64,000 nucleotides of DNA from Methanogenium sp. S4BF (GTDB lineage Archaea; Halobacteriota; Methanomicrobia; Methanomicrobiales; Methanomicrobiaceae). The notes under the pieces are model-generated. The model had not been told where the DNA came from. It ran no database searches and saw only the letters and a list, made by a program, of their open reading frames with translations. The position numbers and the translations under genes are program-made. The stretch lies in the NCBI RefSeq assembly GCF_029633965.1, contig NZ_CP091277.1, positions 372,001 to 436,000 on the forward strand, read 5' to 3'. How positions within the stretch are numbered: the stretch's first letter is position 1; each line of letters starts with the position of its first letter. Positions 1 to 64,000 of this stretch are shown here, in pieces.

Positions 1-87
1 CTTTCTGATATCTGTGACGAACTTGATATCTCCCGCTGGAGTTACTCGAACAGCACTACATGGCGTGTTCTTCCGCGTTCTGCGTAA
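1..87 (+). CDS. possible 3' end of a gene cut by the window edge
   Basis: Frame 1 is open from the first base to a TAA at 85-87 and would encode the last 28 residues of a protein. The codons are mostly C- or T-ending with acidic and aromatic residues, which looks more gene-like than the competing open frame 2. No domain can be recognised from so short a tail. It may be chance; upstream sequence is needed to decide. Confidence 0.3.
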   Translation, partial: LSDICDELDISRWSYSNSTTWRVLPRSA

Positions 88-204
88 TTATTCAGTAATG
101 CTCAGGCCATGCGCCTGAATCATCCAACCCTCTTATCCTCTGTTTTCCTCTCAGGTCGGTTATTAAACCAAAGCATTAACTTGATTACGGGAAATTTCTT
201 GTAC

Positions 205-417
205 ATGGCTGATAAAATCGTGGAATTTGTATCTGATATCGAATTCGTCGCAAACATCGATGAAAATAAGGACTGTCTCATGAATCAGGGCACCCAGTCT
301 GATGAGGTCACTGCTACAGAGGGCAATCCACTTGGCCTCTGGTATAACATTGATGTGCCCAAGGGGCACGGGCTGAAGGCCGGTGACAAAATACGGATCA
401 TAATTGAGAAGGTTTAG
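205..417 (+). CDS. hypothetical small acidic protein (70 aa)
   Basis: A small soluble protein with no signal peptide or membrane segment; its second half (GLWYNIDVPKGHGLKAGDK) suggests a small beta-rich fold ending in a KIRIIIEKV strand. The frame extends upstream to 109, but the leader encoded there is hydrophobic and basic and unlike the rest, so the ATG at 205 (MADKIVEF) is preferred. It is monocistronic, 80 bp upstream of a lipoprotein gene. I do not recognise the family. Confidence 0.55.
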   Translation: MADKIVEFVSDIEFVANIDENKDCLMNQGTQSDEVTATEGNPLGLWYNIDVPKGHGLKAGDKIRIIIEKV

Positions 418-497
418 AGTGGCAGAAGTAAACGGGGGTATGCGCCTCTGCTATTGTCCGTGCCGAATAAAAAATAATCCGGAGGCATTATAATCCG

Positions 498-1100
498 ATG
501 ACTACATCATGGCGTGCCTATGGTGCTCTCCTCTTTCTCTTTGCAGGCATCTGTATCTGCGGATGTGTTACTGATGAAGGGGCATACTCTTCGGCATTAT
601 CTTTGTATCAACATGCAGAGACGAGAATCAGTGAAATTGACTGGGATACCAGTCCGCCTGAACTCACGGATGCGAAACTTCAGGGAGCAGAAGTGGACCT
701 GAACGAGGCCCTTGTGATTGTGGATACCCTTCAGCCGGACCCTGCATCCGGCAAACCCAGCGCTGAATATGCCCTGCGCGAACTGATTTTCGCAAAACAG
801 GCATATGTCTCTGCTGCCCGAGATGTGTCATCTGCTCAGATGCACATCCTGAATGCAGGTGATGCAGCAGAACTCTACCAGTATGCTGACTGGTATCTTG
901 AGATGCATGCTGCGATGGGGAATCTTGCCCTTGCAGACGCGGCACTCTCTCTTTCTGACAGCCGCATGAACGGCATTAAAATGGGCATGGTCCCGGTAGA
1001 AATGCGTTCTGATATTGCTGAGGCAAAAGGGCTGAATGCTAATTTCGCCGGGCTCATCACTTCTCTTGAACGCTCAGTTGAACTGGCCCTTGAAGAGTGA
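498..1100 (+). CDS. predicted lipoprotein, helical (200 aa)
   Basis: Starts with a basic residue followed by a hydrophobic stretch and a lipobox ending GCV (cysteine at about residue 23), so it is probably exported and lipid-anchored on the outer face of the membrane. The rest is helical, acidic and alanine-rich, without recognisable catalytic motifs. A GGAGG-like ribosome-binding site lies at 480-484 before the ATG at 498. It converges with the minus-strand gene ending at 1130. Function unknown. Confidence 0.75.
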   Translation: MTTSWRAYGALLFLFAGICICGCVTDEGAYSSALSLYQHAETRISEIDWDTSPPELTDAKLQGAEVDLNEALVIVDTLQPDPASGKPSAEYALRELIFAKQAYVSAARDVSSAQMHILNAGDAAELYQYADWYLEMHAAMGNLALADAALSLSDSRMNGIKMGMVPVEMRSDIAEAKGLNANFAGLITSLERSVELALEE

Positions 1101-1129
1101 GACTCTGAAGGGTGCGGGCATCCACTTTT

Positions 1130-1918
1130 TTACGCTGTGTTCAGGAATGCAGTGAGTCGGCGGATTGGCGGCTGGATCCGGGCTTCACCATACTGTGCTT
1201 TTGTCGTCTCCAGGGTGAAGGCATACCCGTTCACATCCTGTGCACTTACGATGAAGTAAAATGCCTGACCTGATGCCTGGACTGTTTTTAGCACGTGTTC
1301 TTTGTAGCGCATCTGGTTGCCGGTGAGAATGGTGCCGGTTTCAGCGTCCACAAGTACCCAGGTCAGCCGGGAACTTTCCGGTTTGGTGACGGCAGTCATG
1401 CTGGCATTTATCCGCCAGAATCCAAACGGAATATGAAACGTCTCTGAAAACCCGTTGCCGGGGCCGGTATACTGTGCAAACCGGACAATCTCTCCCTGTC
1501 TCCAGATCTCAGTATTTTCCGGGTCTGACGCACCAAAATGCGTCATGTCAGCCGGAAAATCCGTGACCGGGTATCCTCCCGCGCCGCTCACATAAATCGT
1601 GTTCAGATTGGTATTTTTTGGGATATTCCATACCTGTGGTTTCCCCTGCATCGTATAGAACGGAAGTTCGCCTGCAGGACTTTTATAGGGTGAATCCGGC
1701 TGAGAATATCCGGGATTTGTGCCAATTCCGGGAATACTGTCGATACCCTGTGAGGTGACTGCGATAATGACCACAATGATGATCGCACCTGCAAAGGTGA
1801 GGATGTCTGCCCGTTTCACATCATAACCTTGTACAGCTTTTCTGATAACGTTTTGTCTGTATCTCAGGGAATGAGGCGGAATCTCAGAACGTGTATTTAA
1901 AATAATATCGGGCTGCAC
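1130..1918 (-). CDS. membrane-anchored hypothetical protein (262 aa)
   Basis: A single hydrophobic segment around residues 42-55 (AGAIIIVVIIAV) follows a cytoplasmic basic N-terminus; the remaining 200 residues are beta-rich and should lie outside the cell. A proline- and glycine-rich linker follows the membrane segment. The N-terminal 30 residues could be an artefact if translation begins at an internal codon near VKRADIL. The gene is divergent from the small membrane protein at 1931. I do not recognise the extracellular domain. Confidence 0.65.
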   Translation of the reverse strand: MQPDIILNTRSEIPPHSLRYRQNVIRKAVQGYDVKRADILTFAGAIIIVVIIAVTSQGIDSIPGIGTNPGYSQPDSPYKSPAGELPFYTMQGKPQVWNIPKNTNLNTIYVSGAGGYPVTDFPADMTHFGASDPENTEIWRQGEIVRFAQYTGPGNGFSETFHIPFGFWRINASMTAVTKPESSRLTWVLVDAETGTILTGNQMRYKEHVLKTVQASGQAFYFIVSAQDVNGYAFTLETTKAQYGEARIQPPIRRLTAFLNTA

Positions 1919-1930
1919 CTTTTGTTATCT

Positions 1931-2194
1931 ATGGACCTGCAGGAATCACGAACCTGGATTCTCTTTTATCTGATTTCATTTGTGGTACTTCTGGTCTCTG
2001 TGTTTCTGACATCAAAAGGCGTCCTGATGGGAATCGGTCTTACCATGGTCATTGTGGTGGTTGGAATAAATCTTATGTTTATGCTCAGTCAGGTGAAAGA
2101 GTCTACAAAAAAGAAGGGCCTGATGGAGAAGGTATCTCATTTTGAGATAGATGATTCAGAGAACCCTGACGAGCTCAGGACACCGAAACACTGA
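1931..2194 (+). CDS. small two-TM membrane protein (87 aa)
   Basis: Encodes two consecutive membrane helices (about residues 9-25 and 30-54) and a charged cytoplasmic tail. The ATG at 1931 is preferred to a TTG three codons earlier. It is only 12 bp from the divergent gene starting at 1918, so promoters must overlap, and its stop abuts the cheR stop on the other strand. Function unknown; it resembles the small membrane proteins common beside archaeal signalling genes. Confidence 0.6.
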   Translation: MDLQESRTWILFYLISFVVLLVSVFLTSKGVLMGIGLTMVIVVVGINLMFMLSQVKESTKKKGLMEKVSHFEIDDSENPDELRTPKH

Positions 2195-2998
2195 TCAGAT
2201 ACCTTTCTTCCGGTATATCTTCTGAATCGGGTTATACGGGTCATAGAGCTGTTCGACATCTCTTCCCATATATTCGGTCTTTCCCATGACATAGTAGCCG
2301 CCTTCTGCAAGTGCCGGTGCAAAAATACGTGCGAGCTCATCCTTCTGTTTTTCCGTGAAATAAATCGTCACATTCCTGCAGAGGATGATATCCAGATACT
2401 GGGTTACTGCCCGCCCGCTCATCAGGTCGTGCCGGGAGAACTTTACGAGATCCCTGAGATGCGGTTTAACCAGGAATGTTCCGTCCGGTTGTTCATCAAA
2501 ATGCCTGCGGACCTGTGATTCAGAAAGGTTCTCCAGTGCTTTTTTCAGGTATATGCCTGTTTCAGCCTTTTTGAGAGCCTCTCTGTCGATGTCTGAGGCA
2601 AATATGGTCACCTGCACATCCGGGTAGAGTACTCGTGCCTCATGAATCATCAGAGCAAGGGTATAGGGCTCTTCTCCGGTTGCACAACCGGCACTCCAGA
2701 TGCGGATTTTCTGTTTCCTGCGCCGGATTTCCGGGATGATGTCCCGTTTTATCAGGTCAAATACTTCCGGGTCACGCCAGAATTTTGTCACATTAATGGT
2801 GAGGGCATTCCGGAGTGCTTCCTGTTCTGTCGTGCTCGAGATGAGGAGAGAATTGTAATTGGCATATGATTCAATCTTGTTCATGCGCATTCTTGACTGA
2901 ATTCTCCGCTGGAGATAATCAGGTTTGTAGTTCCCGCACTGTATGCCCAGCCTGGATTCTATTGTCCGCAGAACCGACTGGAATTCTCTGGTGTCCAT
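2195..2998 (-). CDS. cheR: CheR, chemoreceptor glutamate methyltransferase
   Basis: S-adenosylmethionine-dependent methyltransferase that methyl-esterifies glutamates of chemoreceptors during adaptation. The N-terminal helical CheR domain is followed by the catalytic domain with the SAM motif IRIWSAGCATGEEPYTLA near residue 100 and the ILCRNVTIYF stretch typical of CheR. The ATG at 2998 is chosen; the frame opens with a TTG eight codons earlier inside the receptor gene. It lies just after the receptor gene on the same strand, so the two are almost certainly cotranscribed and CheR probably acts on this receptor. No cheA, cheB or cheY is in the window. Confidence 0.93.
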   Translation of the reverse strand: MDTREFQSVLRTIESRLGIQCGNYKPDYLQRRIQSRMRMNKIESYANYNSLLISSTTEQEALRNALTINVTKFWRDPEVFDLIKRDIIPEIRRRKQKIRIWSAGCATGEEPYTLALMIHEARVLYPDVQVTIFASDIDREALKKAETGIYLKKALENLSESQVRRHFDEQPDGTFLVKPHLRDLVKFSRHDLMSGRAVTQYLDIILCRNVTIYFTEKQKDELARIFAPALAEGGYYVMGKTEYMGRDVEQLYDPYNPIQKIYRKKGI

Positions 2999-3005
2999 TG
3001 TGATA

Positions 3006-6000
3006 TCATCTGTCCTGTTCAAAGCTGAACCGTTCTATCTGGGAATGCAGGCGTTCGGCCATTGCATCAAGTTCATGAACAACACTGCCTACTTCTTCAG
3101 CTGAGGCGCTCAGCTCTTCTGCCAGTGCTGCCATATCCTCATTGTTGTGCATGGTTTTTCGTGCCATCTGTGACGCACGCTCTACCTTTTCCATTAACCG
3201 GTTGGTGGCATTGGCCTGATCTTCGGTGGCATGGGTTATTTCCACAACCCCCTGTGCTGACAGATTAATTACATCGACAATGGTGTTAATGGCATCAATG
3301 GATGCATTCACGCTGGTTATGCCATTGCGGATCTCAACATCTGCTGAACGCATCGACTCAGCGGTTCGTTCGCTTTCATTCTGAATCGTCCCGATGAGCT
3401 CTTCGATGCTTGTTGAAGCCTCTTTTGACTCCACGGCAAGATTGCGTATCTCCCCTGCAACAACCGAGAATCCCCTGCCATGTTCACCGGCCCGGGCTGC
3501 CTCAATTGCAGCATTGATGGCGAGAAGATTTGTCTGATCGGCAATGCCTGCGATTATCCGGACAATCTTCCCGATTTTCTTCATCTGGTCATTTAAGGCA
3601 GTTATGTCCTGGACGCTCTGCTGTGATATTTCACCCACCAGTGCCATCTTCTCTGAAGCGTTCTTTCCAATCTCAGCACCCTTTGCCCCTTCTTCTGAGG
3701 AGAGTTCTGCCTGCCGCATCACTTCCTGGGAGGTACTTGCTATCTCCTCGATGGAGGCAGAGAGGTTTGCCACTTCATAACTGACAGCTTCAATCTCTCC
3801 CTGCAGGATGGCCATATTTTCGGTGATTGTCTGGGTGTCTGTTGCCATCTTCACGTTGGCATTGCTTATCTCATCACTGCTTGCAGTCAGCTCTTTTGCG
3901 GTATGCCGGATGGTTTCAATTGTTTCAGCGACATTTTCAGTAATTGACCGGATCGAGGCAACTGAGTTGTTGTAATGCACTTTCAGGATTCTTAAAGGGT
4001 CATTGTCAGAAACAGTGGTTTCAGCCATGAGATTCCCGGATGCGAGCTCCTCCATCCGACTGGTCAGGTATTCTGCACTCTCTGCAAGGGTTTCTGCCTC
4101 CTCCTTCATCTGTGCCATAATGCGGGAGATTTCTGCTTCTTTTTCCCTGACGTCAGAGATGTCATTGTACACGATGAAAATATGTGATAACATACGGTCG
4201 GGGCCGATGACAGGAATTCCATACTGCTCCAGAATGTGCGTGCCTGAGGGGAGATCAACGGTGACAACCCCATAACATGTTTTCTTCCGGCGGATTACCT
4301 GGCCCAGCCCGTCACCCTCCTGGTCACGGATACTGAAATCACGGGCGTTCATCCCGATAAGCTTCTCGCGCGGAATGCCGCTCATCTTTGCATATGCCTC
4401 ATTAGTCACCTGTATGGTAAAATTACTGTCCATATAGAGAATGGGCATCGGGTTCTCTTCGATCATCAGTTCCGAGCGTTTCCGCAGGACTTCATTTTCC
4501 ACCATCCGTTCGCGGATCTGATCTGCTTCCCTGCGTTCCTTTGTCACATCATTATAGAAGATATAGATCGATTCAACAGAACCGGTCTCCTGCAGTATGG
4601 GGATGCCATACTGTTCAAGCATATAGGTTCCGGCAGGCAGGCGGATCGTGATCTCCGCTGAACTCCGTACTTTATTCTTCACGGTTTTTCCGATACCGTC
4701 TCCTTTCTGGTCGATGAGAGAGAAGTCCCTGAGATTCATTTTCCGGAGTTCTGCGAGTTTAATACCGGATAACTGTTCATATGCCGGGTTTGCACCGGTT
4801 ATCTTCAATGAACTGTCGGTAATGAGCACCGGTATCGGATTCTTCATCACCAGTGCATTTATTTCCCGCTCTTTCTGCCTGAGGGCACGAACGGTTTCTC
4901 CTTCCTGTGGAGCGGCAGCCGCGGCGGCTTTTAGTGCAGTGATCTGATTCAGCAATTCCCGCTGCCCGGCATCCTGGGCAGATACCTTCATACTCAGACG
5001 GGATACTTCGGATTCGGCTCTTTTCTTTGCCTGTTCTGCTGTACGCAGCTCCTCTTTAAGGGCGATTGTCTCCGCTCCTGACCGCCGGATACGGGTTTCA
5101 TATTCTGCTGTCCGGTCTGCATGCCGAATTGTAAGCTGTTCAAATCTCTTCTGCAGGTCTGCATCTCTCTTTGGTATTGGCGCCTCTGCCAGCTCTCTCC
5201 TGAGTGCTGCGTTCTCATCCCTGAGACGGATGCCGTCGCATTCTTTTTGACTGAGATCTGCTGCACGCTGCTCTTTTTCCGCCGTATACTGTATGGTGAG
5301 ATCAGTATGGCGGTGTGTGAGCTCTTCGAACTGTTGCCGGAGGTGTGCGTATGCTTCCGGCTCCGGCGTCTCCGCAGCCGCCTTCCTGAGCAGTGCCGTC
5401 TCTTCCCTGAGCTCAGACATTTCGTTGCCGAGTCGGATGAGTTCGTCATCTTTTTCTTTGATCTCTGCTGCACGCTGTTCTTCTTTGGCCTCGGCCTGTG
5501 CTGAGAGATCTGCATGGCGGTGTGTGAGTTCTTCAAACTGCTGCCGGAGGTGAGCGTATGCTTCCGGCTCCGGCGCCTCCGCAGCCGCCCGTCTCAGTTC
5601 TGCAATCTCATTTCTGAGGGATGCCGCCTCTTCACCGACTGCACCAGCCTCCTCTGTGAGGCGGATCACCTCCTCCTCTTTTTTCCGTATGTCTGCTGCA
5701 AGTTGTTCTTCTCTGGCCTCGGTCTGTGCGGTGAGGTCTGCGTGGCGGTGTGTGAGTTCTTCGAACTGCTGACGAAGCTGTGCATATGCTTCCGGCTCCG
5801 GTGCCTCCGCAGCCGCCCGTCTCAGTTCTGCAATCTCATTTCTGAGGGATGCCCCCCCCTCACTGAGTGCAGATATCTGGTCTGTGAGGCGGATGATTTC
5901 CTCGTCTTTCTTCCGGAGGTCTGCTGTTATACGTTCTCTTTCCGCTTCCCACGCATCCGTTTCCGGGGTGTCGGTCTCTTTGAGCTCTTCTGTCAGGGAC

Positions 6001-6374
6001 CGGGTAATGCGCAGCTGGCTTTCCAGATCTGCATTCAGGGATGCAATCTTTTTATCCTGTTCTGCTGATTGTGCAGCAAGCTGGTCATATTTTTCCTGTG
6101 CTGCCTGCAGCTCTTCATCTGCTGCGTGGCGTACTGCACTCAGGGCGGCATTAATGGAGACCGCCACTCCCTCCAGTGCAGGCTCAATTGTTTCCGGGGA
6201 TATGCTGCCTGATTTTGGGTTTAAAATAATATTTTCAAGTGCAGCAGAGAGCGGTTCGTCCTTCTCCTCTGTTGTGGTGGTCTCAAATGGTTCTTCCGTT
6301 CGGGTTTTTTGCTTCTGCACTCCGGTGAAGAGTGCCTTTCGTCCCGGTCTCTTCGGTTCATCTGGCATGTACAT
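3006..6374 (-). CDS. soluble methyl-accepting chemotaxis protein with coiled coil and two PAS domains (1122 aa)
   Basis: Chemoreceptor with no membrane segment, hence cytoplasmic. Order: low-complexity N-terminus, a very long Glu/Ala/Arg-rich coiled coil (about residues 60-500) with internal repeats of about 70 residues containing [15 protein letters not shown], two PAS domains (about 505-620 and 635-750, both with LEQYGIP), a HAMP-like linker, and the MCP signalling hairpin around 945-980 ([20 protein letters not shown]). The start at 6374 is preceded by GAGGA at a good distance. It follows a ParA-like ATPase gene and precedes cheR. The PAS pair may bind a redox or small-molecule ligand (inference). 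Confidence 0.95.
5311..5830 (-). repeat. in-gene tandem repeats in the chemoreceptor coiled coil
   Basis: Near-identical blocks encoding [20 protein letters not shown] recur with starts at about 5311, 5518 and 5746, spacings of 207 and 228 bp (69 and 76 codons). The third-base similarity between copies suggests recent duplication by slippage or unequal recombination. The number of copies would set the length of the coiled-coil rod. Confidence 0.8.
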
Positions 6375-6391
6375 TCAGTTCCTCAGTTCCG

Positions 6392-7237
6392 TCAGTTCAG
6401 TTTTTCAATAGCAGAGGATATTTCCTCATACACAACAGCCGCCTTACTCTCTGGTGCAAACTCTGATAGGGGCAGCCCCTGTTTCTGTGCCTCATGAATC
6501 AGGATGTCATAGGGTATGGTAAAAACGTTCGGGAAGAATTTTTCACAGAATACAACAATCTCTTCAAATTGTTCACGTGAAGTGGTCTCCTCATTTTTCA
6601 GCCCGAGAAGGCGCCGGAATCCGCGGGAGATCTCTTCACCCGGCGTCATCTCCTCCTGTATCATCCGTCCGCGGGTGATGACGGCCATATCCGCTGAGAC
6701 GGGTGTTCCGGTAATCTCTGCGATATCTGAGAATATGGTCTGCAGTGCCTCAAGTCCTGTTCGTGCAAACATACCGTTGTCCAGGGTGACAATCACATGG
6801 TCTGCTGCGACAATCCCGTTTATCACAAACTGGCCCATGCTGGGCGGAGTGTCAATCAGGATGTAGCTGTATCGCCTGAGAATGGGTTTTATCGCTTCTT
6901 TAAGGACAAAGAGCCTGTCTTCACGTTCATAGAGGTATGGTTCCGCACCTGCAAGGTCAAGTGATGAAGGGCAGAGATCAATCCCTGATTCTGTTGAGAC
7001 AATGATCTCTTTGAGGGCCACGGCTTCAAATTCATCTGTGCCTGACATGAAGACATCATACATATTCTTCCGTGGCTCCTGCGGGTCGCATCCAAGACCG
7101 GTGGTTGCATTTGCCTGTGGGTCGCAATCAATAACCAGCACCCGTTTTCCTTTTTTATTAAGAAAACCTCCGCAATTCAGGCAGGATGTAGTTTTTCCGG
7201 TGCCTCCTTTATGGTGTGTAAATGTTATTACCGGCAT
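6392..7237 (-). CDS. ParA/MinD-family ATPase (281 aa)
   Basis: Deviant Walker A ATPase with KGGTGKT at residues 10-16, a Walker A' motif at LVIDCDPQANAT and the switch II LIDTPPSMG. Such proteins position plasmids, chromosomes or protein clusters by ATP-dependent gradients. The ATG at 7237 starts directly on the first beta strand; the open frame upstream encodes unrelated sequence. No ParB, centromere repeats or replication gene is adjacent. Instead it sits 17 bp upstream of a soluble chemoreceptor and cheR, which resembles the bacterial arrangement where a ParA homologue segregates cytoplasmic chemotaxis clusters. That role is inference. Confidence 0.88.
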   Translation of the reverse strand: MPVITFTHHKGGTGKTTSCLNCGGFLNKKGKRVLVIDCDPQANATTGLGCDPQEPRKNMYDVFMSGTDEFEAVALKEIIVSTESGIDLCPSSLDLAGAEPYLYEREDRLFVLKEAIKPILRRYSYILIDTPPSMGQFVINGIVAADHVIVTLDNGMFARTGLEALQTIFSDIAEITGTPVSADMAVITRGRMIQEEMTPGEEISRGFRRLLGLKNEETTSREQFEEIVVFCEKFFPNVFTIPYDILIHEAQKQGLPLSEFAPESKAAVVYEEISSAIEKLN

Positions 7238-7340
7238 CAGGTTTCTCCCGTCTGCAGTCGTTAACTGGAATTTCGCGGTGTCAGGTGAAAAACACTTTGT
7301 TTGTTCCCGCCCGAAAATGTTCTCTTTTCTACTGAAAATG

Positions 7341-7347
7341 TTATATG
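7341..7347 (+). promoter_or_regulatory. TATA-like element for the GTPase gene
   Basis: TTATATG at 7341-7347 is about 27 bp upstream of the ATG at 7374, the spacing expected between an archaeal TATA box and a start site. This would give a nearly leaderless transcript; no ribosome-binding site is visible. Confidence 0.4.
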
Positions 7348-7373
7348 AGGCGTAAACCAAACAGATACTATCA

Positions 7374-7853
7374 ATGGACTGTTCCAGACTCAAGATTGTG
7401 ATTTTCGGGGCCTATAACGCCGGCAAGTCAACTTTTATACGTGCAATTGATCCGGAATCCCATCATGTCGAAGCAAATAAGTGTGAGATTCCTACAACCG
7501 TCGGGCTCGATTTCGGGCGTACGCTGATCAATAACCGGAAGATCTACCTCTTTGGCACACCGGGACAGGAACGGTTTGAATTTGTCCGTGATATCCTCTC
7601 CCGTGGTATGGACGGCGCCATAGTCGTGGCTGACACCACGCGTGATCTGGATGAATTAACAGAGCAGATATGCCAGACCCTCAGAGCCTCCGGATGTCCG
7701 TATGCCGTGTTTCTGAACAAATGCGATCACCCGGACTCCCGTCCCGGACGTTACAGCGCTGTGACAGATTCGGTCTTTTCTCCGGAGATTTCGGCCGCCA
7801 CCGGCAGGAATACTGCGGAATCTCTGCGTACATTTCTTGAAATGCATTTCTGA
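7374..7853 (+). CDS. small Ras-like GTPase (159 aa)
   Basis: Single-domain P-loop GTPase: G1 GAYNAGKS at residues 12-19, a G2 threonine in PTTVGLDFG, G3 GTPGQE at 61-66 in place of the classical DxxG, and G4 NKCD at 115-118. Related archaeal and bacterial proteins (COG2229, near MglA) act as switches in polarity or in signalling with roadblock-domain partners. It is divergent from the ParA/chemoreceptor/cheR operon with a shared intergenic region of 136 bp, so a role in positioning or signalling is plausible but unproven. No roadblock protein is in the window. Confidence 0.85.
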   Translation: MDCSRLKIVIFGAYNAGKSTFIRAIDPESHHVEANKCEIPTTVGLDFGRTLINNRKIYLFGTPGQERFEFVRDILSRGMDGAIVVADTTRDLDELTEQICQTLRASGCPYAVFLNKCDHPDSRPGRYSAVTDSVFSPEISAATGRNTAESLRTFLEMHF

Positions 7854-7914
7854 AATCTCTGCCCCGGGTCAAAGCAAATAGTATAATTTGTTCCGGGTTT
7901 TACTTACATCAGGT

Positions 7915-8268
7915 ATGTCCAGGATTGGTGTTGTAACCGGACTTTTTCTTCTTCTGGCGGTGATTGTTGTCTCTGCCGGTTGCCTCACATATTCCATCGG
8001 TACGGTCTCGTATAATGGAAGTGCAGTGCATGTCTCTGTGGATAATAAGGGGGAAGCCAGGGATGCCGCGATGCAGATCACGGTATTTGATCTCTCCGGG
8101 TTTAAACAGGTGGAAGTGGATAAAATCGTCCGTTCGGTGCATCTTGATGCAGGAATGAATGATGTCGCATTTGATGCAGCGCTGCAGCCTGGTTCCTATC
8201 GTCTCTTTATCTATATGATGGAAGACGGGGAACGGCTTGGCTGTGTGATAGAGGATATCGAGGTCTGA
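7915..8268 (+). CDS. predicted lipoprotein (117 aa)
   Basis: N-terminal basic start, hydrophobic helix and lipobox SAGC with the cysteine near residue 23, followed by a beta-rich domain of about 90 residues. ATG at 7915 chosen over a TTG nine codons earlier because it starts directly on the signal peptide. It ends two bases before the adenine deaminase GTG start and may be cotranscribed with it. The fold looks like a small CARDB or Ig-like adhesion-type domain (weak impression). Confidence 0.7.
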   Translation: MSRIGVVTGLFLLLAVIVVSAGCLTYSIGTVSYNGSAVHVSVDNKGEARDAAMQITVFDLSGFKQVEVDKIVRSVHLDAGMNDVAFDAALQPGSYRLFIYMMEDGERLGCVIEDIEV

Positions 8269-8270
8269 AA

Positions 8271-9938
8271 GTGGCTTCTTTTATTCAGGCTGCGGCAGGA
8301 AGAGAACCCTGCGATACTATTTTTACGAATGCCCGGGTATTCTGTCCGTTTACCGGTGAGTGGGAAGATAATGCATCGTTTGGTGTAAAAGATGGGCGTG
8401 TGGCAGGATTTGGGGCGTATACGGCAGAACAGACCATCGATCTGCGGGGGAAACGCGTCATCCCCGGACTGATTGATGCGCATGTACATATTGAAAGCTC
8501 TCTTCTGACCCCGGCAGAGTATGCCCGGGCGGTGATCCCGCACGGGACCACCACGGTGTTTGCCGATCCGCATGAGATCGCGAATGTCGCAGGCACGAAG
8601 GGGCTTAGGTATATGCTGCGTGAGAGCTCGGAGGTGGCGCTTGATATCAGGCTGATGCTTCCGTCCTGCGTCCCGGCGACACCGCTTGACCGGGGAGGGG
8701 CTGTTCTCTCCTGCCGGGACCTTGCACCCTTCACAGAAGAAGACGGGGTGACCGGCATCGGTGAAGTGATGAACGTGCCGGGCGTCCTCGCAGAAGACAC
8801 GGACCTGCTCTGCAAGATTGGTCTGTCTCCGGTTGTGGACGGGCATGCACCGCTTCTTTCGGGTGAAGCACTCTGTGCATATATTGCAGCAGGCATCCAG
8901 AGTGACCACGAATGCACGGGTGCCCGTGAGGCTGCAGAGAAACTCCGGCGCGGGATGTACATCATGCTGCGTGAAGGGTCTACAGAGAAGAACCTCAGTG
9001 CTCTGGCTGAGGTGGTGACGCCTGCCACCGCTCCCCGGTGTTGTTTTGCAACCGATGACCGGCATGCAGATATGCTCGCAGAAGACGGGCATATTGACGA
9101 TTGTATCCGCAGAGCTGTTGACGCAGGCATTGAACCGGAGACTGCCTACCGGATGGCCACCCTCTCTGCTGCAGAACGATTTGGCCTGAACGACCGGGGT
9201 GCGCTCGCACCCGGCCGGCGTGCCGATTTCTGTGTGCTGGATGACACCGGACCCTGCACCGTGACGGACACCTATATCGGGGGAGTACGATGGACGGACT
9301 CCGGATACCGCCGCCCGGACGTTTTGCATGTACCGTTCTCCTGTGCCCCTCTGACAGAGGAGTCCATTGCCATCCACGGGTCCGGGACAGCCCGTGTGGT
9401 GGGCCTGGTACCGGGTCAGATTCTCACGCATGAACTATCAGCTGAGGTTGACGGAGCGGCCCTGCCTGACTCCTCCCGTGATCTCCTGAAACTGGTTGTC
9501 TGTGACCGCTACCACCGTGCCGGCTGCGGTGTTGGGATTGTGAACGGGTTTGGTATCCTGGACGGTGCCATTGCGGCAAGTGTGGCCCATGACTCCCATA
9601 ATCTCATCGCAGTCGGAAGTGATGATTCCTCTATCATCCGTGCCGCTGAGATGGTTATTGCAGCAGACGGCGGCATGGCGGCGGTCTCAGGAGATAGATC
9701 TGCGTTTCTGCCGCTGGAATGCGGCGGCCTGATGTCATCTCTCCCGTATGATGAGGTGGCAGCGTCTCTGCGGTCCCTTGAGGCATGCATCCGCACAACC
9801 GGCTGCATCAATAATCCGTTTATGTATCTCTCTTTTTGTGCACTCACGGTCATTCCGGAGATCCGGGTGACAGAACGCGGGGTCTTTGATGTGGGCGCCT
9901 TTGCCGATGTGCCACTCTTTTCTTCCCGTATAGAATAA
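8271..9938 (+). CDS. ade: adenine deaminase (555 aa)
   Basis: Amidohydrolase that converts adenine to hypoxanthine and ammonia in purine salvage. The metal-binding HxH lies in GLIDAHVHIESS near residue 70, followed by FADPHEIANV, DGHAPLLSG, and the FATDDRHADM motif; the C-terminal half has the GCGVGIVNGFGI and AHDSHNLI motifs of the Ade family. Length is normal. The start is GTG at 8271, directly after the lipoprotein stop. It converges with the minus-strand acyltransferase-like gene, with only 4 bp between stops. Confidence 0.95.
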   Translation: MASFIQAAAGREPCDTIFTNARVFCPFTGEWEDNASFGVKDGRVAGFGAYTAEQTIDLRGKRVIPGLIDAHVHIESSLLTPAEYARAVIPHGTTTVFADPHEIANVAGTKGLRYMLRESSEVALDIRLMLPSCVPATPLDRGGAVLSCRDLAPFTEEDGVTGIGEVMNVPGVLAEDTDLLCKIGLSPVVDGHAPLLSGEALCAYIAAGIQSDHECTGAREAAEKLRRGMYIMLREGSTEKNLSALAEVVTPATAPRCCFATDDRHADMLAEDGHIDDCIRRAVDAGIEPETAYRMATLSAAERFGLNDRGALAPGRRADFCVLDDTGPCTVTDTYIGGVRWTDSGYRRPDVLHVPFSCAPLTEESIAIHGSGTARVVGLVPGQILTHELSAEVDGAALPDSSRDLLKLVVCDRYHRAGCGVGIVNGFGILDGAIAASVAHDSHNLIAVGSDDSSIIRAAEMVIAADGGMAAVSGDRSAFLPLECGGLMSSLPYDEVAASLRSLEACIRTTGCINNPFMYLSFCALTVIPEIRVTERGVFDVGAFADVPLFSSRIE

Positions 9939-9942
9939 TTAT

Positions 9943-10725
9943 TTAAAAGATACCAAAGGTGGCGGGAGGTATGACTCCTGTCACCAGCATAAGCAATATC
10001 AGCACCGGCTGATGGATGATGTATATCAGAAGCGAGTGCCTGCCGGCCGCTGCCAGAAGCCCGGTTATCGAAGGACAGGGCTGTGATAGCTGCCGCACAG
10101 GGCGCCCGCCGGGGTAGAGGTATGCGCCCGTCCCCAGCCCCAGAAGGACCAGCCCGAACCAGGGGATGAGCGGTTCATAATCGATTGAATAAAAATTCAT
10201 GGGATGGATGCCCAGCCACGCAAGCCAGAGGGGTCCTTCTGTTCCGGTCACTACAAGGGCCAGTGCAATGACAATAATCCCTGCGATGATGTTCTTTTTC
10301 CGGAGGGAAAAGAAGAGCGGCGCAAGGCAGATGGAGAGGCCGATGAGGTGCAGAATGCCGAAAAGGATGTAGCCCCCGCCAATCACATACCAGGTGACAA
10401 TGGTGATACCGCATCCGAGGGCGAGAATGAACAGCCCCCTTATGAGGTACTTGCGTACAAGGGCTGTACCGGTTATCCCTTTCTGTATGGCGCGCTCCCT
10501 GCTGATGTGCAGGGACAGCCCGACCAGAAACACAAAGGTGCAGGCGCAGGTGAGAGCAAATGCCTTCCAGAAGCCACTGGTAACAGCAATGTCTGTTGCA
10601 CCGAAATACACCAGATCATAGAGCAGATGGTAGGTGACCATCATAATGATGGCAATCCCGCGGGCGGTATCAATCTCCCAGTACCTCGCCACTGGTCTGA
10701 TCTGTGTATTGCTCCCCTGCTCCAT
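9943..10725 (-). CDS. DUF1624-type multi-pass membrane protein (260 aa)
   Basis: About seven to eight membrane helices; the N-terminal RYWEIDTARGIAIIMMVTYHLLYDL motif is typical of DUF1624/YeiB-like heparan-alpha-glucosaminide N-acetyltransferase relatives, with the conserved His in the first helix. Such proteins are thought to transfer acyl groups across the membrane; the substrate here is unknown. It is divergent from the marker protein 8 gene with a 42-bp gap. Confidence 0.8.
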   Translation of the reverse strand: MEQGSNTQIRPVARYWEIDTARGIAIIMMVTYHLLYDLVYFGATDIAVTSGFWKAFALTCACTFVFLVGLSLHISRERAIQKGITGTALVRKYLIRGLFILALGCGITIVTWYVIGGGYILFGILHLIGLSICLAPLFFSLRKKNIIAGIIVIALALVVTGTEGPLWLAWLGIHPMNFYSIDYEPLIPWFGLVLLGLGTGAYLYPGGRPVRQLSQPCPSITGLLAAAGRHSLLIYIIHQPVLILLMLVTGVIPPATFGIF

Positions 10726-10767
10726 TCGTCTTCATTATTAATAGGGGGTCCAATACGCATTAGTGTG

Positions 10768-11625
10768 ATGACTCAGGGCGATGAGCATATTATTGAGGCG
10801 GCAGGGCGTGCACGGGTTGTTGTCAGGGATGGACGGGTGGTATCGGTCGGGCCCGCCCGTATTCAGTCCTGCCCGCTTGCGGCACGGTTCACCGAGCCGG
10901 TCCGAACGTTTAGCGAAGATGAAATACGGCGCAATATTGAGGCACGCATCGCTGCATTCGGCATGTGCACTCCTGACCGCGAGGTGGTGTCGGATGATGA
11001 CTATGTGCTTTTTGGTGCATCAGAACTTCTCTCATCTGCTCTTCGCTGCGGCATCATCGATGCGGCGGTGATTGCCTGCGACGGGGCGGGGACGGTCATT
11101 GCCACCACGCCCCGTCTTATTCAGGGCATCGGGGGAAAGATGTCGGGGCTGGTCTCAACCACGCCGATTCCTGCGGTTATTGAGCGTATTCGTGAACACG
11201 GGGGCATCGTGGTGTCTCCTCATGATGCCGCGCTCAGTGCGGAAAACGGGGTCAGTACAGCGTTGGAGAACGGGTTCCATGCACCTGCTGTGACAACCGC
11301 CTCTGCAGATGAGGCGGTCTCGATCCGCAGGGCATATCCTTTTGCCTTCATCGTGGCGGTGCATACCACCGGCACAAACAAGGAGGACGCAGAGAAATTT
11401 GCCGCATCATGTGACCTGATATTCCCGTGTGCGTCCCGTGCGATGTATGAGATTGCCGGAAAACAGGCCCTTTTGCAGGGAGGGAAGGCAGTCCCGATAT
11501 TTGCCATGACAGCGGCGGGAAAAAATGTGGTGCTTGCAAAGATAGCAAATTCCGATACGCCGGTGGTGATTGCCGGGCATGCCCTCCCCTATTCTGAAGG
11601 AAAGGAACCCTCTCCCCTTCAATAA
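10768..11625 (+). CDS. methanogenesis marker protein 8 (DUF2099)
   Basis: Soluble protein of 285 residues matching DUF2099/COG4022, one of the conserved marker proteins found across methanogens and of unknown biochemical role. Recognisable stretches are RVVVRDGRVVSVG near the N-terminus, FGMCTPDREVVSDDDYVLFGASELL, and GTGTVIAT-like and GIGGKMSGLVSTTPIP sequences. The open frame extends upstream to 10204 but that part is antisense to the DUF1624 gene; the ATG at 10768 fits the family. It converges with the HAD gene with stops adjacent. Confidence 0.88.
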   Translation: MTQGDEHIIEAAGRARVVVRDGRVVSVGPARIQSCPLAARFTEPVRTFSEDEIRRNIEARIAAFGMCTPDREVVSDDDYVLFGASELLSSALRCGIIDAAVIACDGAGTVIATTPRLIQGIGGKMSGLVSTTPIPAVIERIREHGGIVVSPHDAALSAENGVSTALENGFHAPAVTTASADEAVSIRRAYPFAFIVAVHTTGTNKEDAEKFAASCDLIFPCASRAMYEIAGKQALLQGGKAVPIFAMTAAGKNVVLAKIANSDTPVVIAGHALPYSEGKEPSPLQ

Positions 11626-12312
11626 TTATTTTTTCAGGTGCATTATGTCCTGCAGGTCACTGAATGACTGCAGGGTATAGTGCGGCCGTATCCGGGGATA
11701 GGGAATGCCAATCCAGTCGCCGTATTTCGCATAGACTGTTGTCATGCCCAAGAGATTCCCCGGCTCAATCTCGCGCTTCGGGCTGTCGCCGACGAGCCAT
11801 GCCTCATGGACACTGCACTTCAGAATGGCTGCCGCCGCATGAAACATCTCAGGCTTTGGTTTTCTGACTCCTGACTGATCCGGCGTCATGACGCCTGCAA
11901 AGTAATCCCTTACCCTGGTTGCAGCGAGCCGTTTTTCGGCCTGTGGACTCTCTGCATCCGTGACAATCGCCATGGAAACCCCGGCATCCGCAAGAAGCCG
12001 GAGTGTTTCCTCCACTCCCGGATAAAGGGCCAGCGATGCCAGTTTCACCTCTTCATATACTGCGCATGCCTCTTCATAGAGGTGGGGCTCAAATATCCCG
12101 CGGTCGCCCATGAAATCACGAATATTGTTGTGGTGCTCAAACCCGTGGGTCCCACTCATAAAATAGCGGAAGAGCTCCATTCCCTCTCCGCAGCCCACGA
12201 GATCTGCGACCGCCTCACACGACCGTGTTTTGGCAAAATAAAAATCATAGAGCGTGTTATCCATATCAAAGAGGACGTATTCCGGTATTGTTCCCGTCAC
12301 TGTATCTGCCAT
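11626..12312 (-). CDS. HAD-superfamily phosphatase (228 aa)
   Basis: Haloacid dehalogenase-type hydrolase with motif I FDMDNTLYDF near residue 15, motif II IVTDAE, motif III lysine in RKPKPEMF and motif IV WLVGDSPKREIEPG. The cap is helical between motifs I and II, as in pyrimidine 5'-nucleotidases and phosphoglycolate-type phosphatases. The ATG at 12312 (MADTVTG) is preferred over one eleven codons upstream. The substrate cannot be read from sequence. Confidence 0.88.
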   Translation of the reverse strand: MADTVTGTIPEYVLFDMDNTLYDFYFAKTRSCEAVADLVGCGEGMELFRYFMSGTHGFEHHNNIRDFMGDRGIFEPHLYEEACAVYEEVKLASLALYPGVEETLRLLADAGVSMAIVTDAESPQAEKRLAATRVRDYFAGVMTPDQSGVRKPKPEMFHAAAAILKCSVHEAWLVGDSPKREIEPGNLLGMTTVYAKYGDWIGIPYPRIRPHYTLQSFSDLQDIMHLKK

Positions 12313-12424
12313 AATTACAATACACCCTTGTCTGTGTTTATTCATTTGCTGAGTGCAGATAACAGGTTTGGTATTGCGGTAAACCGGAAAAAGTATATCT
12401 GCTATTTCCTCCTTTCCGTAAACT

Positions 12425-12919
12425 ATGACGCAGGAGAAATTTCAGATTAGAAATCCGCTGCTCCTCATTGGGTGTGTGATTCTAACCAATCTCGCAGGAT
12501 TCGTCGGTTCGTTTTTTACGGCCACGGGAGCGGGGTCATGGTATGCGGACGTGCTGGTAAAACCATGGTTCGTCCCGCCGAATGCGGTTTTTCCCATCGC
12601 ATGGACGACCATTTTTATTCTGATGGGTATTTCCCTGTATCTCATACTCATGGAGGGGACCGGCCGTGCCGAAGTCCGTGTTGCTCTGGGTCTCTTCTGC
12701 TGTCAGCTCGGTCTTAATATTCTCTGGTCATATCTGTTTTTCACGCTGCAGAGTCCATTTTTAGGGTTCATTGAAATAATCATACTCTGGCTTTTCATCC
12801 TTGCAGTGACGGTCAGCTTCTACCGCATCAATAAAACAGCAGGATATCTCTTCATCCCATATCTCGCCTGGGTATCGTTTGCCACGATATTGACGGGCAC
12901 GATATATCTGCTGAATTAG
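12425..12919 (+). CDS. tspO: TspO/MBR-family membrane protein (164 aa)
   Basis: Five membrane helices with the family hallmarks SWYADVLVKPWFVPPNAVFPIAW in loop 1 and CCQLGLNILWSYLFF in helix 3. TspO proteins bind porphyrins and have been linked to stress and tetrapyrrole transport or degradation in bacteria. Length is typical. It stands alone on its strand, between the HAD gene and a histidine kinase. A link to the tetrapyrrole genes 33 kb away is only a thought. Confidence 0.92.
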   Translation: MTQEKFQIRNPLLLIGCVILTNLAGFVGSFFTATGAGSWYADVLVKPWFVPPNAVFPIAWTTIFILMGISLYLILMEGTGRAEVRVALGLFCCQLGLNILWSYLFFTLQSPFLGFIEIIILWLFILAVTVSFYRINKTAGYLFIPYLAWVSFATILTGTIYLLN

Positions 12920-12930
12920 GTTCAGGGATG

Positions 12931-12980
12931 GATATATAAATCCATACTTTCAATTGCTCTGACAGGTACAATTTACCTGT
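12931..12980 (+). promoter_or_regulatory. TATA box and palindromic operator candidate upstream of the histidine kinase
   Basis: GATATATAAA at 12931-12940 is a good archaeal TATA box. About 25 bp downstream, at the expected start site, is a perfect inverted repeat: ACAGGTA at 12962-12968, a 5-bp spacer and TACCTGT at 12974-12980. A repressor bound here would block polymerase. The regulator is not identified. Confidence 0.55.
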
Positions 12981-13006
12981 TACACTGTACCCGGGTGCTG
13001 CCATCC

Positions 13007-15028
13007 ATGCCGAATTATTCAGCAGAGAATGAGGTCCCCCCATCATTCCAGTCGGAACATACTGATATGGGTATTCATGATTACTACGAGTATGTCCGCC
13101 ATTCTGAAATTCCGGTTCTTTTTTTTGGGGAAACAGGGAATGTCATCTTTGCGAACACGGCTTTTCACCGCATCTACCAGTACCCCGATGATTTTTTTTC
13201 GCAATCTCCTGATATCCGTAAAATAATCTGTCCCTGTGACCTGCAGGGAGATGATTCTGGTGCAGCAGGAGGGGCTTGCGATGTATTCCGGCCCGGAACA
13301 TTCATTCGTGCTTCTGTGACTGACTCTGTGGGGGCTGATCTCCCGTCTCTGGTCTCTGTAGCAGATATTCCGGGTTCTTCCTTTGCTGCCGCTACCATTT
13401 ACCCCGGATTTCCGGTCCGTTCGTCACCAGGGTATCCGGATGAGGATAAGGCAGTTCGCCCCGCATGTGATGATGCGGGTATCCCGTTTGAGATATTTGA
13501 GACCTACCCTCATGCAGTGATTGTCCTCTCCGGCACCGTTTGCAGATTTAGTAATTCCGCAGCACGCAAACTGCTGGGAAAGAATACGTTCCTGAAGGAC
13601 AGTCTTCCCAGAATTCATCTGGTGCATAACGAATTTTCAGAACTGGTGGAGCCGCTGACGCTGCATGAAGGGTCGCCATCCCCTGAACCACGGATGGTTG
13701 AGGATCAACTTCGCATCAGCAGAACACGCAGTATTGATGTGGAGATTATGCTGGTTCCTTCACGGACTGCTTCCCAAAATCTTCTGGTTATTTTCCGTGA
13801 CATCACCCGGAAGAAACATGCGGAGTCAGAACTCCTGAAACGGAACAGTCAGCTTTTAATGATGAATGAGGTCATGAAAGTGGCAAACTCAGTCGATACC
13901 CTTGACGGGATGCTGGAAGAGATTCTTCATACGGTTATCGATGAGATGAATTTTGATCTTGGCTGGATCTACCTGCGGGATACGGATGCGAAATGGGCAA
14001 CGATCATCGCATCGTCCGGTGTTCCCGAACGGTTTATCGAGACACGAATGCGGCAGAATGTGCTGGACTATCCGTTTAATCTGGTATTTTTTGCGATGCA
14101 GCAGCATTATGTGGAGAATCTGCCGAATCATCCGCCCGGACCAATTGATTCAAAGGTGTTAGAAGAGATTGATGCGCTCTCATACGCGGGTATTCCGCTG
14201 ATATCTGATGCTGTTGTTGTCGGTGCGCTCTACATCGGCAGGCGGTCACGCTATTCCTTCTCACCATTTGAGAAGAAGACGCTGGAGATGATTGGGAATG
14301 AGATCGGTGGTACGATTCTCCGTGGAATCCTGCAGGACCGTCTGGAGGATGCCTATAGTGACGCAAGCCTTTATCTGGATATTATGCTCCATGACATCAA
14401 GAATGCAAATTCTGCCGTTCTTGGGTATTCCCGGCGTCTGATGGACCCTGCCGTGGAAGATGCCGCTAAGTACCTTGCAAAGGTCCAGTGGCATACGCAT
14501 CATATCACTGATATTCTCAACAATGTCACAACCATTCGGAGAATCACTGATGAGTCGACTGAAAAGACTCCTATTAATCTGGATGCACTCATCAGTGCAG
14601 AGATTTTACAGTACCCGGAGGCCGATATCTCCTTTATGCGGACCGGATGTACGGTATGGGCCGACAGCCTTCTCTCCGTGGTCTTCACAAATCTTATCCG
14701 GAACAGCATCAAATACGGCGGGCCGGGAGTGCGCATCTGGATCAGCAGTGAGGAGACTGATCATGAGGTGACGGTTTCCGTTGAAGATGACGGTCCCGGT
14801 CTCTCTGATGAGAAGAAGATGCAGCTCTTTTCACTCTTCCAGGAATCCACCACCGAACGGGGGGGACGGGGTCTCGGCCTGCATATCACCCGCCTTTTGA
14901 TCCGGAGATACGGGGGCAAAATAATCCCTGGCGACCGGATACCCGGGCGCCCCGAGAAAGGGCTTTCCATCCGTTTCACGCTTCGTCTGGCAGAAGAGAT
15001 GGAAGATGATGCTGAGATTCTGGATTGA
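13007..15028 (+). CDS. soluble PAS/GAF sensor histidine kinase (673 aa)
   Basis: No membrane segments. Order: two N-terminal PAS-like domains (about 20-130 and 155-275, the second ending in RDITRKKHAESELL), a GAF domain (about 285-450), a histidine phosphoacceptor region (LDIMLHDIKNANSAVLGYSR) near residue 460, and an ATPase domain with VVFTNLIRNSIKYGG (N box), DDGPGLSDEKK (G1) and GGRGLGLHIT (G2). The ATG at 13007 is chosen; a GTG at 12995 is in frame. No response regulator is adjacent, common for methanogen kinases. A palindromic operator candidate precedes it. Confidence 0.9.
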   Translation: MPNYSAENEVPPSFQSEHTDMGIHDYYEYVRHSEIPVLFFGETGNVIFANTAFHRIYQYPDDFFSQSPDIRKIICPCDLQGDDSGAAGGACDVFRPGTFIRASVTDSVGADLPSLVSVADIPGSSFAAATIYPGFPVRSSPGYPDEDKAVRPACDDAGIPFEIFETYPHAVIVLSGTVCRFSNSAARKLLGKNTFLKDSLPRIHLVHNEFSELVEPLTLHEGSPSPEPRMVEDQLRISRTRSIDVEIMLVPSRTASQNLLVIFRDITRKKHAESELLKRNSQLLMMNEVMKVANSVDTLDGMLEEILHTVIDEMNFDLGWIYLRDTDAKWATIIASSGVPERFIETRMRQNVLDYPFNLVFFAMQQHYVENLPNHPPGPIDSKVLEEIDALSYAGIPLISDAVVVGALYIGRRSRYSFSPFEKKTLEMIGNEIGGTILRGILQDRLEDAYSDASLYLDIMLHDIKNANSAVLGYSRRLMDPAVEDAAKYLAKVQWHTHHITDILNNVTTIRRITDESTEKTPINLDALISAEILQYPEADISFMRTGCTVWADSLLSVVFTNLIRNSIKYGGPGVRIWISSEETDHEVTVSVEDDGPGLSDEKKMQLFSLFQESTTERGGRGLGLHITRLLIRRYGGKIIPGDRIPGRPEKGLSIRFTLRLAEEMEDDAEILD

Positions 15029-15179
15029 ATGCTCTGTTTTAGCATACGCGTCACCATCATCTCCTGCAGGAATGCGGTTCACATGATGGACGCCTTTTTT
15101 CTTCCTCTCCCTTCCAACACTGATTAAAGCATATCCCAATCCCGCAACTCTTTTGCATATTCAGGGAAAATCTCAGGTG

Positions 15180-15740
15180 ATGAAACACGACCGTGTCTGC
15201 CCGATGTCCGAGGCCCGGCATATGGACAATTTCTTCCGGCGTTTTATTCATCCGCCGAAATACATTTTCGGGCGGTTCATTCATACCGGGGATACGGTTA
15301 TTGATATTGGATGTGGTCCCGGTTTTTTCTCCTGCCCGATAGCCCGGATGGTGGGGGAAACCGGGAGGGTGATTGCCATTGACCTGCAGGACGGGATGCT
15401 TGCCATGCTTAGGGAGAAGGCTGCAAAAGAAGGTGTCTCTTCAGTCATTGAGGTGCGCAAGGCGGAGTTATCAAGACTGAATACCGGGTGCAGGGGTGAT
15501 GCGGACTTTGCACTTGCATTCTATGTGATGCACGAACTGCCGGATATTCTCCAGGGATTCCGTGAGGTGGCAGCGGCGCTGCGTCCCGGTGCCCGGATGC
15601 TTGTCGCCGAACCGTTTATGCATGTGTCTGCCGGTGAATACGATGAAACCTGCCGCCTTGCAGGTGTGGCAGGGTTTGCTGTGGTGGAGCGGCCACGCAT
15701 TCTCTTTTCAAGGGCCGTTGTACTGGAAAAAATGGTCTGA
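15180..15740 (+). CDS. class I SAM-dependent methyltransferase (186 aa)
   Basis: Rossmann-type methyltransferase with motif I VIDIGCGPGFFSCPIA, an acidic end of beta 2 (VIAIDLQDGML) and the post-motif LAFYVMHELPD. Closest general resemblance is to UbiE/Methyltransf_11 enzymes. The ATG at 15180 follows CAGGTG and is preferred to one nine codons earlier. The N-terminus carries a cysteine and HMDNFFRRFIHPP, which may bind a metal or substrate. Substrate unknown. Confidence 0.85.
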   Translation: MKHDRVCPMSEARHMDNFFRRFIHPPKYIFGRFIHTGDTVIDIGCGPGFFSCPIARMVGETGRVIAIDLQDGMLAMLREKAAKEGVSSVIEVRKAELSRLNTGCRGDADFALAFYVMHELPDILQGFREVAAALRPGARMLVAEPFMHVSAGEYDETCRLAGVAGFAVVERPRILFSRAVVLEKMV

Positions 15741-15792
15741 TATCTCACCATTTATGTTTTAGGTATTTGTCCTGATACCGTTTCAAAGAGCT

Positions 15793-16038
15793 ATGCACTG
15801 TATTTTCTGCCTTGAGCGCCCGCCACGTTCTTTGGGGGAGATCTCTCACTCGGTACGCCATACGGTTTTAAGCCGGAGGTTATGCTATGTTTCCCCTGTC
15901 CCTGTCTCAAAAAAAGGGAAAACGGATGTCTCTGATTGTATGCTTTATTGCGCAGTATATACCTGTAAGGGCACTCTCTCTGCCCGTGGGGTGGAATTAC
16001 CCCATGGTACATTGAATAAGATTTTTTGTCTCAAATAG
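15793..16038 (+). CDS. possible small cysteine-rich ORF downstream of the radical SAM gene
   Basis: An 81-codon ORF in the 317-bp gap between the methyltransferase and the radical SAM gene (opposite strand). It holds seven cysteines, including MHCIFC at the N-terminus and CMLYCAVYTC near residue 50. AAAGAG lies about 5 bp before the ATG. Codon use is not clearly gene-like and no family is recognised, so it may be chance; otherwise I see nothing else in this gap. Confidence 0.25.
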   Translation: MHCIFCLERPPRSLGEISHSVRHTVLSRRLCYVSPVPVSKKGKTDVSDCMLYCAVYTCKGTLSARGVELPHGTLNKIFCLK

Positions 16039-16057
16039 GAGTAAAATTGGATCTGGG

Positions 16058-17224
16058 TTATTCTGAAACCATTTTGTGCATTAAATCCATGACTCCAGCC
16101 TTTTCTTTCCGCTGTCTGCGCCGGGCACCGCCCATCCCCATCCCCATCTCCATCGGCGCTGATCCATAGAGTTCCCTGTTGAGCCGGTTGTTGAGTTCAT
16201 CAAAGATCATCTTGTATGCAGGGCAGTGGGGGTCAACCGCCTCCACTCTCCCCCCGGTGGGCACAATGGCATTGTAGGGGCAGCCTCCGCGGCAGTATCT
16301 GATATGTGCACACTCATTGCAGTGCTCATCCACGAAGTCTTTGAATGCGTGCATCAGTTTCCATGCACGGGACTCTGCCAAATCTGCTTTTGTCGGACGG
16401 TCATAGACGGTGCCCATCACCCATTCGGGCATGCCCACAAACCGGTAGCAGGGGTAGATGCTGCCGTCGGGACCGACAGCAAAGGTGTTTCCCATGCAGT
16501 CGTTGAAGGTGCAGACATTCCCCGTCCGTGTGAATACAGACTTGAAAAGGTCATTTATATTCATAATCTCTGCGGAATTCAGGTTTTCCAGGTATTTGTC
16601 GAGGAGATAAATGAGCAGGTCTCCGTATTTTTCGGGTGCCAGTGCCCATTTCTCCGGGTCGTCGCCGCGGAGGGACGGAAGCGCCGGATGCAGTTTGAGC
16701 ACATATCCGTTCTCCATGAAGAAGGTGAATATCTCCTCACGGTGGTCAACGGACTGTGAGGTGAAGGTGCAGATGAACCGGACGGAGAGGCCGTTTTCCT
16801 GTGCGATTTTGTAGCCGTGCATGGTCCGGTCAAAGTATCCCTCCCCCCGCTGAATGTCATTTATTTCTTTCGGCCCGTCTATGGAGGAGCCGACAGGGAC
16901 CTGATATGCAGCAAAAATCTGTGCAAGTTCAGGTGTCATCCGCCAGAGATTTGTCTGAATTGCAAATGCCGGTTTCAGGTGTGCCAACTCTTCGGAGAGC
17001 AGGGGAAGCGCCTCACGGAAGAAGTCGGGCCCCGCAAGCAGGGGTTCTCCCCCATGGAATGTGACGGTCACCTGCCGGTCGTCAAAATCTTTGAGCCAGG
17101 CGGCCACTTCCCGGATGGTCTCCATGCTCATCACCGGTGAGTCCTCTTCTGAACTCCAGCAGTAGTGACAGTTAGACGGACAGCCAAGGGTCGGTATCAG
17201 CATCACATGGAAGGGACTTTTCAT
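16058..17224 (-). CDS. radical SAM/SPASM protein, peptide-maturase or sulfatase-maturase-like (388 aa)
   Basis: The N-terminal radical SAM motif C-x3-C-x2-C is at residues 15, 19 and 22 (LGCPSNCHYCW). The C-terminal half has a SPASM-type cysteine set (CTFNDC, YPCYR, HCNECAHIRYCRGGCPYN, HCPAY) for auxiliary [4Fe-4S] clusters. This architecture belongs to anaerobic sulfatase maturases and ribosomal-peptide-modifying enzymes. From memory it fits a methanogen family of putative peptide modifiers (Mhun_1560-like) paired with short Cys-rich peptides. A divergent Cys-rich mini-ORF begins 26 bp from its start. No sulfatase gene is in the window. The Met/Gly-rich tail before the last basic stretch is unusual. 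Confidence 0.88.
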   Translation of the reverse strand: MKSPFHVMLIPTLGCPSNCHYCWSSEEDSPVMSMETIREVAAWLKDFDDRQVTVTFHGGEPLLAGPDFFREALPLLSEELAHLKPAFAIQTNLWRMTPELAQIFAAYQVPVGSSIDGPKEINDIQRGEGYFDRTMHGYKIAQENGLSVRFICTFTSQSVDHREEIFTFFMENGYVLKLHPALPSLRGDDPEKWALAPEKYGDLLIYLLDKYLENLNSAEIMNINDLFKSVFTRTGNVCTFNDCMGNTFAVGPDGSIYPCYRFVGMPEWVMGTVYDRPTKADLAESRAWKLMHAFKDFVDEHCNECAHIRYCRGGCPYNAIVPTGGRVEAVDPHCPAYKMIFDELNNRLNRELYGSAPMEMGMGMGGARRRQRKEKAGVMDLMHKMVSE

Positions 17225-17250
17225 ACCCTGATTTTTTGGCCTGCTTATCT

Positions 17251-17430
17251 ATGAAGGTTCGGATTGGCATGCCAAAGGCGAAGGAACGGAAGAAAACCCA
17301 TGCAGGGCTTTGGTGTTTGTGTGCCATTTGCTGTACAGATTCCCGGTGCGGTATTTGTGTTCGGTGCGTGTATCAAAAAAGAAATATTAAAGCTCTCCCA
17401 TCCCAAAAACCGTTTTATGAAAAGAGATGA
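17251..17430 (+). CDS. candidate cysteine-rich precursor peptide (59 aa)
   Basis: A mini-ORF divergent from the radical SAM gene. It has a basic, cysteine-free leader (MKVRIGMPKAKERKKTHAG) followed by a compact core with seven cysteines in 19 residues, spaced C-x-C-x2-CC-x4-C-x2-C-x2-C (LWCLCAICC...RCGICVRC), then a basic tail. It lies in the otherwise empty 192 bp before the sensor kinase ATG, overlapping that gene by 14 bp. No convincing ribosome-binding site precedes ATG 17251; AAGGT at 17254-17258 could serve an alternative ATG at 17269. Leader-core layout beside a peptide-maturase-like enzyme suggests a substrate, but codon bias is weak. Confidence 0.42.
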   Translation: MKVRIGMPKAKERKKTHAGLWCLCAICCTDSRCGICVRCVYQKRNIKALPSQKPFYEKR

Positions 17431-19288
17431 CAAACAGCACCGTTCCCTTCAGACGAGTTTTGGTCTTGTCATCTTTCTGGTATTTATCTTTCTGACAGTA
17501 TCAGTTTCTGTAATCCTCTTCACCTCAGTCGAAAACAGCATCGTCTCACAGTTTGACGAGAAGATGGATCAGACAACAATCTCAGTCACCCACTCCGCTA
17601 TTCTCGCTGACAAAGGGCTTATTCTCTATGAAAAGGCGTATGATCAGCAGCTAAAGGACGCATTTATTCCGTTTCTTGATGCCTATGACCGGTCCGGAGG
17701 GAATCCGGCTGCAATGGATCTTGAGAGCCTGAAAGCTGAGATGATCCGTTCCCCCGACTGGGATATTGACCTCTATATCATCAATGAAACCGGTGTTATA
17801 GAATACACCACATTTGAGCCGGATCTGGGTTTTGACTTTCGTACGATTCCCGGTTTTTATTCGTCAATCACCACAATCCGAGAAGGGAATGATTTTTCCG
17901 CAGACAGGGTATGCACCAGCCTCTCCGATCCTTCGTATGGGAAAAAATATGCCTATATGCCCACCCCTGACCACCGGTATCTGCTGGAACTGAGTTTCAC
18001 GTCTGATTCCTTTATGGAAGGGCGCAAGAACTTCCCCTATACCGCCATATCTGATATGCTGATGGAGGATGATCCCTCCCTTCGTGATGTTTCCATCTTT
18101 GATGTCACCTATCGCCGGATAGCAGGCCATGGTGAATCTGCGGAAGGTGAGACGCTCGCGCATGTGAAGCAGGTCTATGCTGACCATGTCGGGTTTGATG
18201 TCATTGATAAACCGAATGAAACCATCACCCGCTATCTCTATATCGACCTGGATAACGAAGGATATCCCTCATCGTCCCAGATGAATCTTGTCGGTGAGAT
18301 CGTCTTTTCGACACAACCCCTTCGTGATTCAATAAATTTTTTGCTCCTGAATGTGGTCGTTCTTTGTATCCTGGGGGTGGGGGTTGGAATATTTGCTGCC
18401 TATTATACCTCCTATTTCCTGACACGTCCGCTAAAGGCGATTATATCGGATATTGACTATATCGCAGACGGTCACCTTGACCACCCGATTCAGGAGGCGA
18501 AGTCATCGGAGACGGAAAATCTCCGGCGGAGTGTAAATATCCTTGTTGAACGCCTGAATTCTGAAATTCTGAGGCTCAAACAGACTTCCGGGGAGCTGGA
18601 CTGCGAACTGAAACGGACACAGGAGGTGGAGAGGGCACTCAGGAATGCAAACACGAAGCTGGGCCTGCTCTCGGGCATTACCCGGCATGATATTCTCAAC
18701 CAGATCCGGGCGCTCACGATGATCTCTACTCTGCTCAAGGAAGAGATGGGTAATGACCGGAAAGCAGAGACCCCGCTGAGAATAATGGATGATGTTATTG
18801 AAACGATGGAGGGTCAGATTACCTTTACACGGGAGTATGAACTGCTGGGATCAAAGACCGCAGAATGGATAAATGTCGCGTCACTGGTTACAGAAGTGGG
18901 AGAAGGCACCGGATTCCGTCAGATCACAACAGAGATTACGACCGGCAGTCTTGAGATATTTGCTGACCCGCTTCTGAAACGGGCTGTCTTCAATCTGTTT
19001 GACAATGCCGTACGCCACGGTGAAACAGTAACCCGGATGAGGGTTTCATTCCGTGAAGGGGGTGATGGGGGTACGCTGATATTTGAGGATGACGGGTGTG
19101 GTGTCCCGGAGAATATGAAAGAGAAGATTTTCTGGAAGAAGACCGGCAAAAATACCGGATATGGGCTTTTCCTGGTGCAGGAAATCCTCTCCATCACCGG
19201 CATGAGCATCCGTGAGACGGGACAGAAAGGAACCGGGGCACGCTTTGAGATACGGATTCCGGAAGAGGGCTACCGGTTTGGAGAATAG
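17417..19288 (+). CDS. membrane sensor histidine kinase with HAMP domain (623 aa)
   Basis: First membrane helix at about residues 14-36 (GLVIFLVFIFLTVSVSVILF), an extracytoplasmic sensor of about 270 residues (Cache-like size and layout), a second helix (LLLNVVVLCILGVGVGIFAAYY), then a HAMP domain (LTRPLKAIISDIDYIADGHLDHPI), coiled coil, phosphoacceptor GITRHDILNQIRAL, and ATPase motifs NLFDNAVRHG, EDDGCGVP and TGYGLFLVQEI. The ATG at 17417 starts just before the first helix; the open frame upstream to 17264 is not credible as protein. No cognate regulator is adjacent. Confidence 0.9.
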   Translation: MKRDDKQHRSLQTSFGLVIFLVFIFLTVSVSVILFTSVENSIVSQFDEKMDQTTISVTHSAILADKGLILYEKAYDQQLKDAFIPFLDAYDRSGGNPAAMDLESLKAEMIRSPDWDIDLYIINETGVIEYTTFEPDLGFDFRTIPGFYSSITTIREGNDFSADRVCTSLSDPSYGKKYAYMPTPDHRYLLELSFTSDSFMEGRKNFPYTAISDMLMEDDPSLRDVSIFDVTYRRIAGHGESAEGETLAHVKQVYADHVGFDVIDKPNETITRYLYIDLDNEGYPSSSQMNLVGEIVFSTQPLRDSINFLLLNVVVLCILGVGVGIFAAYYTSYFLTRPLKAIISDIDYIADGHLDHPIQEAKSSETENLRRSVNILVERLNSEILRLKQTSGELDCELKRTQEVERALRNANTKLGLLSGITRHDILNQIRALTMISTLLKEEMGNDRKAETPLRIMDDVIETMEGQITFTREYELLGSKTAEWINVASLVTEVGEGTGFRQITTEITTGSLEIFADPLLKRAVFNLFDNAVRHGETVTRMRVSFREGGDGGTLIFEDDGCGVPENMKEKIFWKKTGKNTGYGLFLVQEILSITGMSIRETGQKGTGARFEIRIPEEGYRFGE

Positions 19289-19718
19289 ACGGTATATCCG
19301 TATGGAGTTTCTGCTGTATGCGGTGTGAATGGTATGCTGAACCGGTTCGGTGAGCGGGTCATCTCATTCAATTATTTTTGGACTCTCCTGCTCATTTCTG
19401 ATTCCGGAATATTCCCTCTGTTTTGTCGCGTTCTGAACAAAACCGGAGCACGGGAGGTTTCCCCTCCCGTATGCCTTTTCCCTGATATCCAAAAAAGGCC
19501 ATGCAGGGTAGACGAACAAGCACCCGGTCTTTCCAATGTGGGTGTATATTGCGCCGGATTTGATGAAAATCAGCGTTCAGATGAATAGAGACGAATTCTC
19601 ATTCGTGCTATAGAAAATCAATAAAGACAGGAATTAGCATTCATTTGCCGTTCTGAAACTGTATGTCTCAATTTCAGCAAAACAAATACTGCAATGTGAG
19701 TGTTAAAAACATAATAAA
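19289..19718. other. intergenic stretch, no gene recognised
   Basis: About 430 bp between the sensor kinase and tRNA-Leu. An 87-codon open frame at 19325-19588 has no family resemblance, poor codon bias and no ribosome-binding site, so it is not called. The last 130 bp are AT-rich and may hold the 3' end signals of the tRNA transcript. Confidence 0.5.
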
Positions 19719-19803
19719 TGCGGGGGGAGCGATTCGAACGCTCGGACTCCTACGAGACTAGGCCCTCAACCTAGCGCCTTTGACCTGGCTCGGCAACCCC
19801 CGC
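19719..19803 (-). tRNA. tRNA-Leu (anticodon GAG)
   Basis: Read on the minus strand, an 85-nt cloverleaf: acceptor stem GCGGGGG/CCCCCGC with discriminator A, D arm TTGCCGAGCC, anticodon loop TTGAGGG (anticodon GAG, reading CUC/CUU), a long variable arm as in class II tRNAs (Leu/Ser), and T arm GAGCG-TTCGAAT-CGCTC. The 3' CCA is not encoded. Confidence 0.96.
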
Positions 19804-19806
19804 ACA

Positions 19807-19895
19807 GAAGTGTGCGAAATAGCCAGGACCGGTTCCATGACATCAGGGCCGGATGAACAACCCTCTTCGGGAGTTCAGGCGACTGCGCCATGTTA
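19807..19895 (-). ncRNA. candidate structured RNA or leader upstream of tRNA-Leu
   Basis: On the minus strand, a TATA box (complement of AAATATATG at 19919-19927) would start transcription near 19895, about 90 nt before the tRNA 5' end. The interval folds into several short stem-loops: GGCG-CAGT-CGCC, a hairpin at 19854-19877 (TGAAC/GTTCA with CCC-GAAGA-GGG), a CCGG/CCGG pair, and GCACA-CTTC-TGTGC next to the tRNA. It could be a processed small RNA or a structured tRNA leader. I do not recognise a known family. Confidence 0.35.
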
Positions 19896-20031
19896 CTCTA
19901 CATAGAAGGCTGTATGGGGAAATATATGTTTTCATTTGATTCTGGTTCCCGGATGGACCTGATATAAACGCTCTGATCCCTGCCGGTGAAGATGAGTGGT
20001 ATTTTTAAGAATCAGGTTGAATTCTATCTTA

Positions 20032-20535
20032 ATGTGGGCAAAGATACTGAATACATTCAGTGATTCACCTTCCCAGGCGCAGGTCGCACGATTCCTTCTG
20101 GAAAACGGTCTTGGCATCAATGAACGGGGCCGTGTCACGGTTAATGGCATAGAAATTCCTGCAACCCATCTCTCAAAGGAGATCGGTACTGACCGCCGTG
20201 TCGTCGACGCCACCGTGAAGCGCATCTTATCTCTTCCTGCCATATCTGAAATCTTCCTTAACCTTCGGGCCACGCCGGATGTCAGCCGTATCGCAGAGTC
20301 CCTCGGCCTCACCGTGATCACTGTCATGCCGGATGATGCCGCACAGAAGGGTGTGGTGGGTGAAACCGTGAAGGTACTCGCCGACCATGATATTTCCATC
20401 CGGCAGATCTTTGTCACCGACTCCCACCTCTCAGAAGATCCGAAGCTGGTCATCGTGGTGGATGAGGCACTCCCTGCGGCAGTATATGAGGCCCTGCGTG
20501 CCCTGCCGCAGGTCAGAAAACTTATTCTTGAATAA
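20032..20535 (+). CDS. ACT-domain amino-acid-binding regulator (COG2150-like, 167 aa)
   Basis: N-terminal winged-helix-like region with AQVARFLLENGLGI and the HLSKEIGTDRRVVDATVKRIL helix-turn-helix, followed by a C-terminal ACT domain (KGVVGETVKVLADHDISIRQIFVTD). This arrangement matches the archaeal 'regulator of amino acid metabolism, ACT domain' family. The ATG at 20032 (MWAKILNTF) is preferred to the GTG-type opening at 19996. Likely a ligand-responsive DNA-binding protein; its targets are not evident. Confidence 0.82.
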   Translation: MWAKILNTFSDSPSQAQVARFLLENGLGINERGRVTVNGIEIPATHLSKEIGTDRRVVDATVKRILSLPAISEIFLNLRATPDVSRIAESLGLTVITVMPDDAAQKGVVGETVKVLADHDISIRQIFVTDSHLSEDPKLVIVVDEALPAAVYEALRALPQVRKLILE

Positions 20536-20539
20536 ATTC

Positions 20540-20552
20540 GCCTTTTTTAAAA
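20540..20552 (+). terminator. T-tract terminator candidate
   Basis: A run of six T (20543-20548) 8 bp after the stop of the ACT-domain gene, typical of archaeal termination at oligo-T. Confidence 0.4.
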
Positions 20553-20787
20553 AACGATCCGCCGTAAGGCCGGTCCCCCTTATTCTGGGGATAATTTTTC
20601 AGAAATGAAGATATTTTGCACGGACATCAGTACATTATTTTATCTTCGGTCCTGTTTTTAGACAATGGCACGAAGCAGGGTGACTCACCGGTGAGACAGC
20701 GTCTTATTTCCATCATGGCTGTCTGTTATATCCCTGTATATACAGCACCGGCAGAAGGTTCGGAACACAAAACCTGATACAGAATCT

Positions 20788-21276
20788 TCAGAGATTTTCC
20801 ACATCATCGGCAAGGGCCGCGATACGCCTGAGAATATGCTCCGGAAGTGTGCCCGCGGCAGTTTCCAGCCGTTCTTTGATGGAAATAACCGTGGTGCCCC
20901 TGACCCGGTTGTCTGCATGGGCCACAATCTTTTCTTCGGGGGTCTGCGGGACACAGTCAATCGGCCTGAGCCCCTCGGCCTCGCACTCCTCTGCGGTAAG
21001 CCCGGCGCCGATGTGGCATTCAACAATGCGTGCCACCTCCTTGGGCAGACCGTATGCACGGCAGATATCAGCCCCGATTTGGCCGTGGGCAAGCGAATGC
21101 GTCTGTGACCTGCCGATGTCATGCAGGGCTGCACCCCAGGAGACCAGCTCCCTGTCCACCGGGCGTGAGGCGGCGTACTGGCAGGCAAGGTCATGCACCA
21201 CATGACAGTGGGCAATAACATTATCCGGGCACCCGGCCCGGTGAAGAAATAAAAACGGGTCTTCTGATGGGAGCAT
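20788..21276 (-). CDS. HD-domain phosphohydrolase (TIGR00295-like, 162 aa)
   Basis: Metal-dependent HD-superfamily protein: HCHVVHDLA (first His), HDIG in WGAALHDIGRSQTHS, a conserved histidine in RIVECHIGAGL, and the downstream aspartate in IVAHADNRV. The compact one-domain form fits the archaeal TIGR00295 family of unknown substrate. It shares one base with the upstream tfe gene stop (21276), and the tfe-HD-ATP-grasp-Trm56 genes form one tightly packed minus-strand unit. Confidence 0.88.
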   Translation of the reverse strand: MLPSEDPFLFLHRAGCPDNVIAHCHVVHDLACQYAASRPVDRELVSWGAALHDIGRSQTHSLAHGQIGADICRAYGLPKEVARIVECHIGAGLTAEECEAEGLRPIDCVPQTPEEKIVAHADNRVRGTTVISIKERLETAAGTLPEHILRRIAALADDVENL

Positions 21277-21794
21277 CAGACTTTGCCCAGTGTAGCCCTC
21301 ATCGCAGCAACGCGCGTTTTGAGTGCATTGAGAAGAAGTTCGTTATCAAAGTGCTCCATGTGCATCCCGCACTGGCAGGTGAACTCTACGGCGAGTGCGT
21401 CATTGAACGTATAGACGATACCGCAGGTATTGCAGATGAAGAAGTCATTTTCGTCTTCATACAGTTCCCGAGCGGCCAGTTTCTCGAATGCCTCCTCCAT
21501 ATCCTCGGTGAGGGCATCGTTCAGGTTGTCCAGCCTGAGTTTCCATTTATAGGTGAGCCAGCCGGTCTCCTGATTCTTTTCCCGTCGGTATTGGGCGAGG
21601 CGCTTTCCATAGAGTGTATACAATGTATTTCTGACGGAATTGAGGTTGATTCCGGTCTCTTCAGCCAGTTCCTCATCGGTCTTTTCAATTGTACGGTCAA
21701 AGTTTTCCAGAAGGGTCAGCCCTTCTTCTCCCACCATCCGGATCAAATAAGCACGGACCGCAGGATTATCCAGCACGTCTATCTCCTCTACCAT
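21276..21794 (-). CDS. tfe: transcription initiation factor TFE
   Basis: Archaeal homologue of the TFIIE alpha subunit; it stabilises the open promoter complex with TBP, TFB and RNA polymerase. The N-terminal extended winged helix (about residues 5-95) includes TDEELAEETGINLNSVRNTLYTLY, and the C-terminal zinc ribbon has CNTCG and CQCG pairs near residues 118-142. Length of 172 is normal. It overlaps both neighbours by a few bases. Confidence 0.95.
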   Translation of the reverse strand: MVEEIDVLDNPAVRAYLIRMVGEEGLTLLENFDRTIEKTDEELAEETGINLNSVRNTLYTLYGKRLAQYRREKNQETGWLTYKWKLRLDNLNDALTEDMEEAFEKLAARELYEDENDFFICNTCGIVYTFNDALAVEFTCQCGMHMEHFDNELLLNALKTRVAAMRATLGKV

Positions 21795-22873
21795 CTGCTC
21801 ATATATCTGTATACTCTGGTAATAGTCTTATCCAAGGCAGCGAGTGCTTCTGCCTCATCTGCACCGCGGCCATAGACGCTCAGAACAGCCCCTCCCTCTT
21901 CAATCTCGGTTCCGACCCACGGGATGTCTGCAATGTCCGGATGAAGTGACTTCAGGTCATCTGTGACCACACAGTCGCGGTCTGCAAAGATGATGGAGCG
22001 CACAGCAGTCATCACGGGACCCGGCCGGGAGGCGGGAAGGATGCCGGATGCCGCGTTGCGGTGCATCTCAAAGATATTTGCACCCGTACTCATCTCCACA
22101 ATGTCAAGCGTCGCCTGGAAGCGCGGGTTGATTTCAATGGTCCGGATGCCGTCGTCGGTCAGCATGAAGTCGATGCCCAGTGAGCCGATACACCCGCTTT
22201 TTGCAGCAATATCTTCTGCGAGCGTGAGAATGCTCTCCCTCTCCGCTGGCTGAAAGGGTGTAACAGCTCCCGCAAATCCAAATCTGCGTTCCCCTTCCCC
22301 GCCGCGGTTAAACTGGCGGTTCAGGCTCAGCGCCCGTGCGGACGTGCCGTCAGCAATGCACGAGACACTGCAGGGGATGCCTTCCACCGGCATCTGCCGG
22401 ATATACGGGGTGTCCGGCCAGCAGTCCGTCCATGCCGCCTCGTCGTCCGGTGAGGCCGCAAACGTATTGCGCCAGCCGCCCGCGCCGGTGTCCGGTTTAA
22501 TAAAGGCGGGATACTCGCCTTCGGGAAGAAGGGGGGGCACGGGAAATCCATGCTCCTCAAAGAACTGCTGGATGCCTGTCTTGGTGCAGAATCGTGCTGC
22601 CACATCGCGTGGTGTCCCGCAGACGGTGCGCCCGAGATCCATGTCCTCTGCGCCGGAGGTGGTCACGATGCAGTCAAAGGTATAGCGTGAACAGAAGTCG
22701 GTGATGTGCTCCGGCAGTTCGGCCAGTTCTTCAAAGGTCTGGTGTTCTTTTGTATACCAGGTGAGGTCCTGGTCACAGAAATGGTCGATGGCACAGACCT
22801 CATAGCCCGCAGCATACACAGACCTGACCACATGGCGGGTTGCAAACCCAGCAACGAGAACCCGGCCTTTCAA
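21788..22873 (-). CDS. ATP-grasp family ligase-like protein (COG2232-like, 361 aa)
   Basis: Predicted carboxylate-amine/thiol ligase fold: a nucleotide-binding pre-ATP-grasp start ([22 protein letters not shown]), the ATP-grasp lysine region [19 protein letters not shown] and the metal-binding [21 protein letters not shown]2232 proteins occur next to tfe in many methanogens, and substrate is unknown. Its stop overlaps tfe by 7 bp and its start overlaps the Trm56 stop, so translation is probably coupled. Confidence 0.82.
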
Positions 22874-23394
22874 CTCTCAAACCTCTTGCCGCGTTCGGAC
22901 GGGATAATCTGCATCTCCGCATCAGGATATTCGCGGTTCAGTTCATTTCCGTCAAAGAGCCTGTCCATGATGAGTGCGAGGCTTGATATCTCTGAATGGG
23001 GCTGTGTCGTGACCGAGATGTTATAGTCCGCAAGTTCATAGATCTCTGAAGGGACCTTTTCTGCGCCGACGACTACCAGCACCTTTTCGTAATCTTTTAT
23101 TTCACCGATGGCATCGGTCATCCGCAGGCCGTACATCGTCAGGTGAACGACAATGCCGCCTTCATCCTTCCATTCCCGGATGACCTTCTTCCATGCGGCA
23201 TTATTCTCGACAAAAAAGTCGCCGCCCCAGCGTGCGGCGACATCGGTCACCGACCTACGCACGCCGTCATCGTTTGCTGCAAGGTACATGCCTTTTGCCC
23301 CCAGTGCCCGGGCGGTAAGTGCTACATGGGTGGTTACCCGCTGGTCACGCTCCGGGCGATGCCCCAGTCGCAGGACCCGTACATCCGACACCAT
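22870..23394 (-). CDS. tRNA (cytidine(56)-2'-O)-methyltransferase
   Basis: Archaea-specific aTrm56, which 2'-O-methylates C56 in the T loop of tRNAs and belongs to the SPOUT class. The start [30 protein letters not shown] and the knot segment [35 protein letters not shown] are diagnostic. Length of 174 is that of the core enzyme. It overlaps by one base the small gene upstream and by four the ATP-grasp gene. Confidence 0.93.
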
Positions 23395-23681
23395 TATTTC
23401 TCCTCCCCCTCCGTCCGGACTTTAATGACACCGTTTTCCATATACATCGGGGAATCCTTCATTATCCGTTCCAGTTCAGCGGTGAGAAGAATTTCATGCA
23501 GGGATTTTATGACCCATGCGTCATCCTTTCGGGAGATCAGCCGGTATCTCTCCAGCCGCTCCAGTGATTCTTCTGCAACACTTTCTTCCGTTCCTGCCAT
23601 CATGCAGAGCTCATCCAGGGTTATTGCGGATTTTTCTGCAAGAATATGGTATATCTGCCAGTCTCTCTCTTCTGAACGCAC
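23394..23681 (-). CDS. winged-helix-like hypothetical protein (95 aa)
   Basis: Small soluble protein whose middle, [41 protein letters not shown], has the helix spacing and beta wing of a winged-helix DNA-binding domain. It is the first gene of the minus-strand unit containing trm56 and tfe and overlaps the Trm56 start by one base. It could be a DNA-binding regulator or an RNA-polymerase-associated factor; there is no closer recognition. Confidence 0.65.
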
Positions 23682-23778
23682 ATTGAAAGGTTACCCGGAT
23701 GCGGGCATATAGTTTTTTACCGTTTCATGATGCAACAACAACAGAAGTGAAATTTGAATGCGTACAGGCAGGTGAGAT

Positions 23779-24168
23779 ATGACCGATTATTTTGAACTGG
23801 CAGAGCTTGCCGACAGGATACTAACTATATGTGATGATGATGTGGAGGAGCTGGTATCTGTCCTTGATGAACTTGAGGAAGGCGTCAGAGATGAACTGCT
23901 GGTCTCTGATTTTCTGAATGCCTATCAGGTGTTCTGGTATTTCTTCCGGTATGAGCCTGATATTCTTGCGGCAGAACGCCTCATGCTCTCGTCTGCGTCA
24001 TCACTTTTACAGGGGGTGCTGATTGAGGAGCGCGACATCTATGAGATTTTGTTCCGTGTCGCGGATGGCCGCCCTGAGATGTTTGTCACAGATGGTGAGG
24101 AGGTGCTGATGGTCTTTCAGGGTACGAATGCATACCGGGACGCAGCAGAGTGGGTGGACAATACCTGA
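23779..24168 (+). CDS. hypothetical acidic protein (129 aa)
   Basis: A strongly acidic, all-helical soluble protein with no cysteine pairs, signal or membrane segment (ELAELADRILTICDDDVEEL at the start). AGGTGA precedes the ATG at a good distance. It is alone on the plus strand between two minus-strand units. I do not recognise the family. Confidence 0.65.
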   Translation: MTDYFELAELADRILTICDDDVEELVSVLDELEEGVRDELLVSDFLNAYQVFWYFFRYEPDILAAERLMLSSASSLLQGVLIEERDIYEILFRVADGRPEMFVTDGEEVLMVFQGTNAYRDAAEWVDNT

Positions 24169-24175
24169 TCTGTCG

Positions 24176-24883
24176 TTATATGCCTGCGGTAATCAGGCTG
24201 GTGTCGACGGATGCCTGCACGATCTCCGGAAGTGTGCCCCACCGGCAGAACGTGTCCCCTGCGATAACGCAGATGCCGCAGACCCCTGTGAGGTCACGCG
24301 CCTGAAAGAAATCATCTGAGCATTCGGTGAAGTCGTTGCACAGGGACGTCGCCCAGGCATCTGCCAGTGACACATTCCGGGAGAATACGGTCACGGCATC
24401 GGCTGTTCCAAATGAGACCGACGGCCCTACCGTCGCAGAAGAGGTGCAGATGCCAAGGATGGCATCCTGCGGCGGAACGCGAAAGGCAAGTTTCCCGGAG
24501 AAGGGGGAGGTGCCTGCATGAATGCCGATGGTGACATTACGGTCTGCAATGAGGGCGATGTCGCCCCCGTTATCGATCACGGCAAAGGCAGCACCCGCAT
24601 CCTGCATTGCTTCCACGCCGTACCATGCAATCGTTCCTGCGACGGCGGCCATCGGACCGACTCCTGCAGGTTCTGATGCAGCAGTCATCCGCCGTGCCGC
24701 CGGAGAGGACACGTTTGTCGGGTACGGCTCATACGTTGACCCAAAAAAAGGATCCCGGAGTATTTCACGCTCCAGTTCACTCCGGGCGTCCACCATTGCA
24801 GTTTTGGCTGCTTCGATATGTGCCTCCTCTTCTGCGAGGATGGTGGTGATGGTTGTCCGGTACTGGAAATGCTCACGGATCAT
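24176..24883 (-). CDS. COG2122/UPF0280 protein (ApbE-like), sulfide-assimilation factor
   Basis: UPF0280 family protein of 235 residues, with a glycine/serine-rich core AVIDNGGDIALIADRNVTIGIHAG and ICTSSATVGPSVSFGTADAVTVFS resembling the ApbE fold. As I recall, a COG2122 protein of Methanosarcina acetivorans (MA1715) is needed for efficient sulfide use in homocysteine formation. Here it is the third gene of an operon with the COG1900 and NIL-ferredoxin partners, which supports the same role. ATG at 24883 chosen; it overlaps the ferredoxin stop by 4 bp. Confidence 0.85.
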   Translation of the reverse strand: MIREHFQYRTTITTILAEEEAHIEAAKTAMVDARSELEREILRDPFFGSTYEPYPTNVSSPAARRMTAASEPAGVGPMAAVAGTIAWYGVEAMQDAGAAFAVIDNGGDIALIADRNVTIGIHAGTSPFSGKLAFRVPPQDAILGICTSSATVGPSVSFGTADAVTVFSRNVSLADAWATSLCNDFTECSDDFFQARDLTGVCGICVIAGDTFCRWGTLPEIVQASVDTSLITAGI

Positions 24884-25266
24884 GGGAGGAGTGAGAGTGC
24901 CTGGTGGGGGCAGGCATCCACACATTTGCCACAGAGGACACACTTGGAGCTGTCAATGCAAAGCGTCCAGGTCTCATTAAAGGAGAGCACATCCTGTGGG
25001 CAGACACTGATACAAGCGCCGCAGTTCACACATTCGGACTCGTCCCTGATGACCGAATCCTCCATCTGTTTCACGCGGGCGCCTGCCTTCTCCATCGCAT
25101 CAGTGATGATCTTGGTTTCCTTGTCAGGGATGTCGATTAAGAGTTCACCCTCGTTTGACTCGATAAATGCCCGTTCGACATTGATGAGCACACCGGTGTC
25201 TTTCACGGTCTGTGCTATGAGGGGCTGTTTGACGCCTTTCCGGGAGAATGTGACCAGGAGTTTCAT
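24880..25266 (-). CDS. NIL-domain ferredoxin of the homocysteine synthesis system
   Basis: N-terminal NIL domain (about residues 1-70, also found in methionine transporters) and C-terminal pair of [4Fe-4S] motifs, CVNCGACISVCPQD and CVLCGKCVDACPHQA. Matches the MA1822-type partner of COG1900 proteins, which with it converts aspartate semialdehyde and sulfide to homocysteine in methanogens. The ATG at 25266 overlaps the upstream stop (ATGA), indicating translational coupling. Confidence 0.9.
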   Translation of the reverse strand: MKLLVTFSRKGVKQPLIAQTVKDTGVLINVERAFIESNEGELLIDIPDKETKIITDAMEKAGARVKQMEDSVIRDESECVNCGACISVCPQDVLSFNETWTLCIDSSKCVLCGKCVDACPHQALSLLP

Positions 25267-26771
25267 CGCTTCCACCCCCGTTCAAAGAGTTTCCCCAGAT
25301 CTATTGCCGAAAGAATTCCGACCAGTTTGCCGTTTTCGTCTACAACCGGCAGAGCACTGATATTGTTACGCTCCAGCTTATGGGTGGCGACATCTACTGC
25401 CTCTGTCGGGGATGTATATACCACCCGTTTCGTCATGATGTCGCACACCTTTTCTCCTTTCCCACTGGATGCCACGGCCTTGGAGATGTCGAAGGTGGTG
25501 ACAATGCCCACCAGCCGGTTTGCATTGTCAAGCACCGGCAGGTGATTGGTCTCTCCCCTGAGCAGCCGTTTTGCCGCGGTCTGGATGCTCTCGTCTTCAC
25601 TGATGGTGACGAGACTGGTGTTCATGATGTCGCGGACCTGTGGTGTACGTGCCCGGTCGCGCATCGGGTGTGATGTTTTCTCCGTGTTCATCCTGCGGGT
25701 GGGGAGGGCAAGCTGCATTTTTCCGCTCTCGACCCACGACTTCAGCTCATCTGCGACTTCAAGCGCTTTTTTGTACGAAGAGAGAGATGACGTCTTCACC
25801 TCCTCTCCGTCCAGCTCTACATGGCCGCTCTTCAGTTCGGCATAGGTGACTTCACGCAGCGTTGGCCGGTTCCTGTTTGGGACGCCGTAATCAGCGATGG
25901 AGGTCTTCAGGTCTTCATCTCGGACAGCTGTCCGGCGCACCACCTCTTCATCGAGCACCGGTATCGGGACCCCGAGGCCGACATACAGCGTGCTGTTATA
26001 TCCCTTGAATGTGGCGGCCCGGAGGAAATTGGTTGACATGTCATTCATATTTCCTGTCGTCATGAGAGTGCCGAAACCATTGCCGGGAGATGCCTGGGTG
26101 CCCTCCCCGATGATCATGCCCTCGGCGCCGCAGAGAAATATCGGGACGCCGCTGCCGATGATGCGCAGGTTGGGGTCATTGGGGATGGGGGAGAGGCATC
26201 CTGCACCGGAGTAGGAGATATTTCCTGCATTGGGGAGCAGGGTGCCCATATAGGTATAGAGAGTCCGGTCAGTGGTGTTTGAGGCCGCCACATATGACTG
26301 ATATGAGTTGCGTGGATTGACCATGGTGGCCTGGTTCATATCTTCAATGGTCAGTTCAATCTCCAGTGTCTTCCGGGGATAACAGTCCGTTCCCTTTGAC
26401 TGCGCCCGTAATCGGACTGCATTTCCTGCGACGAGGTCTTCGAGTACATGGGCGCCGCCGTATGAGATGCCCTGTGTCTCTGATTTCTGTGTGGCACCAA
26501 GGTATGCGTCCACTGCCGCGATGCCTGCATATGCCTCCACTTCGTTCATCCACACCTTCTCCATCCGGATCGGGGGGTCTGAATGGCCGAAATTAAAGAA
26601 TGCACCGGAGGAGCACATGGCGCCAAATGTGCCGGTTGTCACCACGTCTACTTCCCTGAGTGCGCCCTCCACACCCAGTTCATCAACGATGTCCGGCATC
26701 TGGTCTGCCCTGACTGCCCGGGCATTGCCATCGCGAATGCGGGTGTTGATGAGGTCAATGGTTTTTTCCAT
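25263..26771 (-). CDS. COG1900/DUF39 homocysteine biosynthesis enzyme with two CBS domains (502 aa)
   Basis: DUF39 catalytic region (about residues 1-365) with the conserved cysteine in TFGAMCSSGAFFNFGHSDPPI and the stretch GAEGMIIGEGTQASPGNGFGTLMTTGNM; then two CBS domains (about 385-500; RDIMNTSLVTI and CDIMTKRVVYTSP) that probably sense adenosyl compounds. The MA1821-type enzyme forms homocysteine from aspartate semialdehyde and sulfide. It is first in an operon with the NIL-ferredoxin and COG2122 genes. Confidence 0.9.
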   Translation of the reverse strand: MEKTIDLINTRIRDGNARAVRADQMPDIVDELGVEGALREVDVVTTGTFGAMCSSGAFFNFGHSDPPIRMEKVWMNEVEAYAGIAAVDAYLGATQKSETQGISYGGAHVLEDLVAGNAVRLRAQSKGTDCYPRKTLEIELTIEDMNQATMVNPRNSYQSYVAASNTTDRTLYTYMGTLLPNAGNISYSGAGCLSPIPNDPNLRIIGSGVPIFLCGAEGMIIGEGTQASPGNGFGTLMTTGNMNDMSTNFLRAATFKGYNSTLYVGLGVPIPVLDEEVVRRTAVRDEDLKTSIADYGVPNRNRPTLREVTYAELKSGHVELDGEEVKTSSLSSYKKALEVADELKSWVESGKMQLALPTRRMNTEKTSHPMRDRARTPQVRDIMNTSLVTISEDESIQTAAKRLLRGETNHLPVLDNANRLVGIVTTFDISKAVASSGKGEKVCDIMTKRVVYTSPTEAVDVATHKLERNNISALPVVDENGKLVGILSAIDLGKLFERGWKR

Positions 26772-26914
26772 GCATCATTATATGATATGGTGCATAATTA
26801 ATGCTTGCATTTATTACTTGCAGTAATTTTACAATTTGCCTGATCATTTTATCTGCCTCTCTCTCACCGCCCGATCCATACCTTTATTCCTGGTCGTTTC
26901 TCTACGTATTCGCT

Positions 26915-27631
26915 ATGCAGATTGCTGATTTTATTGCAATGCTTGAAGAGATTGCACCGCCGGAGCTTGCAGAGGAGTTCGATGGTGGAAGAATCGGCCG
27001 TATTATTGAAGGGCATGATGAGGTGAATTTGGTGTGCTGTGCTCTTGATGCGACACTCCCGGTGGTCAGGGCAGCGGTCGCAGAGGGGGCCGATATGCTT
27101 GTCGTGCATCACACCCCCATATGGAGTCCCCTCACCCGTATAGGTGGAGAGTCCGGGCAGATCATCCGGACGGCCCTTGCCGGAGGGCTGAATGTGTATG
27201 TCATGCACACCAACTTTGACCATGCACCGGGCGGCATCAATGATGCACTGGCGGACGTACTCCATCTCACCGGAGTCGAGCCTCTTTCACTGGGTGTCAT
27301 CGGTACCCTCGTCCATTCCCTTGATGAAGTGGCCGACCTTTTGGGTGCACCTCTCCGGGTGTACGGGGATGTACATGTGCCCTGCCGTCTTGCGGTTGCC
27401 GGAGGCTCCGGATTCTCCACCGACCTCATCTGTGAGGCAGAGGCACGGGGGGCAGAGGCCTTCCTCTCGGCTGAACTGAAACACAGTGTCCTGCGTTCGT
27501 CGGGGATATCTCTCATTGAATCCACCCATTATGCTACCGAAGCGCCGGGGATGCGGATGCTTGCAGAACGGATGGGGTGGACTTTCCTTGAGGATATTCC
27601 TGTAATGGTGCAGACTGATGGGCGGCAGTGA
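26915..27631 (+). CDS. Nif3-like dinuclear metal protein (238 aa)
   Basis: NIF3/YqfO family protein, hexameric with a two-metal site. Metal ligands are visible in MLVVHHTPIW, VMHTNFDHAPGGIND and near the C-terminus in LIESTHYATEAPG. The family is annotated as GTP cyclohydrolase I type 2-like but the true substrate is uncertain. ATG at 26915 chosen since the upstream open frame encodes a hydrophobic leader absent from the family. It overlaps the SWIM gene by 14 bp. Confidence 0.9.
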   Translation: MQIADFIAMLEEIAPPELAEEFDGGRIGRIIEGHDEVNLVCCALDATLPVVRAAVAEGADMLVVHHTPIWSPLTRIGGESGQIIRTALAGGLNVYVMHTNFDHAPGGINDALADVLHLTGVEPLSLGVIGTLVHSLDEVADLLGAPLRVYGDVHVPCRLAVAGGSGFSTDLICEAEARGAEAFLSAELKHSVLRSSGISLIESTHYATEAPGMRMLAERMGWTFLEDIPVMVQTDGRQ

Positions 27632-27902
27632 CGCAGAAGAGGTGACAGCAGAGGTCTGCCGCCTCTATGGCGCCAAAGGTGAGAAGGCGGTTTTGGCTGC
27701 AAAAAACGGACGGGTAATACAGTACCGGGACTTTTGTGTAGTGATTGGCACCACTGACACCTATGTGGTGGATGAGGATTTCTGCACCTGTGGCGATTTC
27801 ACATACCGGGGGTTGCAGTGCTGGCATATTCTTGCGTTCAGGACGGCAAAAGCGCTGGGAACGATTGCACTGCGTGACGAATGGTACCAGGATCTGATCT
27901 GA
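27618..27902 (+). CDS. SWIM zinc-finger protein (94 aa)
   Basis: Small protein with the SWIM signature C-x-C-(9)-C-x-H in FCTCGDFTYRGLQCWHILAFR (about residues 56-75). Archaeal SWIM proteins occur as single domains and may bind DNA or partner with RadA-like recombinases; role here unknown. Its start lies inside the nif3 end and it is followed 69 bp later by alaS on the same strand. Confidence 0.85.
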   Translation: MGGSDAEEVTAEVCRLYGAKGEKAVLAAKNGRVIQYRDFCVVIGTTDTYVVDEDFCTCGDFTYRGLQCWHILAFRTAKALGTIALRDEWYQDLI

Positions 27903-27971
27903 AAACCGGGAGAAACAAACACTATATGACATCCCGTGGTGATTATTATAATCAGGTTACAGTGATTACCC

Positions 27972-30716
27972 ATGCTCGAGGAAGAATATCAGCTTGAATA
28001 TTTCAGAGAGAACGGCCTGGTCAGGAAAATATGCAAGGCCTGCGGTTCAGCGTTCTGGACACGGGACCCTGAGCGTGAATACTGTGGCGATGCACCGTGT
28101 GAACCTTATTCATTCATCGACAACCCTGTCTTCTCTCCTCATACCATCGACGAGATGCGTGAAGCATATCTGAGCTTTTTTGAACAGAACGGGCATACCA
28201 GAATCGGTCGCTATCCGGTTGCAGCCCGCTGGCGTGATGATATATATCTGACAATCGCATCCATTGCCGATTTTCAGCCGTTTGTGACCAATGGTGAGGT
28301 CCCTCCGCCTGCAAATCCCCTGACGATATCCCAGCCCTGTATCAGGCTCAATGATCTTGATTCGGTGGGACGCTCAGGCCGCCATCTGACCACCTTTGAG
28401 ATGATGGCGCATCACGCGTTCAACACGGACGAAAATGAGATCTACTGGAAGGATGAGACCGTCAGCCTCTGTGATCGGTTTCTCGCATCGGTCGGGGCTG
28501 ACCTGACCCGGGTGACCTACAAGGAGCACCCGTGGATCGGCGGCGGCAATGCCGGCCCCAGTGTGGAAGTGCTGATCGGCGGGCTTGAAGTGGCCACCCT
28601 TGTCTTTATGAGCATGACGAAGCGTGACAATGGCAGGCAGCCGGTTGACATGGAGGGCGTCCCGTATTATCCGATGGACCTCAGGATTGTTGACACCGGA
28701 TATGGTCTGGAGCGTATGGTCTGGGCATCGCAGGGCAGTCCTACGGTGTATGACGCCGTCTTCCCCGAACTTATCAGCCGTCTGATAGAGTCATCAAAAC
28801 TGACCTATCTCCTTAAAAACCCTGAGTTTACCCGTATTCTCGCGCTGAATGCTAAGTATGCAGGGCTCATGGATATCACCGGCTCCAATCTCTATGAGAT
28901 GCGCAAAACAGTGGCAGAGAATATCGGTGTGCCGTACCAGAAACTGCAGGATATGATTGCTCCCATTGAGCGTATCTATGCGATTGCCGACCACACCCGC
29001 TGTCTTGCCTTTATGCTCGGCGACTGTATTGTGCCGTCCAATGCACAGGAAGGCTACCTCGCCCGTCTGGTGCTCAGGCGGACCCTGCGGATGATGAATG
29101 AGATTGGCATGGAGGAAAACCTCGCTGACCTCATTGAATACCAGATGCAGACCATCGGCCTCAGCTCCTTTGAACAGGAGATCAGTGTTGTGCGGGAGAT
29201 CATCAAAAATGAGGAGGAGAAATATGCCGTCACGATGGAGCGCGGCGGCAGAATCGTCCAGAAGGCCGCGAAATTCTATAAAGATAAGGACCTGCCCATT
29301 CCTCTTGATGAACTGATTACGCTCTATGACTCCCATGGCATCCCGCCCGAGATTGTGCGTGAAATCGCAGATCAGGAAGGCGCAGGCGTGGACCTGCCGG
29401 ATAATTTCTATTCCCTGATAGCCGATGTGCATTCGGAATCTGAGGATTCCGGGAATGCGGAAGATCCGTATGCGGCAATCCGGGAGAGAGTGGAGGCGAT
29501 GCCTGCCACGAAGATGCTGTATTATGATCTCCCGCAGGCGACCGATTTTGATGCAATCGTGCTTGATCAGTTTGATGAGTATCTGGTGCTTGACCAGACG
29601 CTCTTCTACCCGGAGGGTGGTGGCCAGCCGGCAGATGTCGGTAAAATTGTCTCGGAAGAGGGTATCAGCAAGGTTGACCACGTGGTAAAGATCGGGGATG
29701 TCATCTTGCATCATATCACCGGTGAATCCCTCAAACGCGGAGAGCATGTCAAGGGCGCTGTTGATGAGGAACGCCGGAAGACGATGATGCGGCACCACAC
29801 CGCAACCCATGTCCTGCTGCATGCCGCTAAAGAGGTGCTTGGCCCGCATATCCATCAGGCCGGCGCCCAGAAAGGAGTCGAGAGTTCACGCCTTGACATC
29901 CGGCATTTCCGTCACGTCAGCGAAAAGGAACTCCAGCGTATCGAGGATGCCGCAAACCGGCTGGTGTTAAACGACATTCCGGTCCACATCGGATGGGAGG
30001 ACCGGACCACAGCGGAGCAGAAATACGGGTTTGATCTGTACCAGGGCGGTGTGCCGCCGGGTGCCCGCATTCGTATTGTCCGTGTGGCAGGCGATGTGCA
30101 GGCCTGTGCCGGCACCCACTGCATCAGCACCGGCCAGATTGGATCCATACGGATTATGCGTCTGGAGCATGTGCAGGATGGTATTGAACGCCTTGAGTTC
30201 TCTGCAGGTATGGCTGCTGTTGCCTACAACCAGTGGCTGGAAGGGCTGGTGGATGCATCGGTTGCGACCCTGAGTGTTCAGCGTGAGAATCTCCCCTCAT
30301 CGGTTGACCGGTTCTTCACCGAGTGGAAGGAGCAGAGGAAGGACATCGAGCGCCTGCAGAAGAAGATCGCCGAACTGGAGATGGCCAGTATTCCGGTGGA
30401 AGAGATTGCGGGTGTGAATGTCACGATTCATGCGGTTAGCGCCTCACCCAAAGAAGTTGTCTCGATGGCAACCGCGTATGCAAATGAAGGAGGCGTTGCC
30501 CTTCTCGCAGGCACTGCCGGGGATCGGGTCCATATTGTCGTCGCATCCGGTGTCGAAAGAATAAACGCCGGTGAAATTGTGCGCCAGGTATGCGGCATAC
30601 TTGGTGGAAAAGGAGGTGGGAAACCATCTCTTGCACAGGGAAGCGGTGCCTCGGCAGAGGGCCTTGATGAGGCACTTGCCGTCGGGCGCCAAATGATTGT
30701 TGAGCAGCTGGAATGA
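27972..30716 (+). CDS. alaS: alanyl-tRNA synthetase, archaeal type (914 aa)
   Basis: Charges tRNA-Ala. The N-terminus carries the archaeal zinc element (CKACGSAFW ... YCGDAPC, about residues 20-43), then the class II catalytic domain (HTRIGRYPVAARWRDDIYLTIASI; GYGLERMVW), and the editing domain with HHTATHVLLHAA near 606-617 and CAGTHC near 711-716. The C-terminal oligomerisation domain includes GGKGGGKPSLAQGSG. Length is normal. It overlaps the downstream HTH gene by 4 bp. Confidence 0.97.
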   Translation: MLEEEYQLEYFRENGLVRKICKACGSAFWTRDPEREYCGDAPCEPYSFIDNPVFSPHTIDEMREAYLSFFEQNGHTRIGRYPVAARWRDDIYLTIASIADFQPFVTNGEVPPPANPLTISQPCIRLNDLDSVGRSGRHLTTFEMMAHHAFNTDENEIYWKDETVSLCDRFLASVGADLTRVTYKEHPWIGGGNAGPSVEVLIGGLEVATLVFMSMTKRDNGRQPVDMEGVPYYPMDLRIVDTGYGLERMVWASQGSPTVYDAVFPELISRLIESSKLTYLLKNPEFTRILALNAKYAGLMDITGSNLYEMRKTVAENIGVPYQKLQDMIAPIERIYAIADHTRCLAFMLGDCIVPSNAQEGYLARLVLRRTLRMMNEIGMEENLADLIEYQMQTIGLSSFEQEISVVREIIKNEEEKYAVTMERGGRIVQKAAKFYKDKDLPIPLDELITLYDSHGIPPEIVREIADQEGAGVDLPDNFYSLIADVHSESEDSGNAEDPYAAIRERVEAMPATKMLYYDLPQATDFDAIVLDQFDEYLVLDQTLFYPEGGGQPADVGKIVSEEGISKVDHVVKIGDVILHHITGESLKRGEHVKGAVDEERRKTMMRHHTATHVLLHAAKEVLGPHIHQAGAQKGVESSRLDIRHFRHVSEKELQRIEDAANRLVLNDIPVHIGWEDRTTAEQKYGFDLYQGGVPPGARIRIVRVAGDVQACAGTHCISTGQIGSIRIMRLEHVQDGIERLEFSAGMAAVAYNQWLEGLVDASVATLSVQRENLPSSVDRFFTEWKEQRKDIERLQKKIAELEMASIPVEEIAGVNVTIHAVSASPKEVVSMATAYANEGGVALLAGTAGDRVHIVVASGVERINAGEIVRQVCGILGGKGGGKPSLAQGSGASAEGLDEALAVGRQMIVEQLE

Positions 30717-31399
30717 CCGAAGAGGGTGTGCTTGTCCTTGAGCCCGGCGATGAACGGGCAAAGAAGATCGGAAAGGCCATGGCCAGTGAGACGGCAAGTG
30801 ATCTCCTGTCTGCTCTTTCCGAAGATGAGCTCACGCTCTCGGAGTTGTCTGAACGTCTCGGCCAGCCGATAACGACCCTGAAATACCAGATCGAAAACCT
30901 GCTGGATGCGGGGCTTGTTGATATTGTGCGCACCCGCTACAGTGAGAAAGGCCGGGTGGTAAAGGTCTATGGTGTGCGCCAGCAGGTCGTCATCATGTCT
31001 CCCGGAAAGGCAAATCTCCGGGATTTGCTGCTGAAATATACGTCTCTGTTTGCCCTGATAATCTGTGCGACGCTCGTGCTGCTTGCGCTGGCGCCGACAT
31101 TCACCTTCCTGTCCGGCGACGGGCAGATATCAGGGGCGGGAATCGCTTCCGATGATGCACGGGCACTGGTGACAACATTCTCTGCAGAAGAGGCGGAAGC
31201 AGGGGCAAATGCGCAAAAAGACGGTTCTGTCTCCACTCCGGCACCGGTCCCGGCCCCCGTGGCGGCACAGATGGCAAAGGGGTATACGCCCCCGCAGATT
31301 GCACCGAATATCCTTGCGGTGACCTTTTTCACCGGCGGGTTTGTGGTCATTTTCCTCATGCTCCTCCTTGAACTGATGGCGATGTACCGCAGACAGTGA
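30713..31399 (+). CDS. membrane-anchored ArsR/winged-helix protein (228 aa)
   Basis: The N-terminal half is a winged helix (LTLSELSERLGQPITTLKYQIENLLDAGLVDIV), followed by a membrane helix (SLFALIICATLVLLALAPTF), an alanine/proline-rich extracytoplasmic loop and a second helix at the C-terminus (AVTFFTGGFVVIFLMLLLELMAM). It looks like a membrane-tethered transcription regulator. The ATG overlaps the alaS stop, so it is coexpressed with alanyl-tRNA synthetase; the reason is not obvious. Confidence 0.82.
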   Translation: MTEEGVLVLEPGDERAKKIGKAMASETASDLLSALSEDELTLSELSERLGQPITTLKYQIENLLDAGLVDIVRTRYSEKGRVVKVYGVRQQVVIMSPGKANLRDLLLKYTSLFALIICATLVLLALAPTFTFLSGDGQISGAGIASDDARALVTTFSAEEAEAGANAQKDGSVSTPAPVPAPVAAQMAKGYTPPQIAPNILAVTFFTGGFVVIFLMLLLELMAMYRRQ

Positions 31400-31403
31400 T
31401 CGT

Positions 31404-31423
31404 TCCTTATTTTTCCTTTTTTT
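31404..31423 (+). terminator. T-rich terminator candidate after the alaS operon
   Basis: Interrupted T-rich stretch including a run of seven T, starting 5 bp after the last stop codon, as expected for archaeal termination. Confidence 0.4.
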
Positions 31424-31479
31424 GCATCGTTTTGCGGAGGTTCAGTGATCGTGTTTTTCCTGCACATTGCGCAAGGGGA

Positions 31480-32470
31480 GAGGGTTTTCTGTTGTTGTTG
31501 GTGAGTTGGATAGATTTCCCAAAGTCAGGGGATTCCCCCCGACAGCCCATCATTGTGATGAGTCCTGTACGGGATGGTGCGTTGAATGGATAAAGAGTGA
31601 GTATTAAAAATCAGCATTGAATCCGTTCTATTTTTACTGGTGCTCCTGGTGCAATCCGTACAACACCCATCCCTTGAACCGCCTTCCCCCTGAGGGGGGA
31701 GGAGGAGCACGGCCTAGGCCGTGCGGGAGAGGGGGTTTCTGTTGTTGTTGGTGAGTTGAATAGATTTTCCCACAGTCAGGGGGTTCCCCTGGGAGCCCCC
31801 CCATTGTGATGAGCCCGGTACGGGATGGTGCGATGAATGGATAATGAGTGAGAATTAAAAATCAGCATTGAACCCGTTCTATTTTTACTGGTGCTCCTGG
31901 TGCAATCCGTACAACACCCATCCCTTGAACTGCCTCCCCCTGAGGGGGAGGAGGAGCACGGTCTTGGCCGTGCGGGAGAGGGGGTTTCTGTTGTTGTTGG
32001 TGAGTTGAATAGATTTTCCCAGAGTCAGGGGGCTCCCCTGAGAGCCCCCCATTGTGATGAGCCCTGTACGAGATGGTGCGTTGGGTGGATAAAAAGAGGT
32101 AGAATTATAAATCAGCGTTGAACCCGTTTTATTTTCAAATGGTGCTCCTCGTGCAACCCGTACACCGCTCCATCCCCTGAACTGCCTCCCGCCTTGAGGG
32201 GTGAGGAGGAGCACGGCCTTGGCCGTGCGGGAGAGGGAGTTTCTGTTGTTATTGATGGGTTTTCTCTCTTTCCCACAGTCAGGGGCTCCCCCCGACAGCC
32301 CCCCAATGTGATGCGTCCTGTACGGGAGGTGTGTTGGGTGGATGAAGAGTTAGAACTAAAATCGGATTTGAACCATTTTCTTATCAAATGAAAATGCCGG
32401 TGCAACCAGGACGCCGCCGTTCCCCCGAAACTTCCCTCCTCCTGAGAAGGAAAAAGGGGGCCGGCACTGA
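31480..32470. repeat. four tandem imperfect repeats of about 250 bp
   Basis: Units start at the phrase GTTGTTGTTGGTGAGTT at 31491, 31741 and 31990, with a diverged fourth copy at 32245, so the spacing is 250, 249 and 255 bp. Each has a GC hairpin around a run of Gs (CAGGGGG...CCCCC), a TGTACGGGATGGTGCG phrase, an AT-rich block, and a CCCCCTGAGGGGG stem. The first three are followed by an 18-bp palindrome, GCACGGCCTAGGCCGTGC at 31707-31724 and variants of it. No open frame is conserved between units. It fills the whole 1.1-kb gap between the alaS operon and hisH. Confidence 0.88.
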
Positions 32471-32488
32471 AAAGGCGGCCGAAGGTAA

Positions 32489-33094
32489 TCAGAGCAGGCC
32501 AATGAAATTTTTCAGGATGGCAAGCCCGGTGTCGCCGCTCTTCTCCGGGTGAAACTGAACACCATAGACATTCCCGTTCCAGATTGAGGATGCAAACCTG
32601 CAGATATAGTCTGTGGTGGTGAGGGTGTGCTCGGGGCCGGTCTTTGCGTAGAATGAGTGAACAAAATAGACGTAGCTCTCCTCCGGGATGCCGTCAAAAA
32701 GAGGGGAGGGCTGTTCAATGTGGATGGTATTCCATCCCATGTGGGGAATTTTCATGCCAGGGGTCTTCTCAAAGGGGAGGACCTCTCCGGGGACGAGCCC
32801 CAGCCCTTCATGCAGGCCGAATTCCGTGCTGCGTTCAAGAAGCATCTGCATCCCGAGGCATATGCCTAAGACCGGCCGGTCCTGGGCATACTGGCAGAGT
32901 GCTTCACGAAGAATCCCCAGCTTTTCCATCCCTTCGGAAAAGGCGCCCACTCCGGGGAGGACAACACCGTCACATTCCGTCATGAGAGCGATATCCTTTG
33001 TAATTACCGGTGTGGCCCCGGCCTTTTCCATCCCGCGGCTTACACTCCGGAGGTTCCCTACTCCGTAATCAAGTATAGCTACTTTCGTCGTCAT
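32489..33094 (-). CDS. hisH: imidazole glycerol phosphate synthase subunit HisH
   Basis: Class I glutamine amidotransferase that feeds ammonia to HisF in histidine synthesis. N-terminal TTKVAILDYGVGNLRSV, nucleophile cysteine in PVLGICLGMQMLLE, and the catalytic His/Glu in YGVQFHPEKSGD at the C-terminus. ATG at 33094 chosen; it lies within the 3' end of the upstream PUA/PAPS-reductase-like gene. hisF and other his genes are not in the window. Confidence 0.95.
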   Translation of the reverse strand: MTTKVAILDYGVGNLRSVSRGMEKAGATPVITKDIALMTECDGVVLPGVGAFSEGMEKLGILREALCQYAQDRPVLGICLGMQMLLERSTEFGLHEGLGLVPGEVLPFEKTPGMKIPHMGWNTIHIEQPSPLFDGIPEESYVYFVHSFYAKTGPEHTLTTTDYICRFASSIWNGNVYGVQFHPEKSGDTGLAILKNFIGLL

Positions 33095-34481
33095 CCTCGT
33101 TGTCTCCCCGCTTGCGCCAGAGAGCCTTCTCCACCCAGATATCTGGAAGGTCATGCTCTTCTTTGTATTGATTCAGTGCGTCTTCCCACCGCTGCCATTC
33201 CTCCGGGTAATCCTGCATGATGAGGCGGAAGGTCGCCCAGTCGGATGACGGGCACATAAAGCACCCGATACGGTCTATTCTGCGTGAATACAGGATATTA
33301 TACGGCGCATTCTCGCGGAAGATATAGAGCCAGACATGCAGTGCCGTCCAGTGCTGAATGGGTGATGCGGAAAGCTGCGATGGAATATTGTGGCTCCTCC
33401 AGACACGCGGGCTCTTCATCCGTTTATAGGACTCGTATTTCCGCTGCCCGATAAATGAGAGGCATTCTCCCCATGTCTCTTCAATAAGCTCCTTTATGGG
33501 CTGGAGTTTGCAGACTTTGCAGCACCACCGTGCATCGACTGCTGGCGGCCCCTCGCGTTCCATTACCTCCCAGAAGCGTGAAGCGGTCTCTGTCCGAAGG
33601 ACCTCAAGGCCATAGTGGTCTGCCACCTTCTGCACGTTCTCGTAGGTTTCCCTGAATTCAAGACCGGTATCGGCAAAGAGGAGGGGGAGCTTCCCTGCGG
33701 CCTTCATGACGACCAGAAGTGTTGCAAGGCTGTCTTTTCCGCCGGAGTAGGACACATTTGCCGGCAGAGGATTCGTCTCCATCGTACGCCGGACAAAGGT
33801 GACTGCCTCATCCTCGATACCGGCGAGGATCCGCTCATTGGCGGTGAGTGTGTCTTCCCATGTCTTCTCCGCCGGGACACAGGCGACCGGTTTAATCTTG
33901 CGTGTCCGTGCGATGGTGCCGCGTTCCATCGTCTGTGCCTCTTCAGCAGAGACCTTCGCCCTGCCGACACCGATGCAGCGCCCGTCCGGTATCATGATGA
34001 ATACCTCGTCACCTGCTTCGACGTGCTCTTCGATGCTGATGAGACCGGGTGCGAGGACAGACGCCCCTTTGGTCCGGATAGAGGTTTCCGCACCCGGGTC
34101 AACCACGACATACCGCATGGCGGGAGTCATGTAGAGAGCAGCGGCAGGGCGGGGCATGGCCTCCCACCGCTCCTCATCCGGATAAAAGCGGATGGCGCCA
34201 ACGACGGCGCCGCCCATGATGATCTCTTCCATCCGGTCAATATCCGGTACTTTGTTGAGAATAGCGACATGCCCTTCGGGTATCAGGTCTGCACCAAAAT
34301 GGTCACGGTATACCTGATTGATGTGGGTGATGTCGTCATCAAACGCCGGCCTGATGTCGCCTGGAGGGGTGAGCGCCACCTCCCGGGTCGGTGTGTCACA
34401 GCTGCATTTTTTACCCAGTACAGGTGTACCGCAGGTGTCACACCAGTGAAGATGATTTTTGCCAAGATATGATAGGCGCAT
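33069..34481 (-). CDS. PAPS-reductase-like protein with zinc finger and PUA domain (470 aa)
   Basis: N-terminal zinc finger (CDTCGTPVLGKKCSC, residues 14-28), a middle region ending in a PUA-like RNA-binding domain (AMRYVVVDPGAETSI ... GDEVFIMIPDGRCIGVGRA), then an adenine-nucleotide alpha-hydrolase domain of the PAPS reductase type with the P-loop NVSYSGGKDSLATLL. Extra cysteine pairs (WCCKVCK, CFMCPSS) may hold an iron-sulfur cluster. PUA plus PP-loop suggests RNA thiolation or a sulfur-transfer role rather than sulfate reduction (inference). It overlaps hisH by 26 bp. Confidence 0.85.
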   Translation of the reverse strand: MRLSYLGKNHLHWCDTCGTPVLGKKCSCDTPTREVALTPPGDIRPAFDDDITHINQVYRDHFGADLIPEGHVAILNKVPDIDRMEEIIMGGAVVGAIRFYPDEERWEAMPRPAAALYMTPAMRYVVVDPGAETSIRTKGASVLAPGLISIEEHVEAGDEVFIMIPDGRCIGVGRAKVSAEEAQTMERGTIARTRKIKPVACVPAEKTWEDTLTANERILAGIEDEAVTFVRRTMETNPLPANVSYSGGKDSLATLLVVMKAAGKLPLLFADTGLEFRETYENVQKVADHYGLEVLRTETASRFWEVMEREGPPAVDARWCCKVCKLQPIKELIEETWGECLSFIGQRKYESYKRMKSPRVWRSHNIPSQLSASPIQHWTALHVWLYIFRENAPYNILYSRRIDRIGCFMCPSSDWATFRLIMQDYPEEWQRWEDALNQYKEEHDLPDIWVEKALWRKRGDNEDDDESSYT

Positions 34482-34699
34482 TCCTCAAATGTTTCTTCTG
34501 TGTGCTAAAAAAATGGCTGGTATCTGCACTGCATGTCATACCAGTTTCAAAAGAGTTAATCATACCTGATTGCAAACTGTACTGCGAATCCATGTGGTAA
34601 TCTGGAAATTTTTTATGAACAGTTCTCTGTCCTGGGGATGTGGCGGTCTTTCTTCCCCTCTCAATACTGGGTGACGGTGCCCGGGAGTGTAGGTTCTGA

Positions 34700-35227
34700 A
34701 TGATTCGGTATCTTTTGACGTTTATTTGTGCGTTATGCACGTATCTGGTGCTGACGGCCGGTTCTGGTGACATCGGGCTCTGGTCAGCATTTGAGATAGT
34801 CACCGGCGTTATCATTGCGCTTGTCGTTTCTGCGGCATCTGCGAAATGGTTCTGTCCGGGTGATGACTATCGTATGGCGCACCCCGTAAGGTGGGTGCTG
34901 CTGGGTCTGTATCTCTGTATTCCCTTCTTCCTGGAGATTATCCGGGCAAACATCGATGTGGCAATACGGATAATTACCGGGAATATCAATCCCGGCATTG
35001 TGAAAGTCAATCCCGGTCTGAAGACCGGTTTCGGTCAGCTTCTTTTTGCAAGCTCTATTACCCTGACACCGGGTACCCTGACTCTTGAGACCGACGAAAA
35101 AACCGGGAACTTCTATATTCACATGCTCTCGGTCCCCCAGGAGATTGTGAAGAAAAAGACCGCTGACGCAGCAGAGATCTTCTCATTTTTTAAGATCCAT
35201 GAATGGGTCCGGAGGATTGCGGAATGA
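34700..35227 (+). CDS. mbhA: Mbh hydrogenase subunit A (MrpE/MnhE-like)
   Basis: Membrane subunit related to the E subunit of Mrp Na+/H+ antiporters: two or three N-terminal helices and the family motif ANIDVAIRIITGNINPGIVKV then TLTPGTLTLETD. First gene of a 14-gene operon in the order of Pyrococcus mbhA-N. It ends overlapping mbhB by 4 bp. Confidence 0.88.
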   Translation: MIRYLLTFICALCTYLVLTAGSGDIGLWSAFEIVTGVIIALVVSAASAKWFCPGDDYRMAHPVRWVLLGLYLCIPFFLEIIRANIDVAIRIITGNINPGIVKVNPGLKTGFGQLLFASSITLTPGTLTLETDEKTGNFYIHMLSVPQEIVKKKTADAAEIFSFFKIHEWVRRIAE

Positions 35228-35481
35228 CCGATATCTGGGTTATTGTGCTGGGTCTGCTTCTCCTTTTTGTCCTCGGGGCCATGGTGCGCCTCTGGCTGGG
35301 GCCGACCGCACCGGACCGCGTGGTGGCGCTGGATGCGGTGAACACGATCACGGTCTGCGGCATCATTGTTTTTGGTGTTGCGTTCAATGAGACCGTCTAT
35401 GTCGATGTGGCCATTGTCTATGCCCTCTTCTCCTTTGTAGGGACCCTCTGGCTTGCCAAGTATATCGGGGGTGACCTTTAA
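35224..35481 (+). CDS. mbhB: Mbh hydrogenase subunit B (MrpF-like)
   Basis: Three-helix protein of 85 residues with the MrpF signature RLWLGPTAPDRVVALDAVNTITV. Part of the sodium-translocating membrane module. The ATG at 35224 overlaps the mbhA stop; a GTG seven codons earlier is less likely. Confidence 0.88.
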   Translation: MTDIWVIVLGLLLLFVLGAMVRLWLGPTAPDRVVALDAVNTITVCGIIVFGVAFNETVYVDVAIVYALFSFVGTLWLAKYIGGDL

Positions 35482-35843
35482 TGGTAGCCGATATTCTGGT
35501 GTTCATATGTCTCGGTATCGGGCTTTTCGTCAGCGGTCTTGGGGTCGTGGGTATTCTGCGGTTCCCTGACGTGTATACACGCCTGCATGCAGAGACGAAG
35601 ATGACGACCCTTGGTGCGATTTTCATCTGTCTTGCCGTGATTATTACCGAGGCCGGTGCCTATCTGGCGACCGGGGATATGCAGTACGCCGTGTTTGTGC
35701 TCCATACCGTGCTGGCCCTCGCAGCTCTGGCCTTCACCAATGCACTTGGCGCCCACGCCATCGGCCGTGCAGCATACCGGTCGGGTATTCGTCCCGACCC
35801 TTCAGTGGTGGACCGGATGAAGGAGGTAAAAACTGATGATTGA
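35481..35843 (+). CDS. mbhC: Mbh hydrogenase subunit C (MrpG-like)
   Basis: Three-helix protein with the MrpG motif GILRFPDVYTRLHAETKMTTLGA. It shares a base with the mbhB stop and overlaps the next gene by 8 bp. Forms the ion-translocating module with subunits A, B and D-H. Confidence 0.88.
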   Translation: MVADILVFICLGIGLFVSGLGVVGILRFPDVYTRLHAETKMTTLGAIFICLAVIITEAGAYLATGDMQYAVFVLHTVLALAALAFTNALGAHAIGRAAYRSGIRPDPSVVDRMKEVKTDD

Positions 35844-36093
35844 ACTTGCCATACACATCCTGCTTCTGGCAGGACTTGTCATCTCGGCCTGCATGGTCTG
35901 GTATATGGATGACCTGATCTCGGCTGCCATCTCGTTTGGCGCCTTCAGTTTCCTGCTCTCCTTAGAGTTTATGATGCTGCAGGCCCCTGATGTGGCAATC
36001 GCCGAGGCGGGTATCGGTGCCGGACTTACGACTGCAATCTTTGTGATTGCCATCCGCGGCACTGATAAAAAAGACGGGGGTTCGTCTGAATGA
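35836..36093 (+). CDS. mbhD: Mbh hydrogenase subunit D (DUF4040, MrpA C-terminal-like)
   Basis: Three membrane helices; MQAPDVAIAEAGIGAGL is the DUF4040 signature shared with the C-terminal part of MrpA. 85 residues, start inside the end of mbhC, stop overlapping mbhE by 4 bp. Confidence 0.87.
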   Translation: MIELAIHILLLAGLVISACMVWYMDDLISAAISFGAFSFLLSLEFMMLQAPDVAIAEAGIGAGLTTAIFVIAIRGTDKKDGGSSE

Positions 36094-36377
36094 AGAACGC
36101 ACTTCGGGCTGTTATTCTTGTTGTCTGTGCTGCTGCCTTTCTTCTGGCAGGGCCCGGCCTCTCCTTCGGGGAGCCCGCTTATACAGATATGGATGACTAC
36201 ATGCTTCTCCACGGGCAGGAAGAGACCGGAAGCAACAATATTGTGACCGGTGTGGTCTTCGACTACCGTGGATTTGATACCCTCGGTGAAGCGACGGTAC
36301 TTTTCACCGTAGTGCTGGGTGCGGGTCTTGTTTTCCGCCGCCTGGGCAAAAAGGAGGATGAATATGAATATGAGTAA
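36090..36377 (+). CDS. mbhE: Mbh hydrogenase subunit E (MrpA/MrpB-linker-like)
   Basis: An N-terminal helix, an extracellular stretch and a C-terminal helix; NNIVTGVVFDYRGFDTLGEATVLFTVVLGA is characteristic of the MbhE/MrpB N-terminal family. The last codons run through the ribosome-binding site and start of mbhF. Confidence 0.86.
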   Translation: MKNALRAVILVVCAAAFLLAGPGLSFGEPAYTDMDDYMLLHGQEETGSNNIVTGVVFDYRGFDTLGEATVLFTVVLGAGLVFRRLGKKEDEYEYE

Positions 36378-36831
36378 TCTCGTCCGTTCAGGGGCGAATA
36401 TCCTGATGCCGTTTATTCTGGTATTCGGTTTTTATATCGTGGTCCACGGACACCTGACTCCCGGCGGCGGATTCCAGGGTGGTGCGGTCATTGCCACAGC
36501 CGTCGTCCTGTTGATGGTGGCCTATTCACGCGCTGAAGTGCGTGCATCCATCTCCAAAAAGGTCCTGAAGAACAGTGAGACCCTTGGGCTGCTCCTCTTC
36601 ATCGGAACAGCCCTTCTGGCGCTCACCGCAGGGCTTGCCTTCTTCGGCAACTGGCTGCTTGACGCAGGGACGCTGTTTGGGACACCGGTCGCCTTTGGAA
36701 TCAATCCTGGTGACCTCAATACCGGCGGAATCATACCGGTCCTGAACATTGCCGTAGGAATTGAAGTTCTCGGCGCGATGGGCCTTCTTCTCCTTGCAAT
36801 GCTTGGCGGCATGAAAGGTGATGCAGAATGA
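36364..36831 (+). CDS. mbhF: Mbh hydrogenase subunit F (MrpB-like)
   Basis: Four membrane helices with the MrpB motif FYIVVHGHLTPGGGFQGGAVIATA. Start at 36364 is chosen because GGAGG at 36353-36357 is properly spaced; ATGs at 36358 and 36370 are in the same frame. 155 residues, overlapping mbhG by 4 bp. Confidence 0.88.
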   Translation: MNMSNLVRSGANILMPFILVFGFYIVVHGHLTPGGGFQGGAVIATAVVLLMVAYSRAEVRASISKKVLKNSETLGLLLFIGTALLALTAGLAFFGNWLLDAGTLFGTPVAFGINPGDLNTGGIIPVLNIAVGIEVLGAMGLLLLAMLGGMKGDAE

Positions 36832-37172
36832 TCGAGAATGTTCCGTTCTTCTGTGCGGGAATTCTGGTGATAATCGGTCTGGTGATCATTGTCACGAAAA
36901 AAGACCTGATTAAGATGGTGATGGGCCTTGCTTTGGTGGAGGCGGGCGTAAATCTGCTTCTGGTCGCAACCGGCTATATCTCCGGCGGTGTGGCGCCGAT
37001 ATTTACCAACGCCCCGTCGACCGCGATGGTGATGCCGACTGTTCAGGCGATGACACTGACAAATATCGTCATCGGCATTGCGACAACGGCACTCCTGCTC
37101 TCGTTTGTTATGGTCATTTACAAGAAATACGGCACGCGTGATGTAACCGAAATGCGGAGGCTCAAAGAATGA
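36828..37172 (+). CDS. mbhG: Mbh hydrogenase subunit G (MrpC/NuoK-like)
   Basis: Three-helix NuoK/MrpC homologue; VMGLALVEAGVNLLLVATGY carries the conserved glutamate in helix 2, and TNIVIGIATTALLLSFVMVIYK forms helix 3. Lies beside the antiporter-like subunit H in this complex class. Confidence 0.9.
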   Translation: MIENVPFFCAGILVIIGLVIIVTKKDLIKMVMGLALVEAGVNLLLVATGYISGGVAPIFTNAPSTAMVMPTVQAMTLTNIVIGIATTALLLSFVMVIYKKYGTRDVTEMRRLKE

Positions 37173-38740
37173 TGGACTTCATCATCGCAAACGCCCCGGC
37201 ACTCCTTATCGCAGTGCCGATGCTCGGCGCCTTTGCCCTGCCGCTCGTGGGCAGGCTGGGCGATACCGGACGCAATGGCTGGGTCCTTGGTGTGGCGCTC
37301 ATCACCTTTGTGATTGCCGCCCTCCTTGCATGGACGGTTCTTTCCGGCGGGCCGGTGGTCTATACCTTCGGTGCGGCGTCCCCTGCGGATGCTCTCCCCG
37401 CAGACTCCGGCGGCATCCCGATTCGCATCGTCTTCACGGTAGATGCGATGAGCGCCTTCATGGCGGTCTTCGCTGCCTTTGTGGGCCTTGTCACCTGTCT
37501 CTACTCGGTGGCAAGCGAACGCCGCTCTTCCGGAAAGGACGGCTATTATGCCCTGATGCTCCTCCTTCTGGTGGGTATCCTCGGCATGGTTGCCACCGGC
37601 GATCTCTTCAACTTCTTTGTATTCCTTGAGATCAACTCCCTTGCGGGTGCGGCTCTTGTCGCATACCGGATTGACAAGGGCGTCTCGGTCGAGGCGGGTC
37701 TGAAATACGGGTTCCTCTCAACCCTCGCGGGCCTGATGGTCCTCTATGCGATTGCCCTTCTCTACGGGCAGTATGACTCCCTGAATATGGCGGTCATCGC
37801 ATCACGGATGGACTACACGATGCTCGACAAGGTCGCACTCGCCCTCTTTGTGGCAGGCCTTGCACTGAAGGCGGGCGCTGTCCCGCTGCATTTCTGGACA
37901 CCGGATGCCTACTCGATGGCTCCCGGCGCCGTGACCGCATTTTTAGTGGTTGCAAGTCAGGCGGGTCTTTACGGGCTTTTCCGTATCCTCTTCAGCGTTT
38001 ATGGACTCACGCTCAGCTATGTCACCGTCGGCTGGGCCGTCATCATCCTGGGTGTGCTCTCGATGTTTGTCGGCGTCACGATGGCCATACCGCAGAAGGA
38101 TGTGAAACGGCTGATGGCGTATCATGCGGTATCGCAGTCCGGCTACATGCTTCTTGGTGTGGGCGTCGGTCTCGTCGTCCTCGGAGACGCTGCTGCAATG
38201 GACGCCTTTGGCCGGACGGCAATGGAGGGCGGCATCTTCCACATCGTCAACCATGCGATGTATAAGGGCCTCCTGTTCCTGACGGCAGGGGCGATATTCC
38301 TGCAGACGGGCACGAGGAATCTCAACAAACTGGGCGGGCTCGGCCATTCAATGAAGTGGACGATGCTCTTCTTCATCATCGGCGCCCTTGCGATTGCCGG
38401 CATTCCGCCGTTCAACGGCTTTGCCTCCAAACTGATGATCTATGAGTCTGTCTTTGCGTTCAGCCCGGTGATTGCAGTCATTGCGATGGTCGTCTCCATC
38501 CTGACTCTTGCCTCGTTCGTGAAGGTCTTCCATGCAATATTCATGGGGCCCGCACAACCGCGGCATGCAGACGCAGGGGAAGTGCCCCTGCCGATGCTTG
38601 TAGCAATGGGTGCACTTGCACTCCTGACGATTCTCATGGGCATCTTCCCGGAACAGATTGTATCGGCAGTGATTGCACCAGCCGCAGATGCACTCATTGA
38701 TCAGGGTGCGTATGTGGCAACCGTTTTCGGAGGTCTATAA
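37169..38740 (+). CDS. mbhH: Mbh hydrogenase subunit H (MrpD/NuoN-type antiporter-like)
   Basis: About fourteen membrane helices of the proton-conducting antiporter family. The conserved helix-5 glutamate is in FFVFLEINSLAGAALVAY, the lysine in GLALKAGAVPLHFWTPDAYSMAPGAVTAF, and the broken-helix region in HAVSQSGYMLLG ... FHIVNHAMYKGLLFLTAG. Converts redox energy into ion translocation. 523 residues, normal length. Confidence 0.94.
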   Translation: MMDFIIANAPALLIAVPMLGAFALPLVGRLGDTGRNGWVLGVALITFVIAALLAWTVLSGGPVVYTFGAASPADALPADSGGIPIRIVFTVDAMSAFMAVFAAFVGLVTCLYSVASERRSSGKDGYYALMLLLLVGILGMVATGDLFNFFVFLEINSLAGAALVAYRIDKGVSVEAGLKYGFLSTLAGLMVLYAIALLYGQYDSLNMAVIASRMDYTMLDKVALALFVAGLALKAGAVPLHFWTPDAYSMAPGAVTAFLVVASQAGLYGLFRILFSVYGLTLSYVTVGWAVIILGVLSMFVGVTMAIPQKDVKRLMAYHAVSQSGYMLLGVGVGLVVLGDAAAMDAFGRTAMEGGIFHIVNHAMYKGLLFLTAGAIFLQTGTRNLNKLGGLGHSMKWTMLFFIIGALAIAGIPPFNGFASKLMIYESVFAFSPVIAVIAMVVSILTLASFVKVFHAIFMGPAQPRHADAGEVPLPMLVAMGALALLTILMGIFPEQIVSAVIAPAADALIDQGAYVATVFGGL

Positions 38741-39081
38741 TGATAGCAGATACATTAGTCACCGGATTTGGGGCATGGAACCCCATTGCCTGGGTCATCG
38801 CGTTTGCGGTAGCCCTGCTCCTTGCATGGCTGATTGGGAGGCGCGGGGAACCGGATCTGCCGGGAGACGGCGAATCCGGCAAGCCCTACCTCTCCGGCAA
38901 CGACGAACCCTCACCTGAGGAAACGCATATCGGCGGTTCAAACCTCTACTGGGGGTTCACTGAGGCGATGAAGGGCTATTATGCACGGGTTGTTCCCCTG
39001 CACACCGGCTGCCTCACGGACTATGTGCTCTGGTTTTTAGGCACATTTGCCCTGCTCTTTCTCTTTATCGGGGTGATCTAA
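38740..39081 (+). CDS. mbhI: Mbh hydrogenase subunit I
   Basis: Two membrane helices separated by a soluble segment with SNLYWGFTEAMKGYYARVVPLHTGCLTDYVLWFLGT, the stretch typical of MbhI/MbxI, which structurally ties the antiporter module to the hydrogenase module. 113 residues, one base shared with mbhH. Confidence 0.85.
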   Translation: MIADTLVTGFGAWNPIAWVIAFAVALLLAWLIGRRGEPDLPGDGESGKPYLSGNDEPSPEETHIGGSNLYWGFTEAMKGYYARVVPLHTGCLTDYVLWFLGTFALLFLFIGVI

Positions 39082-39082
39082 G

Positions 39083-39517
39083 ATGCGGCTGTCACCATCA
39101 TTCAACCGGTCTCTCTGGGTATTCCATTTCAACTCAGGGTCATGCAACGGATGTGACATCGAAATTGTGGCGGCGTTAACGCCCCGGTACGACCCTGAAC
39201 GATTTGGAATAAAACTCGTCGGGTCGCCCCGGCACGCAGATGTGCTGCTGGTCACCGGGCCCGTGGTTCACGATATGGCAGACCGCCTGCGCAGGGTGTA
39301 TGCCCAGATGCCAAACCCCAAGGTTGTGATGTGCATCGGTGCATGCGGCCAGTCCGGCGGTGTCTTCTTTGACTCCTATAATCTGGACGGCCCGGTGGGC
39401 GATGTCATCCCGGTGGATGTCTATGTGCCTGGCTGTGCGCCGCGGCCGGAAGCGATCATCGACGGGGTTGTGAAGGCGATTGCTAAACTCGAACGCCTGG
39501 AGGAGGAGAAACAATGA
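39083..39517 (+). CDS. mbhJ: Mbh hydrogenase small subunit J (NuoB-like)
   Basis: [4Fe-4S] electron-transfer subunit homologous to NuoB/PSST. Cluster cysteines in NSGSCNGCDIEIVAA, MCIGACGQSGG and VPGCAPRPEAII. Soluble, 144 residues, start 2 bp after mbhI and stop overlapping mbhK. Confidence 0.94.
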   Translation: MRLSPSFNRSLWVFHFNSGSCNGCDIEIVAALTPRYDPERFGIKLVGSPRHADVLLVTGPVVHDMADRLRRVYAQMPNPKVVMCIGACGQSGGVFFDSYNLDGPVGDVIPVDVYVPGCAPRPEAIIDGVVKAIAKLERLEEEKQ

Positions 39518-40233
39518 CACGACAGGCACTTTCAGCGGAACAAGTCGCTGAACAACTACAAAAAACCGGTCCGAAGAGCATCAGTGATGTCCGGACAAAA
39601 GAATGGTCAGAAGGCCTGAAGAAGACCCCCGTGGCGAGTATCTGGCTGCGGACAACACCGGACGGTCTTCCTGCAACGATTCAGGCGGTCATTGATATCG
39701 ACTATCCGCACTTCTCAGTGGCGTCAGGTATTGATACCGGTGACGCTGTTGAACTGCTCTACCATATGCAGGTCTTCCATGGGATGCCCGGCGCAGAGGT
39801 CAATATCACGATCTCTGTCCCGGTCCCGAAAAAGAACCTCGTCGTCCCGACCATTTCCCACCTGATTCCGGGTGCGGTCTATACCGAGCGCGAAAAGCAG
39901 GAGATGCTTGGGGTGACCGTCGCAGGCATTCCTGACCCCCGCGGTCTCTTCCTCCCGGCCGATTTCCCCAAAGGTGTCTACCCGTGGAGAAAGGATGAAA
40001 CCGGCATAACAGAAGATCTGGTGAAATCACTGTATGCCTCCGGCAGGCCGGAAGATCGTCCCGCACCGCCGGTGAAACCAAAGGAGAAGAAGGTGAAGAA
40101 ATCTGAGGCTCCTGACGGGGAGAAGACCGCCGCGGAAAAGGCGGCTCCTGCAGCAGATGATGCCTCACCCGCACCGGATGCTCCTGATACACCTGATGCC
40201 GGTACGCCGGAGGTGAACACGAATGGCGAATAA
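39514..40233 (+). CDS. mbhK: Mbh hydrogenase subunit K (NuoC-like) with a low-complexity tail
   Basis: NuoC/30-kDa-type domain in the first ~175 residues, including ERE-type sequence YTEREKQEMLGVTVAGIPDPRGLFLPADFP. The last ~60 residues are a Lys/Ala/Pro/Asp-rich unstructured tail, which is longer than I would expect for the family and may be a lineage-specific linker. It overlaps mbhL by 11 bp. Confidence 0.9.
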   Translation: MTRQALSAEQVAEQLQKTGPKSISDVRTKEWSEGLKKTPVASIWLRTTPDGLPATIQAVIDIDYPHFSVASGIDTGDAVELLYHMQVFHGMPGAEVNITISVPVPKKNLVVPTISHLIPGAVYTEREKQEMLGVTVAGIPDPRGLFLPADFPKGVYPWRKDETGITEDLVKSLYASGRPEDRPAPPVKPKEKKVKKSEAPDGEKTAAEKAAPAADDASPAPDAPDTPDAGTPEVNTNGE

Positions 40234-41443
40234 ACCCGTATACAACATCCCCATCGGCCCGATACACCCCGCTCTCAAGGAGCCGATTCTCTTCACCTTT
40301 GATATCCAGGGTGAGGTCATCAAGGGTGTGGACTTTGCCCCCGGCAAGACGCACCGTGCGATTGAATGGATGGGCATGCGCCGGAACCCGGTCCAGATCA
40401 CGCATCTCTGTGACCGCATCTGCGGTATCTGCGGCGTCTCCCATACGCTCGCCTTTTCGCGTGCAGTGGAGCAGATCGCAGAGATTGAGGTGCCGGAACG
40501 GGCGCATTACGTCCGGACCATCATCGCAGAATTCGAACGTATCCAGTCTCACCTGCTCTGGGCCGGTGTTGCCGCCCACGAACTCGGGTTCGACACCCTC
40601 TTCCACCTTGCATGGCGGGTCAGGGAAGAGGCGATGGACGTCATCGAGTACCTGACCGGCAACCGGGTGAACTATGGCATCGTCCAGGTGGGCGGTGTCA
40701 GGCGTGACTTCACCGATGACCAGTTTCCCCGTATCCGGCAGGCGCTTGATACCTATGAAGGGCTTGTCGGCAAACTGGTGACCCTCTTTTTAGAGGACAC
40801 CTCAATCAAACTGCGGTGCATGAGCACCGGAGTCCTGACAGAAACCGATGCGCTTGAACTCTGCACGGTGGGGCCGACCGCCCGTGCATCCGGCCTGAAG
40901 CTGGATGTGCGTGCCGACTCCCCCTATGCGGCTTATGGCGATGTCGGGGTGACTCCTGTTCTCCCGGATGTGTATAGTGACGGGATTCACGGCGATGTGT
41001 ATGACCGGATTGTGGTCCGCCTCTTCGAGGTGGTGGAGTCAATCCGTATTGTCCGTGAATGCATGGACCAGATGCCCGCAGGGCCGGTCCTCTGGGAGAC
41101 GAAGTACGCAAAGATTCTTGCCACCTGCAAAAAGGCAGAGGGTGAGGCCATCGGACGGGTGGAGGCGCCCCGTGGCGAGTGCTTCCACTACGTCCGGATG
41201 AACCGGTCGGAGGCGCCTGAAGCATGGAAGGTGAAGGCATCCACGTATTCGAACCAGATGTCGTGGCTGAAGATCCTGCAGGGCGAACAGATTGCAGATA
41301 TTCCCATCATTGTTGCCTCCATTGACCCGTGCATGTCGTGCACCGACCGTGTCTCGGTTATCCGTGACGGCAGGCCCGATGTGATGACAGGAGAGGCACT
41401 GCATCGTCTCTCGGTAGAAAAGACCCGGAGGCTGCAGGCATGA
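40223..41443 (+). CDS. mbhL: Mbh [NiFe] hydrogenase large subunit L
   Basis: Catalytic subunit of a group 4 membrane-bound [NiFe] hydrogenase. All four nickel-iron ligands are present: RICGIC (Cys67, Cys70) and DPCMSC (Cys370, Cys373). This separates it from the cysteine-depleted Mbx and Fpo/Nuo relatives. Residues after DPCMSC extend to 406, so C-terminal processing by a protease such as the HycI-like protein at 44059 is possible. Confidence 0.95.
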   Translation: MANKPVYNIPIGPIHPALKEPILFTFDIQGEVIKGVDFAPGKTHRAIEWMGMRRNPVQITHLCDRICGICGVSHTLAFSRAVEQIAEIEVPERAHYVRTIIAEFERIQSHLLWAGVAAHELGFDTLFHLAWRVREEAMDVIEYLTGNRVNYGIVQVGGVRRDFTDDQFPRIRQALDTYEGLVGKLVTLFLEDTSIKLRCMSTGVLTETDALELCTVGPTARASGLKLDVRADSPYAAYGDVGVTPVLPDVYSDGIHGDVYDRIVVRLFEVVESIRIVRECMDQMPAGPVLWETKYAKILATCKKAEGEAIGRVEAPRGECFHYVRMNRSEAPEAWKVKASTYSNQMSWLKILQGEQIADIPIIVASIDPCMSCTDRVSVIRDGRPDVMTGEALHRLSVEKTRRLQA

Positions 41444-42450
41444 TTGCAATGCTCACAGCCGCTGTCCTCGGATGCATCGGCATCACGGTATATGGTCTTC
41501 TCTTTGGTCTGGTTCTGCAGGGCGTTGACCGGAAGTGTGCGGCGCGGATGCAGGCACGCTACGGGCCGCCCCTGCACCAGCCGTTTATTGATATTGCAAA
41601 ACTGCTCTGCAAGGACAATATCATCCCCAAAAATGCGGTGAAATCGGTATTTAACGCTGCACCGATCATCGCGCTTGCTGCTTCAATTACCATTCTCCTC
41701 TACCTCCCTGTCGGCAACCTGATGCCGGTCCTCGGCGGGTGGGGTGATGTCATCCTCGTGCTTTATCTGCTCACCGTGCCCGGCCTTGCGATGGTCGCCG
41801 GCGGTCTTGCGTCCGGTTCCCCGTATGCAACGGTTGGGTCCCAGCGTGAGATGGTGACGATGATCGCCTATGAATTGCCGCTTGCGATCGCTGTCATCGC
41901 GATGGCATGGCGCCTGAATGCAGCAGGCGTGGCCGACCCCTTCTCCCTTGTCACCCTCGCCCAGACTCCGGTCTGGAGTGTGGTGGGCATTCCGGGCATC
42001 ATCGGGATGCTCCTGCTCATGATTGCCATCACCTGGGTGACGCCTGCAGAACTCTCACGGGTGCCCTGTGATACGCCTGAGGCGGAGACGGAACTCTGTG
42101 GCGGTCTTCTGGTGGAGTATTCCGGCAGAAACCTCGCCCTCTTTACCCTTTCCGGAGCGGTCAAGACGGTTGCCATGGCGACGCTTGCCGTGGTGCTGTT
42201 CCTCCCGTGGAACATCACCTGGTTCGTTCCCCTCGCAGGTGCAGCCGGTATCATCGCGGATCTGGTGTTCTTTGCGGTGAAGGTGCTGTTGGTGGTATTC
42301 TTCTCGGTGAGTCTGATACGGGTGGGCATGGCCCGGTTCCGTATCAATCACCTCGTGACCTTCTACTGGGGATATATCACTCTCATCGGGTTTGCCGGCA
42401 TGATTCTCCTCGTGCTTGATGCCGTGCTCGGCATGGGGGTCGTCGCATGA
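41440..42450 (+). CDS. mbhM: Mbh hydrogenase subunit M (NuoH-like)
   Basis: Eight-helix membrane subunit homologous to NuoH/EchB, anchoring the hydrogenase module. Signature loop GVDRKCAARMQARYGPPLHQPFIDIAKLL and CDTPEAETELCGGLLVEYSG (the NuoH PFDxxEAE-type motif). 336 residues, overlapping both neighbours by 4 bp. Confidence 0.93.
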   Translation: MIAMLTAAVLGCIGITVYGLLFGLVLQGVDRKCAARMQARYGPPLHQPFIDIAKLLCKDNIIPKNAVKSVFNAAPIIALAASITILLYLPVGNLMPVLGGWGDVILVLYLLTVPGLAMVAGGLASGSPYATVGSQREMVTMIAYELPLAIAVIAMAWRLNAAGVADPFSLVTLAQTPVWSVVGIPGIIGMLLLMIAITWVTPAELSRVPCDTPEAETELCGGLLVEYSGRNLALFTLSGAVKTVAMATLAVVLFLPWNITWFVPLAGAAGIIADLVFFAVKVLLVVFFSVSLIRVGMARFRINHLVTFYWGYITLIGFAGMILLVLDAVLGMGVVA

Positions 42451-42851
42451 GCCTTCTGCCCGCATTCCCTGAGGTGCTCCGCCAGTTCCTGAAGAAACCG
42501 GCGACCAATCTATTCCCGGCGCGCTATCTCCCCAAAAGCATCACCGGCTACCTGGCAAAGGTCTCCGCGGGTGAGGCAACCATCAACCCTCCGGTTGCCG
42601 TCCCGGAGAACTATCGGGGGAAAATAACCTATGACCGGGATGCCTGTATCGGGTGCAAACTCTGTATCCGGGTCTGCCCGGCGCACGCGATTGAATTCAT
42701 CCCGGAGACAAAGACGGTGCGCATCTTTGTCACTCAGTGCATCTTTTGTTCCCAGTGCAATGATGCATGCCCGGTGTCGTGCCTGCACATGAGCGATGCC
42801 TTCATGGTGGCAGATACGGACCGCTACTCGGAAAACCTGATTGTTGAGTAA
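42447..42851 (+). CDS. mbhN: Mbh hydrogenase ferredoxin-like subunit N (NuoI-like)
   Basis: Two [4Fe-4S] clusters: CIGCKLCIRVCPAHAIEF and CIFCSQCNDACPVSCLHM. Transfers electrons between soluble ferredoxin and MbhJ. Last gene of the operon, followed by a T tract. Confidence 0.94.
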   Translation: MSLLPAFPEVLRQFLKKPATNLFPARYLPKSITGYLAKVSAGEATINPPVAVPENYRGKITYDRDACIGCKLCIRVCPAHAIEFIPETKTVRIFVTQCIFCSQCNDACPVSCLHMSDAFMVADTDRYSENLIVE

Positions 42852-42870
42852 CCCCGGTTACTCCTATCGG

Positions 42871-42880
42871 TTCTTTTTTA
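42871..42880 (+). terminator. T-tract terminator candidate after the mbh operon
   Basis: Six consecutive T at 42874-42879, about 22 bp after the mbhN stop, before the next gene's 5' region. Confidence 0.4.
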
Positions 42881-42947
42881 TGCGTTCAGCTCGTTTCTGG
42901 AGAGTAAGCGGAACTGGTGCAGCATACCGGAGGCATCGGGAGAGAGT

Positions 42948-43760
42948 ATGGATATTTTTCTGCAGACAGTGCTGATTCTCGGGCTGACGGGGACCCTGGC
43001 CGGACTGGGGGCAGGCATCCTTGGCGTCGGCGGGGGTTTTGTGATGGTCCCGGTGCAGTACTGGGTTCTGGCAGATCTGCTGGGGACAGACCCCACGCTT
43101 GCTACCCGGGTGGCCTTTGCAACAAGTCTTGCGGTTGTTCTTCCAACTGCGATTGCCACTGCCTCCGGCCATTCCCGCAAGGGGGCTGTTGCATGGGATG
43201 CGGTAAAACAGATGTGTGTCCCCGGCTTTTTTGCGGCCATCGCCGGGGCCTATGTGGCCACATCGGTGCACGGCGACTGGCTCAGGTATCTCTTTGGTGC
43301 CCTGCTCCTCGGTGCGGCCGTGAAGATGGCGCTGAAACCGACATATCACGCGGATAATGAACGTGACACCGCTGTCTGGCTGTCTGTCTTTGCAGGTGCC
43401 CTCTTCGGGTTTCTCTCCGGGCTTCTCGGGATTGGCGGCGGATATCTGATTGTGCTCTTTCTGACCCTTGTCTCAGGATATGAGATTCACCGTGCGGTCG
43501 GGACATCGACGGCATTTCTTATTTTTGCCTCCGCAGGGGGTGTGCTTGCGTATATCATATTCGGGTGGGGGGTAACCGGTATTCCCGCACCGTCACTGGG
43601 ATATGTCGACCTCCACCAGTGGGTCATTCTTGTAGTGACGTCAATCCCTGCGTCCTTTGTCGGCGTCAGCCTCTCGCACAGCATATCTGCGCGCAGTCTC
43701 GAGTGGCTGTTCGTCGGTCTGCTGCTCCTGAGTGCGCTCAAGATGTTCGGCGTCTTCTAA
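42948..43760 (+). CDS. TauE/SafE-family anion exporter-like membrane protein (270 aa)
   Basis: Eight membrane helices in two homologous halves; each half has the glycine-rich family motif (LGAGILGVGGGFVMVPVQYW and FLSGLLGIGGGYLIVLFLTL). The family (COG0730) exports sulfite, sulfoacetate or other organic anions. Gene stands alone; substrate unknown. ATG preceded by GAGAG. Confidence 0.9.
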   Translation: MDIFLQTVLILGLTGTLAGLGAGILGVGGGFVMVPVQYWVLADLLGTDPTLATRVAFATSLAVVLPTAIATASGHSRKGAVAWDAVKQMCVPGFFAAIAGAYVATSVHGDWLRYLFGALLLGAAVKMALKPTYHADNERDTAVWLSVFAGALFGFLSGLLGIGGGYLIVLFLTLVSGYEIHRAVGTSTAFLIFASAGGVLAYIIFGWGVTGIPAPSLGYVDLHQWVILVVTSIPASFVGVSLSHSISARSLEWLFVGLLLLSALKMFGVF

Positions 43761-43776
43761 GGAGATGGCCCGGGGT

Positions 43777-44043
43777 CTACCGGTATAACAGGAAAAAAAC
43801 AACAGCGATGATGATGAGGATGATGACTGCCCAGAGAAAGGGGCGGCGTCTCCTGTCGTATTCACGCACCTCCTCACGGTACTCTTTCTGCAGTTCGCGC
43901 TCTTCTTCGGGTGCGGCGTCATCATCATACTCAACCACGAGTGCGCCGGAATAGCCGCATTTTTTGCAGCGGTAATGGTATCCGCCATATCCTCCTGCCA
44001 CCGGGTAAATCTCTGTGCTGTTGCATCGCGGGCATCGTATCAT
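43777..44043 (-). CDS. zinc-ribbon protein with C-terminal membrane helix (88 aa)
   Basis: N-terminal zinc ribbon CPRCNSTEIYP ... YRCKKCGYSG (residues 4-34), an acidic and basic charged linker, and a single C-terminal helix (FLWAVIILIIIAVVFFLLY). Tail-anchored topology with the ribbon in the cytoplasm is likely. Function unknown. It lies just downstream of the hydrogenase maturation protease gene on the same strand. Confidence 0.82.
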   Translation of the reverse strand: MIRCPRCNSTEIYPVAGGYGGYHYRCKKCGYSGALVVEYDDDAAPEEERELQKEYREEVREYDRRRRPFLWAVIILIIIAVVFFLLYR

Positions 44044-44058
44044 GGCGGTTTCTCTCCT

Positions 44059-44559
44059 TTAGTTCCCGGAACCGGTATCCGGGGGTGCCGTGATATATTC
44101 AGGTATCTGTCTCTCTTCACCGCGGCAGAGCATATCTGCGACTTCCTCTCCTGCGCGCCGGACCGGTGCTGATATCCCTTCATGGAATACGGGGGGGCCC
44201 GGCTGGATGCCGATGAGGATGATCTCCGGCACATCGTCCTGCAGGTATTGCATGATGTGAGTGAGGGGGAGGGAATGGGTGTCAAACCCTGCCTGCCCGA
44301 TGGAATCATGGGGGATTCTCCGGAACTCTCCGGGGGAAAGCTGCATGTCGGCGGCATCGACTATCACGAGGAGGCGGGGCTGCATCTTCCTGACCACGCC
44401 GGTGAAGTTTTCCGGCGCTGTTCCGCAGTCTGCCGCGTGCCAGCCGGGGCAGCCTGTTATGCGCCGTGCCACCAGTGGGCCGATGCCGTCATCCCCCATC
44501 ATCGTATTTCCGACTCCAAAGAGTATTTTCACACCAGTATGTGGGAGGTGAAATGGCAT
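44059..44559 (-). CDS. hycI: hydrogenase maturation protease (HycI/HyaD family)
   Basis: Nickel-checking endopeptidase that removes the C-terminal peptide of [NiFe] large subunits. Family start KILFGVGNTMMGDDGIGPLVA with the first metal-binding Asp, VIVDAADM with the second, and the histidine in FDTHSLPLTHIMQYL. The ATG at 44559 is chosen; the upstream frame encodes an unlikely leader. It lies 1.2 kb from the mbh operon and may process MbhL or F420-reducing hydrogenase subunits elsewhere. Confidence 0.9.
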   Translation of the reverse strand: MPFHLPHTGVKILFGVGNTMMGDDGIGPLVARRITGCPGWHAADCGTAPENFTGVVRKMQPRLLVIVDAADMQLSPGEFRRIPHDSIGQAGFDTHSLPLTHIMQYLQDDVPEIILIGIQPGPPVFHEGISAPVRRAGEEVADMLCRGEERQIPEYITAPPDTGSGN

Positions 44560-44636
44560 AATGGGATCAATACAACAGGGAATCAGATGGGGGTTACCGC
44601 AACTGATTATAGATCCGGAAATAAACCTCTGAATGG

Positions 44637-45293
44637 ATGACAGGAAGAAAAAATGCAGGTATCCTTTTCGTAGCAGCACTTCTCATCGCGGCAGGTATTC
44701 CTGCTGTGTGCGCTGAAGATGTTGCTGTAGATACGATTGCCGTTGAGAAGATCGATCTCTACAATCTGGCAGTGGATGAGGCCGGAGCCGGGAATTACAC
44801 TGCTGCGATGCAGCATATCGATGCCGCGCTGGCAATCGACGGCAATTTCACGCTCGCCTGGGTAACAAAGGCGGGGATCAGTTCGGCGCAGGGTAACTAC
44901 ACCGGTGCACTCACTGCAGCAGAAGTGGCAACCACACTGAACCCGAATCAGGCGGACGCATGGGTGGTCACCGCCGATGCGCTCCTGAACCTTGGGCGCT
45001 ATGCAGAGGCGGTTGAAGCGGCAGACAAGGCAATTATGCTGAATCCGGAAATGATCGAGTCGTATATCATCCAGGGTACTGCCTACGGGCAGATGGGTGA
45101 GTACGAAAAGGAGATTGCGGTTTCAGAAAAAGCACTTGAAATAGACTCCTCGGATACCCGTGTGTTGGGCAATCTTCATTTTGCACAGGCCAATACGGGT
45201 GTGGGGACTACTGAACCGACACGGGCACCGTTTCCTGTGGCAGGCGCCGTTTTTGGTGCGGGCGTGCTGTTCCTGATGTCCCGGCGCGGATGA
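44637..45293 (+). CDS. exported TPR-repeat protein with C-terminal membrane tail (218 aa)
   Basis: Signal peptide (ILFVAALLIAAGIPAVCA), three to four tetratricopeptide repeats (YNLAVDEAGAGNYTAAMQHIDAALAID and following), then a short linker PTRAPFPV, a hydrophobic segment and a terminal RRG. The tail resembles archaeosortase-type sorting signals (proline-rich tripeptide, helix, basic end), though it is not one I can name. Likely a surface protein for protein-protein contacts. Confidence 0.8.
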   Translation: MTGRKNAGILFVAALLIAAGIPAVCAEDVAVDTIAVEKIDLYNLAVDEAGAGNYTAAMQHIDAALAIDGNFTLAWVTKAGISSAQGNYTGALTAAEVATTLNPNQADAWVVTADALLNLGRYAEAVEAADKAIMLNPEMIESYIIQGTAYGQMGEYEKEIAVSEKALEIDSSDTRVLGNLHFAQANTGVGTTEPTRAPFPVAGAVFGAGVLFLMSRRG

Positions 45294-45510
45294 GCGATCG
45301 CTGTAATAGGCAAAATATCTCTTTTTGACAACCGCTGCTCTGTGTGGCTGGAAAGAAACCGTTGAATCATTTTTGATATTCTTTTGTTCCGGCAGTACCG
45401 GGCAGAGATATTGTTCTCACGGGTGTGAAAGGGAGGCGACTCTCTCTTATGTGAAATACCTTATGAGAATGAAACTTTCAGCTCTGATGAATGAATGCTG
45501 TAAAAACGAG

Positions 45511-45582
45511 TGCGCCGACCGGGACTCGAACCCGGGTTTAGGCGTTGGCAACGCCTAGTGATAACCACTACACTATCGGCGC
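45511..45582 (-). tRNA. tRNA-Gly (anticodon GCC)
   Basis: Minus-strand cloverleaf of 72 nt: acceptor GCGCCGA/TCGGCGC with discriminator A, D arm TAGTGTAGTGGTTATCA, anticodon stem AGGCG/CGCCT with loop TTGCCAA (anticodon GCC), and T arm CCGGG-TTCGAGT-CCCGG. No intron, no encoded CCA. Confidence 0.97.
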
Positions 45583-45701
45583 AATTCACCCTGTGATGCT
45601 GGCGCATCTCAGTGCTCTACAATATACTCTCCCGGAGAATATAATGGTATCGAATTGCGTTTCTGCACCCTTTGTTTTTGGAAAGGTGCCTGTTTTGTGC
45701 G

Positions 45702-45713
45702 AATTATATTTAC
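45702..45713 (+). promoter_or_regulatory. TATA-box candidate of the tetrapyrrole operon
   Basis: AATTATATTTAC in an otherwise GC-rich neighbourhood, about 110 bp upstream of the first gene's likely start, is the best promoter-like element ahead of the hem genes. No ribosome-binding site is obvious near the chosen start. Confidence 0.4.
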
Positions 45714-45825
45714 TTACAATATATTGCCACTCGGATCAAAATCCCCGGATGTTCCTTTTCTCAGGCATACGAATGGAATGAAAGGTGATACCGTTAAATG
45801 CGTGCAGCATCTATCCTATTCAGGC

Positions 45826-46446
45826 ATGATACCACTGATGATGGACCTCAGGGGTGCAAAGGTTGTGATTGCGGGCGGCGGCGCTGTCGGCGCCCGGAAG
45901 GCGCGTTATTTTGCCCATGAGGCGCACGTGGTGGTCCTCAGTCGTTCATTTCACCCGGATTTTGCAGAGATTGCTGCTGAGACGGTTGAGTGTGATCTGG
46001 CTGAAATGCATGATGATGAGATTGCATCCCTGCTCACCGGCAGTTTTCTGGTAATTACCGCCCTGGAACGCGCGGAGATGAACCAGAGAATCGGTTTCCT
46101 TGCGCGCCGGTGCGGTGCGCATGTGAATGATGCGGGAGGGGAGGGGGGCGATGTTATCATCCCGTCTGTTGTGCGGGGGGATACCTACTGCATCGGGATC
46201 TCCACCCATGGACGCAGCCCGGCTGTTGCACGCCATCTCCGCTTCTGCATTGAAGAGCACTGCGGTAACATCGACGGTATGGTGCGGCTGCAGGAGGCGC
46301 TGCGGGAAGACCTGAAACAGCGGGTCCCCGACCAGCGTGTCCGTTCACGGATTCTCAATGCAGTCCTTGACGACCCCGCGATGTGGGATGCCCTCTCCCA
46401 CGGTGCAGAGCAGGCCAAAGAGCAGGCCCTCAGGAAATATCTATGA
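45826..46446 (+). CDS. precorrin-2 dehydrogenase (Met8/CysG-N-like)
   Basis: NAD-dependent oxidation of precorrin-2 to sirohydrochlorin, a branch point for siroheme, F430 and heme in archaea. Rossmann motif VVIAGGGAVGARKARYF at the N-terminus, AHVNDAGGEGGDVIIPS and the substrate-site stretch GISTHGRSPAVARHLR. Start at 45826 (MIPLMMDLRG) agrees with the family; ATG 45778 is an alternative. Its stop overlaps hemA (ATGA). Confidence 0.9.
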   Translation: MIPLMMDLRGAKVVIAGGGAVGARKARYFAHEAHVVVLSRSFHPDFAEIAAETVECDLAEMHDDEIASLLTGSFLVITALERAEMNQRIGFLARRCGAHVNDAGGEGGDVIIPSVVRGDTYCIGISTHGRSPAVARHLRFCIEEHCGNIDGMVRLQEALREDLKQRVPDQRVRSRILNAVLDDPAMWDALSHGAEQAKEQALRKYL

Positions 46447-47726
46447 AGAACGGACTCATCCCATCGGTCGCCATCGCAGGCATCAGCCATCACGGAAGCG
46501 ATATCGCAGAACTGGAGGCATTCCGCTTTTCAGACGAGGCGGCATTCCTTGCAGAAGCGAAAGAATGGTTTAAAGGGGCGCTTCTCCTCCAGACATGCAA
46601 CCGGATCGAGTTTCTGGTAGAAGGGGATGCCTGTATGGCAGAGGCATTTCTTCGCGAACAGGGGCGGGATGGGTTCCGGACGCTGGAAGGAGAGGATGCA
46701 CTGCGCCATCTCCTCCGGCTCTCTGCCGGCATTGACTCCATGGTCGTGGGGGAAGACCAGATACTCGGGCAGCTGAAAACGGCGCTGGCACTCTCCCGTG
46801 AGCACAGCGCATCCAGCCAGCTTGTGGAGCGGTGCATCACCAAGGCGGTGCATGTCGGCATCGAGGTGCGCAGGCGTACGAATATCAACAAGGGGGCGGT
46901 TTCCATCGGTTCAGCGGCGGTAGAGCTGGCAGAGGACCTCCTGGGAAGCCTTGACGGCCGCCATATTCTGGTGGTGGGCGGCGGTGAGATGGGCACGCTG
47001 GTGACCCAGGCGCTCGCGGAAAAAGATCTGACCGCGATCTATGTCACCAACCGGACCTTTGCCCGTGCGGAGGAGCTGGCACAGCTGGTGGGGGGAAAGG
47101 CCGTCCATCTGGATGAACTCTTCCGGTATGCCGCTCTTGCCGATGTCATTATTTCCTGCACGGCAGCTCCCCACCCCGTCATCCGCTATGAAGCAGTCTG
47201 TGATGCGATGCGGGGCCGTGTGTGGCCGCTTGACGAAGGCAAAAAACCGCTTGTTATCATTGATATTGCACAGCCGCGGGATGTGGAGGAATCGGTCGGA
47301 GATATCGATGGCGTCTATCTCTTCACCATCGATGATCTCCGTACGGTGAGTGAGAAGAATATGAACAACCGGAAAGAGGAGGCCGAAGAGGCGCATGCAT
47401 TCCTGGATGCTGAGCTGGTACAGTTTGTGACGCTCCTCAACCGGGCCGGGGCCGGTGACCTTCTCGCCCATCTCCATTCCTGGGCAGAGATGATCCGGTG
47501 CCGGGAACGCGACAAAGCGGCTGCACGCCTCCGGTCATCGGGTGCACCGGCTGAAGAGATCCTTGATGACCTGTCACGGGTGCTTGTCAAAAAACTTCTC
47601 AATGACGTTACCTTTTCTGTGAGGCGGTGTGCTGAGAGCGGTGAAATTGAATATGCACAGGCCCTGGTGCACGCAGTAACTGCAGGAGATGACGAATGTT
47701 TCCGGAAAGACGATTGCGAAGACTGA
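46443..47726 (+). CDS. hemA: glutamyl-tRNA reductase HemA
   Basis: First committed step of C5-pathway tetrapyrrole synthesis: glutamyl-tRNA to glutamate-1-semialdehyde. N-terminal catalytic domain with the nucleophilic cysteine in LLQTCNRIEFL, GIDSMVVGEDQILGQLKTA, an NADPH domain (ILVVGGGEMGTLVTQAL), and the C-terminal dimerisation helix. The C-terminus overlaps hemB by 31 bp. Confidence 0.95.
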   Translation: MKNGLIPSVAIAGISHHGSDIAELEAFRFSDEAAFLAEAKEWFKGALLLQTCNRIEFLVEGDACMAEAFLREQGRDGFRTLEGEDALRHLLRLSAGIDSMVVGEDQILGQLKTALALSREHSASSQLVERCITKAVHVGIEVRRRTNINKGAVSIGSAAVELAEDLLGSLDGRHILVVGGGEMGTLVTQALAEKDLTAIYVTNRTFARAEELAQLVGGKAVHLDELFRYAALADVIISCTAAPHPVIRYEAVCDAMRGRVWPLDEGKKPLVIIDIAQPRDVEESVGDIDGVYLFTIDDLRTVSEKNMNNRKEEAEEAHAFLDAELVQFVTLLNRAGAGDLLAHLHSWAEMIRCRERDKAAARLRSSGAPAEEILDDLSRVLVKKLLNDVTFSVRRCAESGEIEYAQALVHAVTAGDDECFRKDDCED

Positions 47727-48670
47727 GAAAAAGGAAGATTCAGCCTCTGTTTCAGGAGACTGTTCTGAGAACCGATGATCTGGTGGCCCCCATCTTTATT
47801 GACGAGACCGCTTCAGCGCCTGTTGAGATCGCCTCCATGCCGGGGCAGTACCGCTATCCCCTTTCGATGGCGGGAGAGGTGGCGCAAACGATTGCCGCAG
47901 CGGGAATCCGGGCGGTGATTCTCTTCGGCATTCCTGCACGAAAGGATGCCGGAGGAACTGAGGCATACAACCCCGATGGTGTTATTCAGGAGGCGGTCCG
48001 CGCAATGAAAGTGGCGGTGCCTGACCTGGTCGTGATAACCGATGTCTGCGCCTGTGAATATACGGACCACGGGCACTGCGGGATTGTCGGGGAGACCTCC
48101 TGCGGGCCCGACCTCCTGAACGACCCGTCCCTTGAACTGATGGCGCAGATTGCGGTGTCGCACGCGGAAGCCGGTGCGGATATCGTCGCCCCGTCCTGCA
48201 TGCTTGACGGCATGGTGATGGCGATCCGTGAGGAGCTTGACTGCGAAGGCTATGAGGATACGGCCATTATGTCGTATTCCACCAAATTTGCGAGCTCCCT
48301 CTATGGTCCGTTCCGTGATGCGGCCGACTCCGGCTTCTCGTTCGGGGACCGGACGACCTACCAGATGAGCCCGGCCAACCCGCGTGAGGCGCTCCTTGAG
48401 TCGAAGATGGATCTTAAGGAGGGTGCGGATATCCTGATGGTCAAACCGGCCGGGATGTATCTGGACATTCTGCAGTCGGTTGCCTCCCTCGGCCTGCCGG
48501 TCGCAGCCTATCAGGTGAGCGGCGAGTATGCGATGATAAAAGCGGCCGCAGCAAACGGCTGGATCGATGAGAAGGCGGTCGCACTGGAGAGTCTTCTCGC
48601 TATCAAGCGGGCTGGTGCGGATCTTATCATCACCTACTTTGCGCAGGATGCAGCGGGGTGGCTGAAATGA
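47696..48670 (+). CDS. hemB: delta-aminolevulinic acid dehydratase HemB (porphobilinogen synthase)
   Basis: Condenses two 5-aminolevulinates to porphobilinogen. The zinc-binding cysteines are in [15 protein letters not shown], and the Schiff-base lysines in [19 protein letters not shown] and [12 protein letters not shown]. 324 residues, normal. Coupled by overlap to hemA and hemL. Confidence 0.96.
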
Positions 48671-49908
48671 GGAGTGAAGAGCTCTTTACCGAGGCACAGA
48701 CCCTGATGCCCGGCGGCGTCTCCAGTCCGGTGCGTGCCATCAAACCCTATCCCTTCTATACCCGCAGTGCTGCCGGTTCGCGCCTCGTAACCGAGGACGG
48801 CGAGGAACTGATCGACTGCTGTCTCGGCTACGGCCCCCTGATCCTCGGCCATGCCCACCCAACGGTGCGTGAGGCGATCTGCGCCTGCACCGAAGGCGGC
48901 TGGCTCTACGGTACCCCCGCGGAGAAGGAGCTGACACTTGCCCGGATGATCATCGCCGATCACCCGTCGGTTGATATGGTCCGGTTTGTCTCCAGCGGTT
49001 CGGAGGCCACGATGGCGGCGATTCGCCTCGCCCGTGGGTTTACCGGGCGTGAGGACATCATCAAAATCGAGGGAGGGTTCCACGGGGCCCATGATGGTGT
49101 GCTCATCAAGGCGGGGTCCGGTGCGACCACGATGGGCGTTCCTGACTCCGCAGGAGTGATTCCCGATGTGGTGCGCCACACGCTGCAGGTGCCCTACAAC
49201 AACACCGAAGCACTCTCGGAGCTTCTGGATAATAATGAGAATGTGGCGGCATTCATCCTCGAACCGGTGCTTGGCAATGTGGGCCCGGTGCTCCCGGATG
49301 ACGGCTACCTTGCAGAGGTGCGCAAAATCACAGAGGAGCATGATGTGCTCCTTATTTTTGATGAGGTCATCACCGGCTACCGGCTGGGCATCGGCGGGGC
49401 GCAGGTGAAGTACGGGATTACGCCCGACCTGACGACCTTCGGCAAAATCATCGGCGGGGGGCTTCCCATCGGGTGTTTTTCCGGCCGGCGCGACATAATG
49501 CAGCTGACCGCACCGGCAGGGCCTGTCTATCAGGCAGGCACCTTCTCGGGGAATCCGCTCTCCCTGTCCGCAGGGATTGCCTGCCTGCAGCATCTGCGTG
49601 ACAACCGGGATATCTATTCCACGCTCGCGGAGAACGCACGCGCCATCGGTGAGTCCATTCCTTCCGCACAGGCAGGCGGGTTTGTGAATCTGGGTTCGAT
49701 GTTCAAACTCTTCTTCCGGAATACGCCGCCCCGTGACTACCGCGAGGCAAAGGAGAGCGACACAGCGGCATTCTCCGTCTTCTGGAATGCGATGCGGAAG
49801 CGGGGCATCTTCCTGCCGCCGTCGCAGTTTGAGACGAATTTCCTCTCTGCGGCGCACACCGACGACGATGTGGCGACGATTGCCGGGGCCTATAGCGCAT
49901 GCCTCTGA
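48667..49908 (+). CDS. hemL: glutamate-1-semialdehyde 2,1-aminomutase HemL
   Basis: PLP enzyme that isomerises glutamate-1-semialdehyde to 5-aminolevulinate. PLP lysine in [14 protein letters not shown], substrate-gate stretch [13 protein letters not shown] and cofactor-binding [15 protein letters not shown]. The ATG at 48667 overlaps the hemB stop (ATGA). 413 residues. Confidence 0.96.
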
Positions 49909-50795
49909 AGGCCGGCACCCGGGGGTCACGCCTCGCGATGGCGCAGACGGACCGCGTCTGCGGGCAGCTTGCAGAACGGGGCATTGAGACGGCGGTCACC
50001 GAGATAAAGACCGTCGGCGACGCACTGACCCACGTCCCGATGCATCAGGTAGGGGGTCAGGGCATCTTTGTCCGGGCGCTGGATGATGCCATCCTTGCAG
50101 GCGAGATCGACTTTGCGGTTCACAGCATGAAGGACATCCCGGCCTTTCGGCCGGAGGGGCTCTGCACCGTGGCAGTGCTGGAACGGGACTCCCCGGCAGA
50201 CTTCCTCGTCCACGAGTGCGACATCGAGGATATCCGTGTCGTGGGGACGTCGTCCACCCGCAGGCGTGCACAGCTCATGAGAAGCAGTCTGGATGTCGAA
50301 ATTCGCGAACTCCGCGGCAATGTGGATACCCGCCTGCGGAAACTGCACGAAGGCCAGTATGATGCGATTGTCCTCGCAGAGGCCGGGATGCAGCGGCTAG
50401 ATATGGACCTTCCCGGGACGCAGCTTCTCCCGCAGTGGTTTGTGCCCGCACCCAATCAGGGCACCATTGCAGTGGTATGCCGGGATGATTCGGCACTCAC
50501 TGAACAGCTGTCGTGTGTTGATCATCCGCAGACCCGGAAGGATACGGAGATTGAACGGGCGGTGATGGAGGAGATTGGCGGCGGGTGCTTTACTCCGCAG
50601 GGCGTATACTGCCATGACGGATTTCTGATTGCTGAAGTGCTCTCCCTTGACGGCAGCCGCTATGAACGGGTTGAGGACAACGGCGATTCGGTGGAGGAAG
50701 GCCGGCTCATCGGCAGAAAACTCAAACATATTAGCTGGGACCTGATTGAGGAGGCCCGGCAGACCCTGGGACTATCAGGAACGGAACAATCATGA
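49899..50795 (+). CDS. hemC: porphobilinogen deaminase HemC (hydroxymethylbilane synthase)
   Basis: Polymerises four porphobilinogens. N-terminal [41 protein letters not shown], and the dipyrromethane cofactor cysteine in [11 protein letters not shown]. Starts inside the hemL end and overlaps cobA by 4 bp. Confidence 0.95.
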
Positions 50796-51553
50796 ACGGA
50801 ACAGTGTATCTTATCGGGTCCGGTCCGGGTGGGCTGGGCATGATGACCATCCGGGCACGCGAGGTGCTCGATTCGGCTGATGTCATCCTCTATGATCAGC
50901 TCCCCGGTGCTGAGGTGATTGCCTCGCTGCCAAAGACGGCTGAATGTATTGATGTCGGAAAATACGGCTCTGACCATACGCTCGAACAGGAAGAGATTGA
51001 AGCCCTGATGGTGAAGTATGCGAAAAAAGGGCTCCGTGTCGTCCGCCTGAAAGGGGGAGACTCCTTTCTCTTCGGACGCGGCGGTGAGGAGATGGAGACG
51101 ATGCGGGAGCACGGCATTCCGGTTGAGGTGGTGCCCGGCATCACGAGTGCCATCGCCGTCCCCGAGTGCGTGGGCATTCCTGTCACCCACCGGAAATGGG
51201 CGAGTCAGGTCACTATTCTCACCGGCCATGAAGATCCCACGAAAGAGGAGTCTGCCCTGAACTGGCAGTGGCTTGCGCAGACAACCGGGACCATTGTCAT
51301 CCTGATGGGCGTGAAAAACCTCCCGAAGATTGCCGAGGCCCTTGTCGCAGGCGGCATGAACCCCGATAAACCGGTGGCGATCATCGAACGCGGCCTGCGG
51401 CCCGACCAGCGGGTGACGTGTGCTCCTCTTGACAGGATTGCCGAGACTGCACGGGAAGCGGGTGTGAAGCCTCCTGCGGTTGTTGTGATTGGGGAGGTCG
51501 CGACGCTTTATAGGGATGGGTCTGAGGGTAGGATGCATATTACGGGTGCGTGA
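50792..51553 (+). CDS. cobA: uroporphyrinogen-III C-methyltransferase (SUMT)
   Basis: Dimethylates uroporphyrinogen III to precorrin-2 with SAM. Signature motifs VYLIGSGPGGLGMMTIRA, VVRLKGGDSFLFGRGGEE, VVPGITSAIAVPECVGIPVTHR and TGTIVILMGVKNLP. 253 residues, a stand-alone SUMT with no HemD fusion. Last hem gene before the AT-rich island; no hemD follows, although uroporphyrinogen-III synthase is required for its substrate. Confidence 0.96.
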   Translation: MNGTVYLIGSGPGGLGMMTIRAREVLDSADVILYDQLPGAEVIASLPKTAECIDVGKYGSDHTLEQEEIEALMVKYAKKGLRVVRLKGGDSFLFGRGGEEMETMREHGIPVEVVPGITSAIAVPECVGIPVTHRKWASQVTILTGHEDPTKEESALNWQWLAQTTGTIVILMGVKNLPKIAEALVAGGMNPDKPVAIIERGLRPDQRVTCAPLDRIAETAREAGVKPPAVVVIGEVATLYRDGSEGRMHITGA

Positions 51554-52009
51554 TTTGCGCTGCCATGCGTTGTGAAATAAGAAGCAAAGCGGGTATTGGG
51601 AATCGTTCTCCCGAGCATGATTCGGCATTATGCCACGAGCGGTCAGTAGTGCATCACCTCATGTCCACCTCCCGGCAATGGGTCGTTAATGCCCCATCAT
51701 TTATTTCTCAATATGCATACTCCCCGGTCGTATGGCGTGAAGTCGGGAAGGACCGGGACGGGCATTCTCTCTTATCAATTGGTTCAAATATGTTCCATCT
51801 GGAACAAAATGTGCTCATTCTGATCCGTCAAATGTGAGATCAGTTCTGGCTTCTGAATAGGTTAGAGTTGATTGGAATATCAGTTTCCTGCTGGGAAGCA
51901 CATTCATTGAAAATAAATATATATTCATTATTTTTTGATCGAAAGGTTAATTCTCAATTTAATATGGGTGGGTAAGTTGGCAATTAAGAATTAATTCAGT
52001 ATATATATC
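51554..52009. other. junction between the hem operon and the AT-rich island
   Basis: The first ~230 bp keep the GC-rich character of the hem genes; composition then falls abruptly to AT-rich from about 51780. A 95-codon open frame at 51550-51837 has no family resemblance, including to HemD. AAATAAATATATATTCAT at 51911-51928 is a TATA-like element that could drive the island genes. No tRNA, integrase gene or obvious direct repeat is visible. Confidence 0.5.
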
Positions 52010-53644
52010 TTGGTTAAAGAAATATATCATTATTTAAGGGGTGTTTATGTGGATTATGCAATAAGGAAGGGACATTTTGGATCTGAAGAACTAATCTATG
52101 CTAAAGACCCTGAAGATTCGCGATACATTCAAAATCTCCAAAATAGCCAGTTAATTTGTCCTGAGTGTAGGGAGCCAGTTATATTCATAAACACATTGAA
52201 GAGGATCTATTTTCGACATACACCAAACAATCCAAATACTCATGATTGTCCCAACTATTCAGATAGTAAATATGCAGAACAATACCAGCAACAACAGGAG
52301 TTGCGTAAATCTGGTCAACGTTCAAAGCGGATCTATATTTCGAAGAGTGGGGAGACCTTTGGACTTTTTCTTGGTTTTCCTCCATTGGATGAGGAGGTCG
52401 TTGTAGCTGCTAAAAATGAACATCTTGTAATACAAATCATCAATCCAAACCATGCGGAACTAAAAGAAAATAAACTCCTTATTAATCAGGTAATTCCAAG
52501 AGAAACCACTTTCATTCGGCTGATGTGGATATATGACAATTATTCACTCAAATATAGTGAATGTTCAGTCAGTGATGATATAATAAATATCTGGGATGAA
52601 GATTTAGCAGGACTTCCGGAATCTGGTGCATTGTTTGCATATAGAAAAGATTATGCTAGGGGTATATCCGATTATGGAGAAATTACCACAGACAAATACT
52701 ATTATTTTGCAACAGCTACTGAAATTCCGGATAGTTATAACGATTTTCTCGAATATGAGTTTGCAGGAAAACTCGAAGGTAGGACCATTGGATATGAATC
52801 TAAATGGATGATCTACCGAGTGCAGTTTACTAAAGTCACCGAAAATGCCCATGAATTTGCAAATTTAATGAGAGTTGAACTTATTGAGTGGCATCCTCCT
52901 TTAATTCCGATTTGGCCTCCACATGTGCAGTTTGGAAACAGGCAAGTTTATAGTAGACCAACAACAGTCGTCAGTCTTGCGCAAAGATCTGATGAATCGG
53001 ATTATTATCAGGAAACAGATACACAATCTTGTCTACCTATTCCAAAATATCGAATTAATGCTGGATGGTTACTGTCCTCCTCTGTCAAGGGTTCCATGCA
53101 CATAACATCGTCTTCTGGACAATATGAATCACACCTCACATGTGAATATACTGAAGAGATATCTCAATATTTTGCCCCGGAAATAACATTGGAATACGAG
53201 AAAAAAACACTTGAAAATGGTGACCTTTTCCTCCTCAAAGAGAAGCCATACTTATCTTTTAAATCGGACAGCAAGTGTAACATTTACCACTATTCTGAAA
53301 GACAACTGAAAAACATTCACTGGAATAAAATGTCTATTCTTGAATTTTTTGACCTTTCTAAAGGAGACCGTATTTGTGTACGCCATGGAATGGATATAGT
53401 CTATCAGGTAGCCATTCCAAAACACATTTCAAAAGTAATAAATGCCTCAGTAAATAACGACGAGGAGATCCATAAGAAACTTGTTCTGTTGGGGGGCACG
53501 TTTATACCAACGCCCGTGAATACTAAATATATTCTGAGTAATCTTGGAAATTATCCTAAAGTCAGTGGCTATCTTCGCCAAGCGCTACAATATGGGAAAA
53601 TCCCACAACACGCATATGACAATCTTATTTCTGAATTCACCTGA
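52010..53644 (+). CDS. island gene A: CoiA-like zinc-finger protein (544 aa)
   Basis: First gene of a four-gene unit. N-terminal putative zinc site C50-x2-C53-(16)-H70-(9)-C80 (ICPECREPVIF ... RIYFRHTP ... HDCPNY), resembling the N-terminal finger of CoiA-type competence nucleases; I see no nuclease motif after it. The middle is beta-rich without recognised catalytic residues. The C-terminal ~60 residues (TKYILSNLGNYPKVSGYLRQALQYGKIP) look like a small helical domain. The start is TTG at 52010; an in-frame stop lies at 51992 and no ATG fits. Strongly AT-rich codons. Probable sensor or nucleic-acid-binding component (inference). Confidence 0.75.
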   Translation: MVKEIYHYLRGVYVDYAIRKGHFGSEELIYAKDPEDSRYIQNLQNSQLICPECREPVIFINTLKRIYFRHTPNNPNTHDCPNYSDSKYAEQYQQQQELRKSGQRSKRIYISKSGETFGLFLGFPPLDEEVVVAAKNEHLVIQIINPNHAELKENKLLINQVIPRETTFIRLMWIYDNYSLKYSECSVSDDIINIWDEDLAGLPESGALFAYRKDYARGISDYGEITTDKYYYFATATEIPDSYNDFLEYEFAGKLEGRTIGYESKWMIYRVQFTKVTENAHEFANLMRVELIEWHPPLIPIWPPHVQFGNRQVYSRPTTVVSLAQRSDESDYYQETDTQSCLPIPKYRINAGWLLSSSVKGSMHITSSSGQYESHLTCEYTEEISQYFAPEITLEYEKKTLENGDLFLLKEKPYLSFKSDSKCNIYHYSERQLKNIHWNKMSILEFFDLSKGDRICVRHGMDIVYQVAIPKHISKVINASVNNDEEIHKKLVLLGGTFIPTPVNTKYILSNLGNYPKVSGYLRQALQYGKIPQHAYDNLISEFT

Positions 53645-53658
53645 AGAGTTGAAAAATA

Positions 53659-56145
53659 ATGACTAATTCAAAAAAATATTCCAATTTACATTGCTGCATT
53701 GGTATTCCGGTGAAGTTTAGTGACGATGACATCAAAGTCTTAAGGATTGCAGATATTTCTACAGCAGACTGGAATAAAAACAGAGTAAATTCCATTGGAA
53801 AAATTTATACTAATCCAGATGAGGGAACCATGCTCATACCAGTTAATCTGGAGAAAACCCCGGTCCAGTCTGAGCATGACAATGTTGGACTCTGGGTGTG
53901 GAAAGAAGATGATAATTCTGAGGGGTACGACGCAGCCCCTTATTCAGTCCTTCATAAAAAAATTAATTTCAAATACACTTATTATGAACTCATCTTCTTG
54001 AAAACTCCGGAATCACCAGACCATCTGAGGTTATTGGTGGGTTCTGATGATGAGTTTGCACGTGTATTGGAAAATGGGATTGTTGTTCCGGATACGTTTT
54101 CAGACAACCTCCTTGTAGTCTACGATTACAATGAAGAAGATTACTTATGCGTTGAAATAAATAAAGCGACATCCTGTCTACGATATAATCAGTTGCTCTT
54201 TGTAACTGATAAAAAGTCATTGAATCGATATAATATCAAAAGAACTGATGTTATTGATTCGTTCGATCCGAAATATAAAGATTTATTTTCTGAGAATTCC
54301 GTAGACCTGACTCGAAGGCTCATCTACACCAAGATGAAAATGAGTCAAAATGATAAGTTGGATTCTTTATCCCTCCATACTGATTCAGCCCGTTTTGCAA
54401 GATATTTTTACCATATTGCCACTCGCCTGAACTATTCAGAAGATGAGAAAAAACTAGTAAATAAAATAATCACCGAAGCCCTATCAAATTTAAAATTACA
54501 ACCCATTTTGACAGAATCACCAGAGAATGAGCAACGGCTTGAATTGCAAACAGAGATCATAAACTCGTATCTCAACACAGACGATAAAGTTGAGGAATTT
54601 GTAAGAGGGGTTATTGCACATGTCCCAAAGATCAATGAAGAATATGTTGCCAAAATGCAACATGAAGTCAATCAAGGATTGCTTGAGCAAAAAAAGGCTT
54701 TGGGGAACGAAATAGATTATCTAAAAAGTATTATCGATGGCCTTAATGGGGAGATTCTCGCAAAAACTGCGGAGAAAACCGCTGAAACTGAAGCATTAAA
54801 ATCACTCAAGAAAATTGTCGAATCTGAAGGCGAGCGAGAAAGAGCTGAATTAAAATCCCAGATCGAACAGAAGCTTAAAGAATTTGAAACAGCTCAAAAA
54901 AAGATTATTGTTGAGGAAATTGCCGCCTTTAAAGAAGAACATCTACAGGCCATCATAAAAGAGGGTGAACAGTTTAGAGCTAATCAAAAGAATGCCATCC
55001 TAAATAATCTTCAGTCTCTTCGTGAGGAATTTGACAAACTTCAAGATGAAATAGCTTTATCGGAGGTCTCCAAGGAACAGTTGCAGAATGAAATTTCTGA
55101 TAAACAACGCATTTGGGAAGAATTATCTAAACTTGAGCAGGATAAACGAGATTTAGAAGCAATAAATGAGCAGTTAAAGACTTATTGCGAACTTAAAACC
55201 AGTGATATTCAACAGAATCCTGGGAAATTCCTGGGAGATCTGGCATTATTCAAAGGTATTCTACCATCCGGAGTGCCTGAAAATATAAGTGTTGTCTCCT
55301 CATCAAATTCAGGTCTGTTTGTTCAACCATCAAAAGAATATGGATCAGATCCGTTTGAAATTACTGAGATTGGAGGATTGGTTGGTTATCTGAGTGACAA
55401 TCTATCGAACGTTGGGGTTGAGATCGAATATGCAAATATCCTTGCTGAATTCATCGCAGGAGCATATCTGACGAGAACCCCACTTCTCCTTACGGGGTGT
55501 AATGCAAATCCCATAGCTGAAGCCATCTCAGTTACCCTCTGCTCACAAACTCCTGAGATTATATCAGTCCCTACTGGTTACAACGACTATTCATCATTAC
55601 TAAATGCTGTGAAAAATACCTGCGGCAATGTTGTTCTTCTTCAAAATGCCATTGGGTCCATTGACGAATACTGTTATACGCATCTTGCAAGGGATATTCA
55701 TGATGAAAATCCCGAAAAATATCTCATGTTCTCACTTGATTTCACTGAAAACATGCGGATACTTCCTTCAAGTGTACTGGGATACATGGCCCTCATCAAT
55801 TCTGAAGATGTGATTAGCTCTATTACAAGAGATTTCTTGGACCCCGCTAACTGTGCCAAAGCGACACCTGCTGAAAGAACTTCGGAGGAAGTAAAGGAAC
55901 TGTATCAAAGAATTGTTAAGCTTTCATCTGGAACAAATACAACGAACGGATATAATCTGACTAGAACTGCAATATTATCTGCGGTTGCAACGGATGACAA
56001 GGATAATGAAGATGCTGCACTGATTCTGGAGCTTGGATCTTTCTGCAAATTAAAGGGAACTACGGATGAACTGAATCAAAGATTAGAATGTCTTAGTAGA
56101 GATGACCTCAAAGAGATCGTAGAGAAACTTCTTGGAGGAGAATAA
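53659..56145 (+). CDS. island gene B: coiled-coil protein with degenerate P-loop-like domain (828 aa)
   Basis: N-terminal ~330 residues are mixed alpha/beta and unrecognised. Residues about 340-515 form a long coiled coil (LLEQKKALGNEIDYLKSIIDGL onward). After a linker, residues about 590-720 read like an AAA/P-loop fold without its Walker A: hydrophobic strand then LLLTGCNANPIAEA where GxxxxGK(S/T) would be, followed by VVLLQNAIGSIDEYC at the Walker B position. So ATP hydrolysis is unlikely. It begins 14 bp after gene A and ends with the GGAGG used by gene C. It may be a structural or clamp-like part of a defence complex (inference). Confidence 0.72.
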   Translation: MTNSKKYSNLHCCIGIPVKFSDDDIKVLRIADISTADWNKNRVNSIGKIYTNPDEGTMLIPVNLEKTPVQSEHDNVGLWVWKEDDNSEGYDAAPYSVLHKKINFKYTYYELIFLKTPESPDHLRLLVGSDDEFARVLENGIVVPDTFSDNLLVVYDYNEEDYLCVEINKATSCLRYNQLLFVTDKKSLNRYNIKRTDVIDSFDPKYKDLFSENSVDLTRRLIYTKMKMSQNDKLDSLSLHTDSARFARYFYHIATRLNYSEDEKKLVNKIITEALSNLKLQPILTESPENEQRLELQTEIINSYLNTDDKVEEFVRGVIAHVPKINEEYVAKMQHEVNQGLLEQKKALGNEIDYLKSIIDGLNGEILAKTAEKTAETEALKSLKKIVESEGERERAELKSQIEQKLKEFETAQKKIIVEEIAAFKEEHLQAIIKEGEQFRANQKNAILNNLQSLREEFDKLQDEIALSEVSKEQLQNEISDKQRIWEELSKLEQDKRDLEAINEQLKTYCELKTSDIQQNPGKFLGDLALFKGILPSGVPENISVVSSSNSGLFVQPSKEYGSDPFEITEIGGLVGYLSDNLSNVGVEIEYANILAEFIAGAYLTRTPLLLTGCNANPIAEAISVTLCSQTPEIISVPTGYNDYSSLLNAVKNTCGNVVLLQNAIGSIDEYCYTHLARDIHDENPEKYLMFSLDFTENMRILPSSVLGYMALINSEDVISSITRDFLDPANCAKATPAERTSEEVKELYQRIVKLSSGTNTTNGYNLTRTAILSAVATDDKDNEDAALILELGSFCKLKGTTDELNQRLECLSRDDLKEIVEKLLGGE

Positions 56146-56149
56146 TTCC

Positions 56150-57190
56150 ATGGGGCAATATCCCTATGAAATTATGGCGCAAGGGATGGGAATATCCCGT
56201 TTTTCCTGTGAAGATGAGATTGCCTTTATTTCCCGAATACTTTACTCCGCCATTTCAGAGTGGACGAAAACGACAGTCCTAGATCGAAGTATTGAGGTTG
56301 AAGGTGAGGTATGTGATGCAGAAGATACACGTTACACAAAACATCACGTGACCAGAAAATGCAATCTCATCCTTTCCACATATTTAGATCTCTATCCGGA
56401 CGTAAAAAAATGGTTTTTTCCTAAGAATAAACCAGATATTCAACCAATAAAGTTAATTCAGGAAAGACTGGAATTTTCTGGATTTCTAGTGTCTGGGCCT
56501 GAAAATACGATTCAGTTACCTCCTGACAAATACGCAAAAGTTGCTGAAAATTTATATTTGCTACGTGGGACATCATTTGGAAAAGATGGGGAAATGCATG
56601 GTCTTGGATGGTATGTCGATAGTACTTCTGAACATAATGCGTATTCTCTTGAAGAACTCTTTTTGATACCGCATATTGATGCAAAAGATACCGTCCTTGA
56701 GTACACGAGATTTGCTGAGGGGAAATTCACACTGAACTCCGCCATATCTGATGTCCGAAGGTATTTTGATCCATTATCGGGGCGGGTCTTTTCCGAATCA
56801 TGGGAACAATCGCTCCAACATCCTTGGGAACGAACTGTGTATCGAAATAATATTTTTGATTACGGACTTGCTAAACACGAAAACGGAGAGATATACGCAC
56901 TTGCATTTCCGGATCATATCATCAAGACGCAAGATGTTCGCAGATTCATGTATGGCCTTAGGTATCTGAGTCATAATCCGGAACATGCAAGAATAACAAC
57001 CTATGATGACGCAATCAAAATCAAATTGAACTCTTTTCTTCCAGGGAGAGAAGGAATGCTATTCTACATGATTGCATGGCCAGTTCGTAACATTTTGGAC
57101 AGAACTGAATTTATTACATCACCGGTTTTTCTCCCAATCATTACGAAGATTCTGGAAAATCTGAACATTAAGGTGATACTAAATGGCTGA
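56150..57190 (+). CDS. island gene C: unrecognised protein (346 aa)
   Basis: Soluble protein with no signal, membrane segment, cysteine pairs or recognised catalytic motif. Noticeable stretches are RNNIFDYGLAKHENGEIYALAFPDHIIKTQDVRRFMYGLRYLSHN and EGMLFYMIAWPVRNILDRTEFI. The ATG at 56150 is chosen because GGAGGAG at 56134-56140 is well spaced; a TTG at 56132 is in frame. It ends overlapping the helicase start by 8 bp, so helicase and C are translationally coupled, suggesting a complex. Confidence 0.72.
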   Translation: MGQYPYEIMAQGMGISRFSCEDEIAFISRILYSAISEWTKTTVLDRSIEVEGEVCDAEDTRYTKHHVTRKCNLILSTYLDLYPDVKKWFFPKNKPDIQPIKLIQERLEFSGFLVSGPENTIQLPPDKYAKVAENLYLLRGTSFGKDGEMHGLGWYVDSTSEHNAYSLEELFLIPHIDAKDTVLEYTRFAEGKFTLNSAISDVRRYFDPLSGRVFSESWEQSLQHPWERTVYRNNIFDYGLAKHENGEIYALAFPDHIIKTQDVRRFMYGLRYLSHNPEHARITTYDDAIKIKLNSFLPGREGMLFYMIAWPVRNILDRTEFITSPVFLPIITKILENLNIKVILNG

Positions 57191-60100
57191 ATACAGTGTC
57201 CAAAATACACACCGTGAACTTGTTGAAAAACTGAAGGACTACATTCAGGCACAATACTTTGGTGAGAGTGATCTTCTTTTAAGTGCATCTAAAGACCTTT
57301 TGAATGAAAAAAATTCTATCTACAAGGATCCCTACATTGAATCAAATCAGACATATCAGTTACGAAAAAATGGACTGGTTGATGCTGATATCCCGGAAAA
57401 TATCAAGGATTTCCTTTGCCAGATGGGTGACAAAAACTTAGGTGTTTTCAAGACTCCTTATAGTCACCAAGTAAAAGCGCTTGAAGATTTTTATCATGGA
57501 AATGACATCCTTGTAACGACAGGTACCGGTTCTGGAAAGACTGAGTGCTTCATGTGGCCCCTTGTTGCAAACCTTGCAGCTGAAGCAAAAATCCGTCCTG
57601 ATTCTTGGAATAAACGAGGTGTTCGGGCGTTATTACTTTATCCCATGAATGCACTGGTCGCGGATCAGATAGGCCGGTTGCGGAAGATGATTGGGGATTA
57701 CGATGGACAATTTTACACACTTTTTACTGAATATGCCGGTGATCTGAACAGCCGGGCTCCCCAGTTTGGGATGTATACTGGTAGAACGCCTTATCCGGGT
57801 CAGCCTAAGAAAAAAAAGGATGAAAAGCTGGCAAAAACACTGGAATATGATCTGATCCATCGTAGTCCTGAGTTAATTAAAGAACTCAAATCACTTGGGA
57901 AATATCCATCAAAATATGATCTGGAAACCTATATTACACATCTGAATGACGGCGTCCATATAACAACTTTACGTGATGCGGAATTAATCACACGTAAAGA
58001 GATGCAGGATAATTGTCCTGACATTCTAGTCACAAATTATTCGATGCTTCAGTATATGCTGATTCGGCAGATTGAACAGCCATTCTGGTCGAATACCCGC
58101 GATTGGTTAAACGAGTCTCCCGATAACAAACTTCTGTTAGTCATTGATGAAGCACATATGTATCATGGTTCTGCGGGGGGAGAGGTTGCCCTTCTCATTC
58201 GTCGGTTAATGTACAAGTTGGGAATTACACGTGATAAAGTCCGGTTTATCCTCACCAGTGCAAGTATTCCTGTTGATGATGAGGACAGCAAAATCGAACT
58301 TAAACAGTTTCTAAGGGAGATTACTTCATGCGAGGAGGATACATTCTCAATAATTGTTGGAGAAAACAAAGAGTATAGTTCACCAAATCCGGTTGATATC
58401 TCCGCAAAACAGATTCGTGACTTCCCTCTGGATGATTTCCAACTTGATGATACGACAAAGATATCGGCAGTCCACAAATTCTTCCGGTTACTTGACGGAA
58501 CCAGACCTCCTTATGATACAATCAAAGAACTGGAGGCATGGTTGTTTGAAACATTGCCAAAATATGGTTCAGTTCAACGGATAATAAATCAAACCGCTGG
58601 AAACGCTACCGAGATCAATGAACTTGCAGGGATTGTTTTCCCAAATGATGATAATGATACTGCACTTCCCGCAACACAGGTTCTTCTCTCGCTCCTACCA
58701 CTTGCCAAAAAAGACGGGCAGGTTCTTTTCCCTGCACGACTTCACATGTTTTTCCGTGGCCTACAGGGGTTGTACGCCTGTACAAATCCGAACTGTTCTG
58801 AAAAACACACCGGTGACGGCATCACACTTGGGAAGATCTACTCAGACAATGGACGGGACACCTGTCCTTACTGTGGTGGGAAAATCTATGAGTTAATCAA
58901 CGATAGAAGGTGTGGAGCCCTGTTCATCAAAGGATACTTGCATAACGCAGAAGATTCAGCGGGAAATGCACAAAATTCTTGGGAGAAAAAATATCTATGG
59001 CATACTCCGGGTGAGGTATTTGGAGATGAATTGAAGGAAGTACATCTTTACATCGTCCCGAAGAATTGGTCTGCGGATATGGGAAATGAAAAGATACGAG
59101 GTGGGTGGCTTGATACAAAAACCGGGTTCATCCATTTTACCAACATTCATGCTGGAGATGATGAATTCCTACAGGTTTGTTATTCTCTTAATCCGGTAAA
59201 AGGCAAGCCAGATCAGTTCACATTTAGTAAATGTCCCAAATGCAAAAAAAGGCTGATGTATTACTCGTTTTCAGATTTTTCTACGAAAGGAAATGAGCCG
59301 TTTTACAACATTGTCTCATCACAATTGTCTGTACAGCCACCTACCATATTCGATGAAGAAAAACTCAAACAACAACCAAATGGCGGGAGAAAAGTTCTAG
59401 TATTCTCTGACAGCAGGCAAAGAGCTGCTGTACTGGCCAAAGATATGACCCGGGCAGCAGATGCTTATGCTGCAAGAGCGGTCATGGTTCTGGCGGCTAT
59501 CCATTTGCAGGAATGGGCTGAAGATACGGGGAATATTGTGACACTTGATATGCTCTATCCGGCATTTTTGGAGATCGCATCTCACAATCATTTACGCCTG
59601 TTCTATGGGGGAGACAAGGCTCGCTTTAAAGAAGATCTGGAAATTATTAAAGTTGCTATCAAAAAAGCAGAAAAGCGTAATCAATCATTAAAATATGGTC
59701 GGATAGTAAAAGATTTCGATGACATACCCGGACTGTTTTCAGAACAGCTCCTGAAAAATCTCTGCTCATCTTTCATGTCTTTGACGGATCTTGGACTGGG
59801 TTGGATGGAACCTTGTTACAAGGATGATATTGAAGAATGTCTTGAATCATTTGAGGAACATGATATTGAGATGTCCGAAGAGGAGTTTATTGCCCTTTTT
59901 GCTGCATGGGCTCAGTATCATTGTACAAACTCATATGCTATTGGAACCAAGATTTCTGATCAAATTCGGTTCAATATTGCCCTTCGTAAGTATGGTCGAT
60001 TTGGTGTAGAAGAAAAAGACCAATATAAAATTCCATCCAGATTCAAGAATGTTCTGGAGGAAAAATATACTCCAGAACAGATCAAGTGGATCCTGCTTAA

Positions 60101-62543
60101 ATTGTTCAAAACGTTCCTTCGTCGTGGAAGAGGTGAGGAAAATGGCAGCTATTTCCTTGTCCTGGATAAAATTGCGTTAAAATTCAGGGACAATCATAAC
60201 TGGTACCGTTGTAGAACGTGTTCTAATATTTTCCCATATACTCTGTTTGGGAAATGTGCTGATTGTGGGTCCTCTGATGTCTATTACATGAGTGAGGAGG
60301 ATATTGAACGCTATAAGTTCTGGAGAGATCCTGTTCTTGACGCAATCACAGAAGGTTCTGGGAAATCGATTCGTACCATTAACACTGAAGAACACACGGC
60401 ACAACTTTCCTATAAAGATCAACAGAATGACATCTGGTCTACGACGGAAAGTTACGAGATGCGGTTCCAGAATCTTCTGTTTGACGATGATTACCCGGTT
60501 GATGTACTGAGCTGTACAACCACGATGGAAGTGGGTATTGATATCGGTTCTTTGACCGCCATCAGCCTTCGAAATGTTCCCCCAATGCGGGAGAACTATC
60601 AACAGAGAGCTGGACGTGCAGGAAGGCGTGGAACATCAATTTCGACCATTGTAACCTATGCTCAGAATGGCCCCCATGATGGGTGGTACTTCACTCATCC
60701 CGATAAAATTATTTCAGGAGATGCCAGTAGTCCATGGATAGATGTAGATAATTTCACACTACTTCAGCGTCATGTAAATCTGCTCATCTTAAGTGAATTT
60801 TTGAGTGAAAATGGGACAGACCTGTATGAATATCCGGTATTATCATTCTTTGATAACTACTATGATAATTTCATAAAGTTTCTGAATACATTCCGATTCA
60901 AACCGGAACTTGAGGCAAGCATTTTCTCCACTGAAAAAATGGATGCCGGTTATTATCAAAAATTTGTAAAAGGGCTTACCCCTGAATTACAGAGAATCCG
61001 GGATGATGTGCTCAAAAACCGTGAACTGCATGAGGCACAGGTTGAAAAAGGACACAAAACCAGTCTTCTTGATCATTTGAGTTTTGAGGGAATCTTACCA
61101 ACCTACTCTTTCCCACAAGATGTTGTAGGATTCTTTATTGAGAACAGATCTGGAAGTAAGATTCTCCAAAGACCAGATCGTTCACTTGACATTGCGATTA
61201 GTGAGTATGCCCCGGGAAAAATTCTCGTTGTGAATAAAGAAACCTACAAAGTTGGTGGAATTTACAGTTTCCACTCAAAGTTTCGAAAAGGAAACAAGCG
61301 TGAAAATCAGGCACAACCATATTTTGAGGATCCAAATTATCTGTCGGATTTGTATCTATGTCCTGATCCGTATTGTGGCTGGACTGATACAGACTTTCCG
61401 ATGGATGGAGTCTGTCCATTCTGTGGAAAACCTGTCTCTGAAAACAGGAAACAGAAGCTGCTCCGACCGTGGGGCTTTGCTCCTGTAAATGGAAGGAAAA
61501 TTCCTGAAGCACATGCGGAATTTGAACAGTCATATGCAGAGGAGCCATGCTACTTTGCAACACCCGACCGTAGAGACATGAAGGATATCGGGTGTCGGCA
61601 CATAATGGCAGCAGTTCGTTCCGATAAGATTAGGATCATTAACAAAGGTGTGAAAGGACGTGGATTTAATGTGTGTCAGAAGTGTGGTGCTGCAGAGGTT
61701 ACAGAACAACTTACTGGGGAAGGTTCCGGATCAAAAATGTTGGAGGATATTGGTCGACCATACGCAATCCCAGGTGTGACTTCGAACAAGTGTTCCCATA
61801 ATCCAATAAATCTGTATCTTGGTCACACCTTTGCAACAGATATGATTGTCTTTGAGTTTGAGTTGGATAAATCTCAAATTAACACGAATCCCCGTGGAAT
61901 GTGGATTTCAAACGCTGCAACAACACTTTCCGAGGCATTTTTACTTGCTGCAAGTCGTACTCTGGATGTTGATTTCAATGACATCAAAGGTGGTCACAGA
62001 ATTCATGGAACGGAATATACAACTTTTGTTGATATTTACATATATGATAGTCTGTCAAGTGGAGCAGGATATGCAACTGGCCTTCGGAAAATGATCGTTC
62101 CGTTACTTGAGAATGTTGAGGCTGTTTTGAATTGTGATAAAGAAAACCCTTGTACTACAGCGTGTCACACGTGTCTCAAACACTACTGGAACCAGAGAGT
62201 TCATGATAAATTGGATCGATTTGCCGCACTTGCTCTCCTTAACTGGGGTAGATATGGTGATCTGCCAAAACCATTGAGTATCGAGAGACAATATGAGATT
62301 ATCGCCCCACTTAAGCGTTTGTTTGATGATGATCATCCTGAAATTCAATTTCAACCTGAACAAGAATGGATCTCAATTAATTCACCCAAAAAATCTGCCA
62401 AATTTGTAGTGTATCCTGCGATGTGGGCAATTCCCCATGCAAGCAATAATACTCTGTATTTGTCAGATTCTTTGGTAAATAGAGCACTCCCCAAAGCATT
62501 CGATGAGACTAATCACTTCATAAAAAATATATTGGTGGAATAG
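57183..62543 (+). CDS. island gene D: YprA-type DEAH helicase with MZB/DUF1998 domain (1786 aa)
   Basis: Superfamily 2 helicase: Q-like region YSHQVKAL, Walker A TGTGSGKTE (residues 113-121), LLYPMNALVADQ (151-162), TNYSMLQ, DEAH (322-325) followed by MYHGSAGGEVALLIRRL, LTSASI, FSDSRQRAAVLAKDM near 740, and motifs V/VI (GIDIGSLTAISL ... QQRAGRAGRRG) near 1117-1150. Cysteine pairs form zinc elements near 533-562, 684, 1010-1030, 1393-1418 and 1498; the C-terminal MZB cluster is C1651, C1657, C1661, C1664 (NPCTTACHTCLKHYW). Relatives are DrmA of DISARM, DruE of Druantia and DpdJ. The size suits DruE-like proteins. Likely DNA translocase of an antiviral complex (inference). Confidence 0.93.
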   Translation: MAEYSVQNTHRELVEKLKDYIQAQYFGESDLLLSASKDLLNEKNSIYKDPYIESNQTYQLRKNGLVDADIPENIKDFLCQMGDKNLGVFKTPYSHQVKALEDFYHGNDILVTTGTGSGKTECFMWPLVANLAAEAKIRPDSWNKRGVRALLLYPMNALVADQIGRLRKMIGDYDGQFYTLFTEYAGDLNSRAPQFGMYTGRTPYPGQPKKKKDEKLAKTLEYDLIHRSPELIKELKSLGKYPSKYDLETYITHLNDGVHITTLRDAELITRKEMQDNCPDILVTNYSMLQYMLIRQIEQPFWSNTRDWLNESPDNKLLLVIDEAHMYHGSAGGEVALLIRRLMYKLGITRDKVRFILTSASIPVDDEDSKIELKQFLREITSCEEDTFSIIVGENKEYSSPNPVDISAKQIRDFPLDDFQLDDTTKISAVHKFFRLLDGTRPPYDTIKELEAWLFETLPKYGSVQRIINQTAGNATEINELAGIVFPNDDNDTALPATQVLLSLLPLAKKDGQVLFPARLHMFFRGLQGLYACTNPNCSEKHTGDGITLGKIYSDNGRDTCPYCGGKIYELINDRRCGALFIKGYLHNAEDSAGNAQNSWEKKYLWHTPGEVFGDELKEVHLYIVPKNWSADMGNEKIRGGWLDTKTGFIHFTNIHAGDDEFLQVCYSLNPVKGKPDQFTFSKCPKCKKRLMYYSFSDFSTKGNEPFYNIVSSQLSVQPPTIFDEEKLKQQPNGGRKVLVFSDSRQRAAVLAKDMTRAADAYAARAVMVLAAIHLQEWAEDTGNIVTLDMLYPAFLEIASHNHLRLFYGGDKARFKEDLEIIKVAIKKAEKRNQSLKYGRIVKDFDDIPGLFSEQLLKNLCSSFMSLTDLGLGWMEPCYKDDIEECLESFEEHDIEMSEEEFIALFAAWAQYHCTNSYAIGTKISDQIRFNIALRKYGRFGVEEKDQYKIPSRFKNVLEEKYTPEQIKWILLKLFKTFLRRGRGEENGSYFLVLDKIALKFRDNHNWYRCRTCSNIFPYTLFGKCADCGSSDVYYMSEEDIERYKFWRDPVLDAITEGSGKSIRTINTEEHTAQLSYKDQQNDIWSTTESYEMRFQNLLFDDDYPVDVLSCTTTMEVGIDIGSLTAISLRNVPPMRENYQQRAGRAGRRGTSISTIVTYAQNGPHDGWYFTHPDKIISGDASSPWIDVDNFTLLQRHVNLLILSEFLSENGTDLYEYPVLSFFDNYYDNFIKFLNTFRFKPELEASIFSTEKMDAGYYQKFVKGLTPELQRIRDDVLKNRELHEAQVEKGHKTSLLDHLSFEGILPTYSFPQDVVGFFIENRSGSKILQRPDRSLDIAISEYAPGKILVVNKETYKVGGIYSFHSKFRKGNKRENQAQPYFEDPNYLSDLYLCPDPYCGWTDTDFPMDGVCPFCGKPVSENRKQKLLRPWGFAPVNGRKIPEAHAEFEQSYAEEPCYFATPDRRDMKDIGCRHIMAAVRSDKIRIINKGVKGRGFNVCQKCGAAEVTEQLTGEGSGSKMLEDIGRPYAIPGVTSNKCSHNPINLYLGHTFATDMIVFEFELDKSQINTNPRGMWISNAATTLSEAFLLAASRTLDVDFNDIKGGHRIHGTEYTTFVDIYIYDSLSSGAGYATGLRKMIVPLLENVEAVLNCDKENPCTTACHTCLKHYWNQRVHDKLDRFAALALLNWGRYGDLPKPLSIERQYEIIAPLKRLFDDDHPEIQFQPEQEWISINSPKKSAKFVVYPAMWAIPHASNNTLYLSDSLVNRALPKAFDETNHFIKNILVE

Positions 62544-62552
62544 TTTATTCAA

Positions 62553-62726
62553 GTGAGTAATGGCAACTCAATTTATCCTTTTTTAAAGGTAGAACGAGGT
62601 GACGCTGAAACTCTTAATGCCATACATTCGTATAGTAATTCCGCTGAATTAATCCCCAATAATTTATATTTATCTCCTTGGCAGGGAATCCAAAAATACA
62701 TTTCAATTTCTCAATCTGATTATTAA
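62553..62726 (+). pseudogene. island gene fragment after the helicase (57 codons)
   Basis: A GTG-started open frame 9 bp after the helicase TAG and in the same frame. The translation (start SNGNSIYPFLKVERGDAETL, then NNLYLSPWQGIQKYI) is composed like a folded protein and shares the island's AT-rich codons. It stops at TAA just where composition switches to GC-rich. It could be the 5' stub of a fifth gene cut by the neighbouring element, or a displaced C-terminal end of the helicase. Confidence 0.5.
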
Positions 62727-62920
62727 CCAATCTGATTTCCTGCCCATAATTTACCCCTGTGAAATCCCCCCTCACCAAGGAGAGACTTTACAACATGTGC
62801 CTTTCTTTTCACGTGCCATCCACATTCCTTACTTCCAACCCGCAGGGTTCTTCTATATCCCATCAGCCGTTCTATCAGTTTCTGTGCACAGGAAAATCTG
62901 TCGCACAGGAGCAAATCTCC

Positions 62921-63061
62921 ATGAAAAAAACAGAACGAGAAGTTCTCAACTCCATCCCGGACCGGCCCGCTGCGCTCGTCCGTGAGAATCGAATCGCAGA
63001 AGAAAAGAACAAAACCCGGCAGATGCTGCCAGACAGGGGGGCACAGGCATGCCGCCGATAG
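62921..63061 (+). CDS. small charged protein of the integrated element (46 aa)
   Basis: Starts at an ATG 10 bp after AGGAG. Highly charged helical peptide (MKKTEREVLNSIPDRPAALV). The stop lies inside the start of the next gene (63049). Character is GC-rich again, unlike the island. Small proteins of this type are common at the front of replication operons of archaeal plasmids and viruses; no family recognised. Confidence 0.5.
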   Translation: MKKTEREVLNSIPDRPAALVRENRIAEEKNKTRQMLPDRGAQACRR

Positions 63062-63387
63062 ACACGAAACAGAGAAAGGGCAGCCCCACCACAAAACCCT
63101 GCGCCAACAGTGAAATGTCCGGAACTGCCAGAGAACAATTAGCGGCTGATGGTATAAAATCAACGATGAATGAACGGGCCGCCATCAAGACCGGGCCGGT
63201 TCCGCTCTATCTCATCCCGCAGACGCTTTCGTCAGAAATTCACGCACATGGCGGGGAGATCTCCGAGATTGCGATCAAACGGACCGGGCAGCACGTCTAT
63301 GCGATTACGCTGACAAAAACGCCAAAGCAGGGCAGAGATCAGGGCCGGGAACAGAACCGCAATCCGGGTGGTGCGGATGCAGACTGA
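63049..63387 (+). CDS. hypothetical protein of the integrated element (112 aa)
   Basis: The N-terminal third is basic and low-complexity; the middle (TGPVPLYLIPQTLSSEIHAHGGEISEIAIKRTGQHVYAITLT) looks like a small beta-alpha domain; the tail is Gln/Arg/Gly-rich. Overlaps both neighbours (13 and 11 bp), as in compact viral or plasmid operons. Unrecognised. Confidence 0.55.
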   Translation: MPPIDTKQRKGSPTTKPCANSEMSGTAREQLAADGIKSTMNERAAIKTGPVPLYLIPQTLSSEIHAHGGEISEIAIKRTGQHVYAITLTKTPKQGRDQGREQNRNPGGADAD

Positions 63388-63730
63388 GCCCGGCACGCTC
63401 TCCCTCGTGAGGGGCGGAACACTCGCTCTCCACCTCGCTGAGGAGACCTACTCCCTCACACGGGATGACATCCACACCCTGTTATTCAACGGGCAGAGTG
63501 TCCCCCTTACCCGGACGGAGGAGGTGAACAATCCCGACGGCGCCGTGTTCGTTTCGACGGTCATCGACGGGCACATCACTGTCCACGCCTCCGGCCGGGC
63601 CGTCATTGCCGCCACACGGGGAGGGCTGTACAGCATCCCGTTTGCCTGTTTCCGGCAGGTCACCCGTGGCGAGGCAGCCTCTGCCCCCCTCTTCCCGGTA
63701 CACCCGGCACTGGCAGGTGGTTTCCTGTGA
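63377..63730 (+). CDS. beta-rich hypothetical protein of the integrated element (117 aa)
   Basis: Predicted to be mostly beta strand (GTLSLVRGGTLALHLAEETYSL, VFVSTVIDGHITVHASGRAVI). The ATG at 63377 gives an overlap of 11 bp with the upstream gene; a GTG three codons earlier is in frame. Ends with GTGA overlapping the primase-like start. Unrecognised family. Confidence 0.6.
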   Translation: MQTEPGTLSLVRGGTLALHLAEETYSLTRDDIHTLLFNGQSVPLTRTEEVNNPDGAVFVSTVIDGHITVHASGRAVIAATRGGLYSIPFACFRQVTRGEAASAPLFPVHPALAGGFL

Positions 63731-64000
63731 ACGCAGGTACAGAGGAGATCCGGGAGGGGCTATCCCTCCTCTTTTTGGACGGTGCGGTCGTCGAACTCCG
63801 TGCCCTTGGTGACGGTGGCGTCCACAGCGGCTACTTCACCGATTTTGACGCACTCGCCGGGCGGGCGAACGCGATGGACACGTACCCCGGCGTGCAGGGC
63901 ATCTATGTCACCGTAAACGAGGTGAACCCGGCACTGCTCTCCCGCCGGGCCAACCGCGTGAAGCAGCGCCTCTCCCGGAGTGACGCCACGACCGCCGATG
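63727..64000 (+). CDS. primase/replication protein, N-terminal part (cut by window edge)
   Basis: GTG start overlapping the previous stop by 4 bp. The 91 residues visible contain VVELRALG, SGYFTDFDALAGRANAMD, GIYVTVNEVNPALLSRRANRV, a combination I know from the N-termini of large plasmid and virus primase-helicase proteins (bifunctional prim-pol or D5-type). This identifies the right edge as an integrated mobile element. The catalytic domains lie beyond the window. Confidence 0.72.
   Translation, partial: MNAGTEEIREGLSLLFLDGAVVELRALGDGGVHSGYFTDFDALAGRANAMDTYPGVQGIYVTVNEVNPALLSRRANRVKQRLSRSDATTAD

Follow-up and report, generated by a model that had tools for sequence, protein, structure and literature searches.

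Which substrate does a radical SAM/SPASM enzyme of a methanogen act upon when a short Cys-rich reading frame lies beside its gene? The question arises from a 64,000-nucleotide window of archaeal DNA (C1:372001-436000 of the single-contig genome G000, 2,513,916 bases), whose closest named relatives belong to Methanogenium (84-88% identity). A preliminary description of this window paired the enzyme with the Cys-rich frame, as a maturase and its peptide. Our analysis retains the enzyme, discards the peptide and points to a large protein, McrA, as the substrate.

Most biological methane is made and consumed by methyl-coenzyme M reductase (MCR), whose alpha subunit is McrA, and unusual modified residues affect the stability and activity of this enzyme. 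One of them, didehydroaspartate, was reported in MCR in 2016, and enzymes are known for several other MCR modifications. We lean towards reading the gene in the window as that of an MCR-maturation enzyme, an anSME-type radical SAM/SPASM dehydrogenase that would act on McrA, with didehydroaspartate as its most likely product.

The enzyme gene and its intergenic neighbourhood

The features discussed are as follows.

16058..17224, minus strand: gene for a TIGR04083-family radical SAM/SPASM enzyme, 388 aa (TIGR04083 profile, fold, 11 FeS cysteines, mcrA linkage in relatives)
17248..17266, minus strand: conserved block (AATCCGAACMTTCATTGA), probably a promoter or leader serving the enzyme gene (alignment of six Methanogenium loci)
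17251..17430, plus strand: 59-codon Cys-rich ORF, judged a chance frame and not a gene (broken frame in congeners, overlap with a TATA-like box and start codon, base rate)
about 17381..17391, plus strand: TATA-like box of the divergent histidine-kinase gene (gatatattaaa-like, conserved in 6/6 Methanogenium loci)
17417..19288, plus strand: sensor histidine kinase gene, divergent neighbour (HATPase_c 59.6 bits; HAMP below cut-off)

The 388-aa ORF is a real TIGR04083-family enzyme gene. A profile search matched it to TIGR04083 (rSAM_pep_methan, the Mhun_1560 family) over the full profile (1-376/376) at 678.4 bits, over twice the cut-off of 300, so that the Mhun_1560-like family named in the preliminary description was the right one. 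The second-ranked family, the anaerobic sulfatase maturase TIGR03942, follows far behind at 167 bits against a cut-off of 349, and the PapB-type maturase model NF047865 reaches 101.6 bits (4.9e-29) against 340. Genome G000 carries a single strong TIGR04083 copy, the window enzyme, at C1:388061. The cysteines first read from the sequence hold up throughout the family: the radical SAM residues C15, C19 and C22 (CxxxCxxC) and eight SPASM-type auxiliary-cluster residues (C238, C243, C259, C302, C305, C311, C315 and C334) are all invariant across 123 orthologues. The predicted enzyme model has a mean pLDDT of 78.5 and is closest to the structure of anSMEcpe (TM 0.74/0.79), which is also the nearest solved structure by sequence search (1.1e-28). 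Viral contigs and plasmids yielded only remote relatives, and a literature search found no mention of TIGR04083 or Mhun_1560. The family belongs to the same organism group as the window enzyme; its label, 'peptide-modifying', is a prediction without an assigned substrate, and the evidence presented here favours McrA.

The ORF at 17251-17430 has the 59 codons and seven cysteines ascribed to it (MKVRIGMPKAKERKKTHAGLWCLCAICCTDSRCGICVRCVYQKRNIKALPSQKPFYEKR), but that description is sound for the sequence and not for the gene. Stops or indels break the frame in all five other Methanogenium loci aligned (L051, L053, L056, L058 and L062), and none of its cysteines is conserved there. Its ATG falls inside an 18-20-nt block (17248-17266) that immediately precedes the enzyme start. 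This block is conserved in six Methanogenium loci, did not appear in the other genera examined, and is possibly a promoter or regulator site. The ORF also runs across the histidine-kinase gene's TATA-like box and start codon; the reading frame of this gene, from the ATG at 17417, is conserved in the congener alignment. Cys-dense ORFs are common: in 1.39 Mb of related DNA we counted 15 ORFs of 40-130 aa that pack seven or more Cys into 24 residues (~1 per 93 kb), and the window itself has five ORFs with at least six. Searches of NCBIfam, Pfam and PHROGs gave no family match. Because of the broken congener frames, the non-coding conservation, the abundance of Cys-dense ORFs and the lack of a family match, we judge the ORF to be a chance reading frame rather than a gene.

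Another small peptide is not apparent in its place: no small ORF is conserved in the flanks of 66 enzyme loci, the enzyme's own antisense frames aside. With the ORF broken in congeners, no conserved small ORF and the base rate of chance frames, the Cys-rich peptide was rejected as the enzyme's substrate, and the pairing of the two in the preliminary description does not extend to orthologous enzymes.

Two observations concern the same neighbourhood. A neighbouring gene at window positions 15180-15740 encodes a small SAM methyltransferase and is weakly CpaM-like (corrinoid-protein-associated; 53.6 bits against a cut-off of 180). In Methanogenium cariaci JCM 10550 (L058:6001-7166), frameshifts spread the enzyme gene over several frames, reflecting either a pseudogene or draft-sequence errors.

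Linkage to mcrA and mgmA

TIGR04083 occurs in 177 of the 199 genomes sampled from the window's class. Flanking ORFs were clustered at loci chosen ahead of any hypothesis, and McrA, McrG and McrD families were found beside the enzyme. In many relatives, the gene is directly beside mcrA, at 0.1-1.6 kb, in at least five families including ANME-2c. Eight of 58 unselected Methanomicrobiales loci, drawn from 3 of 25 genera, have mcrA within 2 kb, an outcome with a probability of about 5e-5 under random placement. For example, the end of McrA lies 123 bp before the enzyme in L108, the gene order in L079 is mcrA, mgmA, enzyme and mtr genes, and the enzyme gene is convergent with mcrA in L050 and L225; L092 is an mcrA-linked example from a different family. 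The enzyme is directly 3′ of mcrA with a spacing of 174 bp in the ANME-2c locus L221, and the gap is about 5 kb in Methanotrichaceae (L184) and ANME-2d (L223 and L224).

The same arrangement arose by insertion within Methanosarcinaceae. In ten genomes of genus g68 (L188-L190 and L213-L219), the enzyme gene comes immediately 3′ of mcrA and precisely separates mcrA from the gene that comes next in the non-carriers L211, L212 and L220. In L189, the enzyme is followed directly (8836-9201) by a truncated second mcrA 3′ end of 113 codons, which begins at FFGFDLQDQC and scores 202 bits to TIGR03256. This truncated copy is a scar of enzyme-gene insertion at mcrA. We rejected the idea that an mcrA-enzyme cassette reached g68 by horizontal transfer from a distant source: the enzyme tree places g68 beside Methanosarcina (98*), so relocation inside Methanosarcinaceae is simpler.

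A second MCR-related gene, mgmA, is beside the enzyme in three families (L079, L185 and L226; TIGR04014 637-653 bits against a cut-off of 360). MgmA C-methylates a glutamine of McrA (PMC11796369). As a control, the MgmA profile was found in the tested Methanomicrobiales and Methanotrichaceae except G117, and not in G500, our M. acetivorans control (assignment inferred); M. acetivorans is without methylglutamine (PMC11796369).

These linkages vary among lineages. The enzyme tree largely follows genome groups and the mcrA-adjacency label needs nine changes on it; thus, adjacency was gained or lost several times. No order-wide conserved neighbour of the enzyme was found, and most Methanomicrobiales genera, among them that of the window, have the gene away from mcr. 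The window's own genome has mcrA at C1:1481898, about 1.09 Mb from the enzyme. With synteny this variable, the link to mcr is visible in part of the lineages only. Nonetheless, it is mcrA that is linked as a substrate gene in relatives, and not a gene for a RiPP-type modified peptide, as had been suggested, so the likely substrate is the large protein McrA. We regard a link between the enzyme and MCR as highly probable.

In L226 (7907-9975), genes for an MrpORP-like Fe-S carrier fragment, a DUF134-like protein and a ferredoxin/ParA-like ATPase lie between the enzyme and mgmA, and similar Fe-S-carrier-like gene sets occur in L194, L227 and L228. These genes possibly supply Fe-S to radical SAM enzymes.

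Co-occurrence with didehydroaspartate

Didehydroaspartate is present in MCR I and II of M. marburgensis and in M. barkeri and M. acetivorans, and absent from M. wolfeii, M. kandleri, M. formicicus, M. thermolithotrophicus, Methermicoccus, ANME-1 and Ca. Ethanoperedens (PMC9081873, Table 1). It is also present in ANME-2c and ANME-2d (PMC12413448). In M. acetivorans, the McrA tryptic peptide from Leu461 to Arg491 bears it at position 470, together with thioglycine465 and S-methylCys472 (PMC7058361). No enzyme is known for it (PMC7581889), and we found none named in the newer literature. A literature search did not find the modification reported for any Methanomicrobiales MCR.

Genome groups were assigned by comparing their McrA with solved structures, which identified ANME-2d (f31; 1223 bits to 9qqt), ANME-2c (f38; 93-98% to 9qm5), ANME-1 (f10; 999 bits to 3sqg) and Ca. 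Ethanoperedens (f37; 1140 bits to 7b1s). We found TIGR04083 in the M. acetivorans control (G500 C1:4090849-4091973), of two responding genomes the only one over the cut-off, and in all sampled Methanosarcina-type genomes (g83) that bear mcrA. Nine of ten ANME-2c genomes with mcrA carry it, as do most of those of ANME-2d. No match exceeded the cut-off in ANME-1 or in the M. jannaschii control, and the gene is absent from six genomes of Ca. Ethanoperedens. Gene and modification are therefore both present in M. acetivorans, the genus Methanosarcina, ANME-2c and ANME-2d, and both absent in ANME-1 and Ca. Ethanoperedens. This is agreement in six of six lineages compared, a small and partly nested set of contrasts into which M. 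barkeri enters by genus only. If M. marburgensis, which contrasts with M. wolfeii in this modification, is without a TIGR04083 gene, a second didehydroaspartate enzyme must exist.

Other known modifications were rejected as the product. N-methylhistidine, thioglycine and methylarginine are too widespread for the gene's pattern; S-methylcysteine has an enzyme of its own and occurs in Ca. Ethanoperedens, where the gene is missing; Methanosarcina lacks 6-hydroxytryptophan; and methylglutamine is made by MgmA. Within Methanosarcinaceae, no McrA residue covaries with enzyme presence, and McrA near the LQDQC aspartate does not differ between genomes with the enzyme and those lacking it; thus, the target residue cannot be read from the sequence alone. 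The McrA of the window organism carries the target motif (FFGYDLQDQCGSANS). The TIGR04083 enzyme is the best candidate so far for didehydroaspartate formation in MCR, and we give this specific product a slightly better than even chance.

One Methanosarcinaceae genome that keeps mcrA contains a TIGR04083 homologue with an in-frame TGA (G391:C47:64335-65450; 210 bits), which is either a decayed copy or one with a recoded codon.

Candidate chemistry and alternative readings

From the family, fold class, cluster ligands, mcrA/mgmA linkage and six-lineage match, we infer a substrate, a target residue and a chemistry. The target would be the aspartate of the McrA LQDQC motif (Asp470 in M. acetivorans numbering). 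The [4Fe-4S] cluster held by C15, C19 and C22 would cleave SAM to give a 5′-deoxyadenosyl radical, which would take a beta hydrogen from the Asp. The second electron would go to the SPASM clusters, as in anSME, and loss of the alpha proton would then leave a C-alpha=C-beta bond. The site is buried in finished MCR, so the enzyme presumably acts on McrA ahead of assembly.

The proposed chemistry has its nearest precedent in anSME, where the 5′-deoxyadenosyl radical removes the C-beta hydrogen of Cys or Ser and the second electron passes to the SPASM clusters. The two enzymes share fold class and cluster ligands, and anSME (4K36-4K39) likewise oxidises a side-chain C-beta. However, they are about 24% identical, and anSME has an Asp right after its third SPASM cysteine (YPCD; the catalytic Asp277), where the window enzyme has an invariant Tyr260 (YPCY). 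This replacement would be consistent with a different deprotonation step. MgmA (TIGR04014) and Mmp10/MamA are also radical SAM enzymes, and they act on McrA, the proposed substrate here; but they are cobalamin-dependent C-methylases, whereas the TIGR04083 enzyme has SPASM clusters, has no B12 domain and is a predicted desaturase. PapB-type ranthipeptide maturases (NF047865) are radical SAM/SPASM enzymes as well and functionalise the C-beta of Asp, forming a thioether. They work on small precursor peptides, and the window enzyme falls far below their cut-off.

Two readings fare worst. That the enzyme is an anaerobic sulfatase maturase, forming formylglycine, would suit its closest solved structure and its TIGR03942 score; yet that score is far under the family cut-off and the anSME Asp is replaced by Tyr. 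The preliminary description had noticed no sulfatase nearby, and in fact PF00884 has no match in the whole genome, so an anSME function is refuted for the window organism and we give this reading next to no credence. Maturation of a RiPP encoded by the ORF at 17251-17430 or by another small gene would agree with the NCBI family name, and SPASM peptide-maturase relatives do score well against the enzyme. It is nonetheless very improbable given the frame broken in five of five congeners and the 66 loci without a conserved precursor gene; moreover, unlike typical RiPP cassettes, the enzyme gene occurs almost throughout the order and is passed on vertically.

Two further readings carry somewhat more weight. 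The enzyme could modify MCR at another residue or subunit, through a modification so far undetected in the MCRs of Methanomicrobiales, Methanosarcinales and ANME-2. The linkage to mcrA and mgmA by itself names no residue, McrA near the LQDQC aspartate does not change with the enzyme, and MCR modifications are still being discovered, such as the 3(S)-methylhistidine of the gamma subunit (PMC12413448). We consider this unlikely, if far from negligible: didehydroaspartate, already known and lacking an assigned enzyme, matches the gene in all six lineages, and its chemistry, a two-electron oxidation of a side chain with no transfer of methyl, is what an anSME-like enzyme would be suited to. It is also conceivable, but rather improbable, that the enzyme serves another protein or a small molecule and came repeatedly to lie near mcr owing to high expression there. 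The distance from mcr in most Methanomicrobiales genera speaks for this reading, and several genomes have Fe-S-carrier-like genes (MrpORP-like, DUF134) near the enzyme. However, expression alone accounts poorly for separate arrivals at mcrA in five families and for adjacency to mgmA where mcr is more distant, and the sampled carriers without a full mcrA are all fragmented assemblies.

We are thus mildly inclined to see in TIGR04083 the missing didehydroaspartate synthase of MCR, a SPASM-type dehydrogenase acting on a large enzyme, and to expect the modification in the window organism. The genetically tractable M. acetivorans has a copy of this named candidate, which makes the question testable. 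If the assignment is true, SPASM dehydrogenases would extend beyond small peptides to a central metabolic enzyme, and the list of parts needed to make correctly modified MCR in other hosts, that of methanotrophs included, would be complete. Nature also offers a comparison: the complete genome G001 (f2 g9) has two mcrA copies and no TIGR04083 match over the cut-off in a genus that mostly carries the gene, and this natural loss is a useful test case.
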